Positions 1 through 38,715 of a stretch of DNA of 38,715 bases are shown piece by piece; the stretch's first letter is position 1; every line of letters begins with the position of its first letter. The DNA is from Bacillota bacterium (GTDB taxonomy: Bacteria > Sysuimicrobiota > Sysuimicrobiia > Sysuimicrobiales > Segetimicrobiaceae), in the NCBI GenBank assembly GCA_021324975.1, contig JAJPIA010000006.1:1-38715 (forward strand), written 5' to 3'. A program made the position numbers and the translations under genes. The notes beneath the pieces were generated by a model. It worked only from the letters and a program-made list of their open reading frames with translations. It ran no database searches and was not told the DNA's origin.

Positions 1-53
1 ATGGTGGGCCCTCGTGGACTCGAACCACGGACCTCACCCTTATCAGGGGTGCG
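1..53 (-). repeat. Left copy of 53-bp att core, 3' part of tRNA-Ile(GAT)
   Basis: These bases are identical to the last 53 bases of the window. Read on the minus strand they give the 3' part of a tRNA: an anticodon loop with GAT, the variable region, a T arm with the TTCGAGT loop and an acceptor ending in an encoded CCA. The bases beyond position 53 do not continue as a D arm, so the copy is a 3' fragment and not a full tRNA. Tyrosine integrases commonly use such tRNA 3' ends as the attP/attB identity segment, and an integrase gene follows. Confidence 0.85.
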
Positions 54-346
54 AAGTCCGAGCCACGAGCAGAGTGAGGAATTTGTTTACCACATGCACG
101 GTAGCACGTTCCTAGTTTTGCGTCAAGATATCCCTTTGACCGAGGGATAACCTGTGGACATCTTCCGAAGCACGATGTCGGAGCATTTGAGGCTCGGCTA
201 TAGTCCGTCGACCACCCTCGGACCATCGACGGGAGGATGGTCCTAGCGTTGGCTCGTCCGTACGCTACCCCACGTGGGCGACGGGGGCACGATGGGGGTC
301 GTGTCCTCTGGTATATCGATCGGGATCTCGCCATCCGGCGCGGGCA
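54..346. promoter_or_regulatory. attP-int intergenic region with dyads and a candidate leftward promoter
   Basis: No gene is supported here, and the stretch is more A+T rich than its surroundings. It has a perfect TATCCC/GGGATA dyad (129-149, 9-bp spacer) interleaved with a GTCAA/TTGAC dyad (122-140). On the minus strand, a TTGACG hexamer overlapping this dyad is followed after 17 bp by TACCGT, a fair -35/-10 pair pointing toward att. In the circular form it would drive the gene at 38310-38615. The dyads could be repressor operators or integrase arm sites; nothing in the sequence decides between them. Confidence 0.45.
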
Positions 347-1414
347 TTGCGCGTGCCATCGTCGCCGGACGCGCCGCGACGTGCTGCGGCGGCGCCCACG
401 GGGATCGAGTTTGCCCTCGAGGCGTTCTATCGGTCGCGGCAACAGAAGCGGATCAGCTTCTACCGGCTTCGCAACCTCAAGCAGTACCTTGGCGACCTGC
501 AGGCGTACCTCGCTCGCGCCGGCGTGACCGACCTGATGGAGACGACGCCGGCGCTCATACGCGACTGGATCATCTACCTCAGCACCGACCGCGTGCGCTT
601 CCCCACGACCCACGCGATCGCCGGCGGCCTCAAACCCAGCACGGTCAACAGCCACATTTCCGCGGCTCGGACGTTTTTCGGCTGGTGTGAGCGCGAGGGG
701 TACACGGTGAGTAACCCCGCCCGCGGGCTCGAGAAGCAGCGCGAGGATGAGCTCTTGATCCAGCCGCTCACCCGCGACGAGGTGCGGCGCATCCTCGAGC
801 AACCGGATCTCCAGAGCTTCACCGGCTTCCGCGATTACGTCATGATGCAGCTGCTCTACGACACCGGGATCCGCGTGAGCGAGCTCTGCCACCTCAGGCT
901 CGGGGACGTTGACTGGGAAACGCGTCTGCTTCGGATCCTCGGCAAGGGACGGAAGCAGCGCCGCGTGCCGTTCGGCCTCGAGGTCACGAGGCTGCTGCGG
1001 CAGTACCTGGCCTGGCGCACGGATGACCTGCCGCACGACCGCGTGTTCGTGACGAACGACGCGAAACCGTTTGCCTCAGACGGCAAAAACCGGAACGGGC
1101 CGACGCGCATGTTGCAGATCGTGCGGGACTATGGAGCGGCCTGCGACCCTCCGGTGCACGTGACCCCGCACACGTTCCGGCACACGTTTGCGATCGAGTA
1201 CCTGCGCGCCATTCGCGGGGACGCGCTGCGCCTGCAGGCGATCCTGGGGCATTCCACGCTCGAGATGGTCAAGCGCTACGTGCGCTGCGTCGAGCAGGAC
1301 CTCATCCTGGGGCACGAGCGCGCGAGCCCGGCGGATCGGTTGCAGGGCTGCACGCGGAGAGGATCGGCAGGAACTGCACAGGGGAGGACGAAGAACCGGA
1401 GCCGTTCCATGTAG
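347..1414 (+). CDS. int: Tyrosine recombinase (phage integrase)
   Basis: A 355-aa site-specific recombinase that would integrate the phage at the tRNA-Ile 3' end. An N-terminal SAM-like core-binding region (about residues 21-130) precedes the catalytic domain. The catalytic residues are visible: Arg176 in TGIRVSEL, Lys in LGKGRKQR (200-203), His275 and Arg278 in HTFRHTF, His302 in ILGHS and the nucleophile Tyr311 in VKRYVRC. About 40 basic, low-complexity residues follow. The start given is a TTG and is uncertain; the frame stays open upstream, and conserved sequence begins only near residue 19. It is the only long gene on the plus strand and lies directly beside the left att copy, the usual int-attP arrangement. 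A hairpin terminator follows the stop. Confidence 0.93.
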   Translation: MRVPSSPDAPRRAAAAPTGIEFALEAFYRSRQQKRISFYRLRNLKQYLGDLQAYLARAGVTDLMETTPALIRDWIIYLSTDRVRFPTTHAIAGGLKPSTVNSHISAARTFFGWCEREGYTVSNPARGLEKQREDELLIQPLTRDEVRRILEQPDLQSFTGFRDYVMMQLLYDTGIRVSELCHLRLGDVDWETRLLRILGKGRKQRRVPFGLEVTRLLRQYLAWRTDDLPHDRVFVTNDAKPFASDGKNRNGPTRMLQIVRDYGAACDPPVHVTPHTFRHTFAIEYLRAIRGDALRLQAILGHSTLEMVKRYVRCVEQDLILGHERASPADRLQGCTRRGSAGTAQGRTKNRSRSM

Positions 1415-1428
1415 TCTCCCCCCGAGAG

Positions 1429-1456
1429 CCCCGCGGCCGCGCCCGCGGGGTTTCTC
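1429..1456. terminator. Hairpin terminator between int and the leftward block
   Basis: Perfect 8-bp arms CCCCGCGG (1429-1436) and CCGCGGGG (1443-1450) with a 6-base loop, followed by TTT. It lies between the stop of the rightward integrase gene and the stop of the leftward block, so it can serve convergent transcription. The T tract is short. Confidence 0.65.
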
Positions 1457-1465
1457 ACTTGGGAG

Positions 1466-1678
1466 CTAGCTCGCGAGGACTTTGACCGCGTTTCGGAACT
1501 GCTGAAACAAGGCGTCCATCGCAGCGTCGCGAGACGCCTCGTCCGTGCCACCCTCCTGATAAAGCTTCACCGCATCGCTGATCGCCATTTCCTGGGGCTT
1601 GAACCACAACGCGTTCGCGGGCACGCCGATCTTCGTCAGGATCCGCAGACATGTCGTATGCGCCTCGATCTTGTCCAT
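1466..1678 (-). CDS. Small hypothetical protein, last gene of the leftward block
   Basis: A 70-aa soluble protein that I do not recognise. It is helical in character, with Cys10 and an acidic middle (EGGTDEASRDAAMD). The start is an ATG with a strong ribosome-binding site (GGGAGGTGA) in which the stop codon of the upstream 33-aa gene is embedded, so translation is probably coupled. It is the distal gene of the lysis-like cluster and ends just before the int terminator. No signal peptide or membrane segment is seen. Confidence 0.7.
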   Translation of the reverse strand: MDKIEAHTTCLRILTKIGVPANALWFKPQEMAISDAVKLYQEGGTDEASRDAAMDALFQQFRNAVKVLAS

Positions 1679-1681
1679 CCG

Positions 1682-1783
1682 TCACCTCCCGATGTGGCAG
1701 CTGATGACGAGCCCGAGAAAGTGGTGCAGGAACAGCCCGTACGGGCCCACGCTCCAGAGATCGAACGGCGCCGGCCAGCACAC
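1682..1783 (-). CDS. 33-aa hydrophobic peptide
   Basis: A very short GTG-start frame encoding a peptide with aromatic and hydrophobic residues (FDLWSVGPYGLFLHHFLGLVI) and two Cys. One short membrane-interacting helix is plausible. Its TGA stop lies inside the GGAGGTGA ribosome-binding site of the next gene. The upstream 31-aa membrane peptide ends 2 bases before this start. Because of size and the non-ATG start, support comes mainly from this tight packing and from protein-like composition. Function unknown; a lysis accessory role is possible from position only. Confidence 0.4.
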   Translation of the reverse strand: MCWPAPFDLWSVGPYGLFLHHFLGLVISCHIGR

Positions 1784-1785
1784 GG

Positions 1786-1881
1786 CTAATGCGCCGCCCG
1801 CAGCACGAGCCCGATGACCAGGCCGCAACAGAATCCCGCCGCGGCGCCCAGGCCGGTCCAGAGCACGAGCCAGACGATCAC
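1786..1881 (-). CDS. 31-aa single-span membrane peptide
   Basis: A GTG-start frame whose start overlaps the stop of the upstream gene by GTGA. Nearly the whole peptide is one hydrophobic helix, from VIVWLVLWTGLG through FCCGLVIGLVL, ending Arg-Ala-Ala-His. The length suits one membrane span with few flanking residues, as in minimal holin or antiholin-like peptides. It sits downstream of the holin-like gene and of a 125-aa gene of unknown role. Membrane location is inferred from composition; function is not known. Confidence 0.5.
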   Translation of the reverse strand: MIVWLVLWTGLGAAAGFCCGLVIGLVLRAAH

Positions 1882-2255
1882 AACTGCGCGGTGCCCTTGG
1901 CCAGCGCGTCGATAAGCGACTGTTTGTCGCCTTTCCAGAGGATCGCCGTCACGGTCCCGAGCACGGGCACCGGGATCTCCGCCTCTAGCGTCGCCGTGCC
2001 GGCGACAAACGCCTTCACGTTGTCGGGCACGAGTGCTGCGGCGTCCCGCTCGAGCTGCTGCACGCCTGTCTGCGCGTCCTTGAGCACGGTCGTGAGCGCG
2101 CCCGCGAACCCCGCCGCGAGGTTGCCCTGCTTATACGCTGCGAGCAAGGCCGACCAGGCCTGCGCCATGTCCTGGCCCGCCGTCTTGAGGAATGCCCCGA
2201 TCTCGCCGGCGAGCTGCTCGACGTCGACTTCGATGGTGGTCACGATATCTGCCAC
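1878..2255 (-). CDS. Hypothetical protein in the lysis-like cluster
   Basis: A 125-aa protein starting at GTG behind a strong AGGAGGTGA site. The first 75 residues are Ala-rich and helical (VEQLAGEIGAFLKTAGQDMA), with a hydrophobic stretch near LAAGFAGALTTVL. The second half contains a Pro/Val-rich turn (EAEIPVPVLGTV) and may pack on a membrane surface. I recognise no family. It lies between the holin-like gene and the tiny membrane peptides, so a role at host lysis is the simplest guess from context. Confidence 0.7.
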   Translation of the reverse strand: MADIVTTIEVDVEQLAGEIGAFLKTAGQDMAQAWSALLAAYKQGNLAAGFAGALTTVLKDAQTGVQQLERDAAALVPDNVKAFVAGTATLEAEIPVPVLGTVTAILWKGDKQSLIDALAKGTAQL

Positions 2256-2342
2256 GCTGTCACCTCCTGTGGAGTTTTCGCGCTAGCGCGGCGCGCGCCG
2301 ATTTCGTGCCACAGCGTTGCCACACGCTCCGCCGCGGTGATG

Positions 2343-2537
2343 TTAGGTCAACGTTAACCCGCCCGCGGTCACGACCCGCAGGATGATCATGATTACGGAT
2401 TGCACGGCGGCGAGCTGCGCCGCGGTAAGCCCAGGAATGGCGCTGGCGTGCTGGACCTGCTGCGCGAGCCAGACGATCAACGGGATCACGACCGCGGTCC
2501 ACACGGTCTTGCTGAGATACCACGATTTCGGCTTCAT
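2343..2537 (-). CDS. Holin-like two-span membrane protein
   Basis: A 64-aa protein with two hydrophobic segments (WTAVVIPLIVWLA, about residues 12-24, and VQSVIMIILRVV, about 45-56), separated by a short loop AIPGLTAAQ. The N-terminus MKPKSWYLSK is basic. Size, topology and its place directly after a glycoside-hydrolase gene fit a phage holin. The ATG has a very good ribosome-binding site (AAGGAGGGGA) and overlaps the upstream stop by ATGA. There is no family signature beyond this pattern. Confidence 0.65.
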   Translation of the reverse strand: MKPKSWYLSKTVWTAVVIPLIVWLAQQVQHASAIPGLTAAQLAAVQSVIMIILRVVTAGGLTLT

Positions 2538-3247
2538 GCGTCCCCTCCTTTCCGCGTGAATGACTGCACGACTTGCCACATGAGGTCGTTCATTTCGCTG
2601 TACTCCCACAGGTTGGCGCAGCAATCGAGCGCCTGGCATTGTTGCAGGAACGCCTGCGTATCACTGGCAGAGCCCATCTGCGTGGAGCCGATCCCGGTGA
2701 GAATGACGTCCTTGCCGAGCTTCGTGAACTCGGTGTAGCTCCGGAGCGCCCACTCGGCGGCCGGCACCTGGTAGACCTGTGCCATCCAGCCGTCGAGCGC
2801 CGGCGTGAACTGATCCCACGGGAACTCCGGGTGCAGGCTCACGGTGCTGTAGCTCGACCCGTACATGGGCCCCTGAAACGTCCGACGCACGTTGCCGGTC
2901 AGCTGCACGATCGCCGCGCGGTCGTCGCGCTGCCACTCCCGCTCGATGTCGAGGATGACACCGTTCGCCTCCATTGCAGAAGCGCGCTGGCCAAGAAGCG
3001 TACCTTCTTGGACGGCATTCGAGAAGCGGTTGTCGCGCACATAGCCCCACGCCCACACGTGGAGCCCTTGCGCCTGCGCGTAGGCCGCGGCCGGAGCGAG
3101 GTTCGGCCCGTTCATCTTCGACGTGCCGTCCGCCACTTTGACCGCCCAGTGCGTCACGCCGGCCTGGACGAGCCGATCCACGATCGGGATCCACCACTCC
3201 GGCCGCTGCCACGGGACCTCCCACGACCACATGCCGATGCTAAACAT
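2534..3247 (-). CDS. GH25-like glycoside hydrolase (probable peptidoglycan-degrading enzyme)
   Basis: A 237-aa protein resembling a single TIM-barrel hydrolase domain: alternating strands and helices such as THWAVKVADG, LHVWAWGYV, GVILDIEREW and WMAQVYQVP. The DIE motif at about residues 100-102, after a hydrophobic strand, resembles the acidic D-x-E catalytic signature of GH25 muramidases. No signal peptide is visible, so export would depend on the adjacent holin-like protein. Neighbours are the XhlA-like protein upstream (stop 3 bases before) and the holin-like gene downstream with ATGA overlap. A structural, non-catalytic barrel is an alternative. A second lytic enzyme (GH24 type) lies at 30000-30482. 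Confidence 0.6.
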   Translation of the reverse strand: MFSIGMWSWEVPWQRPEWWIPIVDRLVQAGVTHWAVKVADGTSKMNGPNLAPAAAYAQAQGLHVWAWGYVRDNRFSNAVQEGTLLGQRASAMEANGVILDIEREWQRDDRAAIVQLTGNVRRTFQGPMYGSSYSTVSLHPEFPWDQFTPALDGWMAQVYQVPAAEWALRSYTEFTKLGKDVILTGIGSTQMGSASDTQAFLQQCQALDCCANLWEYSEMNDLMWQVVQSFTRKGGDA

Positions 3248-3250
3248 CTG

Positions 3251-3541
3251 CTACTTCACCAGGAAATGGAGCGCGATTCCCACGGCGCCTGTCATTACGG
3301 CCGCGATCGTGGTGATGAAAATGTTGCGCATGAACTTCCGATTCTCGACGTGCTGCTCGTGCTGGAGCGTCCACTGCGACTCCACTTTCTTCTGCCACTC
3401 GCGGATCGCAGCCCGGTTCTCCTTGAGCTCGCCGATCTCGTCGTGGACGTCGTCCATTTTGCGCTCCAGGGCGTCGAGGCGTCGGTGCACGTCGATCATG
3501 CCGGCCCGGCGTTCCGGGCCGTAGTAGCGGTCATCGGGCAT
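3251..3541 (-). CDS. XhlA-like coiled-coil membrane protein
   Basis: A 96-aa protein with a charged N-terminus (MPDDRYYGPERRAG), a long predicted coiled coil (about residues 17-68: LDALERKMDDVHDEIGELK and onward) and one C-terminal membrane span (about 73-93: IFITTIAAVMTGAVGIAL) ending HFLVK. This architecture matches the small XhlA-type proteins found with holins and endolysins in many phages. It overlaps the upstream ATP-grasp gene by 11 bp and is followed by the GH25-like gene, supporting a lysis role. Exact membership in that family is inferred from architecture alone. Confidence 0.6.
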   Translation of the reverse strand: MPDDRYYGPERRAGMIDVHRRLDALERKMDDVHDEIGELKENRAAIREWQKKVESQWTLQHEQHVENRKFMRNIFITTIAAVMTGAVGIALHFLVK

Positions 3542-5027
3542 GCACGGCCTCTCGGATCGCCGGTCGAGCCGCCTGCGCCGGCCGAGCCACCTCGTACCCC
3601 CACTCCTCCAGCGTCTTGAGATCCCGGATTGCGCGGTCGGCACCGTCCGTGATCCGCGCCTGCATGTCGGCGATCCGGAATTCGTTGAACAGCGCGTTGA
3701 CCTGGTCACGCGCGAGCTCGACCGTGTCACCGGAGCCGGTGAGCTCGAGGACGACGCCGTCGACGCCGGCGGTCTGATAGTGATCGCCGTCCTTCTGCGC
3801 ATCCAGGAGCCACACGTGCGGGTCGTCGCACGGACCGAGGATGTCGACGTCCTGGCATTCCTCCAGCATGCGCTCGACTGTGCGATTGTCGAGCCGCTGC
3901 CGCTCCGTCCCGGGATGCTCCGTGTAGTCGAGCGCGTCAAGGTGCGGGTAGGGCGGGATGCTCACGCGCAGGCTGTACGCGTAGCCACTCCGGAGCGCCA
4001 TGCGCTCGAGCGTGCCGCGTGCGGCCGCTTCAAACAGCCGGTCCAGCGGCTCGTCACAGAGCTCGAGGAGCGCGAACAGGGCCGAGTACCCGAACCGGGG
4101 CGAGAATTCTAGCATGTACGGTTGGTGGTCGTCGTGCGCGATCACGCAGTTGATGTCCAAGGGGCCGTGGAACGGCGGGTACGTCTTCCCGGTCGGGCCC
4201 GTGGGCTTCTTGAGCCAGCTGAGGAACTCGGGCCGGCCGAGTGTCTTCCGGTAGATCCGCGGCAGCCCCTCATACGCCCACACGACTGACGACGCGCAGC
4301 CGATGTTCGGGCCGACGCCGCCTGCCATGAACTTCTTCTCCTCGAGGGTGCCGTTCACGGGCATCGCCGGGACGCCGTCCACGATCCAGATCTCCGTCGA
4401 CACCTCGATGCCGGACACGAACTCCTGCAGCAGGAACGGATCACCGGGTTTGAGCTCGCGCTTCTCCTCGGCGTTCCGGAGGCGGTGCAACATGTCGTCT
4501 GGATCGTGCGCGACATAGCTGAGGCTGGGCGCCGCGTTCCCGAGCGGCTTGAGACACCAGCGCTTCTTCGAGGTCGCCACAAATCGCTGCGCTTCCTTGA
4601 GACCGCCTCGAATACGGTGCACGCGCATGGCATCGTCGGGATCCACCTGGTCCCACGCTTTGCCGCGGCCGGGATCGAACAGGAACGTGCGCGGGATCTT
4701 GATGCCGCACTCGACCGCCGTGCGCAGCGCGAACGCGCGGTCGAGCTCGAGCGCTTCCTGGATCGCCCCGCAGCCGTAGATCGGGTACTTGTACCGCAGC
4801 GCATCGGCCTGCGGACCGATCGGGTGCGTTGTTGAGCCAATCTGATCGTAGACGATGTACCGCGGCCGCTCCCGCAGCGCCTCCGTGAGCGTGCTCCGCA
4901 GTGGCGAAATGCCCTCGAATAGCTTCCGCTTCTTCGCGATCGACCTGAGGAACAGGAGATCGGCGCCGATCCGCGGCGCGACGGCGGCCGCGTCGCCGGT
5001 TTTCGAGATGAGGAGCGGCGCGCCCAC
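3531..5027 (-). CDS. PurD-like ATP-grasp ligase (carboxylate-amine ligase fold)
   Basis: A 498-aa protein that reads like a remote phosphoribosylamine-glycine ligase. An N-terminal region (to about 90) leads to the helix GAIQEALELDRAFALRTA and the linker GIKIPRTFLF. The ATP-grasp part has Lys160 (WCLKPLG), the QEF strand (201-203) with Glu208, and the metal-binding strand EFSPRFG (307-313), where PurD normally has EFN-x-RFGD. The C-terminal 150 residues have no clear match. Such enzymes join a carboxylate to an amine using ATP; the substrate is unknown. It starts at GTG behind GGGAGGTAA, which contains the stop of the upstream gene. No other purine genes are nearby, so modification of a peptide, envelope component or virion protein is as likely as a metabolic role. 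Confidence 0.72.
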   Translation of the reverse strand: MGAPLLISKTGDAAAVAPRIGADLLFLRSIAKKRKLFEGISPLRSTLTEALRERPRYIVYDQIGSTTHPIGPQADALRYKYPIYGCGAIQEALELDRAFALRTAVECGIKIPRTFLFDPGRGKAWDQVDPDDAMRVHRIRGGLKEAQRFVATSKKRWCLKPLGNAAPSLSYVAHDPDDMLHRLRNAEEKRELKPGDPFLLQEFVSGIEVSTEIWIVDGVPAMPVNGTLEEKKFMAGGVGPNIGCASSVVWAYEGLPRIYRKTLGRPEFLSWLKKPTGPTGKTYPPFHGPLDINCVIAHDDHQPYMLEFSPRFGYSALFALLELCDEPLDRLFEAAARGTLERMALRSGYAYSLRVSIPPYPHLDALDYTEHPGTERQRLDNRTVERMLEECQDVDILGPCDDPHVWLLDAQKDGDHYQTAGVDGVVLELTGSGDTVELARDQVNALFNEFRIADMQARITDGADRAIRDLKTLEEWGYEVARPAQAARPAIREAVHAR

Positions 5028-5028
5028 G

Positions 5029-6354
5029 TTACCTCCCGATACCCAGAATGGTGCGGATCACGTGAAGCACTGCGCCGCTCGAGACGTTCCAGATGTCGGC
5101 CCAGGACGCCGGCGATCCCAGGAATTTGCCGATCATCGTGCGCACGGGTTCGTTCGGCGGCCACCAGATCACTGGTGGCGCAGTCGGCTGCTGCACTCTG
5201 AGCGGCCACAGCGGCGCCTCCGGCTTGCCGAGGCGATTGCGTAAGGGGAAGGCCAGCTCGGGTTGCCGCCAGCCGGACGCCGGCCGCACGAGCTCCGGCC
5301 ATTGCTGCGGGCCCGTGGCTTCGACGAGCGCCGGCCGCGATTTGAGCATGGCCGTGGCCGGAAGCGGCGGCTCCCAGCCCATCGGCACGAGCGCGCCCTG
5401 GTACGTGATGGTTGCCGCCGAGTAGAACGATGACGATGAGATCGTGTACTGATTGTCGTAGGTGCCTGCGCTCGTGACGATCTGATAGGCGGTGAAGATG
5501 TGGCAAGGATCACTCCCGGTGGCGAAATCCTGGACCTCTGTCCATCCCGACGATGGCCCACTACTTTGCGTCGCGGATCCCGCATACACCGCGACGCTGA
5601 AGAGGACCTCATAGGGATTGCTCACGGTCACGCTTTGACAATCCAGCGTGGTGCCTTGCGCGGAACCGCCCTCCGGTGTCGCTTGATATTGATCGAAGGT
5701 CTCGCTGATGCCAACCCACTCGCTGATGACGGCCGCGGCGCCGTTCACGGTCCCGCCGCTGATCGCAATGACCACCGGTCCTGTCGTCCCATCAGCGGTG
5801 CCGATCGTCATCAGGTACATCGGGAACGAATCGTTGTTGTTGTACCGCTGCGCCTGGGCGTTGTTCCAGGTCCCGCCACCGCTGACGCCGTTGAAGAACG
5901 GTCCGCCACCACTCGATCCACCGCCCTGCACCATGAGCTGGTTCCCTGCCGATGGCGGACCACTCAACGTCACAGAGAACGAACTGCCGGAGCTCCACGA
6001 ACCGGTTGATTGCCGGATAAAGGCAATGGTGCCGACGCCCACGACATTGGCCGCAAGGACATCGCCGAGCGCCGCGAGGAGCGCGAGCAGGGCAGCGAGC
6101 GCTGCCACGCTCGCCAGCAGGCACCGCAGCGGCCTACGAGGGTTCCACCGCCCGTGCCACTTCTGTACGAAGCACGGCGCCAGCTTATACTGCTGCAGGC
6201 ACCACAGCGTCCAATCCCGGAGCGGAAGCCGCAACACGTGGCCGGCGGCCGCCTCGCTCCAGTAGAGCCTGTAGCCGACGGCGAACCGGCAGAACAGCAG
6301 GAGCAGCAGCGCTTGGCGACGGCGGCTCGCTCGCTGCATGCGCTCGCGGGACAC
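5029..6354 (-). CDS. Membrane-anchored beta-sandwich (adhesin-like) protein
   Basis: About 441 aa if it starts at the GTG placed behind GAGGAG; an in-frame ATG at 6339 would shorten it by 5 residues. Near the N-terminus is a hydrophobic stretch (QALLLLLFCRF), then an aromatic/basic segment and a strong span (CLLASVAALAALLALLAAL). From there a Ser/Thr/Gly/Asn-rich beta domain of about 220 residues runs through SVTLSGPPSAGNQLMV to AATITYQGALVP. The AGN-L-V strand pattern is common in fibre and surface beta-sandwich domains. The last 120 residues are Pro/Trp-rich (VIWWPPNEPV) and end in a hydrophobic helix. I infer a cell-surface or virion-membrane protein, displayed outward. Its stop lies in the ribosome-binding site of the ATP-grasp gene, so the two are coupled. 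Confidence 0.55.
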   Translation of the reverse strand: MSRERMQRASRRRQALLLLLFCRFAVGYRLYWSEAAAGHVLRLPLRDWTLWCLQQYKLAPCFVQKWHGRWNPRRPLRCLLASVAALAALLALLAALGDVLAANVVGVGTIAFIRQSTGSWSSGSSFSVTLSGPPSAGNQLMVQGGGSSGGGPFFNGVSGGGTWNNAQAQRYNNNDSFPMYLMTIGTADGTTGPVVIAISGGTVNGAAAVISEWVGISETFDQYQATPEGGSAQGTTLDCQSVTVSNPYEVLFSVAVYAGSATQSSGPSSGWTEVQDFATGSDPCHIFTAYQIVTSAGTYDNQYTISSSSFYSAATITYQGALVPMGWEPPLPATAMLKSRPALVEATGPQQWPELVRPASGWRQPELAFPLRNRLGKPEAPLWPLRVQQPTAPPVIWWPPNEPVRTMIGKFLGSPASWADIWNVSSGAVLHVIRTILGIGR

Positions 6355-6362
6355 CGGCGCGG

Positions 6363-6818
6363 CTACTCCTCGAACCAGACGGTGATGTCCCAGGTCGAGC
6401 TCGACGGCACCGAGATCGCCTGCAAGCCGATCCCGTGGCCACTCGTGAGATCGGTCAGGATCTTCTCCGTCTCCTGGATCGGGCTCCACGTATACGTGGC
6501 CCGCTGATTGATCCCGATAAAGGCGAGCGCACCGGTCGCATAGGTCGGCTCAGCCGAGTAATTGACCTTGCTCGTAAGGATCGCCGCGGGGCCGAGGGGA
6601 TCATTCTGCGCCGGGGTCACGGCCGTTCCGGTCCCATCGGCCGTCCAGCGCCTGAGCTGCCATTCCGCGGACGCATCCGTTGACGCCGGCGCCGAGACCT
6701 GGCCGAACACGATTTTCAGCAAGCGCGCCCGCCGGGTCGTGCCCGCGGCAATCGTCACCGCCGTCTTGTTCGCCGCGGCGGCGAACGCGGAAATCCCGAC
6801 CGTGTAGACCTCGGCCAT
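6363..6818 (-). CDS. Small beta-rich virion-type protein
   Basis: A 151-aa protein with repeated short beta strands and Thr/Ala/Ser-rich turns, starting MAEVYTVGISAF and ending TWDITVWFEE. It is soluble and has no Cys. The composition and length resemble jelly-roll or Ig-like decoration and fibre proteins of tailed phages, and similar-looking small proteins occur at 7152-7463, 19377-19775 and 21166-21702. It lies 3 bases after the zinc-binding gene and before the anchored beta-sandwich gene. A virion surface role is inferred; I cannot name a family. Confidence 0.6.
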   Translation of the reverse strand: MAEVYTVGISAFAAAANKTAVTIAAGTTRRARLLKIVFGQVSAPASTDASAEWQLRRWTADGTGTAVTPAQNDPLGPAAILTSKVNYSAEPTYATGALAFIGINQRATYTWSPIQETEKILTDLTSGHGIGLQAISVPSSSTWDITVWFEE

Positions 6819-6821
6819 CGG

Positions 6822-7127
6822 TTACCACCTCACCTGCGTGACGGCCGTGTGGCGCGCGGCCTCTTCCTGGTGCGCCTTCTGCGCTGTCTCCGGCCAGAAC
6901 GTCCGGCACGCCGCGCAGTACGGGTGCTCGCCGCGGTCGACCTTCAGGTTCTCGCCATTGTGCAGCTGCGGATCGAGCAGCCGTTCCTGCGTGAGCGGCC
7001 CGCCGCAGAAGCCGCATCGGCCCTGGACGAGGTGCGCCGCGCCCTCGGTCACGTGCAGCGGCGCCGTGCGGTCGATGCCGCCGCCCTGATCGTCGCCCTT
7101 GGACCACGGGAACTTGATCGGTGCCAT
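6822..7127 (-). CDS. Small zinc-knuckle protein
   Basis: A 101-aa protein with two CxxC pairs, CGFC (about residues 38-41) and CAAC (71-74), spaced as in a four-Cys zinc ribbon. The N-terminus is MAPIKFPWSKGDDQGGG and the C-terminus is charged and helical. It may bind nucleic acid or protein; no catalytic motif is visible. It sits in the late block between two beta-rich protein genes, with a GAGGGGAGGAC-like ribosome-binding site upstream. Confidence 0.65.
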   Translation of the reverse strand: MAPIKFPWSKGDDQGGGIDRTAPLHVTEGAAHLVQGRCGFCGGPLTQERLLDPQLHNGENLKVDRGEHPYCAACRTFWPETAQKAHQEEAARHTAVTQVRW

Positions 7128-7151
7128 CGCGTCCTCCCCTCTGTGCTGCGA

Positions 7152-7463
7152 CTATTCCAAGACGTAGCCGACGTGGCCGCCGGTGAGTACGGCGCCGCTG
7201 AGGCTGATCTGCAACCCCAAGCCGACGCCGAGCTTGAAGGCCGGTGACTTGATGGACCCGGCGAAACTGACGCCGGCGTTGGCCGTGCACGGAATGGGGC
7301 CCGAGAGCACGTTGGTGGCGGTGTCCAGGAACTGCACGTTGATTGCGGCCGCCACCACGACAGCATAGTTGATCACGACGATCGACACTCCGGGCACGCC
7401 CGGGATGAGGAGCGTCGTGCCCGAGCTGCTGACGTTGATGGGCTGGCTCAGGAAAAAGGCCAC
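7152..7463 (-). CDS. Small beta-rich hypothetical protein
   Basis: A 103-aa protein from a GTG start with a well-placed GAGGAGG site; a longer upstream frame is possible but lacks one. The sequence alternates beta strands (SIVVINYAVVVAAAINVQFL, LGLQISLSG) with Gly/Ser turns and has one Cys. It is the first gene of the second leftward block and is divergent from the membrane cassette at 7550. It resembles the other small virion-type beta proteins of this genome in composition only. Confidence 0.6.
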   Translation of the reverse strand: MAFFLSQPINVSSSGTTLLIPGVPGVSIVVINYAVVVAAAINVQFLDTATNVLSGPIPCTANAGVSFAGSIKSPAFKLGVGLGLQISLSGAVLTGGHVGYVLE

Positions 7464-7502
7464 CTGAGCCTCCTCGAACGAACGCGGACACTCGTTCCGG
7501 GA

Positions 7503-7531
7503 TTGACAGCGGAAGCTGAAAAGACCATGCT
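7503..7531 (+). promoter_or_regulatory. Candidate promoter of the membrane-protein cassette
   Basis: A consensus -35 hexamer TTGACA (7503-7508) is followed after 17 bp by CATGCT (7526-7531), a weak -10. The start codon of the first cassette gene is at 7550, after a GGGGGAGAGGG ribosome-binding site. A private promoter is typical of phage morons. Confidence 0.5.
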
Positions 7532-7549
7532 CACGCGGGGGAGAGGGCA

Positions 7550-7951
7550 ATGCCGATTACACCAGCAGGCAACCTTTACGAAGACGATCTGCACTATGCG
7601 CTGCGCAAGCGCCGTGCCTACTGGTCGATTCGTGCAATGACATATGGAATTCTGACAGTCTGCGCCGTTGTTGCCGCGCCGATCTATCTGCTGCGTTCCC
7701 CCGACGATAATGCTATCGCGGTCACCGTATTCATCGGTGTGCCGCTCATCGCATGGCTCATCAACCGAGCGGTAGACGCATACAGAGAAGTCGTGCGAAC
7801 CGATGAAGACATGTCGCGTTGGTGGCAGAACGAGTGTGAGCGCGTTGATCCAGACGCGGTGAAATACGCGGCCGAGAAAATGGAAGAAGCGTTTCAAAAT
7901 CTGCGCCGCGCTGCGGACCAAGGATTTCCAATGAGGCACGCTGATGAGTAA
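7550..7951 (+). CDS. Cassette gene 1: two-span membrane protein with helical tail
   Basis: A 133-aa protein. After a short charged N-terminus (DDLHYALRKRRAYW) come two membrane spans (about residues 30-48, GILTVCAVVAAPIYLL, and 55-73, AIAVTVFIGVPLIAWLI) and then a long charged helical cytoplasmic tail (DEDMSRWWQNECERVD to MRHADE). The gene has a strong ribosome-binding site and its own putative promoter. Its base composition is visibly more A+T rich than the phage genes around it, suggesting recent acquisition. It runs against the late block and overlaps the next cassette gene by 8 bp. Function unknown; superinfection exclusion or another membrane-based lysogenic trait would fit. Confidence 0.7.
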   Translation: MPITPAGNLYEDDLHYALRKRRAYWSIRAMTYGILTVCAVVAAPIYLLRSPDDNAIAVTVFIGVPLIAWLINRAVDAYREVVRTDEDMSRWWQNECERVDPDAVKYAAEKMEEAFQNLRRAADQGFPMRHADE

Positions 7952-8255
7952 AGTAGGCGCTTGGGGCATCCTCGCAATGTTCTTGTTGCTGATCGCAGCG
8001 CTGCCATATTTGGCTTCCGCAGCCGCGGGAGTATGGACATTCATGTGGACGCTCGCTTCAACAATGATCAGCGGTCCAGATGGCTGGTTCATGAACCTCG
8101 TTGAGCACGCATTTGGACTTGGGATCATCATCACGATCCTTGTCGGATGCACATACGGGCTATATCAGCTCGGTCGCGAGCATGGACGCGCCGAGCAGCG
8201 TGGCAATCCGCGTTACTGGGACGCCTACGATTCATCGCCTCGCAAGGAAGTATGA
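7944..8255 (+). CDS. Cassette gene 2: small membrane protein
   Basis: A 103-aa protein with a long hydrophobic N-terminal region (WGILAMFLLLIAALPYLASA, perhaps continuing into a second helix around WTFMWTLAS) and a second strong span (FGLGIIITILVGCTYGLYQL, about residues 58-77). A basic cytoplasmic tail follows (REHGRAEQRGNPRYWD). It overlaps gene 1 by 8 bp and its stop overlaps the start region of gene 3, so the three are translated as a unit. The A+T-richer composition is shared with its cassette neighbours. No family recognised. Confidence 0.65.
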   Translation: MSKVGAWGILAMFLLLIAALPYLASAAAGVWTFMWTLASTMISGPDGWFMNLVEHAFGLGIIITILVGCTYGLYQLGREHGRAEQRGNPRYWDAYDSSPRKEV

Positions 8256-8542
8256 TGCACCAAGTCTTTGAGTATGGTCTCTGGATCGTCATCGCGGGTT
8301 TAATCGCCGCGTGGATCCTCGGTACAATCGGTGTCGTGCAATCGGAAACGAATGATTCTGCGGAACGAGAGCGAGGCATCCGACGCGTCGCAGTGTTTTT
8401 TGCTAGTCTGCTTATCTTTTGCGCTGAAGCATGGTTCCAGATTCCACTATGGCTTGGGATCATCGGAGCACTTTGCGCGTACTTCATCGGCTCGCACGTG
8501 GTAGAGAAACCCCGCGCCCGAAGCGGTAGTAGCCGCGCATAA
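8255..8542 (+). CDS. Cassette gene 3: three-span membrane protein
   Basis: A 95-aa protein starting at the second of two adjacent ATGs (8252 or 8255); the second has better spacing from AAGGAAG. Three hydrophobic segments are seen: LWIVIAGLIAAWILGTIGVV, RVAVFFASLLIFCAEAW and IPLWLGIIGALCAYFIGS, with a charged loop NDSAERERGIRR. The 3' end overlaps the convergent 1030-aa virion gene by 59 bp, an unusual arrangement suggesting that the cassette was inserted or replaced at this junction. No family recognised. Confidence 0.65.
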   Translation: MHQVFEYGLWIVIAGLIAAWILGTIGVVQSETNDSAERERGIRRVAVFFASLLIFCAEAWFQIPLWLGIIGALCAYFIGSHVVEKPRARSGSSRA

Positions 8543-11500
8543 ACAGCCGCCGCCCTTCAGGCGGGATGGTGTGCAAGATCTGTGTTACCGACAGATGATT
8601 CTGCCGTGTCCACGCGCCTGCCGCTAGCCAGTCGCCATTGTCGAGCTTCCGTTGCAGGATCATCTTTGGATCTTCAGTCGGCGGTGGGACCGTCGTTGCC
8701 GGAATACCGAGTGCCGGCGCAATGCGCATCCATAGGGGTGCGCCCGGGCGAAACATTTGCGGCACACCCGCTGGGTAAATGTTTCGTGTTGCCTGCGCCC
8801 CCGCGCCAATGACCGCATCCGTAAGATTGCGGCCTTCGCTATAGGCTTGGTTAAGTGCACCGCCGAAATCGATCAGACTTCTGAAGCTTGGATTTGATCG
8901 GACCCAAGCAAAAGCGACGGGATCACGGAGCATTTGAAATGCGTCGTCGTACCAGCCCGACGGCTTGATGTAAATCGGCTCCGGCTGGCGTGTGTAAGGA
9001 TTGGTCATAGTGGCCACAGGAACGGACGCCGCCTCGAACGCCGCCGCCTGCTTGTCGATCCACGCCCGATAGATGTGCGGCAGGATTACGTTCGCAACGG
9101 CCCAACGCGTGGCCATCTGTTGATAGAGCCGCGCTTCCCCTGCAGGCACACCCGGAAAGTAGCTCCGTCCTAATGCTCCGAATAGCTTTGCTCGGCCGCG
9201 CGTCCAACTGTATACGAACATAAGCGCATTGAGTGTCTGCTCCGCAGCGCCATAGTGTTCTTTCGAGTAATCGTTCCAGACGAGATCCGCGTAGCGGGCG
9301 GCGGCTTCGTCGGCCGCCTCCTGCGTCATCTGCTCGCGCTGCACATAGGGGTCCAGCTCGCGCACGGCGCGCATGAACGCCGCGTTGCGACCGCCGGCGT
9401 CCGCGACGTTCCAAAGGATCTCATCATTCAACGCGTGGAGATAGGCACTGACCTTACCAACACCGGGAAGCGCCTGCAATCCTTTCCGCTCTTTCAGCAC
9501 TTCACGTGCCGCCGTCGCGGCGCGTCGGCCGATGCCTCCAAATTCTTCCTGCCATGTGCCGCTATTGCGCAGTACCGTACGCGCCGCGGGATTGTTGATG
9601 ATCGTGTTAATGGTCTCGCGGAGCAGACCACTGATGCCACCCGTGAGCGATCCGCCAGCGACGAGCCGGCGCCGCGTGATCGGTCCCATCTCGCGCGCGT
9701 CGGCCGCGTATGCAAGTGCATCTTTCCAGTAGCGCGGATTGAAGATGTTCCAGCCTTCGGACAACCACGCCGCTCGGGCCTGGTTCGCTCCGTGTACCGC
9801 TGGCGTCAGGAAGATGATGCGCTTGAGCCACTCTTGCGGCATATTGAGTGCCGCCATCGCTCGAAGGAACCCATGATTGCCGCCAAGGCCAGATAACCCT
9901 CGGACCACGTCGGCAACACGCGGGTGCACGTGCAGTGTATCCCAGCCCATTCGTTCGGCAACGCGATGGCTTCCGATGAGCGTCCCCATCGGCACGTAGC
10001 CTTTCCCCATGTCCGCCGCGTGCGCATCGCCGACCCACGGATACCCGAGCTGGACGATCTTCTTGTAGAACTGCCGCTTGATCGACTCGAGGCCGACCTG
10101 CAGCCGCTTCATCGGCAGGAGCACGGCCGGGTCCTCGATCACGTCGGTGAGCCCAGCGGCTTTGGCGTCCTCAATCGTATTGAACACGCGCGCGCGATTG
10201 ATGCGATCGCTGACCTGGCGCGCGCCGCCGGGCACGACCTGGCGGCCGTAGACGCCACGCAGCCCTTCCGTCGGCGTCGTTGCGGCGATGTTCGCTTCGC
10301 GGTACTCCCGCTCGAACTGGGGCGTCGTCGGGCCGCGGCGCGGTGTTGTGTCTTCAGCGGTGCGCGCATAGCGCTGAGCAAGCGTCTCGCGCTGCCGGTT
10401 GATCGCGAGCTGCTGCAGGGGACCGAACGATTCACCCTGCACACGCCCCTGGAATCGCGTCAGTGCGTCCTGCGCAGCGCGCCCGGATTGCGCGTATGCA
10501 ACGTCCTCCGGCAGCATCGACCGCGCGCGAATCGCTGCCATCGCCTGCGGTCCGTAGAGGTGCTCGATGTAGTTCTCGCGCGCCTGGTCGAGGAGGCCCT
10601 CACGGAGGGCCCGCTGCGTCACTTCGTCGCCCATCGCGAGCATGCGCTCATATGGTTCCCGTAGACGCTGCGGCAACGCTTCCGCCGGTGCCACGCCTTC
10701 GATGACATTCGTGATGAGCGTGCGATCGCCGGGACTAAGGGGCAGGGCGTGAATCTCGGCCTGGTTATGCAGCGCATCGCCGACTTCGATGCGCAACCCC
10801 GCGTAGTAATCGTTCACGGCGCGACGCAGTTCGGGTGGCGTGCCGGCATACTTGTTGAGCGCAAAGTTCACGATGCGCGTGGCGTTCGCGATTTGCTCAG
10901 CGGCCTGCTGGATTTTCGGCCCGGTGATCGGATGTTGCAGCAATGCCTTGCCCGCAGCGCCGACAGCCTTGGCCACGGGCTCGGTCATGCCGCTCGCGCG
11001 CGCGAGGTCTATCGTCACGCCGGCGATTTTCGTTCCGATCGTCAACGCTTTCGACACGATGCCGGGCGCTGCCAGCAACGTGCTCGGGTCCATAATGCCG
11101 CGCAGCAGTGCCGCGTTCACCTTGGCGCCGACCGGATCCATGCCTTGGCGCAGCATGATGTGCTCGTAGCCCGCGCCGCCCGTCAGCGTGTTCTCGATGC
11201 CCTTGGCGCCCTTGGCGTCAGCCTGATTGACTGTCGTCCACGCTTTGCCCCACGCTCCCTTGACCGCTTTCACAACAGCCTGCCCGGTCTTCGTGGACAG
11301 CGCACGGCCGACATCAGACGTGGCAGCCCACTTCGTGATAGCTCCGCCAACATTCTGCATCTCACCGATCACAGGTGCTGTGACGCGGGCGATACCACGA
11401 GCAATCCCAGGCAGCACGCCGAGCACCGTGTCCTCAGGTTTGACCGGTGATGTTGCAGGCGGTTTTGCCGGCGCCGGCGTCGTGAACAGATGCGCGTACG

Positions 11501-11576
11501 GATCCGCCTTCGATTGCGGCGGCGCTGCCGGTGGCGTCGCAAACAGGTGCGCGTACGGGTCCGGGCCGCTACTCAT
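8484..11576 (-). CDS. Large internal virion / DNA-ejection protein
   Basis: A 1030-aa protein at the end of the main late block, where podoviruses carry their internal ejection proteins. The N-terminus has two copies of DPYAHLF (residues 6-12 and 25-31) in a Pro/Ala linker. Small hydrophobic patches follow (150-230), then a long charged helical region (240-480) and a largely helical second half with many Trp/Tyr (NPRYWKDALAYA, FVYSWTRGRAKLFGALGR). This layout resembles large polyvalent or internal virion proteins that cross the envelope during ejection; no peptidase or lysozyme active site is obvious. The last part of the gene (about 8,484-9,250) is more A+T rich than the rest, as in the neighbouring cassette. 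Its stop region overlaps that cassette. Confidence 0.65.
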   Translation of the reverse strand: MSSGPDPYAHLFATPPAAPPQSKADPYAHLFTTPAPAKPPATSPVKPEDTVLGVLPGIARGIARVTAPVIGEMQNVGGAITKWAATSDVGRALSTKTGQAVVKAVKGAWGKAWTTVNQADAKGAKGIENTLTGGAGYEHIMLRQGMDPVGAKVNAALLRGIMDPSTLLAAPGIVSKALTIGTKIAGVTIDLARASGMTEPVAKAVGAAGKALLQHPITGPKIQQAAEQIANATRIVNFALNKYAGTPPELRRAVNDYYAGLRIEVGDALHNQAEIHALPLSPGDRTLITNVIEGVAPAEALPQRLREPYERMLAMGDEVTQRALREGLLDQARENYIEHLYGPQAMAAIRARSMLPEDVAYAQSGRAAQDALTRFQGRVQGESFGPLQQLAINRQRETLAQRYARTAEDTTPRRGPTTPQFEREYREANIAATTPTEGLRGVYGRQVVPGGARQVSDRINRARVFNTIEDAKAAGLTDVIEDPAVLLPMKRLQVGLESIKRQFYKKIVQLGYPWVGDAHAADMGKGYVPMGTLIGSHRVAERMGWDTLHVHPRVADVVRGLSGLGGNHGFLRAMAALNMPQEWLKRIIFLTPAVHGANQARAAWLSEGWNIFNPRYWKDALAYAADAREMGPITRRRLVAGGSLTGGISGLLRETINTIINNPAARTVLRNSGTWQEEFGGIGRRAATAAREVLKERKGLQALPGVGKVSAYLHALNDEILWNVADAGGRNAAFMRAVRELDPYVQREQMTQEAADEAAARYADLVWNDYSKEHYGAAEQTLNALMFVYSWTRGRAKLFGALGRSYFPGVPAGEARLYQQMATRWAVANVILPHIYRAWIDKQAAAFEAASVPVATMTNPYTRQPEPIYIKPSGWYDDAFQMLRDPVAFAWVRSNPSFRSLIDFGGALNQAYSEGRNLTDAVIGAGAQATRNIYPAGVPQMFRPGAPLWMRIAPALGIPATTVPPPTEDPKMILQRKLDNGDWLAAGAWTRQNHLSVTQILHTIPPEGRRLFMRGYYRFGRGVSLPRASR

Positions 11577-13587
11577 GCTCGACGCCCTGTTGCTGCAGCC
11601 ACTGCTGCTCTTGCGGCGTGAAGTTGGCCCACGATGCGGCCGGGATCTTCGTCTTGGTCTGCTTCCAGATGGTGGCCGCCTGCGTCGCGCGCTGACTCGG
11701 TGCGGCCGCTGGCGTCGCTGGGCGCGGTGATGGCGTCGGCGCTGACGGCGCCGCGGCGGGGCCTTGCGCCAAGGGAGCGAGCTGGGGATAGTTCTGCTGC
11801 ACCCAGGCCCGCGCTTGCGCCATGCTCATGCCGGCCGCCTGTGCGGCCTTGTAGAGCCCATCGAGGGCTGCTTGCACTTGCTGTGGAATCTGCGTCTGAC
11901 CGCCGGGACTCGATGGCGGCGTGATCGGAAAGGCTTGCACCGCAGCCGCGAGCGCCTGCCGCGCAGCGTTCAATAATGCCTGCGGGGTTTTCTGCGTCGA
12001 GGTCTTCGGCAGAAACTGCTTCTGCTGCGCCGGCGTCGTGATGCCGATCGACGCAAAGGCGGCATCGCGTTGCGGTCCCGGCGGGAGCGTCCCGATCTGA
12101 TGCGCGATCTCCGACCATGACATGACGGGCCCCGCGGGACTTCCCCAGTGGTATCGCGTCGAATGCGTCTTCGGGTTGCGCTCGATGAATACGACGCTCC
12201 CGCTCCCTGACACACCTTCCCCGGCGCCGCCGGCCGCGCCACCGCCACCATCGGCGGGGACGCCGCTCCCGGTCCAGCCGCTCGGCTGCGGGCCCCGCGG
12301 CTGCCGGATCGGTCGCACATTGATGGGGCCGCCTGATTGCGGCAACGACGCCCGAAGGTCGTCGGCCTGCTGCGCCGTGATCGTGCCGGCCGTCTGGGCG
12401 CGTTGAATGGCGTCTCGGGCCTGCTGCAGGATCGTGTGCGCCTGCCGCTGAGCCGCCTGCGCCTGCGCGTCCGTCGTATAGGTCTTGCCGAGGATGGCCC
12501 GCGCATTCTCGGCCGCGCGGCTGATGTTCCCGGCGATCTCCGTGTACGCACGGCCTGCCGCAGCGCCCTCAACCCCTTGCTTCCGGATGTCGATCGTCGC
12601 CTGCTGGTCCGGTTGGATCGGCTCCTGGCCCGAGGCGCGGAGCGCCCCGTTGATCGCCGTCCAGTTGAGCCCGCCCGTCTTCGTGTCGATGAACGTGGGA
12701 TAGAGCGGCGTCTGCGCGAGCGCGCCTTTGAGTCCCGGCACGATGTCGCCGAGCGTCTGGCCGCCCATGCGGTTCCCGCGGATCGCCCACGCGATCGAGG
12801 GGTCGAACTTCACGGCGTCGGCGAGCGAGCCGCCCTTGATGAGCTCCCACTCCTGGTCGCCGACGGCCGACTTGATGGCGTCCTGGGTGCCCTGCGGCAG
12901 GTTCGTGATCGGCTGCGCCCACATGTTCCCGGGCGGCGCCTGATAGGTCGTCACCGGCTGGGTCGCCGCCGCGACACCCGGCATGGTGGTCTGGAGCGCC
13001 GCCACGGCGGCCCGCTGCTGGGGGGAGGGTTGGGGAACGGGTGTGCGCCCAAACAGGCGTCCTAGGCCCGCTAAGGGGCCTCCTGGGGCACTCTGTGGCG
13101 GCACCGTGCCTCCGGTGATACCGGCCATCGGGGTCGGTGCTCCGGGAACCGCTCCAAACGTGCCGCCCGAGTAGGTGACAGGCTGGCCAGTTGCCGTATC
13201 GATGCCCGTTCCGATCGTCGTGCCCTCGACCGGAATGGCCTTTCCCGGCGGTTGATTCCCGGCTGGCGCGAAGACCTGACCGGACCCGCCGCCGGGATTG
13301 AGCGCCACGCCTCCGGCGGGCGGTGTCGTCGTCGTGCCGCCCGGCACCATCGGCAACCTCAGCCGCATCCGGTAAGCGTTCACCGTGTTGACGGCGTCGT
13401 TGTAGGCCCGCTGCGCCGCGTCGCCCAAGAGCTGGCCCGACTGGATCTGCTGCACGACCGTCTGCAGATCCGATTGCGCCGTCTGCAAACCGAGATAGTC
13501 ACGCTGCTGGCGCTGCTGGAGGCCCGCAGCGATGCCCTGGGCGGCGGCCTGGAGGCCCATCGGATCCTGGATGTAGGTCACCGGCAT
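11569..13587 (-). CDS. Gln/Ala/Pro-rich internal virion protein
   Basis: A 672-aa protein, low in Cys and rich in Gln, Ala, Pro and Gly. The N-terminus is helical (GLQAAAQGIAAGLQQRQQRD), followed by a long Pro/Gly/Thr-rich disordered region (80-200), a more structured part (about 215-330, including WAIRGNRMGGQTLGDIVPG), a coiled Gln-rich helix (340-400), a second Gly linker (430-460) and a Gln/Ala-rich tail ending in EQQWLQQQGVEHE. Position between the smaller ejection-type proteins and the 1030-aa protein, with overlapping stop/start, supports an internal virion component. No enzyme motif seen. Confidence 0.6.
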   Translation of the reverse strand: MPVTYIQDPMGLQAAAQGIAAGLQQRQQRDYLGLQTAQSDLQTVVQQIQSGQLLGDAAQRAYNDAVNTVNAYRMRLRLPMVPGGTTTTPPAGGVALNPGGGSGQVFAPAGNQPPGKAIPVEGTTIGTGIDTATGQPVTYSGGTFGAVPGAPTPMAGITGGTVPPQSAPGGPLAGLGRLFGRTPVPQPSPQQRAAVAALQTTMPGVAAATQPVTTYQAPPGNMWAQPITNLPQGTQDAIKSAVGDQEWELIKGGSLADAVKFDPSIAWAIRGNRMGGQTLGDIVPGLKGALAQTPLYPTFIDTKTGGLNWTAINGALRASGQEPIQPDQQATIDIRKQGVEGAAAGRAYTEIAGNISRAAENARAILGKTYTTDAQAQAAQRQAHTILQQARDAIQRAQTAGTITAQQADDLRASLPQSGGPINVRPIRQPRGPQPSGWTGSGVPADGGGGAAGGAGEGVSGSGSVVFIERNPKTHSTRYHWGSPAGPVMSWSEIAHQIGTLPPGPQRDAAFASIGITTPAQQKQFLPKTSTQKTPQALLNAARQALAAAVQAFPITPPSSPGGQTQIPQQVQAALDGLYKAAQAAGMSMAQARAWVQQNYPQLAPLAQGPAAAPSAPTPSPRPATPAAAPSQRATQAATIWKQTKTKIPAASWANFTPQEQQWLQQQGVEHE

Positions 13588-13600
13588 GCGAGGATCCTCA

Positions 13601-14386
13601 TCACAGGAAGTTCGGGTTGCTCAACAGCGCCCCGCCGAGCGTCGCGCCGGCGCTGAGGAGCTGGCTCCCGAACGATGGGCTCACGATATTGTCGACCGGC
13701 TGTTGCCCGAACGCTTCCTCGACGAGCGGCATGAGCTCGCTGAGGACTTGGGTGCCCTGGCCCTGCTGCTGCAGCCACTGCTGGTAGGCGGCCTGGTAGG
13801 CGGCCTGCTGCGTGTTCTGCTCCACCTGACCGCCCGCCATGACGTTCTGGTAGCCCTGCTGCGCCTGATTGAGGATTTGTTGGACGGCCTGCTGCTGCAG
13901 CGCCGCCTGCTGGTTGTACGCGTTGAGCTCGAGGTTGCCGACGGCGCCCCCATAGGCGGCGTTCTGCTGGCCAAGCGCGTTGGCCAGGCCGGTCGAAATT
14001 CCCTGACCGGCGCCGCCCCACTGGTTCTCGATCTGCGAGATCTGCTGGTTCTCTTGCTGGTTCATCGAGGCCAGGATCTGCTGGATGTACGGGTTCGTGG
14101 CCGGCAGATTGGCGCCACCGGCCGCCTGCAAGAGCTGCGCGTTCGCGAGCGGGACCCCGGCCACCGACTGCTGCGCGAGGGCGTTCCCGATGCCGATCCC
14201 GGCCGACTGGTTCGGGCTGAGCCCGGCCGTGAGCTGGTAGTTGTATGGGGGGCCCCCGGCCGAGATCTGCGGCGCGACGGCGGTGCCCTGGCCCGTGATG
14301 GCGGTGCCGAGGCCCTGGAGCTGCGCCGGCTGCGTCGGGAAGCTCGACTGCGATCCCGGGACCGACTGGACCGATGGCCCGCCCAT
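13601..14386 (-). CDS. Gln/Asn-rich virion (ejection-type) protein
   Basis: A 261-aa protein with an ATG overlapping the upstream stop by ATGA. It begins with a Gly/Pro/Gln-rich segment, continues with long helices dominated by Gln, Asn and Ala (QQENQQISQIENQWGGAG, YQAAYQQWLQQQ) and ends in a hydrophobic Ser/Leu/Gly-rich stretch (FGSQLLSAGATLGGALLS). Such Gln/Ala-rich helical proteins with small amphipathic C-termini are typical of podovirus ejection proteins. The assignment rests on composition and order, not on a recognised domain. Confidence 0.6.
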   Translation of the reverse strand: MGGPSVQSVPGSQSSFPTQPAQLQGLGTAITGQGTAVAPQISAGGPPYNYQLTAGLSPNQSAGIGIGNALAQQSVAGVPLANAQLLQAAGGANLPATNPYIQQILASMNQQENQQISQIENQWGGAGQGISTGLANALGQQNAAYGGAVGNLELNAYNQQAALQQQAVQQILNQAQQGYQNVMAGGQVEQNTQQAAYQAAYQQWLQQQGQGTQVLSELMPLVEEAFGQQPVDNIVSPSFGSQLLSAGATLGGALLSNPNFL

Positions 14387-14874
14387 CAGGCGTTGCTCCC
14401 GCCCGGCCGCACGCTCTGGTTGTAGGCCGTGGCCAGGCTGAGATCGGCGCCGGGATTGCCGGGGATCTGCTGGATGTACTCGCCCTGCTGCGGGCTCCAC
14501 AGCACCTGGTTCCCCTGCGGCGCGAGCGCCGAGCTGATCCCGCTCGGAGCGGCCTGTGGCGTCACCTGCGCCTGGTTGTAGTTCGGGTTGTTGGCGGGCG
14601 GCGGTGTCAGGTTGACCCCGATGCTCGCGGGATTCGTCTCGAGCTGTCCCGCGGCTTGTCCGAGATTGCCGCCGAGCCCGCCCTGCTGCATGAACATGGA
14701 CAGGTAGGGGAGGAGCGCCTGGAACGCCTGCGCGAACGAGAACGGACCGCCGGATCCGCTGCTCCCCGTCTGCGGCACAGGCGTCGTTGGCGTGGGCGTC
14801 GACTGCGCGGTGCCGGTGCCGCCACCCGCCGCGAGCTGGGCCAGGATCGCCGCCAATCCGGGGTCAATGGCCAT
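14386..14874 (-). CDS. Small low-complexity virion protein
   Basis: A 162-aa protein. After a short Ala-rich helix (GLAAILAQLAAGG) comes a Thr/Pro/Ser linker, a hydrophobic helix (AQAFQALLPYLSMFMQQGG) and a Pro/Asn/Gln-rich second half with a putative beta segment (GNQVLWSPQQGEYIQQIP). The start overlaps the GNAT gene by 11 bp and the stop overlaps the next gene by ATGA. It probably belongs to the set of internal or tail-associated virion proteins. No family recognised. Confidence 0.55.
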   Translation of the reverse strand: MAIDPGLAAILAQLAAGGGTGTAQSTPTPTTPVPQTGSSGSGGPFSFAQAFQALLPYLSMFMQQGGLGGNLGQAAGQLETNPASIGVNLTPPPANNPNYNQAQVTPQAAPSGISSALAPQGNQVLWSPQQGEYIQQIPGNPGADLSLATAYNQSVRPGGSNA

Positions 14875-15343
14875 CGCTGCTCCGTACCGGCCACACGAGA
14901 TAGTCGCCCTGCGGCAAGGTCCCCCGATACTCCCAGCCGAGCCGCTGCAGGATGCGCGACCACCGCGGGTACGCGAGACACCCCAACAAGCGCGCCCCGC
15001 GGCCTCGCGCCCACACTTCAACCATCGCCTGCGCGCGGAGCCAGAACCCGCGCGTCGCCCCGCGGTACGGCCGCGCGACGTAGTTGTGGTGCACCATGCC
15101 GATCAGAACTTGGGAGCGCGGATCCCAGACGAGCTGCGCCATCAGGTAGCCCGCGGGCCGGCCCCGGACCGTGAGCGCGAGCACGTACCCGCAGCAGTCA
15201 CCGGCCATGCGCACGACCTCGTCGTACGTCCAATGCCAGTCCGGCGGGATCGACGCGAGCGCTTCCCTGAGCACGGGATCCAATAGTGCGACCGTATCGC
15301 GGTCCACACGCTCGAGGGTGAACTCGGAGCGATCGCTCCTCAT
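14864..15343 (-). CDS. GNAT-family acetyltransferase-like protein
   Basis: A 159-aa protein with the pattern of a GNAT fold: an N-terminal helix, the strand GYVLALTVRGRPAGYLMAQL, the strand VLIGMVHHNYVARPYRG followed by an Arg/Gly turn (RGATRGF, in the place of the acetyl-CoA pyrophosphate loop), and a C-terminal strand/helix pair (ARLLGCLAYPRWSRILQRLGWEYRG). GNATs transfer acyl groups from acyl-CoA to amines. It is fully embedded in the tail/ejection operon (ATGA overlap with the upstream gene, 11-bp overlap downstream), so it is co-expressed with virion proteins. Target unknown. Confidence 0.65.
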   Translation of the reverse strand: MRSDRSEFTLERVDRDTVALLDPVLREALASIPPDWHWTYDEVVRMAGDCCGYVLALTVRGRPAGYLMAQLVWDPRSQVLIGMVHHNYVARPYRGATRGFWLRAQAMVEVWARGRGARLLGCLAYPRWSRILQRLGWEYRGTLPQGDYLVWPVRSSDGH

Positions 15344-15909
15344 GTCACCGCCTCGCCGCCCGCGGGCTGCGTCAGGATCGAGAACACGATGAACTGCGTC
15401 GCCTGGTTCACGAGATGGCCGGTCCCGCTACTGACCGCGGCCTGCAGCTCGAACGTGTGGCTCATGCCGTCGCCCACAAACGGGACCTCGACGACCCAGG
15501 GCGTGATCGAGACCACGTTCACGATCGTCTCGTTGAGCACCGTCGCGCCGTCCGTGAGCGCGATCGTGAGCGTGGCGCCGCCGGCGGACTGATAGCCCAT
15601 CCCGGTCGCGCGCAGCAAGAGGTTGTTGCCGTACGGCACGATGATGGTCGTCGCGAGATTCGTGCCGTCGACCTGGGCGAGTGACGTCGATGTGATGGGG
15701 TAATCGGTTCCGGATTTCGAGCCCGTGAATGTCTTGAGCCCGAGCGCGTTGTTCGCCCAGTGCGCGACCTGCTGCGCCCACTGGTCGTCGTTCTGCATGA
15801 TCGCCTGCAGGGCCGACCGCACCGTGGGATCCGTGACCTGGTCCAGCACGGCGGTCGGAAAATTCTTGGCCCGCGGGACGTAGTTCGTGGACTGCTGGAT
15901 GCGCGCCAT
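15340..15909 (-). CDS. Tail-associated beta-rich protein
   Basis: A 189-aa protein starting MARIQQSTNYVPRAK. The first 60 residues are helical (VRSALQAIMQNDDQWAQQVAHW), then a beta-rich C-terminal domain follows (GGATLTIALTDGATVLNETI, MSHTFELQAAV, QFIVFSIL). A short helical base plus beta-sandwich tip suggests a trimeric fibre or nozzle-tip protein. It lies 16 bases after the nozzle gene and before the GNAT. Family not identified. Confidence 0.6.
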   Translation of the reverse strand: MARIQQSTNYVPRAKNFPTAVLDQVTDPTVRSALQAIMQNDDQWAQQVAHWANNALGLKTFTGSKSGTDYPITSTSLAQVDGTNLATTIIVPYGNNLLLRATGMGYQSAGGATLTIALTDGATVLNETIVNVVSITPWVVEVPFVGDGMSHTFELQAAVSSGTGHLVNQATQFIVFSILTQPAGGEAVT

Positions 15910-15925
15910 CAGCGTGACCTCGTCA

Positions 15926-17482
15926 CTACCGCGCCCCCGCGAGCTGCACGTCCGCGACGATCTGGCGCACTTCCCAGGCGACCGTGCCCGCCTGGTCGTC
16001 GACGCGCATCGCGTGATAGACGGCCGTCTTTTGGGCCGGGATCTCCCACGCTTGCGGCGTTGATGCATTCATCGCGAGCGACTGCGTCGGAGCGGTCGTC
16101 AGCGTGATCCCGTCGTCGCTCGACACCTCGGACACCGCGAGCGAGCCGGACGCCTGCGGCGTCACCATGACGTCCCACTTCGTGACCTGCTTTCGCGCCG
16201 GGTACGGCTGGCCGAAGTCGATGAGACCGAGCTGGAAGTAGCTGTCGTAGGGCGTGCCGTCGTCGGTGTAGATGGGGTTGGACTGCGCCACCTGGTAGAT
16301 CTTGCCCGAGGTCGCGCCGCCGAGCAGGAACGAGCCGAACGCCGACGTCGACCCGTCGCTGAACCGATACGGGCTCGCGCTGAACGCGTACGTCGCCTGG
16401 TTCCATGTCCGGCCGACGCGGAGAAACATGCCGCTGCCGGCGGCAGACACTTGGCCGCCACCGGGCACGTAATCGTACTGGTTCCACGTGTTGTAGCGCC
16501 AGTTCCAGACATGGCAGTTGAACACGGGCGTCGCCGACGTGAAGCTCGCGTCCGGCAAGAAGAGGTAGAGCGTCTCGTTCGGCACGTCCTTGCAACTGAA
16601 CGCGGCCTGAATGAACGACAGGTTCGTGGACGCGAAGAAGTTGCGCCGGTAGTTGCCGCCAACGCCCTGCGGGCTGAGCCCGTTGAAGATGTAGTAGTCG
16701 TCCCGCCACAAGGCCCCGCAGCCGATCGGCAAGTCCTGGATCGAGCCCGTGGCGATGCAGCCGATCGAGTCGTGCCGGCGGTCGAACGCGTAGAACTGCG
16801 GCGCGCCGATGAACGAGACGATGTACAGCGAGTCCGACTTGTACAGCACGCCGTTCTGGATGAAATTGCCGAGGCCGGTGATGAAGTCCGCGTTGTCGCG
16901 CACCTCGATCTGCGTCGCGTCCCCGGTCGTGAGGTTCGTGCCGTTGCCGAAGTCGCTCCACGCGACCTGCCACGGATCCAAGACGCCGCCCGAGGTGACC
17001 ACGTTCGCGATGATCAGGTGGTTGAAGAAGTTGAGCAGGTCGAGCGCCGACTCGGGCGAGCCCGAGGCGAATGTCTGGAACGTCGCGGCGACGCCGTCCC
17101 AGTAGTACAGCGCCCCGGGCGTGGACATGAAGAACTTGCCGACGAAGCTCACCCCGCGCACCGGCGCCGTGATCGAGGCGCTGTAGCCCGCGTGCGTGAT
17201 GTCGGTCAGCGTGAGCGTCGTCGGGTTATAGCTGTACTGCTTGGTCGTCGTGCAGATGATGATCCAGCTGTTCTCGCTCGAGTCCACGAACGGCGCGATC
17301 AGCACGGTCGTGCCGGTGAGGCCCGAGATCACGCTCTGCAGGCCCGGCCGTTTCTTCACCGTGCCGCGGTCGGCCTGGACGTTGAGCGCGGCGTAGAAGC
17401 CCTGCGTGCCGATCCGGCGCGGGTCGCTCGCGAATTCGGCGTTGAGCGAGAGCGCCAGGTTGTCGATCGCGATCGTCGGCAT
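15926..17482 (-). CDS. Tail nozzle / stabilisation protein (P22 gp10-like beta-propeller)
   Basis: A 518-aa beta-dominated protein with repeating strand pairs ending in Trp/Tyr-rich motifs (NSWIIICTTTKQYSYNP, GALYYWDG, QFYAFDRRHDSIGC, FNCHVWNWRYNTWNQYDYV). The N-terminal part has KKRPGLQSVIS, a type of sequence often seen in podovirus tail-hub proteins where newly made chains meet the adaptor ring. Length, repeat character and place between the collar/adaptor genes and ejection proteins match the P22 gp10-type nozzle. It would form the distal part of the short tail. Confidence 0.72.
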   Translation of the reverse strand: MPTIAIDNLALSLNAEFASDPRRIGTQGFYAALNVQADRGTVKKRPGLQSVISGLTGTTVLIAPFVDSSENSWIIICTTTKQYSYNPTTLTLTDITHAGYSASITAPVRGVSFVGKFFMSTPGALYYWDGVAATFQTFASGSPESALDLLNFFNHLIIANVVTSGGVLDPWQVAWSDFGNGTNLTTGDATQIEVRDNADFITGLGNFIQNGVLYKSDSLYIVSFIGAPQFYAFDRRHDSIGCIATGSIQDLPIGCGALWRDDYYIFNGLSPQGVGGNYRRNFFASTNLSFIQAAFSCKDVPNETLYLFLPDASFTSATPVFNCHVWNWRYNTWNQYDYVPGGGQVSAAGSGMFLRVGRTWNQATYAFSASPYRFSDGSTSAFGSFLLGGATSGKIYQVAQSNPIYTDDGTPYDSYFQLGLIDFGQPYPARKQVTKWDVMVTPQASGSLAVSEVSSDDGITLTTAPTQSLAMNASTPQAWEIPAQKTAVYHAMRVDDQAGTVAWEVRQIVADVQLAGAR

Positions 17483-17485
17483 CGG

Positions 17486-18313
17486 CTAGGTTTTGATGAT
17501 GTAGTTGAGCACGAGGTACGGCTGCATGTTGTTGTGCGCGCCGCCGCCGCCGGTGTTATTGATCGTCAGCGAAAAATCGGTGGTCTCGGTAGAGCCAGAA
17601 ACAAACCCGGACCCGCCGCCGGTGTTGCTCCCCTGTGGCGGTCCCGCGGGCGAATTCCATGAATGGCTGCTGGAGTGACTATGGCTCGGCATTTCGGCTT
17701 GGGTGAGCACGTGCTGCTGCTCGCCGCCCGCGCCGGCGAGGCTGAAGCCGCCGCCCTGGCCGACCGGGACGTTCCCCTGCATGTTCGGGACGTTGAAGTT
17801 CGCGCCGCTCCCGCCGTACGTGTAGCCGATCACGCCGAACAGGGTGGCCATCGCGCCCGTCGTGCTGTAGCTCGAGCCGTCGCAGTTGACCCAGCCCGTC
17901 GGCGCCGTCCCGGCCGCGAACGGCACCACCGTCCCGGTCGGCACGCCGCCGGTGAGGGTGCCGCCGGAGATGAACGAGCTCGCACTCCACTGCGTATCGG
18001 TCCAGGTGCCCGACGTCGCGGCGTGATAGACGGCCTCCAACGTGCCGGCGCTCGCGTTCCAGCGCCAGCCGTACGCGGCGAGCGAGGTGTTGTCGCAGCT
18101 CCACGTCGACCCGTTGTAGCTCGAGTTGAACGTGAGGTAGTGCTCGTCGTTGATCTGCGTGAAGCGCATGCCCGCCGTCGGCGTACCGAACGAGTTGAGC
18201 ATGCCGAGCACGGTCTGGATCGCCGTCTTGTCCGCGCGGTTGAGCGCCGGGAAGATCGACTCTTGCGAGTTGTCCGCGGGGTTCGACGTCGACCAGGTCG
18301 GCGGCCAGGCCAT
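17486..18313 (-). CDS. Tail-collar domain fibre protein
   Basis: A 275-aa protein ending in a recognisable phage tail-collar domain: the strand VPFAAGTAPTGWVNCDGSS, the helix before LFGVIGYTYGG, FNVPNMQGNVPVGQG, the loop TQAEMPSHSHS and the terminal AHNNMQPYLVLNYIIKT. These are the usual collar landmarks (GW-CDG, F-PD/N-GR, M-HSH, QPY--NYIIK). The N-terminal 110 residues have no clear match and probably attach to the tail. The Gly/Ser/His-rich insert before the C-terminus is variable in such proteins. It would act in host recognition. Confidence 0.88.
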   Translation of the reverse strand: MAWPPTWSTSNPADNSQESIFPALNRADKTAIQTVLGMLNSFGTPTAGMRFTQINDEHYLTFNSSYNGSTWSCDNTSLAAYGWRWNASAGTLEAVYHAATSGTWTDTQWSASSFISGGTLTGGVPTGTVVPFAAGTAPTGWVNCDGSSYSTTGAMATLFGVIGYTYGGSGANFNVPNMQGNVPVGQGGGFSLAGAGGEQQHVLTQAEMPSHSHSSSHSWNSPAGPPQGSNTGGGSGFVSGSTETTDFSLTINNTGGGGAHNNMQPYLVLNYIIKT

Positions 18314-18317
18314 CGCG

Positions 18318-19370
18318 CTAGCCCATCTCCACCGACTGCGCCGTCTCTTCGCTGAACTGGAGCCCGCTCATCGCCGAGGCGGCCGCTTCCCAGGCCTGCT
18401 CCCGCAGCGGTCCGTAGACCGCCATCGCGGTCTGGTCCTTGAGCGACGCCGCGGCCTTGAGCGTGGCGTCGTAGACGAGCGCGTCGGGCGCGTACACCGT
18501 GAACCAGTTGGTTTGACCGAGGCCGGCGACAAGGTCCGGCAGGAACACATCCTGATCGACGTTCGCGAAGTACGCTTGATTCGGCACCGGCCACACCCAA
18601 TACGCGGGCACGGGCGTCCCGCCGCCGGGCGGCACGAGCGGCGAGCCGAACGGAGCCGCGGCGCCGGTGTCGGTGAACGACGTCGCGCTACTCGGCAGCG
18701 TGTAGAACACGTTCTCGAGCCCGCTCCCGGTGCCGCGGTACAGGTTGTAGCCGGTGAGGAGCGCATTCGCGTACGCGGTCCACGTGAACTGGACCTTGCT
18801 GGTCGCGCCGGTGAGCGTGGTCGTGTACTCGGTCGCGCAGAGCGTCTCGACGCCGTTCACGATCGCGGTCAGCGTCCAGAAGTACGTGCCGGCGGGCAAC
18901 GCCCCGCCCGTGCCGGAGGGCGTTCCGCTGAACATCGCGGGCCCGCTCAGCTGCTGCGGCGATGAGAAGATGGAGTAGTCGTACGGCGGCCCGGGCAGGA
19001 CCTGGTTCTGGGGCACGAGCTGGTACTTCACGCGCGCCTGCTCGTGCGGCAGGTAGTTGACCCGCCAGCCGTTCATGCCGACGTTCGCGGTGAGCGCGAC
19101 CTGGTTCGGGATCGTGATCCCGCGCGTGCCCCGGTAAGCGAGCGTCGTGCCGGCGGACTGCAGGGGGTAGACCTGCTGCTGCGCCACGAGCTGCAACTGA
19201 TACGTGAACGTCTGGAGCGGCGTCAGGAAGAGCCGCTCGAGCTGGTGGATCGCCTTGTTGAGCAACGACGACAGGTACGCCGTCGTGATGTTGGCGCCGG
19301 AGGCGTCAAACCACTGGTTGCGGTTGAGGTTCTGCTCGACCTCGGTGAGGAGCTGATCGAACGTCGCCAC
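18318..19370 (-). CDS. Head-tail adaptor / tail-tube connector with inserted FnIII domain
   Basis: A 350-aa protein from a GTG start. Residues 1-135 (TFDQLLTEVEQNLNRNQW, LNKAIHQLERLF, QQVYPLQ) and 255-350 (YWVWPVPNQAYFANVDQDV, DALVYDATLKAAASL) resemble the two halves of podovirus adaptor proteins that sit under the portal. Between them (about 150-245) is a fibronectin type III-like domain: GTYFWTLTAIVNGVETL, TTTLTGATSKVQFTW, TGYNLYRGTGSG and SFTDTG. The inserted domain would protrude from the ring. The order capsid, adaptor, collar, nozzle agrees with this role. Confidence 0.65.
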   Translation of the reverse strand: MATFDQLLTEVEQNLNRNQWFDASGANITTAYLSSLLNKAIHQLERLFLTPLQTFTYQLQLVAQQQVYPLQSAGTTLAYRGTRGITIPNQVALTANVGMNGWRVNYLPHEQARVKYQLVPQNQVLPGPPYDYSIFSSPQQLSGPAMFSGTPSGTGGALPAGTYFWTLTAIVNGVETLCATEYTTTLTGATSKVQFTWTAYANALLTGYNLYRGTGSGLENVFYTLPSSATSFTDTGAAAPFGSPLVPPGGGTPVPAYWVWPVPNQAYFANVDQDVFLPDLVAGLGQTNWFTVYAPDALVYDATLKAAASLKDQTAMAVYGPLREQAWEAAASAMSGLQFSEETAQSVEMG

Positions 19371-19376
19371 GCACGC

Positions 19377-19775
19377 TCACGCCAACAGGCTGCAGATCGC
19401 GAACAAGAAGCTCGACGCCGCGCTGGCGCTCGTGACTGCCTGGACCGTGATGATGTCGCCCTGGTTGACCGCGACCTCGTGCTGGTCGTCCGCCGCCTGC
19501 GTGTTCGTCCCGGCGACCTGCGCCGTGAGCGACGTCGCAACACCGTTCTGGAATACCGTGAACGTGACCGTCTGCCCGGCGCCGGGGGCCGTGGCGCAGC
19601 GGACCTGCAGGAAGCGCAAGGTCCCGCCCCACGGCATCGGGATCGCCGCGTTCCCGGCCGTGGTCTGATGCCCGATCGGGCCGAGGTAGGTCGTGGTGGC
19701 CGCGGCGACCGCCGCACTCGATCCGAAATCGAGGATGTCGTCACCGACCGAGCCGTAGGGCAGGACCGGACTCAT
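19377..19775 (-). CDS. Beta-rich virion protein
   Basis: A 132-aa protein of beta strands and Ala/Thr/Gly turns (TTTYLGPIGHQTTAGNAAIP, TVTFTVFQNGVATSL, GDIITVQAVTSAS). This is the pattern of a small jelly-roll found in phage fibres and decoration proteins. Its ATG overlaps the stop of the upstream gene (ATGA) and the adaptor gene follows 6 bases after its stop. It is similar in style to 6363-6818. Family not identified. Confidence 0.6.
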   Translation of the reverse strand: MSPVLPYGSVGDDILDFGSSAAVAAATTTYLGPIGHQTTAGNAAIPMPWGGTLRFLQVRCATAPGAGQTVTFTVFQNGVATSLTAQVAGTNTQAADDQHEVAVNQGDIITVQAVTSASAASSFLFAICSLLA

Positions 19776-19999
19776 GCTCGCTTCCCCCGTTTCATGCGCA
19801 TCACGTCCGCGCGCCGGCGGTTCCGATGCGAGTCTGAGTGGCTATCGTACTGTCGCGCCCGCTCCGGCGACGTCGAGCCGCCGTGGTGCGTGTAGGTCGG
19901 CAGGCCCTTGCTCTTGGCGCCCTCGTCGACCCACCGTTGCGCGATATCCGGGTGCTGCGCCCACATGAACCGCCGCTGCTTCTCCGACCGAAACGGCAT
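19772..19999 (-). CDS. Small basic protein (MPFRSEKQRRFMWAQHP type)
   Basis: A 75-aa basic protein opening with a motif common in small phage and plasmid proteins: MPF-S-KQRRFM-A-HP-IA--W. The rest is charged and probably partly disordered (THHGGSTSPERARQYD, HRNRRRADVMRMKRGKRA). It is Arg/Lys rich and could bind DNA or a virion component; the function of this motif family is not known to me. It lies in the head-completion region, with ATGA overlap to the downstream gene. Confidence 0.75.
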   Translation of the reverse strand: MPFRSEKQRRFMWAQHPDIAQRWVDEGAKSKGLPTYTHHGGSTSPERARQYDSHSDSHRNRRRADVMRMKRGKRA

Positions 20000-20001
20000 G
20001 G

Positions 20002-20304
20002 CTACTGCGCCCGATCGCCGGAGCGGGGTTTCACGAGCCGGTTCATCGCGGGCCGCCGCGCGGCATCGCTCGAGCTCGGGCACGATCGCGCCTCGCCAAT
20101 GTTGGGCATCCGCTCGTCGAGCTCGAACCCGCCCTCGAAGTTGGAGTAGGGGCCGACGCGCGCCTCGAACTGCTGCTCGACCGACCGGAACGGATACCCG
20201 TACCGGATCGGCACGCCGTGGATCGTCGGTGGCGACACCTTGACCTCCACGACTGCCGGCGACGGCACCGTCACGCGCTTCGTCTTGCCCTGACGCCGCG
20301 GCAT
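20002..20304 (-). CDS. Hypothetical protein of the head-tail region
   Basis: A 100-aa protein with a basic N-terminus (MPRRQGKTKRVTV), a Pro/Val-rich strand segment (VEVKVSPPTIHGVPIRYGYPF), aromatic residues around VGPYSNFEGGFELDERMP and a basic, low-complexity tail. It ends 2 bases before the next gene and starts 6 bases after the previous stop. I recognise no family. Its place in the late operon suggests a small head-completion or structural protein. Confidence 0.65.
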   Translation of the reverse strand: MPRRQGKTKRVTVPSPAVVEVKVSPPTIHGVPIRYGYPFRSVEQQFEARVGPYSNFEGGFELDERMPNIGEARSCPSSSDAARRPAMNRLVKPRSGDRAQ

Positions 20305-20310
20305 CAGCGG

Positions 20311-20625
20311 CTACCCGGTCCGCCGCTTACTGCCGGGGCGCTTGCCCATGTGCACGCCGACGTCGTGGATGCCCATCGTGTTATCGACGGCGTGGGTCTC
20401 GCCGAGCGTAGTCGAGTAGCTGGTCGCTTCGGTGGAGCCGTCCGGCTGCGGGGCCGCGGGCCGGAGGATGTCGGTGTAGTGGCGGTCGTCCCCGTGACCG
20501 ATCCCATTCAGGCCCTTGCCGTCGGCGAGGATCGGCCGGTGCTGGGGGCCGAGGTCCTGGACCGGCGCGTGATCGCTGTCGTGGCTGTGCATCGAATCGA
20601 CGCGGCGCTTCTTCTCGGTGGCCAT
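20311..20625 (-). CDS. Hypothetical His/Asp-rich protein
   Basis: A 104-aa hydrophilic protein rich in His, Asp and Gly (SMHSHDSDHAPVQDLGPQH, GHGDDRHYTDILRP, GIHDVGVHMGKRPGSK). His/Asp clusters could bind metal, but no defined site is seen. The gene starts at ATG behind GGAGG and lies between the C2H2-like protein and the 100-aa gene in the head region. No family recognised. Confidence 0.65.
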   Translation of the reverse strand: MATEKKRRVDSMHSHDSDHAPVQDLGPQHRPILADGKGLNGIGHGDDRHYTDILRPAAPQPDGSTEATSYSTTLGETHAVDNTMGIHDVGVHMGKRPGSKRRTG

Positions 20626-20655
20626 GATGTGCGTGCCTCCTGTGAGTGGTGCGCG

Positions 20656-21126
20656 TTACCGCATCTTGCTGAGCCGCGCCGCGGGCGCCATCATCTTCTT
20701 CCGCCGCGGCTTGGGCTGCGGGGTCGGGATCGCGCCCGGCATCGGAGCGAGCGTCACACCGTGGACGCGCAGCCGGTGCGCGTCGCGCGCCGCCGGCGTC
20801 GGGAAGTCGGGGCTCACGTCCGGGCCGCACTCGGGGCAGAGGATCTTCTGGCCGTCCAGGCGGACCATCGTCTCCGGCAGCGGGACGGCCTGGTCGCCCG
20901 GGGAGGCGGGCGCCTCTCGGTCCGACGCGTCGACGAGGAGCGTGTCGCTCGGCCCCTCCGGCGCCGCCTCGAAAATGCGGACGCCGTAGAGCGGGTGCCG
21001 GCGCAGCACCGCGATGTCCTCGGGCCGGTCGAGCGTGAGCTCGCCGTGCTGGAAACTCACCATGCGGCCGTCCGGGAAGCCGACCCCGTAGGCCGGCCAC
21101 TGCTCGCACAGGAACGTGACCTGCAT
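20656..21126 (-). CDS. Hypothetical protein with C2H2-like zinc site
   Basis: A 156-aa protein starting MQVTFLCEQWPAYGVGFPDG. The first 60 residues look like a small beta domain (RMVSFQHGELTLDRPEDI). Near residue 110 lies CPEC, and later HRLRVHG, together a C2H2-type spacing that could bind one zinc. The C-terminus is Pro/Lys/Arg rich (TPQPKPRRKKMMAP). The ATG has GAGGTGATGG upstream. It lies after the capsid gene; a head or decoration role, or DNA binding in the virion, is possible. Confidence 0.65.
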   Translation of the reverse strand: MQVTFLCEQWPAYGVGFPDGRMVSFQHGELTLDRPEDIAVLRRHPLYGVRIFEAAPEGPSDTLLVDASDREAPASPGDQAVPLPETMVRLDGQKILCPECGPDVSPDFPTPAARDAHRLRVHGVTLAPMPGAIPTPQPKPRRKKMMAPAARLSKMR

Positions 21127-21165
21127 CAGCCCATCACCTCGCAATCACAGCAGCGCGATCGCGCC

Positions 21166-21702
21166 TTAGTTCTCACTCTGCAGCCACACATTCAGCTGGT
21201 CGTCGTTGTTGGTGGCCTGCGTGTACGCGCTCACGTTGATCCGGATCTTGAACAACGGCGCCGTGAACGCCACGAGTGCGTTCGGCGTACCGCTGTTGAG
21301 CGTCTGGCTCGCCATGAGCGACGTCGGCAGGTTGATCCACTGCGTCGAGGTCGGCACACCGCCGACGGGGCTCACCTGCATTGTGAACGTGCAGCTCGCT
21401 GTCGTCGCGCCCGTGCCGGGCGTCAGGATCGCGTAGATCGTGTAGTAGCGCGTCCCGATCGTCTGCAGATACCCGAGCGTCGCGTTGACGCCGGCCGGGT
21501 TCGGGCAGTCCGCGTAGCCGCCGGTCGCGCGCCGCGCGTTGACGAGCTGATCGATTCGCGCGTTCTCGCCCGAGCCGCCGGCGAGCGGTACCGCGAGCCC
21601 GTCGACCCACAGCTGACCCCGGCGCCAGGTGTAGCGGGGCCGCGGCCCGCGCCGAGCGCGGCCCCACATCGTCTGCCGGAACAAGAGCTCCCAGAGCGTC
21701 AC
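21166..21702 (-). CDS. Beta-rich head protein
   Basis: A 178-aa protein directly after the major capsid gene (4-base gap). The N-terminus is basic with aromatic residues (FRQTMWGRARRGPRPRYTW); the rest is a beta-rich domain (YYTIYAILTPGTGATTASC, CTFTMQVSPVG, FKIRINVSAYTQ, QLNVWLQSEN) with two Cys. Position and composition suggest a capsid decoration or head-fibre protein. No specific family recognised. Confidence 0.6.
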   Translation of the reverse strand: MTLWELLFRQTMWGRARRGPRPRYTWRRGQLWVDGLAVPLAGGSGENARIDQLVNARRATGGYADCPNPAGVNATLGYLQTIGTRYYTIYAILTPGTGATTASCTFTMQVSPVGGVPTSTQWINLPTSLMASQTLNSGTPNALVAFTAPLFKIRINVSAYTQATNNDDQLNVWLQSEN

Positions 21703-21706
21703 GGCG

Positions 21707-22885
21707 CTAGGGCTGGAACGTGGTGACGTTCTTGACCCACGTGTGCGCCTTCTGGTGCTGCACCTCGAGCCCGGCCTCGGTGAGCCACTCGTCCTTCTCG
21801 CCGTCCGTGTCGGGGCTCTGGATGTTCGGCCGATAGTCGGTGTCGTCGATGTACCTGAACACGAGCTTGTCGAGGTCGAGCGCGAGCCCGTAACTCTGGA
21901 ACACCGGATGGATGCTGAACAGCGGGTGGATCTTGATGTACAGCACGCCGAACGGGGTGTCGTACTGCGTAAGCTGCATGCCGTACGTGCGGTCGCCCGG
22001 GACCACGTTCATCGTCGAGACCTTCTTCACCATCTGGTTCAGCTGGTTGATGAACACGCCGCCGGCGAGCAGGAGCTTCTCCGTGTTGCCGTACTTCATG
22101 ACGTTCAGCAGCGTGTTCTCCCAGTTCGCGATGTTGAAGACGGTCGTGCTGAAGTCCCAGATATTCGTAAACGTCGCGTCGGCGCCGAGGAACGACACAA
22201 CCCCGCCCGTCGCGTTCATGGGCTCGCCGTTCGCGCCCGTGGCCTGGTAGGGCTCGCCGAAGATGAACGCCTTCTCCATCTCGATGGAGTGGAGCTCGAG
22301 CGCTTCCCGCTTCGCCTCCGCGCGCGCGTTGCCGGTGCGGAGCCGCGTCTTCATCGCCGTGCGCGTGAGATAGAGCGGGTTGCGGAAGATCTGCGTGAAG
22401 TTCTGCGGCACAGACGGGTTGTAGTACACCACGTTCGGCGAGCTCGCGCCCTCCGCGTTCACGTTGCCGATGATGAAGAGCTCGTCCGAGCTTCCGGCCG
22501 ATGCGGCCGCCGACGTGGTGCCGAAGCCGCGCTGGACCGTGATCTGGGTCGAGATCGTGGGGTCGGCCGTGACGAGCATCTTCTCCAGCGTCGACTCGTC
22601 CATGATCACGTGGCCGGACCGGAAGATCGAGCTGTCGGCGACGTTGATCGTGGTCGCCGTGTTCGTGAACGATGCCGTTGCCGCGACGCGCTGCACCGGC
22701 ACGTCCTTTTCGAACCAGTGGAACGTGTTGTCGTCGACGGGCTGGCTGCGGAGCTTACTCAGGAGCGCCGTGAGTGGCGCCTTTCCGTTCGGGAAGAGCA
22801 GCAGGATCGTCTCGCGGTAGCTCTGGGGCCGTTCCGCGGCGCTGTAACTACCGGAGCCGCGGAGGCCGAGCACAGCCAGTGGCAT
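21707..22885 (-). CDS. Major capsid protein (SU10-like, HK97 fold)
   Basis: A 392-aa protein from the ATG with GAGGTG upstream; a GTG nine bases earlier overlaps that site and is less likely. It has the look of the SU10-like capsid family: an N-terminal SYRETILLLFPNGKAPLTAL, the FHWFEKDVPVQRV strand, VVYYNPSVPQNFTQIFRNPL, the helix REALELHSIEMEKAFIFGEP, a long loop around NATGGVVSFLG, LLLAGGVFINQLNQ and the C-terminal strands GVLYIKIHPLFSIHPV and WLTEAGLEVQHQKAH. It forms the shell, and the scaffold gene is upstream as usual. Confidence 0.85.
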   Translation of the reverse strand: MPLAVLGLRGSGSYSAAERPQSYRETILLLFPNGKAPLTALLSKLRSQPVDDNTFHWFEKDVPVQRVAATASFTNTATTINVADSSIFRSGHVIMDESTLEKMLVTADPTISTQITVQRGFGTTSAAASAGSSDELFIIGNVNAEGASSPNVVYYNPSVPQNFTQIFRNPLYLTRTAMKTRLRTGNARAEAKREALELHSIEMEKAFIFGEPYQATGANGEPMNATGGVVSFLGADATFTNIWDFSTTVFNIANWENTLLNVMKYGNTEKLLLAGGVFINQLNQMVKKVSTMNVVPGDRTYGMQLTQYDTPFGVLYIKIHPLFSIHPVFQSYGLALDLDKLVFRYIDDTDYRPNIQSPDTDGEKDEWLTEAGLEVQHQKAHTWVKNVTTFQP

Positions 22886-23144
22886 GGCGAACACCTCGTC
22901 GGTGAGAGTTGCGCACCGATCCCGGTGGCGTCCGCCTCAGCCGTGCCCTCGCAAGGGCCGTACGGAGGGTGCCCGGGGGCCACGCATGGCCCCGGCCGTT
23001 CACGTGCGAGCTATGGGCCTGACGATTTCCTGGACCGCTGGCGGCGGGAGCCGGAGCCTCGCAAGGCCCCAACCGCGCACCGGCGGTCATTACTCAGCGT
23101 TCGAGTCGAGTACCGATGGTACGACGGGCCTCAAGAAACTCCTC
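22886..23144. other. Scaffold-capsid intergenic region with a GC hairpin
   Basis: A 259-base gap, unusually long for this packed block. No convincing gene is seen on either strand. It contains a hairpin with GGGGCC (22976-22981) and GGCCCC (22988-22993) around a 6-base loop and no T tract. It may tune the scaffold-to-capsid expression ratio or mRNA processing; this is inference. Confidence 0.4.
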
Positions 23145-23921
23145 CTAGATGCCTTGGACCTCTTTCACGAAATCCGAGACCTCGCTCTGCTTCGTCCGGG
23201 GCCTGGCGCCGCCGGGCCGGCTGCCGCCGCCGCGATCGCCCGTGGGTGCCCGTGCTTCCGTGCGCCGCGGCTGGATGTCGCGCTCGGCCATGTTGAACCG
23301 GCGTTCCAGGGCTTCCGCCACAGGCTCGAACGAGCGCGTGTAGTCCGTCGCGTACTCGGCCCGTACTTGGCCGTTTGGGAGCTGCACGATCGCGCGGCTG
23401 AGCTCGCCGATGTCCTTGCCATACTCGCGCTCGATCCGGCGGATCGCCCGCGGGGTTACGTCCGTGCCCCAGCGCTCGAGCAGGAAGCCGTAGAAGTCCT
23501 CGTCCACCTTCGCCGCGGCCTGGGCGTTCCGGGCCTGCTGGGCCGCGACGTCGCGGAACACGGGCGCGACGCGCTTGATCGTCTTCAGCAGCGTCCCCGT
23601 CCACGGCGCGTCGCGCTCATCGGCCTCGAGCCCATCCAGGATGTACTTGTCGAGCGCATCGGTCTCGCCGCCTCCGCCGGGCTGGCGGCCGCCACCATCC
23701 GCCGGCGCTGGCGTGTACGTGCGCAGCTCCATCGCCTCGAGGCGCCGCCGCATCTCGGCATTGTCCTGCTGCAGGCGGCCGTTCGTCTCGTTGAGCTTCT
23801 TGATGACGTCGCGGAGATCGGGCTCCGGTTCGGCGGATGGGGTCTCCGTCCGCGCCGGCGGCGTCTCCTCAGGCGGTGTCTCCTCGGTGCGGTTCAGTTC
23901 GTAGTCGGGCCCGGTGCTCAT
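23145..23921 (-). CDS. Scaffolding protein
   Basis: A 258-aa hydrophilic, helical protein. Residues 1-35 are acidic and Pro/Glu rich; a coiled coil follows (about 37-66, VIKKLNETNGRLQQDNAEMR), then a Gly-rich linker, a helical core (100-215) and a basic C-terminus (RGGGSRPGGARPRTKQSEV...VKEVQGI) of the kind that contacts the capsid protein. The charge pattern and the location between portal and major capsid genes are classic for a scaffold. No protease motif was seen. Confidence 0.75.
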   Translation of the reverse strand: MSTGPDYELNRTEETPPEETPPARTETPSAEPEPDLRDVIKKLNETNGRLQQDNAEMRRRLEAMELRTYTPAPADGGGRQPGGGGETDALDKYILDGLEADERDAPWTGTLLKTIKRVAPVFRDVAAQQARNAQAAAKVDEDFYGFLLERWGTDVTPRAIRRIEREYGKDIGELSRAIVQLPNGQVRAEYATDYTRSFEPVAEALERRFNMAERDIQPRRTEARAPTGDRGGGSRPGGARPRTKQSEVSDFVKEVQGI

Positions 23922-24271
23922 ACGCTATCCCTCCCGTGTGCGGCCTGCGATGGCGTTCCTTGGAGCGTTTGGATCAACTCGGCGCGCTGATCGACCTCGT
24001 GCGCGACGATGGCCTCGAGCGAGGTGCGATGCTGCTTCGGATCATCGAGTATGCGCGTCGCGGTGTCGAGCGCGAACTGGCGCAGCATGGCGTGGATCGG
24101 CCGGCCCTGCCGGAGATCATCCTGCAGGTCCATAATGAGCGCCTGCTTGACGCCCTCCCAGCGCAGCAGCAGAAGCTTCCAGCCGGGCGTCGCCATCGTC
24201 TGCGTGATGAGCTGGAGCTCCTCGTTGTTCGTGACCGGCTGATCGCCATCGGTGCGCCTAGGACGCGGCAC
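23918..24271 (-). CDS. Hypothetical protein between portal and scaffold
   Basis: A 117-aa helical protein (NEELQLITQTMATPGWKLLL, AMLRQFALDTATRIL, SLEAIVAHEVDQRAELIQTL). The PGW motif after the first helix recurs in small proteins encoded next to podovirus portals, as far as I recall. It overlaps the upstream zinc-like gene by 14 bp and the scaffold start by 4 bp. A role in procapsid assembly is inferred from position. Confidence 0.7.
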   Translation of the reverse strand: MPRPRRTDGDQPVTNNEELQLITQTMATPGWKLLLLRWEGVKQALIMDLQDDLRQGRPIHAMLRQFALDTATRILDDPKQHRTSLEAIVAHEVDQRAELIQTLQGTPSQAAHGRDSV

Positions 24272-24488
24272 GGATTCGGTCCCAGTACCAGACGGGGTAG
24301 ATCATCACCCAGCTGTGCGCGGTGTACCGATGTCGATCGCGCTCGCGCCAGAAGGCCTGATAGCACTCATCGCACAGGCCGAGCACCGGTTCGCGGTGGA
24401 TCTCCTCGCAACCGTCGCCGAGGATCGCAACGCGCGTGGCGTACCTGAGGCACGACCGGTGATGATGCGGCTTCCACGTGCAGTGCAT
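24258..24488 (-). CDS. Small Cys/His-rich protein
   Basis: A 76-aa protein with MHCTWKPHHHRSCLRY at the start and GLCDECYQAFWRERD later. Four Cys and several His suggest one zinc-binding module, perhaps a treble-clef type. It begins 11 bases after the portal stop and overlaps the next gene by 14 bp. Function unknown; virion or nucleic-acid binding is possible. Confidence 0.65.
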   Translation of the reverse strand: MHCTWKPHHHRSCLRYATRVAILGDGCEEIHREPVLGLCDECYQAFWRERDRHRYTAHSWVMIYPVWYWDRIRAAS

Positions 24489-24499
24489 CGGCGTCAATA

Positions 24500-26584
24500 T
24501 CAGGCACCGACACCCATCGGTATCAGGTTCGCCGCTAGCCCGCCAACGCCGGCGGGTTGCGGCTGACGCGCCGTGACGCGCCGCACGGGCGCCCGCATCG
24601 GCCGCGGCCGGCCCGGTTGTCCCGGCTGCTCGCCTGAGGCGCCGCCCGGCTGCCCGGGCAGGGGCACGAGATTCCCGGCCTGTGTCTGCTTCGCCACTTC
24701 CTCGTCCGGCATGACCTGGCTCTTCACCATGAACGGTTCGATGTTCTTGATTCCGGCCGAGTACAAGAGCTGCTTGAAGATCTCGATCAGGTTGAACCGC
24801 TGCATGAGAATCTGATTCTGGGCGACGGCGAGCATGACTTGCTGCCACGTCTGCACGTTCCGCATCGGATCCGGCGGGAGATCGCCTGTGTGAACGGGGA
24901 AGTCGAAGACGCCCTGGATGTCCTCGGGCGACACCGCGATGAGGTGGCTCTTGTACGGGTCGAGCCCCATGCGCGCCGCCTTGTCCCCCGTGATCTTGAC
25001 GAACATTTCCTCGTCAAGGAACTGCTGGATGTTCGAGACGAGGTGGCGCATCCACGGCCGGATGCCCTGCTGGCTGAGGATCTGCGCCACGACCTTGCCG
25101 CGCATCTGCGCGATCTGCATGAGGCCGGCGAACACGGTTGCGCGCGACTTCGTGGCCGTCTTGATGCCCATGTCCGGATTGATCGCCGCGGACGCCTGCG
25201 TGATCATCGTCTGGATCTGCTGGATCTCGACGTCGAACACGCCCGTGATGTCCTGCACCTTGAGCTGCTGGATCGCCTCCGCGGCCGCGTTCGGCTTCCC
25301 CCACGCGTTCGGCAAGAGTCTGAGCCACTTCGCCGGCCCGGGCGCGCGCAGATCGTTGAGGTTCAGGAGCGATGGGTTCACGACGAACATGTCGTTGATC
25401 GTCTTCTTCATGTTGTCCATGCGGGCGCCGGCGAACCAGTCGGCCAGGTCCTGGAGCGGCTGGAAGATCTCGGTCGCGCCCTGGTTGAACGGCGAGTAGC
25501 CGTCGAAGTGGTACTCGCCGACCGAGACCGGGTGCTCGCCGTAGTCGTAGTCCCAGCGCTCGCACCGGATCGCCGTCGTGTAGTTGGCGAGCGTGACGAC
25601 CCAGATCTCCGGCTCCGAGCCCGGGCCGAGGTCGAAGTCGGTCGGCCGGATCCGGACCCAGAGCGTATGTCCCATCACGTACCCGCGGTCGTCCTCGCCG
25701 AGCGATTGGTCCCAGGTCGCCGGGAACCCGAGCGTGTCGTAGCGGACCGATGTCTGAAACGCGGACCCCGCGCGCTCGCGCGCCCACGGCTCGATGTAAT
25801 CGACGTTCTGGTAGGTGCCGTCGAGCTCGCCCTGCTTGAGCTCCTGCCACGACCGGAACCAGGCGTACCCCGTGTAGTCGCCGCGCTGGACGAGCCCGGC
25901 GGGCTGGCGGGGATCGAAGATGTACATGTAGGGGTCGATGTTCCAGGTCGTGTTGCCGTTCCGGACGCGCACCTGCTTGCGGTACACGCGCTGGCGCGAC
26001 ATCGTCATGCCGAAGAACTCGACCGGCTCGTCCTCGCGCACCGTGCGCGTCTGGTAGGACTCGCACCATTCGTCCTGCACGGCGCCGAGCCCGTACTTCG
26101 TGATGTCGTGGATGTAGTTGTACAGCTTCAGGCGCCCGTTGTCCTGATCGAGATCGTAGTCGAGCACTTCCTCCATGAGCTGCGCCGCCATCAGCTCGTC
26201 GGGCTTGCGCGCCTCCACGGGCATCATCGGCGTCTGGCTGGTGAGGAGGGTGTACGTGTACGCCGTCTGGTTCTGGTGGATCGCGTAGCTGATGGGAAGG
26301 GTGACCTTGACGTCGTGCGGCCTGAGCTGCCGGCCAGTGAGATCGTCGACCTCCGTGGGGTCGACGTAGCACCGGAGCCGCTTGTCGATCTCCTGCCACT
26401 GCGACCACCGCGCCGCGATCGTTTGCTCGGAGAGATCGATCAAGCGCCGGCAGTGATCGACGAGCCGGCGGTGCCGCGGATTCTCCACGAGATCGCGGCC
26501 GTCGCGGCCGCTGATCGCCGTGCGGCTGTCGGGGGTGTTCTCAGGACTGGTGTACTTCTGGAGACTGACCGCTCGTGCTGGCAA
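24500..26584 (-). CDS. Portal protein
   Basis: A 694-aa protein with the features of podovirus-type portals: an N-terminal helix (LVDHCRRLIDLSEQTIAARW), the clip/stem region with VTLPISYAIHQNQTAYTYTL, WNIDPYMYIFDPRQP, the strand pair SVGEYHFDGYSPFNQGAT, the long helix FQPLQDLADWFAGARMDNM, and QIAQMRGKVVAQILSQQG before the crown. The C-terminus is Pro/Gly rich and basic. It forms the dodecameric DNA channel and binds TerL and the adaptor. The TTG start overlaps the upstream gene by 44 bp and lacks a good ribosome-binding site; an in-frame GTG at 26488 is an alternative. Confidence 0.85.
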   Translation of the reverse strand: MPARAVSLQKYTSPENTPDSRTAISGRDGRDLVENPRHRRLVDHCRRLIDLSEQTIAARWSQWQEIDKRLRCYVDPTEVDDLTGRQLRPHDVKVTLPISYAIHQNQTAYTYTLLTSQTPMMPVEARKPDELMAAQLMEEVLDYDLDQDNGRLKLYNYIHDITKYGLGAVQDEWCESYQTRTVREDEPVEFFGMTMSRQRVYRKQVRVRNGNTTWNIDPYMYIFDPRQPAGLVQRGDYTGYAWFRSWQELKQGELDGTYQNVDYIEPWARERAGSAFQTSVRYDTLGFPATWDQSLGEDDRGYVMGHTLWVRIRPTDFDLGPGSEPEIWVVTLANYTTAIRCERWDYDYGEHPVSVGEYHFDGYSPFNQGATEIFQPLQDLADWFAGARMDNMKKTINDMFVVNPSLLNLNDLRAPGPAKWLRLLPNAWGKPNAAAEAIQQLKVQDITGVFDVEIQQIQTMITQASAAINPDMGIKTATKSRATVFAGLMQIAQMRGKVVAQILSQQGIRPWMRHLVSNIQQFLDEEMFVKITGDKAARMGLDPYKSHLIAVSPEDIQGVFDFPVHTGDLPPDPMRNVQTWQQVMLAVAQNQILMQRFNLIEIFKQLLYSAGIKNIEPFMVKSQVMPDEEVAKQTQAGNLVPLPGQPGGASGEQPGQPGRPRPMRAPVRRVTARQPQPAGVGGLAANLIPMGVGA

Positions 26585-26786
26585 GGGTGAGTACCGCCTG
26601 GGTGAGTTCGATGATGGCGATCGCGACGTCGCGGTCGAACGCGCTGGGTTCAGACACGGTGCCGATCAGCTGCCAATGCTGCATGCGCGTGACCACCTGC
26701 AGGAGACGGGACGCGAGCCGACCGGGCGCCGGTGGCGCACTCGCGACGTCGGCCGGTCCCGCCTCCTGCGTCGGCGTCGGCGTCAT
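26541..26786 (-). CDS. Small hypothetical protein upstream of portal
   Basis: An 81-aa protein with a disordered Pro/Ala N-terminus and two helices (GRLASRLLQVVTRMQHWQLI and DVAIAIIELTQAVLTLA). Its ATG overlaps the preceding stop (ATGA) and its 3' end overlaps the portal start. No family recognised. Confidence 0.65.
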   Translation of the reverse strand: MTPTPTQEAGPADVASAPPAPGRLASRLLQVVTRMQHWQLIGTVSEPSAFDRDVAIAIIELTQAVLTLASTSGQSPEVHQS

Positions 26787-27028
26787 TGTGTGCGCATCGG
26801 TACGGCGAGCGTCTTGATGGCCGGTCGGATCTCCATCGGCCGCTGCAGCACCACGCGGGCCTGGTCGACGTTCACCACGAGCCAGCCGTCGTTCTCCATC
26901 TGTGCGATCTCGTCGTTGATCTCTTGATGCTGGCGCGGCACCACGAGCGTGCCGTGCTCATTCGGCTTGCACAGCATGATCACGCGGACGCGGCAGGGCG
27001 GCTGCGGATTGGGCGGGGGCGTGCTCAT
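26783..27028 (-). CDS. Small hypothetical protein
   Basis: An 81-aa protein with a Pro-rich start (MSTPPPNPQPPCRV), the strand VIMLCKPNEHGTLVVP, a helix EINDEIAQMENDGW and a second strand (LVVNVDQARVVLQ). It looks like a compact alpha/beta fold. Its start follows one of the three TGAGCGATCGC elements. Function unknown. Confidence 0.65.
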   Translation of the reverse strand: MSTPPPNPQPPCRVRVIMLCKPNEHGTLVVPRQHQEINDEIAQMENDGWLVVNVDQARVVLQRPMEIRPAIKTLAVPMRTQ

Positions 27029-27041
27029 GCGCGATCGCTCA
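27026..27041 (-). repeat. Stop/start element, copy 1 (TGAGCGATCGCGCATG)
   Basis: On the minus strand a TGA stop (27041-27039) is followed by the palindrome core GCGATCGC and then an ATG start (27028-27026). The same arrangement occurs at 28891-28906 and 29092-29107. Confidence 0.7.
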
Positions 27042-27455
27042 CGGGGTTACCTCGACCTTGCTGATCTGCGCCCACGGCACGAACCGGCCGCGGCCACCGT
27101 GCCCGATCGTGTCCGGCGCCTCACGGATCTGCCGGTGCTCCTCGAGCGTCGGCCGGTGGATGTACGCGATCCCATCGTTGGTCAGCACGATATCGACCTC
27201 GTGGCCGTCGCAGTCGAGCTGCACGATGGGATAGGGGATGGGGTCCGCGCTCCAGCAGACGAGCTTCTGCAACAGCGCGTCTTTTGGCGCCGGCACAGGC
27301 GAGTCCGGATCCGCATAGACCGACAGGCGCTTGCCGAAGCCGCCGCGGTACGGTGCCGACGGCGCCTCAGACTCGATCGTGACAACTTCGGGCGCCGTCG
27401 TCAATGCGGGCTTCTTGGCGCCGATCCCGAGCGCCGCCTTCGCGCGATCGATCAC
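27039..27455 (-). CDS. Hypothetical protein downstream of TerL
   Basis: A 138-aa protein from a GTG start with GAGGAA upstream, 10 bases after the terminase stop. A helical N-terminus (RAKAALGIGAKKPAL) and linker lead to a beta-rich part (KRLSVYADPD, YPIVQLDCDGHEVDIVLTN, IAYIHRP) and a C-terminal strand (WAQISKVEVTP). No catalytic motif or family recognised. It belongs to the packaging/portal operon. Confidence 0.65.
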   Translation of the reverse strand: MIDRAKAALGIGAKKPALTTAPEVVTIESEAPSAPYRGGFGKRLSVYADPDSPVPAPKDALLQKLVCWSADPIPYPIVQLDCDGHEVDIVLTNDGIAYIHRPTLEEHRQIREAPDTIGHGGRGRFVPWAQISKVEVTP

Positions 27456-27465
27456 GAAGGGTTCC

Positions 27466-28893
27466 TCATGAGACGTACCGGCCTCGAGGGGCGTGTCGAA
27501 ACACGGCGCCGGTTGTTCGCCGCACGGGCGCGAAGTCCTGTTCGTTCGGGATGAGCGGCCCGGCCGGGCCCATCGCGCGCCGGAGCTCCGCCGGCGTCAT
27601 GTCGTTCACGGTCATGGCCGCCAGGCCGTGCAGGAACGCGTCGATCACGTGGCTGTACACGTTCTTCTGCGGCTCGAGCACGGTCTTGCCCGCGATCTGC
27701 TTCCACGCGTAGCCGCCCGCGAAGCCGCCGACCATGTACTGGCACCGATGGTCGATTCGGAGCGCCGGCCGGCCGGCGTTTGTGCGCGTCAGCCACTTTC
27801 GCGCTGCTTCCAGGCGCCGACTAGCCGACGGCTCGCCCGGGATGAGATGGATCTCGGGCTTCAAGAGCTCCTGACACGACCGCTGATCGGTCGGGCTCTT
27901 GGTCCACGCCGCCGGGTCCGCGTAGTCGGTCATGCTGAAGCCGGGGTACAGCAGCTGCGACGTCGCGAGCACGGCCTGCTTGACGTCTTGGATTGCCTCG
28001 CCGTCGCGGGCAAGCGATTCATGGAGCACCTGACACTCGGTGCCGCTCCTGGAGAGCTGGAACCAGACGGTGCCGATCAGCCCCGGCAGATCCCATCCGC
28101 GGATAATGGGCCAGCCGGGCCACGGCTCAAGGTCCTGCTGTGCGACGTGGAAATCGAGGTTGAAGTAGCCCTTGAACACTGGCGTGCCGGCGAACTCGGT
28201 GAGCGGTTTCCAGCACATGTACAAGAAGTACTGCTTCCACCACTCCGGTTTCGTCCGCATCGATTCCACGAACTCGGCCGGCAGGTTCGGCGCGTTGTCG
28301 AACATCGAGATCTCGATCGCCTCATAGCCGGGCTCGTTGTGGTCGCGCAGATCGCCCGGCCCCCAGGTGTCGATGATCCACTGCGACCCCGAGTTCGCCT
28401 CGGCAAAGCCCGTGTACTCGGGATGGCGGCCATTCGGCAGCTTCCACGTGAGTCGCCCCGTGAGCCAGCGCCACAGGTCGCGCGTGATGTGCTGATCGTT
28501 CGCCTGGCAAATGCCGAACCAGCCGTACTCCGCGCTCCCAAACCGCTGCCAGTCGCTGAGGGGCCGGATTTCGATCGTCGACGGCGCGCCCTTGGTCCGC
28601 ACCGTGATGATCCAGCCGCCTTCGTCCGACGCGATCTCGTACATGCCCTCGGGGATGCACTTCCGCCACTCACGGAGCAGCGTGTCCTTGGATTCCGTGA
28701 GCGTGTAGCGGCCGAGGAGCCCGCGGTTGCCTGGATACAGAAGCGAGTACAGATATCCCCGCCAGCAGAGTGCCGTCGTCTTACCGGCACGGATCCCGCC
28801 GCCAAGGAACGGAAACGCGGATTTGGTGAGGACGAACTGCTCCTGCTTCGGCGTCATCACGAGACCGTTCGTGAAGGAGACGAGCTGCGTCAC
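27466..28893 (-). CDS. terL: Terminase large subunit
   Basis: A 475-aa packaging motor. The ATPase domain has a Walker A-type motif GGGIRAGKTT (residues 31-40) and a likely coupling motif in FAEANSG (about 163-169). At the Walker B position the sequence reads YGWFGICQAND (123-133), with Cys129 where an acidic residue is normally expected. The RNase H-like nuclease has Asp268 (RGWDLPG), Asp323/326 (MTDYADP) and Asp418 (HVIDAF). It cuts and translocates phage DNA through the portal. It starts at GTG in a TGAGCGATCGCGCGTG element, directly after a disrupted small gene. The length is usual for the family. Confidence 0.9.
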   Translation of the reverse strand: MTQLVSFTNGLVMTPKQEQFVLTKSAFPFLGGGIRAGKTTALCWRGYLYSLLYPGNRGLLGRYTLTESKDTLLREWRKCIPEGMYEIASDEGGWIITVRTKGAPSTIEIRPLSDWQRFGSAEYGWFGICQANDQHITRDLWRWLTGRLTWKLPNGRHPEYTGFAEANSGSQWIIDTWGPGDLRDHNEPGYEAIEISMFDNAPNLPAEFVESMRTKPEWWKQYFLYMCWKPLTEFAGTPVFKGYFNLDFHVAQQDLEPWPGWPIIRGWDLPGLIGTVWFQLSRSGTECQVLHESLARDGEAIQDVKQAVLATSQLLYPGFSMTDYADPAAWTKSPTDQRSCQELLKPEIHLIPGEPSASRRLEAARKWLTRTNAGRPALRIDHRCQYMVGGFAGGYAWKQIAGKTVLEPQKNVYSHVIDAFLHGLAAMTVNDMTPAELRRAMGPAGPLIPNEQDFAPVRRTTGAVFRHAPRGRYVS

Positions 28894-28906
28894 GCGCGAT
28901 CGCTCA
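28891..28906 (-). repeat. Stop/start element, copy 2 (TGAGCGATCGCGCGTG)
   Basis: The same 16-bp arrangement as copy 1: the TGA ends the broken frame upstream and the GTG is the TerL start. No good Shine-Dalgarno lies in the short spacer, so termination-reinitiation is plausible. Confidence 0.7.
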
Positions 28907-29094
28907 CTTGGGATAGACCTTGATCACGCTGCCGGGCTCCCACATCTCGATCCACTGGTGGCGGATCGCGTCAAGGTCATAGTGTGCCGCGAGCTTTTGC
29001 GCGTTCTTTTCGGGAAGAGACTAGTAAGCAAACAAAGATCGTGCGCTAGCCCGCATCTGACAAGGCCTAGCGGAAACACCGCAGTATCACTCAT
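28904..29094 (-). pseudogene. Disrupted small gene between copies 2 and 3 of the element
   Basis: From the ATG at 29094 the frame MSDTAVFPLGLVRCGLA runs to a stop near 28924 but looks poorly protein-like after residue 27. In the -1 frame a protein-like C-terminus (LPEKNAQKLAAHYDLD, then HQWIEMWEPGSVIKVYPK) runs to the TGA at 28904, yet it has an in-frame TAG at 29021-29023 and no normal start. Either a frameshift or deletion broke the gene, or a -1 slip near CCGAAAAG joins the frames. The segment is more A+T rich than its neighbours. It contains a CGCTAG/CTAGCG inverted pair. Confidence 0.5.
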
Positions 29095-29107
29095 GAGCGA
29101 TCGCTCA
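29092..29107 (-). repeat. Stop/start element, copy 3 (TGAGCGATCGCTCATG)
   Basis: Here the element includes the perfect palindrome TGAGCGATCGCTCA. The TGA ends the 70-aa gene at 29105-29317 and the ATG opens the disrupted frame. Confidence 0.7.
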
Positions 29108-29317
29108 TGCCGGCCGTTTCCGACGCGCGTCGGATTTCGGCCGAGGCGCGACGCGCGCCACCGTATCGCGCAGCTGGATCCACTCCGGCAGCCCGATCGT
29201 GATGCGCGCCACCATGCGTGCGTGCGGCCCGCCGGCATCGATCATCTCGACGAGCCGCTGGTGATAGGCAGCGATGGCCGTGAGGAGCTGCTCAAGCTTC
29301 GCGCGCTGGCTTACCAC
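29105..29317 (-). CDS. Small hypothetical helical protein
   Basis: A 70-aa basic protein made of helices (KLEQLLTAIAAYHQRLVEMI, EWIQLRDTVARVA) with a basic tail (RPKSDARRKRPA). It overlaps the upstream gene by 7 bp. Its place between the probable small terminase and TerL suggests a packaging accessory or DNA-binding role. No family recognised. Confidence 0.65.
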   Translation of the reverse strand: MVSQRAKLEQLLTAIAAYHQRLVEMIDAGGPHARMVARITIGLPEWIQLRDTVARVAPRPKSDARRKRPA

Positions 29318-29670
29318 GGCACCGGCAGCCCCGCCCGCTGGATCTCGGCCGTAAGCCCATGGAGCGAGATCCCGCGGCGCCGCGCGTACGCCCAGCTGGC
29401 GCGAAACTCGTTGACCAGGCTGTCATACCGGTCCATGATGCGAGCGTTCTTCTCCGGATCGAACTCGGCATTCGTCTCGACGAGCGCGAGCAGGATGTCA
29501 TAGAGCACGCCGAGCTCCTTGATAATATCGCCCAATGGCCGCGGCACAATGTCGGGGACGGCGCCCTCGCGCCGATCGAGGTGGCTAAGAATCCACCGCT
29601 GGAAGTCGTCGGGCTTGCGCACCTGTTTCGGCGGCTGCTGCCGACGTAGCATGCGCTCGAGGCTACCCAT
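29311..29670 (-). CDS. Hypothetical protein in packaging region
   Basis: A 119-aa helical protein with a basic N-terminus (MLRRQQPPKQVRKPDDFQRW) and helices PLGDIIKELGVLYDILLALV and IMDRYDSLVNEFRASWAYAR. It overlaps its upstream neighbour by 8 bp and its downstream one by 7 bp. It could be a second small-terminase-like or recognition protein; this is inferred only from position. Confidence 0.65.
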   Translation of the reverse strand: MGSLERMLRRQQPPKQVRKPDDFQRWILSHLDRREGAVPDIVPRPLGDIIKELGVLYDILLALVETNAEFDPEKNARIMDRYDSLVNEFRASWAYARRRGISLHGLTAEIQRAGLPVPW

Positions 29671-29989
29671 CGTGCCGGTCGGCCTCCTCGAACCGCTTTC
29701 CCATCGCGTCCGTCACCTGAATCGTGATCGGCCCGCCCTTGAGATCGATCGTCTCGTTCGCCTTGCCGTGCAGTTTGTCGTCCAGGAACATCGCGATTCG
29801 AGCCCGGGTCGCCATTTTAATCTTGCCACTTCCGATAATCCGCTCGAAGAGCTGCTGCAGCTGCGGTTCGATCGACTCGAGCCACTCCCGCCGCGGCAAC
29901 TTCGGTCGCCCTTTCGGATTTCCTGATTGGCCTTTGCGCCAGGGCTTGAGATTCTGCGGAGTGCCACCAGGCCGCGGCATACGAGGCAA
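29663..29989 (-). CDS. DUF5681-like protein, probable small terminase component
   Basis: A 108-aa protein with the hallmark N-terminus LKPWRKGQSGNPKGRPK, typical of DUF5681 proteins often encoded just before phage terminases. The middle is helical (EWLESIEPQLQQLFERII, MATRARIAMFLDDKLHGKA) and the end has a short strand (GGPITIQVTDAM). It probably binds DNA for packaging initiation. It is the second gene of the late block, after the lysozyme. Confidence 0.72.
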   Translation of the reverse strand: MPRMPRPGGTPQNLKPWRKGQSGNPKGRPKLPRREWLESIEPQLQQLFERIIGSGKIKMATRARIAMFLDDKLHGKANETIDLKGGPITIQVTDAMGKRFEEADRHDG

Positions 29990-29999
29990 CAGTTGTTCA

Positions 30000-30482
30000 C
30001 TACTCGATCACTGATTCCTCCCGCGCCGCCCGCCAGGCGTGGACCACGCCCGTGAAAAAGCACAGTGCTTCGGCGTTACGCCGGCGTACAAGTCCGGGCA
30101 GGACCTCAGTATCTTGATGGACCCACAACCGGAATTGGCCCACAGCGCCGAGATAGTCGCCGGTGTTGAGCAGATGCAGGAGTGTGCTCGTGTGCTCCGC
30201 TCCGGCGCCGACATTGTAGCCGAACGAGATGAGCGCGCCGATCATGGCGTCGGTCACGGGGACGAGCGACGAGATGGAGGAGCGGACTTCCGTTTCCGGG
30301 GTGGCGATGCGTAGCGCTAAGGTCGTGTCGGCCTGTTCTTGGGTCCAGATCAATCCTTCGTGGATACCGCCGGCGGTCTCGCCCCAGCCGATCGTCCAGA
30401 CGCCGCCCGGGTCCTGATAGGCCTCGAGTCGGCAACCTTCGAAGGCGCGGATGAGCGTGTTCGCGTACTCGCGGGCGGTCAT
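30000..30482 (-). CDS. GH24 phage lysozyme (endolysin)
   Basis: A 160-aa muramidase. The catalytic triad spacing E-8-D-5-T is exact: Glu15 in AFEGCRLEAY, Asp24 in QDPGG and Thr30 in VWTIGWGET. Downstream helices include MIGALISFGYNVGAG, typical of the family. It cleaves the peptidoglycan glycan backbone. No signal sequence is evident, so it should need a holin. It is the first late gene, far from the holin-like cluster at 1.7-3.5 kb. A 9-codon frame that ends in ATGA on this start lies just upstream. Confidence 0.9.
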   Translation of the reverse strand: MTAREYANTLIRAFEGCRLEAYQDPGGVWTIGWGETAGGIHEGLIWTQEQADTTLALRIATPETEVRSSISSLVPVTDAMIGALISFGYNVGAGAEHTSTLLHLLNTGDYLGAVGQFRLWVHQDTEVLPGLVRRRNAEALCFFTGVVHAWRAAREESVIE

Positions 30483-30556
30483 CGCGGTTCAGGGGTCCAG
30501 TCGCTCATGGCTGCTCCCGCGCTGCCCAGCGTTGATCCCCGAACAAAGATTCCCTA

Positions 30557-30586
30557 TTGCCATCTGGCAACATCCCATGGTACAGT
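30557..30586 (+). promoter_or_regulatory. Rightward promoter with operator dyad
   Basis: TTGCCA (30557-30562) and TACAGT (30581-30586) are 18 bp apart, a good sigma70-type pair, and the next gene starts at 30626. The -35 is the left half of a perfect palindrome TTGCCATCTGGCAA (30557-30570), so a dimeric repressor bound here would block it. The region 30483-30625 separates the leftward late genes from this rightward cluster. Confidence 0.6.
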
Positions 30587-30625
30587 GCTCTCGACAGACA
30601 CATGGATGACGGAGGGAGGATCACA

Positions 30626-30824
30626 ATGAATATCCGATATCGGGTTGAGGTCCAATATGAGTCGACCCGCGAGTGGTATACGCCGGGCGATACTGTTGAC
30701 TGCGAATTCGACACGCGAGGCGGAGCGAGCCATCGAGGCGTTACGCTGCCTCGACGACGAGTGGAAACATGGGACGTATCGCATCGTGGAGGCGCAAACG
30801 CATGGATGGGGGGCAGATCAATGA
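30626..30824 (+). pseudogene. Small gene with a frameshift
   Basis: The ATG has an excellent ribosome-binding site (GGAGGGAGGAT). The frame gives MNIRYRVEVQYESTREWYTP to CEFDT, all protein-like. From about 30711 the +1 frame takes over sensibly (TREAERAIEALRCLDDEWKH, YRIVEAQTHGWGADQ) and stops at 30822-30824, overlapping the next ATG. A 2-bp loss within ACGCGCGAG would explain the shift. Repaired, it would be about 67 aa of alpha/beta type, with a helix of the kind seen in tiny phage proteins ending in YRIVE. A real mutation, an assembly error or +1 frameshifting are all possible. Confidence 0.6.
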
Positions 30825-31048
30825 ACATCCCGACGAGATCCACGGACAAGAGGGCGAGATCCACGGACGAGATGTGCAACCTGTATTACACACCTGACGG
30901 TGTCGCGGAGACATTTGTCGGGGTCGTCGAGCGCGACGACGCCGAGACGGAGGCAGAGCGGCACGCCCAGGGGCGGCGGCGAGGAACGCCCGCGCACCTC
31001 TATGGGACCTACCAGGCGTCCGGCTACTGCATCGTCGCGCTGTCGTGA
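30821..31048 (+). CDS. Small hypothetical protein
   Basis: A 75-aa protein whose ATG overlaps the stop of the repaired upstream frame by ATGA. The first 17 residues come from a direct repeat in the DNA (GAGATCCACGGAC at about 30835 and 30857); an internal ATG at MCNLYYTPDG may be the true start. The rest (VAETFVGVVERDDAETEAER, HLYGTYQASGYCIVAL) is a compact alpha/beta sequence. It overlaps the HTH gene by GTGA. Function unknown. Confidence 0.6.
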   Translation: MNIPTRSTDKRARSTDEMCNLYYTPDGVAETFVGVVERDDAETEAERHAQGRRRGTPAHLYGTYQASGYCIVALS

Positions 31049-31275
31049 GCACTAGCCTCACCGTCACGCAGGCGGCCCGCCTGCTGGGGATCTCACGGCA
31101 GGCGGTGCTGTCGTTGATTGCGCGAAACCATCTGCGCGCGCGCCTCGTCGGCGGCGGCGATGGTCTCAGGGGCATGTACCTCATTCCCCGGCGCGAGGTG
31201 GAGCGTCGGAGCGTTTGTCGTTCCCAGCAGCAGCTCGCCTCCGCGCTGCCTCGGCGGCCTTCAGGCGCTCCGTGA
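31045..31275 (+). CDS. HTH DNA-binding protein (MerR/excisionase-like)
   Basis: A 76-aa protein with a winged-helix motif of the excisionase type: LTVTQAARLLGISRQAVLSL followed by the wing ARNHLRARLVGGG and YLIPRREVERR. It would bind the early control region or act as an excisionase partner of the integrase. It is the last gene of the rightward cluster behind the dyad-controlled promoter, so it is likely repressed in lysogens. Its 3' end overlaps the convergent gene at 31181-31528 by 95 bp, so the C-terminal 30 residues may be poorly constrained. Confidence 0.72.
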   Translation: MSTSLTVTQAARLLGISRQAVLSLIARNHLRARLVGGGDGLRGMYLIPRREVERRSVCRSQQQLASALPRRPSGAP

Positions 31276-31528
31276 GCGTGCGGATCTTGTCCTGCCGCAC
31301 TCGAATCTGCGCCCGATAGTGCAGGTCGGTGCCTGTGGGGTCATCCAGGTGCTTCCGAAGGTCGGCGTTCTCGGCCTGGGCGCGGCGGAGGGCTTCGATG
31401 GCCTCACACGCGATCCCGTAGCACAATCCATCATCACCAATCGCGTCCTTCAGCCGTTGTTGCAGGCGCACGACGTTGGTCATTGCATGCCCACATTGGG
31501 GCCTGGGGATGATATCCTCAGGTTTCAC
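31181..31528 (-). CDS. Coiled-coil hypothetical protein
   Basis: A 115-aa protein from a GTG start with GGGGAG upstream; an earlier in-frame start at 31564 would overlap its neighbour more. It has MKPEDIIPRPQCGHAM at the N-terminus and then long helices (VRLQQRLKDAIG, ACEAIEALRRAQAENADL, IRTLTERLKAAEAARRRA). It is the last gene of the leftward early block, facing the HTH gene. No family recognised. Confidence 0.65.
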   Translation of the reverse strand: MKPEDIIPRPQCGHAMTNVVRLQQRLKDAIGDDGLCYGIACEAIEALRRAQAENADLRKHLDDPTGTDLHYRAQIRVRQDKIRTLTERLKAAEAARRRAAAGNDKRSDAPPRAGE

Positions 31529-31802
31529 GGCGACCACTCCCCTTTCTCGGCTGTGACGTGTCATAGCACAGTATTGCGTAGGTTAGAGACGACTCGCTCT
31601 TGCCCTCCTTGTGCGGATGGGTCAGTGACCAGAGCTGTGCGCTTACCTCCTTGCGCCGGCGTTTGAGCCGCTCGACGTCGGCATCGCGGCCCATGACGCG
31701 CGCGCCCGCGATCGCGCGATTGATGGCGCCGAGCGCCAGCCGGAGCGCCGCGGGGCTGCCCGCCGGCGGATCATCGCGATAGGCGCGCGGCTCATACTCC
31801 AA
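31518..31802 (-). CDS. Small hypothetical protein
   Basis: A 94-aa basic protein from a TTG start with GAGG upstream. One strong helix (AALRLALGAINRAIAGARVM) is followed by charged segments (DADVERLKRRRKEVSAQL). It overlaps the nuclease gene by 11 bp and the coiled-coil gene by 11 bp. Function unknown. Confidence 0.6.
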   Translation of the reverse strand: MEYEPRAYRDDPPAGSPAALRLALGAINRAIAGARVMGRDADVERLKRRRKEVSAQLWSLTHPHKEGKSESSLTYAILCYDTSQPRKGSGRRET

Positions 31803-32139
31803 GGGCGGCCTCTACGAGTGCGCGCGCTTGCTCCGGATCTTTCTCGAGCATCGCGTAGGTGAGGCGCACGACTTTCCAGCCGAGTGCCGCGGCCCACGAG
31901 TACTTCCAGCAATCGCGCTCGAAGCCGCTATACATCAGCTGATGCCGGCCAAAGCCCTCGAGCTCGAGCGCGACCATGCGCGATACCCACGCATAATCGA
32001 ACTGCCATTTCCGATCGCGCATGAATCGCACTTCACGCTCTGGCCGTTGCAGTTGGGTAGCATGATGGTCCAGGATCTCGTCGATCAACATCTCAACGAG
32101 CCGATCGCGATACTGCGCCGGCGACAGCTTGGTCGTCAT
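31792..32139 (-). CDS. PD-(D/E)XK-type nuclease
   Basis: A 115-aa protein resembling small phage restriction-endonuclease-fold nucleases. The core reads FDYAW (Asp48), VALELEG (Glu59, Glu61) and, after a variable loop RHQLMYSGFERD, the helix KYSWAAALGWKVVRLTYAML, typical of the alpha/beta end of this fold. It may resolve replication or recombination intermediates. The ATG overlaps the preceding stop (ATGA). It is encoded directly after the replication genes, which fits a DNA-processing role. Confidence 0.65.
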   Translation of the reverse strand: MTTKLSPAQYRDRLVEMLIDEILDHHATQLQRPEREVRFMRDRKWQFDYAWVSRMVALELEGFGRHQLMYSGFERDCWKYSWAAALGWKVVRLTYAMLEKDPEQARALVEAALGV

Positions 32140-32429
32140 CGCCGCACCGGATCGAGTCGAAAATACACCGTGCGGCACCGCGGACACTGCGCGAGGTAAA
32201 TGCCCGCCAGTCCGACCAGGCTGTGGCGCCGCAGCGACACCTGCCTATCGGCGCGGCACACACGGCAACTCAGGGGCACGCCCTCGTCAACGATCCAGGC
32301 ACTCACCTCTTCCCAGCGCACGTCCATCACACCCGCATAGACGTGGCGATCGACGAGCCAGGCGATATGCGGGCTAATCGCCGGCAACCACGATTCTTGC
32401 GGCTCGGCCCAGCGCGGATTGAGGCTCAT
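32136..32429 (-). CDS. Zinc-ribbon hypothetical protein
   Basis: A 97-aa protein with Trp-rich N-terminal half (WAEPQESWLPAISPHIAWL) and a zinc ribbon: CRVC (55-58) and CPRC (82-85) flanking a basic strand (RQVSLRRHSLVGLAGIYL). It lies between helicase and nuclease genes with 4-bp overlaps on both sides, so it probably takes part in DNA replication or repair. Confidence 0.7.
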   Translation of the reverse strand: MSLNPRWAEPQESWLPAISPHIAWLVDRHVYAGVMDVRWEEVSAWIVDEGVPLSCRVCRADRQVSLRRHSLVGLAGIYLAQCPRCRTVYFRLDPVRR

Positions 32430-33727
32430 ACGGACGCCTCCGCGGGCGTCATGGGGTAGAAACGCGCATGCGCGCCATCGAACCAGACGTCCTGCGTCGC
32501 CTCGTCCGTGCCGCCCTGGCGCGCCTTGTGCATCACGAGCCGGCGGGCGAGATAGTCCCGGTGGTGCGGCGCCTCCCGCGGCGGGAACGACTCGATGAAG
32601 ATCGCGATATCCGCCGCGGCGCCGATCATGCCGCTGTCCCGCAACGACGCGAGCGTCGCTTCCTGGTTCCACTCCGCTTTCGCCAGCTGTGCCACGACCA
32701 CGATCGGGATCGCGTACTCGATCGCGAGCTCCTTGAGCTCCGCCATCGCCATGTCGAGCTGCTCCGTGCGCCGGAGCCGCGCGTCGTGCTTGAGCATTTG
32801 GATCCAGTCGAGCGCGGCCCACACGAGCGTGCCGTGGTCCGCGCGCACGCGCGCCATCGCGGTACGGAACTGGTCGATCGTGCGGCAGTTCTCCGACAGC
32901 GTGATGGGCCAGGTCGCGAGCTCGCCGGCCGCGGTGACGAGCTCCTCGTAGTCGCGATCGTCGAGCCGCTGCCCGCGGAACCGGCGCTGCGGGATCATGG
33001 TGCGGCGTACGAGCATGCGGATCGTGTAGTCGCGCCGGCGCATCTCGTTCGACGCCAACAGACACGGCCCGACCTTGGCCGCCTGCTCACACAGGTGCGT
33101 CGCGAGCGTGCTCTTGCCCATGCCGGGTGCCGCGGCGAGGACGATCAGCTCGCCCGGCTGCTGGCCGGCGATCGCGTCGTCGATCCTGGGGAGGCCGAAC
33201 GGGATCGTGCGCAGCGCCTGCTGCGGATCGCCGTACTGCTCAAGCACGGTCCGCAATTCGTCTGAAAACGTCGCGTCGGTGGTGGCCAGCTCGAGCCGGC
33301 GCAGCTGCGCGCGCGCGTACTCCGCGTACTCGTCGGGCGAGCGATCGCCATCGCCGATGCCGCCGGCGATGTGCCACCAGCACTCGGCGAACCGCCGCCA
33401 CTGCCAAAGCGTCCGGATCCGCGCTTCGTAGTAACGCCAGTTCTCGACGGACGCCGGCATTGCGATCGCGTTCACGAGCAAGGTCGGCGAGAGATCCTGC
33501 GCCTTGCCCCAATCCCGCAGCTGCGCCATCACGGTCACGGGATCCGCGCGTACGCCGAGTGCGTGCAGCGCGCGGTAGACGAGCTGGTGCGCCGGCGACG
33601 CGAACGCGTCCTCAGCCACCGTCACGTCCTGGATCAGCTCGGGCCGGACCAGGAGACAGCCCAACAATGCCTGCTCCGCCTCGAGGTCGCGGATCCGCTG
33701 GATGAGGGCGTCGAAGTCGAGTTTCAT
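32426..33727 (-). CDS. dnaB: DnaB-type replicative helicase
   Basis: A 433-aa helicase. The N-terminal domain starts with LEAEQALLGCLLVRPELI; the RecA-like domain has Walker A APGMGKST (200-207), the preceding FGLPRIDDAIAGQQPGELIV, Walker B LVWAALDWIQML with Asp307, and the motif region VVAQLAKAEWNQ, ESFPPRE and HKARQGGTDE. It unwinds DNA at the fork. It follows the initiator gene with an ATGA overlap, the O-DnaB pairing known from lambdoid phages such as P22. The length is near that of bacterial DnaB (about 470). Confidence 0.9.
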   Translation of the reverse strand: MKLDFDALIQRIRDLEAEQALLGCLLVRPELIQDVTVAEDAFASPAHQLVYRALHALGVRADPVTVMAQLRDWGKAQDLSPTLLVNAIAMPASVENWRYYEARIRTLWQWRRFAECWWHIAGGIGDGDRSPDEYAEYARAQLRRLELATTDATFSDELRTVLEQYGDPQQALRTIPFGLPRIDDAIAGQQPGELIVLAAAPGMGKSTLATHLCEQAAKVGPCLLASNEMRRRDYTIRMLVRRTMIPQRRFRGQRLDDRDYEELVTAAGELATWPITLSENCRTIDQFRTAMARVRADHGTLVWAALDWIQMLKHDARLRRTEQLDMAMAELKELAIEYAIPIVVVAQLAKAEWNQEATLASLRDSGMIGAAADIAIFIESFPPREAPHHRDYLARRLVMHKARQGGTDEATQDVWFDGAHARFYPMTPAEASV

Positions 33728-34644
33728 ATCGGGATCCTTCGGCGGCGCCGCTCCTCCCAAGTTTCCTCAGGCGGCGGAGGCGGCGCGGCGGCGAGATGCC
33801 CGTTCGTGCGGGATCGCCTGAGCTGGTCCCGAGCCAGCCAATTCCGCAACCCGGCGGCGAGGTCCGTCCAGTGCCAGCGGCCTGTGTTCGCCCGTTTGTC
33901 GCGGTCGTAGGCGTAGGCTCGGTCCAGCGCCCGAGGAAGATCGACGAGCGGATATTGCCGGCGCCAGTAGGCCATCAGGTCCGGCGCGACCCGATAGCCG
34001 CCCGGACCGCGCTCAACCCGTGGGGGGGACTGAGGGGGGGAAAGCGCTTGGTCCTGCAGTCCTGGAAGTGCTTCCTGATCAGGATGGGGGGGCTTGGGGG
34101 GTGATGCGGGGGGCCGGGGCCCCCCCGTATCCCCCCCGTTTTTCCGTTCTTTTGGATCCGTTAACTGCAATACGTTCTTGGTGTCGGCCGATGGACCTAC
34201 CCGCCCCGTAGGTCCAGGACCTACTCCCCCCGTAGGCGCAGGGCCTACAGGGAGTGTCGGGCAGTGTTCGAGGTCGTCCACCACCTGATGGGTGAGGGTG
34301 TCCACGGGGTCGCCGTGATGGTCCTCGGGGTCGGCCGGATGGGAATCGTGCTCGGGGGCGAGCTCGCCATCATAGAGCACGCGGAGCATCGACGACGTCG
34401 AGCCACCGTCCTCGCGGCGTCGATACGTGCGCGCCAGGTATCCAAACTCGATGAGCTTGCCGACGTGCTCAACGACGGTAGGGCGACTCACGCGGAGCCG
34501 GGCAGCGAGGGTTTTCATAGACGGCCAACAGAAGCCTTTGCGGTCGCTGTAGGTCGCAATGGTGCAGAGCACCTTGAGTGCTTGGTGTGACAGGCGCGAA
34601 TCATCGAGTGCGCGAGCGGGGATCGTTGCGAGATGCGATGACAC
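33724..34644 (-). CDS. Replication initiator (winged-helix, O-like)
   Basis: About 306 aa from a GTG behind GGGGGAAGGGG; a longer TTG frame to 34716 exists but has no such site. The N-terminal domain is a winged HTH (QALKVLCTIATYSDRKGFCW, LAARLRVSRPTVVEHVGKLI, GYLARTYRRRED), as in DnaD/O-type initiators. A Pro/Gly-rich middle (VGPAPTGG repeats, then PPASPPKPPHP) is encoded by iteron-like DNA. The C-terminal domain (MAYWRRQYPLVDLPRALDRA, WHWTDLAAGLRNWLARDQ) resembles the conserved helical tail of replication proteins that contact helicase. It should bind the origin inside its own gene and load DnaB. Confidence 0.78.
   Translation of the reverse strand: MSSHLATIPARALDDSRLSHQALKVLCTIATYSDRKGFCWPSMKTLAARLRVSRPTVVEHVGKLIEFGYLARTYRRREDGGSTSSMLRVLYDGELAPEHDSHPADPEDHHGDPVDTLTHQVVDDLEHCPTLPVGPAPTGGVGPGPTGRVGPSADTKNVLQLTDPKERKNGGDTGGPRPPASPPKPPHPDQEALPGLQDQALSPPQSPPRVERGPGGYRVAPDLMAYWRRQYPLVDLPRALDRAYAYDRDKRANTGRWHWTDLAAGLRNWLARDQLRRSRTNGHLAAAPPPPPEETWEERRRRRIPI
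34086..34119 (+). other. G-quadruplex motif
   Basis: Four G runs of 7, 6, 6 and 4 bases are separated by CTT, TGATGC and CC, meeting the usual definition of an intramolecular quadruplex on the plus strand. Two further G7 runs lie at 34022-34028 and 34034-34040. They encode the Pro-rich linker of the initiator, so codon bias for proline is an alternative explanation. Confidence 0.6.
34138..34264. other. Putative replication origin inside the initiator gene
   Basis: Iterons of 24 bp start at 34193, 34217 and 34241, each opening with GGACCTAC or GGGCCTAC; the first two also hold an inverted GTAGGTCC-like half 15 bp later, giving internal dyads. Immediately beside them (34138-34190) is an A+T-rich stretch with TTTTT, CTTTTGGAT and GTTAACTGCAATACG in a G+C-rich gene. 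Iterons followed by an A+T-rich unwinding region within the O gene is exactly the plan of oriLambda. Confidence 0.65.
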
Positions 34645-34681
34645 AGGATCACCCCTTCCCCCGAACGTGTGTCGTCGTGCC

Positions 34682-34700
34682 GCTGTGCAGAAGCTGTGCA
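34682..34700. promoter_or_regulatory. Direct repeats upstream of the initiator gene
   Basis: Two copies of GCTGTGCA (34682-34689 and 34693-34700), 11 bp apart (one helical turn), lie upstream of the initiator start. They could be an operator or initiator autoregulation site. No strong -10/-35 pair was found around them. Confidence 0.4.
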
Positions 34701-34759
34701 AAACCTGTTCATCCAATCATTGCTCGTGGTTCGTTCGATTCGCAGAAGGCCAGAGAAAC

Positions 34760-34792
34760 GGGGCCAGCACCCCGGCACCGCATGCTGGCCCC
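34760..34792 (-). terminator. Terminator between early accessory genes and initiator
   Basis: Perfect 10-bp arms GGGGCCAGCA (34760-34769) and TGCTGGCCCC (34783-34792) with a 13-base loop; on the minus strand the hairpin is followed by GTTTCTCT. It lies 5 bases past the stop of the 57-aa zinc gene, so leftward transcripts from the att side may end here. The initiator and helicase would then need their own promoter. Confidence 0.6.
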
Positions 34793-34797
34793 TCCGG

Positions 34798-34971
34798 CTA
34801 TCCCGCCTGCGTCCCTGGCCTTTCGGCTCTCACCTCCCGATCCTCATCCTCGACCATGACCCCGCGGCAGAACGGGCACCGCACGGCGGCCGGCCAGTCG
34901 GTCTCCCGGCGGAACAGGAACCGCAGCACGCCGCACGTTGGGCACCGGTAACGCCGCTCCGTCACGGTCAT
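34798..34971 (-). CDS. Small zinc-ribbon protein
   Basis: A 57-aa protein with CPTC (about 9-12) and CPFC (about 34-37) in MTVTERRYRCPTCGVLRFLF and AAVRCPFCRGVMVE: a minimal zinc ribbon with basic strand between. The C-terminus is charged. ATG overlaps the stop of another zinc-ribbon gene (ATGA). A terminator hairpin follows. Function unknown; nucleic-acid or RNA polymerase binding is common for such modules. Confidence 0.7.
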   Translation of the reverse strand: MTVTERRYRCPTCGVLRFLFRRETDWPAAVRCPFCRGVMVEDEDREVRAERPGTQAG

Positions 34972-35150
34972 CGCTGGGGCGTCGTGCTCTCTTTGCGGCG
35001 CCAGTAGCACAGTGGGCAGATGCGCTGGCCGCCCTGGGACTCGTAGAAGAACCGCGACACCTGGGCGAGCTCGCGCTGGCAGCGCCGGCATGTACCCGCC
35101 CCGCCCGCGATCTCCCGCCGCATCCAGGTGGTTTTGGTCGCGGTCGTCAC
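34968..35150 (-). CDS. Small zinc-ribbon protein
   Basis: A 60-aa protein with CRRC (about 21-24) and CPLC (about 45-48) spaced by an aromatic strand (LAQVSRFFYESQGGQRI). The GTG start overlaps the preceding stop by GTGA; an ATG nine codons in is an alternative. It sits in tandem with the 57-aa zinc-ribbon gene, and the two may act together or be a diverged duplication. The WRRKES tail is basic. Confidence 0.65.
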   Translation of the reverse strand: MTTATKTTWMRREIAGGAGTCRRCQRELAQVSRFFYESQGGQRICPLCYWRRKESTTPQR

Positions 35151-35656
35151 CGGAGCACCACATATGGCCGTGATTCGAGCCTGACGCCGGGGATCGTCTC
35201 GCCGGCCTTGAGCGCGCGCTTGAGCTCGGGCTTGTTCGGTACGGGCTCCGGGATCGTCAAGTAGTCGACCGGCAAGGCGCCGGTGGGACACTCGACGACG
35301 ACGGCCTCCGAGTGGCGGAGGGACACCTGAAACTCCTCGCCCTTGATCGATGTGAGATCGCGGCTCTGGAGGAAGTCGGCCAGGCGTTGCTTGAGACGAT
35401 CCGCGGCCTGCACGCGCGCCGTAGCCTTCTGCCGCAGCACGGTGGCGCGCTCGGTGAACATCGCGGCTTCGCCCGCCAGGCGCGTGAGCACCCAGCCGCA
35501 GCCGTCGATCTTCTGGATTGTGCGCGCCTCGAGCTCCTGGAGGCGCTGCTGGAGCTCGTCCGTGACCTCGCCCTGGGACGCCTCAAGCGCGTCGAGCACC
35601 TCGCGCCACTCCTGGCTGAGCTCGTACATGCTGGGCAGCTTCTCGACGGCGCTCAT
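35147..35656 (-). CDS. Siphovirus Gp157-like protein
   Basis: A 169-aa protein that follows the Gp157 pattern: an N-terminal helix (YELSQEWREVLDALEAS), a long coiled coil with KID and EAAMFTERATVLRQKA, then SRDLTSIKGEEFQVSLRHSE, a strand pair with VVV and LPVDYL, and a C-terminus PNKPELKRALKAGETIPGV. Members of this family are often encoded beside phage single-strand annealing proteins, and one was linked to phage resistance; the biochemical role is unclear. The neighbour upstream is such a recombinase candidate, with a 4-bp overlap. Confidence 0.75.
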   Translation of the reverse strand: MSAVEKLPSMYELSQEWREVLDALEASQGEVTDELQQRLQELEARTIQKIDGCGWVLTRLAGEAAMFTERATVLRQKATARVQAADRLKQRLADFLQSRDLTSIKGEEFQVSLRHSEAVVVECPTGALPVDYLTIPEPVPNKPELKRALKAGETIPGVRLESRPYVVLR

Positions 35657-36576
35657 CGACGGCTCTCCTTGGCCTGCGCAACGGTCGTCTGCGCCATGCC
35701 CTCGATCTCGGCGATCAGCTCGTCCAGCTGCTCCTGGGACAACCGCTCGACGTCGGCCTCGTTGAACATCTTCTGGGCTAACCTGGCTGTCGCCGGACCG
35801 TCCAGGCCGGCGTCCCGCTGAGCGCGATCGAGCTTCGTCTCATGATGGGCCTTCGCCGCGAGCTCGCGCAGCATAGTGGTCGGCGTCACCTCGAGCGACG
35901 TGATCACGTCGTCCGCTTGCTCCGACGTCAGCTGCGCGCCGCTGGTCACATGGTAGCGGAGCTCGAGCCAGACGCGGAACAGCCAGGGCTCGAGGTGGTG
36001 GCGCTGGGTCCACAGGTCGCCGATCCGCTTCCGCTGCGCGTCGGTGGCCAGCGCCGCCGCCGGCGTTTCGGTGATCGTCTCCGTCTCGGTCTCGTCGAGC
36101 CAGCCGAGCCCGGCGATCGACAAGGTCACGCGCCGCTTCGCTTTGGTCTCGGCCTTCATCATCGCGTTCGCCAAGGCGTCGCCCTTGAGCCCGCCGATCG
36201 GTACGGCGCCCGTGCTCGTGTCGATGCGACCACTACTATCCTGGGCCTTCGCGCGTACGAGGTAGATGCCGTCGTGAATGTCCGCGGACAACTCAGTGAT
36301 GCTGATACTGTGGATCCGCCGCAGCTGATCCGTGCAATCGCGCTTGGCGTACAGGATCAGCTTCTTGCCGCCTCTGCCGTCACCAAGGTGCAGGTAGTCA
36401 AACGGCTTGGTCAACGGATTGAGTCCGAGCGATTGACAGACGCGCTCGTAGTACGCGAGCCGCTGCTTGTCGTCGAGCGCCGACAGGTCGCCGTTGATCA
36501 AGACGTGCTCGAGGATCTGCGCCTCGCTCGTTGCCGCAGCCGCCGCAGGCGGTCCCGTCTTCTCAGTCGTGGCCAT
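35653..36576 (-). CDS. Putative single-strand annealing recombinase
   Basis: A 307-aa protein. Residues 38-160 form the conserved-looking part: LAYYERVCQSLGLNPLTKPF, LILYAKRDCTDQLRRIHSIS, GAVPIGGLKGDALANAMMKA and ETKAKRRVTLSIAGLGWLDE, the last resembling the T-K-x-RR---L--GLG motif of phage Rad52/Erf/RecT-type annealing proteins. The C-terminal third is helical and acidic. It would anneal ssDNA during replication or recombination. Neighbourhood with a Gp157-like gene supports the call, but the exact family is uncertain. Start: ATG at 36576 with GGGGGAG upstream. Confidence 0.55.
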   Translation of the reverse strand: MATTEKTGPPAAAAATSEAQILEHVLINGDLSALDDKQRLAYYERVCQSLGLNPLTKPFDYLHLGDGRGGKKLILYAKRDCTDQLRRIHSISITELSADIHDGIYLVRAKAQDSSGRIDTSTGAVPIGGLKGDALANAMMKAETKAKRRVTLSIAGLGWLDETETETITETPAAALATDAQRKRIGDLWTQRHHLEPWLFRVWLELRYHVTSGAQLTSEQADDVITSLEVTPTTMLRELAAKAHHETKLDRAQRDAGLDGPATARLAQKMFNEADVERLSQEQLDELIAEIEGMAQTTVAQAKESRR

Positions 36577-36820
36577 GTCGCTCTCCCCCTTGGATGATCC
36601 GCAAGCCGCCACCATTCACGGCGTGCAGGATCAGGTCGCGCTGCTTCTTGCGCGTGTAGTACATGGCGTGTTCGTACACCGGCATCCGCTCCGGGTGCTC
36701 CTCGAGCGTGGTCATGATGGCGTCCTGGCCGGCCTTGGCCTGCCGCAGGGCCCAGAGCAGCTTGCCGTGCTCCTGGATCCACTCCCCGAGCCGGTCCGGC
36801 GCCGGCGCGAGCTTATTCAT
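36563..36820 (-). CDS. Small hypothetical protein
   Basis: An 85-aa helical protein (RLGEWIQEHGKLLWALRQAK, EEHPERMPVYEHAMYYTRKK) ending IIQGGERHGHD. It overlaps the recombinase start by 14 bp and the tiny membrane gene by 8 bp, so it is co-translated in the early block. No family recognised. Confidence 0.65.
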   Translation of the reverse strand: MNKLAPAPDRLGEWIQEHGKLLWALRQAKAGQDAIMTTLEEHPERMPVYEHAMYYTRKKQRDLILHAVNGGGLRIIQGGERHGHD

Positions 36821-36935
36821 CGGGCCCGATCCCGCTGTCCGCGGCCATGCCCACGAGGTCGCCGCGGGCTACGGCTCGACAGAGCCCCCAACCGACCAGG
36901 TGGAACAGCATCACCGCGATCGTCACGACGATCAC
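36813..36935 (-). CDS. 40-aa single-span membrane peptide
   Basis: A GTG-start frame overlapping the upstream stop by GTGA. One membrane helix (VIVVTIAVMLFHLVGWGL) is followed by an acidic soluble tail (VARGDLVGMAADSGIGPDE). It ends in a TAA that overlaps the start of the next gene. Such short early membrane peptides often affect host membrane or cell-division targets, but nothing specific can be said here. Confidence 0.55.
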   Translation of the reverse strand: MIVVTIAVMLFHLVGWGLCRAVARGDLVGMAADSGIGPDE

Positions 36936-37255
36936 GGCCGGTCTCCCGCAACCGCGAGGCCGCACGTGATCGCCTGCAGGCGGTCGTACTCGTGGGCGAC
37001 GTCGTCCGAGGCGCGCTGGATCCACGCCGTGGGCTGCCTGGTGCTCCGCCACGCCGAGGCCGCGGCAGCATACTCGTTGCAGCTTTCCTGTAACATGCCC
37101 CGTACTGCGGGCGGGAGGATCATGGAGCTCTGCGACCCGTCCTGCGCCGGCTGCCCGGCCATCGAGAACCCCACAATCCCGCCCGCCACGAACGCCACGA
37201 GGAACCCACACCCGGCGCCGACGACCATTCCGAACGTGCGACGCACGGTCACCAC
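36932..37255 (-). CDS. Membrane-anchored hypothetical protein
   Basis: A 107-aa protein with a basic start (VTVRRTF) and a Gly-rich membrane span or signal anchor (about 9-32, GMVVGAGCGFLVAFVAGGIV). A soluble helical region follows (MLQESCNEYAAAASAWRS, SDDVAHEYDRLQAI) with two Cys. Export of the C-terminal part is inferred from the charge pattern. It overlaps both neighbours by a few bases. Confidence 0.6.
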   Translation of the reverse strand: MVTVRRTFGMVVGAGCGFLVAFVAGGIVGFSMAGQPAQDGSQSSMILPPAVRGMLQESCNEYAAAASAWRSTRQPTAWIQRASDDVAHEYDRLQAITCGLAVAGDRP

Positions 37256-37356
37256 CGCACCATGCCGGCGAAAATCACCGCGGTGAGGATCGCAAGCTTG
37301 AGCGGCACGAGCTCCTCGTCGTCGAGAAACCGCGCCCAGAGGCTAGAGGCCGTCAT
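37249..37356 (-). CDS. 35-aa single-span membrane peptide
   Basis: A short ATG frame, MTASSLWARFLDDEELVPLK followed by the hydrophobic helix LAILTAVIFAGMV. It overlaps the acidic 41-aa gene upstream by 14 bp and the anchored protein downstream by 7 bp. Support is the overlap pattern and clear amphipathic/hydrophobic layout; the function is unknown. Confidence 0.5.
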   Translation of the reverse strand: MTASSLWARFLDDEELVPLKLAILTAVIFAGMVRW

Positions 37357-37468
37357 CCTCGTCCGCCTCCGGCTCGCCGTCGTCGAGCTCGTCCGGATCC
37401 GGGCCAGCGAGGTCGGCCCACATGGCCTCGTAGTCCTCGTCAACGCCGAATTCGTTGATGCGTCCCAT
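37343..37468 (-). CDS. 41-aa highly acidic protein
   Basis: A tiny protein, MGRINEFGVDEDYEAMWADL followed by an Asp/Glu-rich tail (GPDPDELDDGEPEADEDDGL). The ATG has a GGGGGAG site at good spacing. The extreme acidity recalls small phage proteins that mimic DNA or bind basic host proteins; this is a guess from charge alone. It overlaps the 35-aa membrane peptide gene. Confidence 0.6.
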   Translation of the reverse strand: MGRINEFGVDEDYEAMWADLAGPDPDELDDGEPEADEDDGL

Positions 37469-37484
37469 TGTCGACTCCCCCCGT

Positions 37485-37607
37485 TTATCGCCACACTAGC
37501 CGGACAAGCAGGTATGCGATCGCGGCCATCACGATCAACACCGAGACGCACGGCCACATGCTCGCGCTTTGGACGTGCTCCCAATCGTCGTGGTCCCACT
37601 CAGGCAT
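37485..37607 (-). CDS. 40-aa single-span membrane peptide
   Basis: A short ATG frame with acidic, Trp-rich N-terminus (MPEWDHDDWEHVQS) and a membrane helix (CVSVLIVMAAIAYLLVRLVW) ending in TAA. It starts 2 bases after the stop of the preceding gene. Single-span topology with an acidic outside or cytoplasmic head is likely. Function unknown. Confidence 0.6.
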   Translation of the reverse strand: MPEWDHDDWEHVQSASMWPCVSVLIVMAAIAYLLVRLVWR

Positions 37608-37609
37608 GG

Positions 37610-37804
37610 TCAGAATGTCCCCGGCGCATGCTGGCGATAGAAGAAATCCTGGTCGCGCCACTCGAACATGCGGCTGAGCTCGTCGTACTCGTGGTCGTCC
37701 GGGCCGTGCTGCACGACCCGGCACCAGTCGCAGCGGTCGTCGTTGTAATGACGGCATGTGCAGCCGTGCGGGTACAGGAGCTCGGCGAGCCTGAGGTTGT
37801 CCAT
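37610..37804 (-). CDS. Small Cys/His-rich protein
   Basis: A 64-aa protein with CTC and CDWC motifs around RHYNDDR (YPHGCTCRHYNDDRCDWCRV) and two His downstream, likely one zinc site. The second half is acidic and aromatic (DELSRMFEWRDQDFFYRQ). ATG overlaps the upstream stop by ATGA. No family recognised. Confidence 0.65.
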   Translation of the reverse strand: MDNLRLAELLYPHGCTCRHYNDDRCDWCRVVQHGPDDHEYDELSRMFEWRDQDFFYRQHAPGTF

Positions 37805-38028
37805 CAGATGGACGGCCGCCGAACAGGATGCACAACCTCGACCATCGTCTCGGGCAGGGTCACCCGTATGCAGACGTCGTCGTAGTCGGCTTGCTGAAGG
37901 TGCAGCCACCACTCGGCATCGGGCACGGTGTAGCCGGTGCTGCTGATCCGCTCCATCCAGACGACTTGCCAGCGCGTCGGCTCACGGTCGTACCGGAGCT
38001 TCACGATGTCGCCAGCACGCGGACGCAT
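37804..38028 (-). CDS. Small hypothetical beta-rich protein
   Basis: A 74-aa protein starting MRPRAGDIVKLRYDREPTRW. It alternates strands (WQVVWMERISSTGYTV, DVCIRVTLPETMVEVV), resembling a small SH3-like barrel or KOW-like module, which is inferred by eye. It is preceded closely by the zinc-ribbon gene (2-base gap). Function unknown. Confidence 0.6.
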   Translation of the reverse strand: MRPRAGDIVKLRYDREPTRWQVVWMERISSTGYTVPDAEWWLHLQQADYDDVCIRVTLPETMVEVVHPVRRPSI

Positions 38029-38030
38029 GG

Positions 38031-38237
38031 CTAGAATGCCTCCGCCGTGTCGTCGATCCAATCGAGGTCCGTACAGCCGCACCGCGGGCACCTAGCCACG
38101 GTCGTGCTGACCGGCCCTTGGAAGTCGCAATCGTGGCAATGCGCCTCCTGGCGGACGTGCGCAGGGCCGCGTACGTTCTCGAAGCTGATGAACAGCAAGC
38201 TTTTGGCGAAGTCGAACAGCTCAGTCTCGCGGTCCAT
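38031..38237 (-). CDS. Small zinc-ribbon protein
   Basis: A 68-aa protein with a helical N-terminus (MDRETELFDFAKSLLF), CHDC (about 39-42) and CPRC (about 54-57), followed by CTDLDWIDD. The ATG has a strong AAGGGGGAGAG site. It is the second gene of the leftward early block after the XRE regulator. A nucleic-acid-binding role is likely for the ribbon; the partner is unknown. Confidence 0.68.
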   Translation of the reverse strand: MDRETELFDFAKSLLFISFENVRGPAHVRQEAHCHDCDFQGPVSTTVARCPRCGCTDLDWIDDTAEAF

Positions 38238-38309
38238 GTCTCTCCCCCTTGATGCCGTGCATGCGAACAGATGAGCGAGCGGACTTTGCACCTCTCGTGG
38301 GCGCGCTTA

Positions 38310-38615
38310 TCACCCCTTTCCCGCCGCCACGCGGGCGCGCGCGGTGGGTGACGAGGCAGCACGAGATTGCGCCTCGGCCTCGATCTGCCGGGCGCGCTCA
38401 ACGAGCTCGCGTTCGCCCGCTTCCAGGGCGGCAAGAATTTTGGGGTAGACGACGACGGTGTAGGGATAGGCGCCGCACTCGGAGTCGGCGACGACGGGGC
38501 GGGACAGGCCGGCACGGCGAGCCAGCTGGGTGAGATCCCAGCCGAGCCGCTCTCGGCGACGAGCTAGTTGTTTGGCTTCCTCAAGCGAGATCCGTTGCTG
38601 ACGCGGATACGACAA
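38310..38615 (-). CDS. XRE-family HTH regulator next to att
   Basis: A 101-aa protein with a Cro/CI-type helix-turn-helix: LEEAKQLARRRERLGWDLTQ, LARRAGLSRPVVADSECGAY and a C-terminal helical region (ILAALEAGERELVERARQIE). The start is a TTG (38613-38615) directly after a large hairpin, with AGAGG as ribosome-binding site inside its 3' part. It is the first gene of the leftward early block, 47 bp from the tRNA-Ile att core. It may be the lysogeny repressor or a Cro-like regulator; the DNA target could be the TTGCCA dyad at 30557 or the dyads at 122-149. Confidence 0.7.
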   Translation of the reverse strand: MSYPRQQRISLEEAKQLARRRERLGWDLTQLARRAGLSRPVVADSECGAYPYTVVVYPKILAALEAGERELVERARQIEAEAQSRAASSPTARARVAAGKG

Positions 38616-38655
38616 CGGGCCGGCCTCTTTCCCACTCTGGGAAGAAACCGGCCCG
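38616..38655 (-). promoter_or_regulatory. Long hairpin between att and the XRE gene
   Basis: Outer arms CGGGCCGG (38616-38623) and CCGGCCCG (38648-38655) enclose a second stem TTCCCA/TGGGAA with a 3-base loop. On the minus strand it lies between the tRNA 3' end and the TTG start, and includes the ribosome-binding site. There is no T tract, so control of translation, RNA processing behind the tRNA, or attenuation are options. Confidence 0.55.
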
Positions 38656-38662
38656 CTCTCTT

Positions 38663-38715
38663 ATGGTGGGCCCTCGTGGACTCGAACCACGGACCTCACC
38701 CTTATCAGGGGTGCG
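38663..38715 (-). repeat. Right copy of 53-bp att core, 3' part of tRNA-Ile(GAT)
   Basis: Identical to bases 1-53. On the minus strand it runs from just before the anticodon loop (CTGATAAG) to the encoded CCA. In an integrated prophage this end would join the host 5' half of the tRNA and so rebuild the gene; the phage operon then lies directly downstream on the same strand. Confidence 0.85.

Follow-up and report, generated by a model that had tools for sequence, protein, structure and literature searches.

Does a short array of dyad-bearing repeats, lying inside the gene of a winged-helix replication initiator, mark the place at which a phage begins to replicate, or is it simply the DNA behind a repetitive stretch of protein? 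The question is raised by a stretch of 38,715 nucleotides, here called the window, which is the complete genome of a temperate phage that had been binned into a bacterial metagenome assembly of 4.4 Mb. Its first 53 bases (1-53) are identical to its last 53 (38663-38715), and the contig therefore closes as a circle of 38,662 bp, on which lie genes for an integrase, portal, major head protein, large terminase, tail proteins and endolysin, together with those for a Mu Gam-like protein and a DnaB-like helicase (PHROG match). The segment is very probably the replication origin of this phage. From its anatomy we infer that dimers of the winged-helix initiator would bind GTAGG-N7-CCTAC dyads in the stretch of their own gene that encodes the linker, that the assembled complex would open the adjoining A+T-rich stretch, and that the DnaT-like C-terminal part of the initiator would recruit DnaB, which the phage itself encodes in the next gene, for theta replication.

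The protein-coding framework of this arrangement consists of the following parts.

33724-34716, minus strand: replication initiator gene, an open reading frame from TTG 34716 that encodes a winged helix-turn-helix domain, a disordered linker and a DnaT-like C-terminal part
34435-34596, minus strand: HTH_36 winged-helix DNA-binding domain (Pfam PF13730, residues 41-94; model pLDDT about 60-80)
34015-34368, minus strand: disordered linker holding the putative origin segment (residues about 117-234; no secondary structure; pLDDT mostly <50 for 134-242)
33817-34005, minus strand: C-terminal helical part that is similar to the DnaT domain of relatives and a candidate for helicase loading
32426-33727, minus strand: dnaB-type replicative helicase gene (DnaB_C 9.8e-39; PHROG DnaB-like 4e-55)

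Judged by its bases, the initiator is likelier to start at GTG 34644 than at TTG 34716, because ggaagggg stands shortly before the former. The dnaB gene follows directly, its start overlapping the initiator stop (ATGA). An 11-bp repeat, GCTGTGCAAAA, occurs in 2.5 copies at 34682-34708, upstream of the likely start GTG 34644 and behind a terminator-like hairpin at 34759-34774; it is a possible operator of the replication operon. The initiator scores 54.5 bits against HTH_36 (cut-off 25, E 1e-14), and a low-depth structure model, poor overall (mean pLDDT 49.6), gives a winged helix at about residues 33-115, no structure at 117-234 and helices in the C-terminal part. This last part aligns with DnaT-domain relatives (hhalign probability 87.5%, E 3.6e-6, 20% identity), although the window protein itself has no match to Pfam DnaT (PF17948). 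A sequence search of the PDB returned generic winged-helix proteins, including the DnaD N-domain; a PDB search with the C-terminal profile gave no match, and a fold search gave nothing below E 0.001. The first-pass annotation had placed the whole arrangement within a winged-helix initiator gene preceding dnaB, and so it is (HTH_36 1e-14, DnaB_C 1e-38). Its description of the protein as unrelated to lambda O needs qualification: no Pfam match to Phage_rep_O (PF04492) was found at E<=0.1, but the PHROG matches are to replication initiation and 'replication initiation O-like' (6e-12, 2e-11), and genes of true Phage_rep_O proteins contain the same iteron word.

The repeats themselves occupy the linker, and because the protein is disordered there, a DNA signal and a protein can share the same bases.

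34192-34248, minus strand: iteron array with a period of 24 bp, made of GTAGG/CCTAC half-sites spaced at 12 bp and encoding VGPAPTGG VGPGPTGR VGP
34232-34248, no strand assigned: dyad 1, coding-strand sequence GTAGGCCCTGCGCCTAC
34208-34224, no strand assigned: dyad 2, coding-strand sequence GTAGGTCC-T-GGACCTAC, in which the 8-bp arms are perfect

The five half-sites, which alternate in orientation and keep a 12-bp phase, make up two 17-bp dyads and a fifth half-site, laid out on the coding strand as GTAGGCCCTGCGCCTAC GGGGGGA GTAGGTCCTGGACCTAC GGGGCGG GTAGG, or letter by letter as GTAGG CCCTGCG CCTAC GGGGGGA GTAGG TCCTGGA CCTAC GGGGCGG GTAGG TCC. GTAGG-N7-CCTAC dyads are unique to the array within the phage genome. 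The earlier claim of 24-bp iterons with internal dyads is sound as to the repeats, since Tandem Repeats Finder (TRF) reports 34193-34248 as 2.3 copies with the highest score (77) among 13 arrays in the window and the copies at 34193-34216 and 34217-34240 are 83% identical; the plural was generous, there being two full copies and a partial one. The second-highest TRF array, 34300-34342, is also inside the initiator gene.

Beside the array, in the direction of the gene, stand two further features.

34139-34178, no strand assigned: A+T-rich putative unwinding element, 62.5% AT, with a purine-rich coding strand
34097-34146, no strand assigned: G/C-run hairpin beside the A+T tract (DNA fold -19.5 kcal/mol)

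The first of these bears out the A+T-rich segment that had been said to follow the iterons: it is the A+T-richest 40-mer in the 38,662-bp circle, a rank that belongs to this length, as other sites exceed it in A+T at the scale of 60-100 bp, and about 20 bases at most separate its start from the last half-site. The hairpin was considered as a third origin element and rejected, its p being 0.15 against synonymous shuffles in the window and its presence not being general among relatives. Runs of six or more G or C are in excess in the initiator gene as a whole (8 observed vs 1.6 expected), and 8 of the window's 13 such runs fall in the 210 bp of 34022-34231, the plus strand of which carries G runs in a G-quadruplex-like series and a strong GC hairpin adjoining the A+T tract.

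The most immediate alternative is that the repeats are a mere repetitive disordered linker, built from VGPxPTGx octapeptides and devoid of function as DNA, with the A+T tract incidental. The 24-bp period does equal eight codons, and the identity between the 24-bp copies alone lies within phage codon usage (p 0.11). The choice of codons points the other way: GTA and CCT are rare in the phage (5.4% of Val and 6.6% of Pro codons), yet the array has GTA for three of three valines and CCT for four of five prolines, and its five half-sites compare with 0.30 expected by phage codon usage (0 of 200,000 random back-translations, p<5e-6; p 8e-5 under the gene's own codon usage). The GTAGG/CCTAC motif was, however, defined post hoc from the bases under test, and when any 5-mer is allowed p becomes 0.034 locally and 0.14 gene-wide. 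Gene-wide 8-mer repeats in the window initiator gave p 0.007 under synonymous shuffling, with most pairs outside the iterons, and a weak p of 0.10 with phage codon usage. Because the motif was chosen after the array had been seen, the codon evidence within the window alone is moderate; with such a motif and a modest any-5-mer probability the case was therefore rested on outside evidence, and the recurrence of the dyad in other initiators is a stronger argument than the codon tests. That the A+T maximum of the genome directly adjoins the repeats also sits poorly with an incidental tract.

Outside evidence came in part from a survey of phage initiators, in which synonymous codons were permuted within each gene, so that protein and codon counts were kept, and 8-mers repeated at 13-120 bp were counted. 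As a yardstick, the same script applied to lambda O recovered the annotated iterons, with repeats beyond synonymous shuffles at p=0.002, and placed the start of the gene's A+T-richest 40-mer 2 bases after annotated iteron 4. Among 33 non-redundant initiators, mostly selected by protein, 21 had iteron-type repeats above all 200 permutations, as against 5 of 119 neighbouring open reading frames used as controls (Fisher 5e-13); when the window and the loci L003 and L012 are left out, the latter two having been found by DNA pattern, 18 of 30 initiators are still positive. The suggestion, raised by the first-pass annotation against its own reading, that the repeats might be conserved only as amino-acid repeats is thus answered in the negative for the family, whereas for the window alone the answer turns on whether the post hoc motif or any 5-mer is counted. 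The test can flag intragenic phage origins without experiments, given that it recovers that of lambda and marks about two-thirds of diverse initiators. The collections contain no close relative of the phage with which its exact bases could be compared: an identical initiator is present in a 37.6-kb IMG/VR contig, and the search for close relatives found only this own copy in viral contigs, 0 in genome contigs and 0 in 12 genomes of the family. Across the phylum (43 genomes), most HTH_36 matches fell short of the cut-off.

Both the repeat units and the peptides that they encode vary among relatives, while dyads are kept with variable spacers; since repeat sequence and peptide differ, the feature held in common is the plan. 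Such variation of the peptide, like the family-wide excess over synonymous shuffles, tells against repeats that serve the linker alone, an explanation that we consider unlikely. It also bears on the idea that slippage during replication, in a linker free of constraint, produced the repeats as a by-product. Short tandem arrays are indeed common in the linkers of relatives, but slippage does not account for iterons that keep their dyads while the spacers change, nor for one dyad word shared by initiator families that are only distantly related, and we attach almost no probability to it. Among the relatives, 11 genes have their A+T maximum on the 3' side of the iterons and 4 have it on the 5' side, but in a paired test the A+T bias on the 3' side is not significantly the stronger (Wilcoxon p 0.99); a purine bias downstream of the iterons is weak (p 0.025).

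The second line of outside evidence comes from dyad scans that used the DNA pattern alone and were blind to protein. The exact four-half-site pattern matched, in IMG/VR, the window's own record and L003 only; a looser dyad pattern gave 26 loci, L012 included, and a similar pattern gave 30 stretches in GTDB species genomes, mostly intergenic repeats, with L137 within an initiator gene. L003 encodes an HTH_36 (7e-11) and DnaT (8e-6) protein, whereas L012 (1.6e-15) and L137 (2.6e-28) encode Phage_rep_O proteins, and in all three the dyads are located in the initiator linker. L137 has five linker dyads of the form TGTAGGTGATTCACCTACA, then AAAAGAAAGAAAGAAAG, and its initiator adjoins a DnaB-like open reading frame (the DnaB reading is by eye). 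These matches indicate that one iteron word, GTAGGY-N5-RCCTAC, serves HTH_36 and Phage_rep_O initiators alike, which belong to two Pfam families. All dyads of L003 and L137 read in one frame (V/I-G-x-x-P-T), as would be expected of a purely peptide repeat, and the dyad pair is also frequent in unrelated intergenic repeats of bacterial genomes. A search for relatives of L012 returned none besides L012 itself, and one with the short peptide VGPTPT gave no match, probably through low-complexity filtering. In Poribacteria (L142, L143, L146, L149, L156, L163-L165) several intergenic palindromes of the GTAGGCACAAGGCCTACCCC type fit the dyad pattern outside initiator genes. Two Bipolaricaulota open reading frames (L148 2464-3114, L154 3209-4150) have nucleotidyltransferase and HTH matches, with GTAGG/CCTAC dyads before the HTH.

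A dyad bound by a winged-helix protein might instead be an operator, through which the initiator would repress its own or neighbouring genes while the origin lay elsewhere, for example at 8.2-8.4, 0.07-0.15 or 30.6 kb. Over 50-100 bp these three sites have a higher A+T content or a lower stability, and the extremes of GC skew are located elsewhere than the array: on the 38,662-bp circle there is no switch at 34 kb, and the detrended extremes, at 11.4 and 31.4 kb, are of weak amplitude. The skew was taken as uninformative rather than refuting, because nearly all phage genes lie on one strand. Moreover, the dyads stand deep in a coding region where no promoter was found, the 11-bp repeat at 34682-34708 makes a better candidate for an operator, and the same dyad word occurs at the same place in initiators of the lambda O family, so that an operator is a very improbable function for the array. 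On the origin reading, the segment is a minimal origin, open to test, from a phage whose bacterial host is uncultured.

The survey also brought to light short-period, mostly purine-rich tandem arrays in many initiators, with units such as AGATAA, GAACA, GGAAA and GAGAGG, a side result that may interest more widely. At p<=0.005 they were seen in 8 of the 33 initiators and in none of the 119 control open reading frames. Of the 15 genes that could be called, 11 have the array on the 3' side of the iterons; the other four include the window and L033, whose best array is at the gene start. Arrays of 4-9 bp period occur in twelve initiators (L040, L075, L077, L079, L080, L084, L085, L086, L093, L127, L134 and L137), in most of which they come directly after the iterons and encode charged repeats (such as KDKDKDKE or ERERERE); in L137 an AAAG array follows the five dyads. 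The window linker has no short-period array; it has the A+T tract and then the G/C runs. It is conceivable, although we would not count it probable, that several winged-helix initiator families share a two-part intragenic origin, in which dyad iterons are followed, usually on their 3' side, by a strand-asymmetric purine-rich array of 4-12 bp period that could guide initiator or helicase onto one strand, the window being a variant that has an A+T/G-run tract instead of the array. Such guidance would be comparable in idea to the DnaA-trios. No description of these arrays was found in the literature searched, most subscription papers being outside its reach.

Among known systems the closest in plan is oriLambda, within gene O, which lambda shares with the Stx phages P27 and 933W; lambdoid origins consist of iterons and an AT-rich tract in the middle of the O gene (PMC7466680). 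The likeness proposed in the first-pass annotation is supported, as the same script gives iterons and then an A+T tract, in the same order and in the linker of a winged-helix initiator. Both have iterons with dyads of 17-19 bp in mid-gene, between the parts for the DNA-binding and C-terminal domains, with an A+T-rich, purine-rich tract on the 3' side; indeed, the first lambda iteron contains TCCCTC-AAAAC-GAGGGA, a dyad of 17 bp like those of the window. They differ in that the window has 2.3 copies of 24 bp with GTAGG arms, whereas oriLambda has four 18-bp iterons with CCCTC-type arms; in that the window protein scores as HTH_36 and lambda O as Phage_rep_O; and in the next gene, which is dnaB itself in the window and a P-type loader in lambda. 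Phage_rep_O initiators with a neighbouring DnaB gene (the P22 gp18 / HK97 O type, and the metagenomic L137) resemble the window in their linker repeats and adjacent dnaB-like gene, and L137 in the dyad GTAGGY-RCCTAC as well, but their N-terminal domain is PF04492, and L137 has five dyads and an AAAG array. For mycobacteriophage RepA an origin in or beside the gene has been suspected, the region examined having yielded no repeats (PMC7157519). The replisome organizers of TP901-1 (ORF13) and Tuc2009 (ORF16) bind direct repeats in their own genes, which serve as ori (PMC8965321), and are likened to the window by this description rather than by sequence. The idea that the plan is widespread was thus already in the literature: origins within initiator genes are known from lambda, the Stx phages, TP901-1 and Tuc2009, and the window is a new example, not a new kind.
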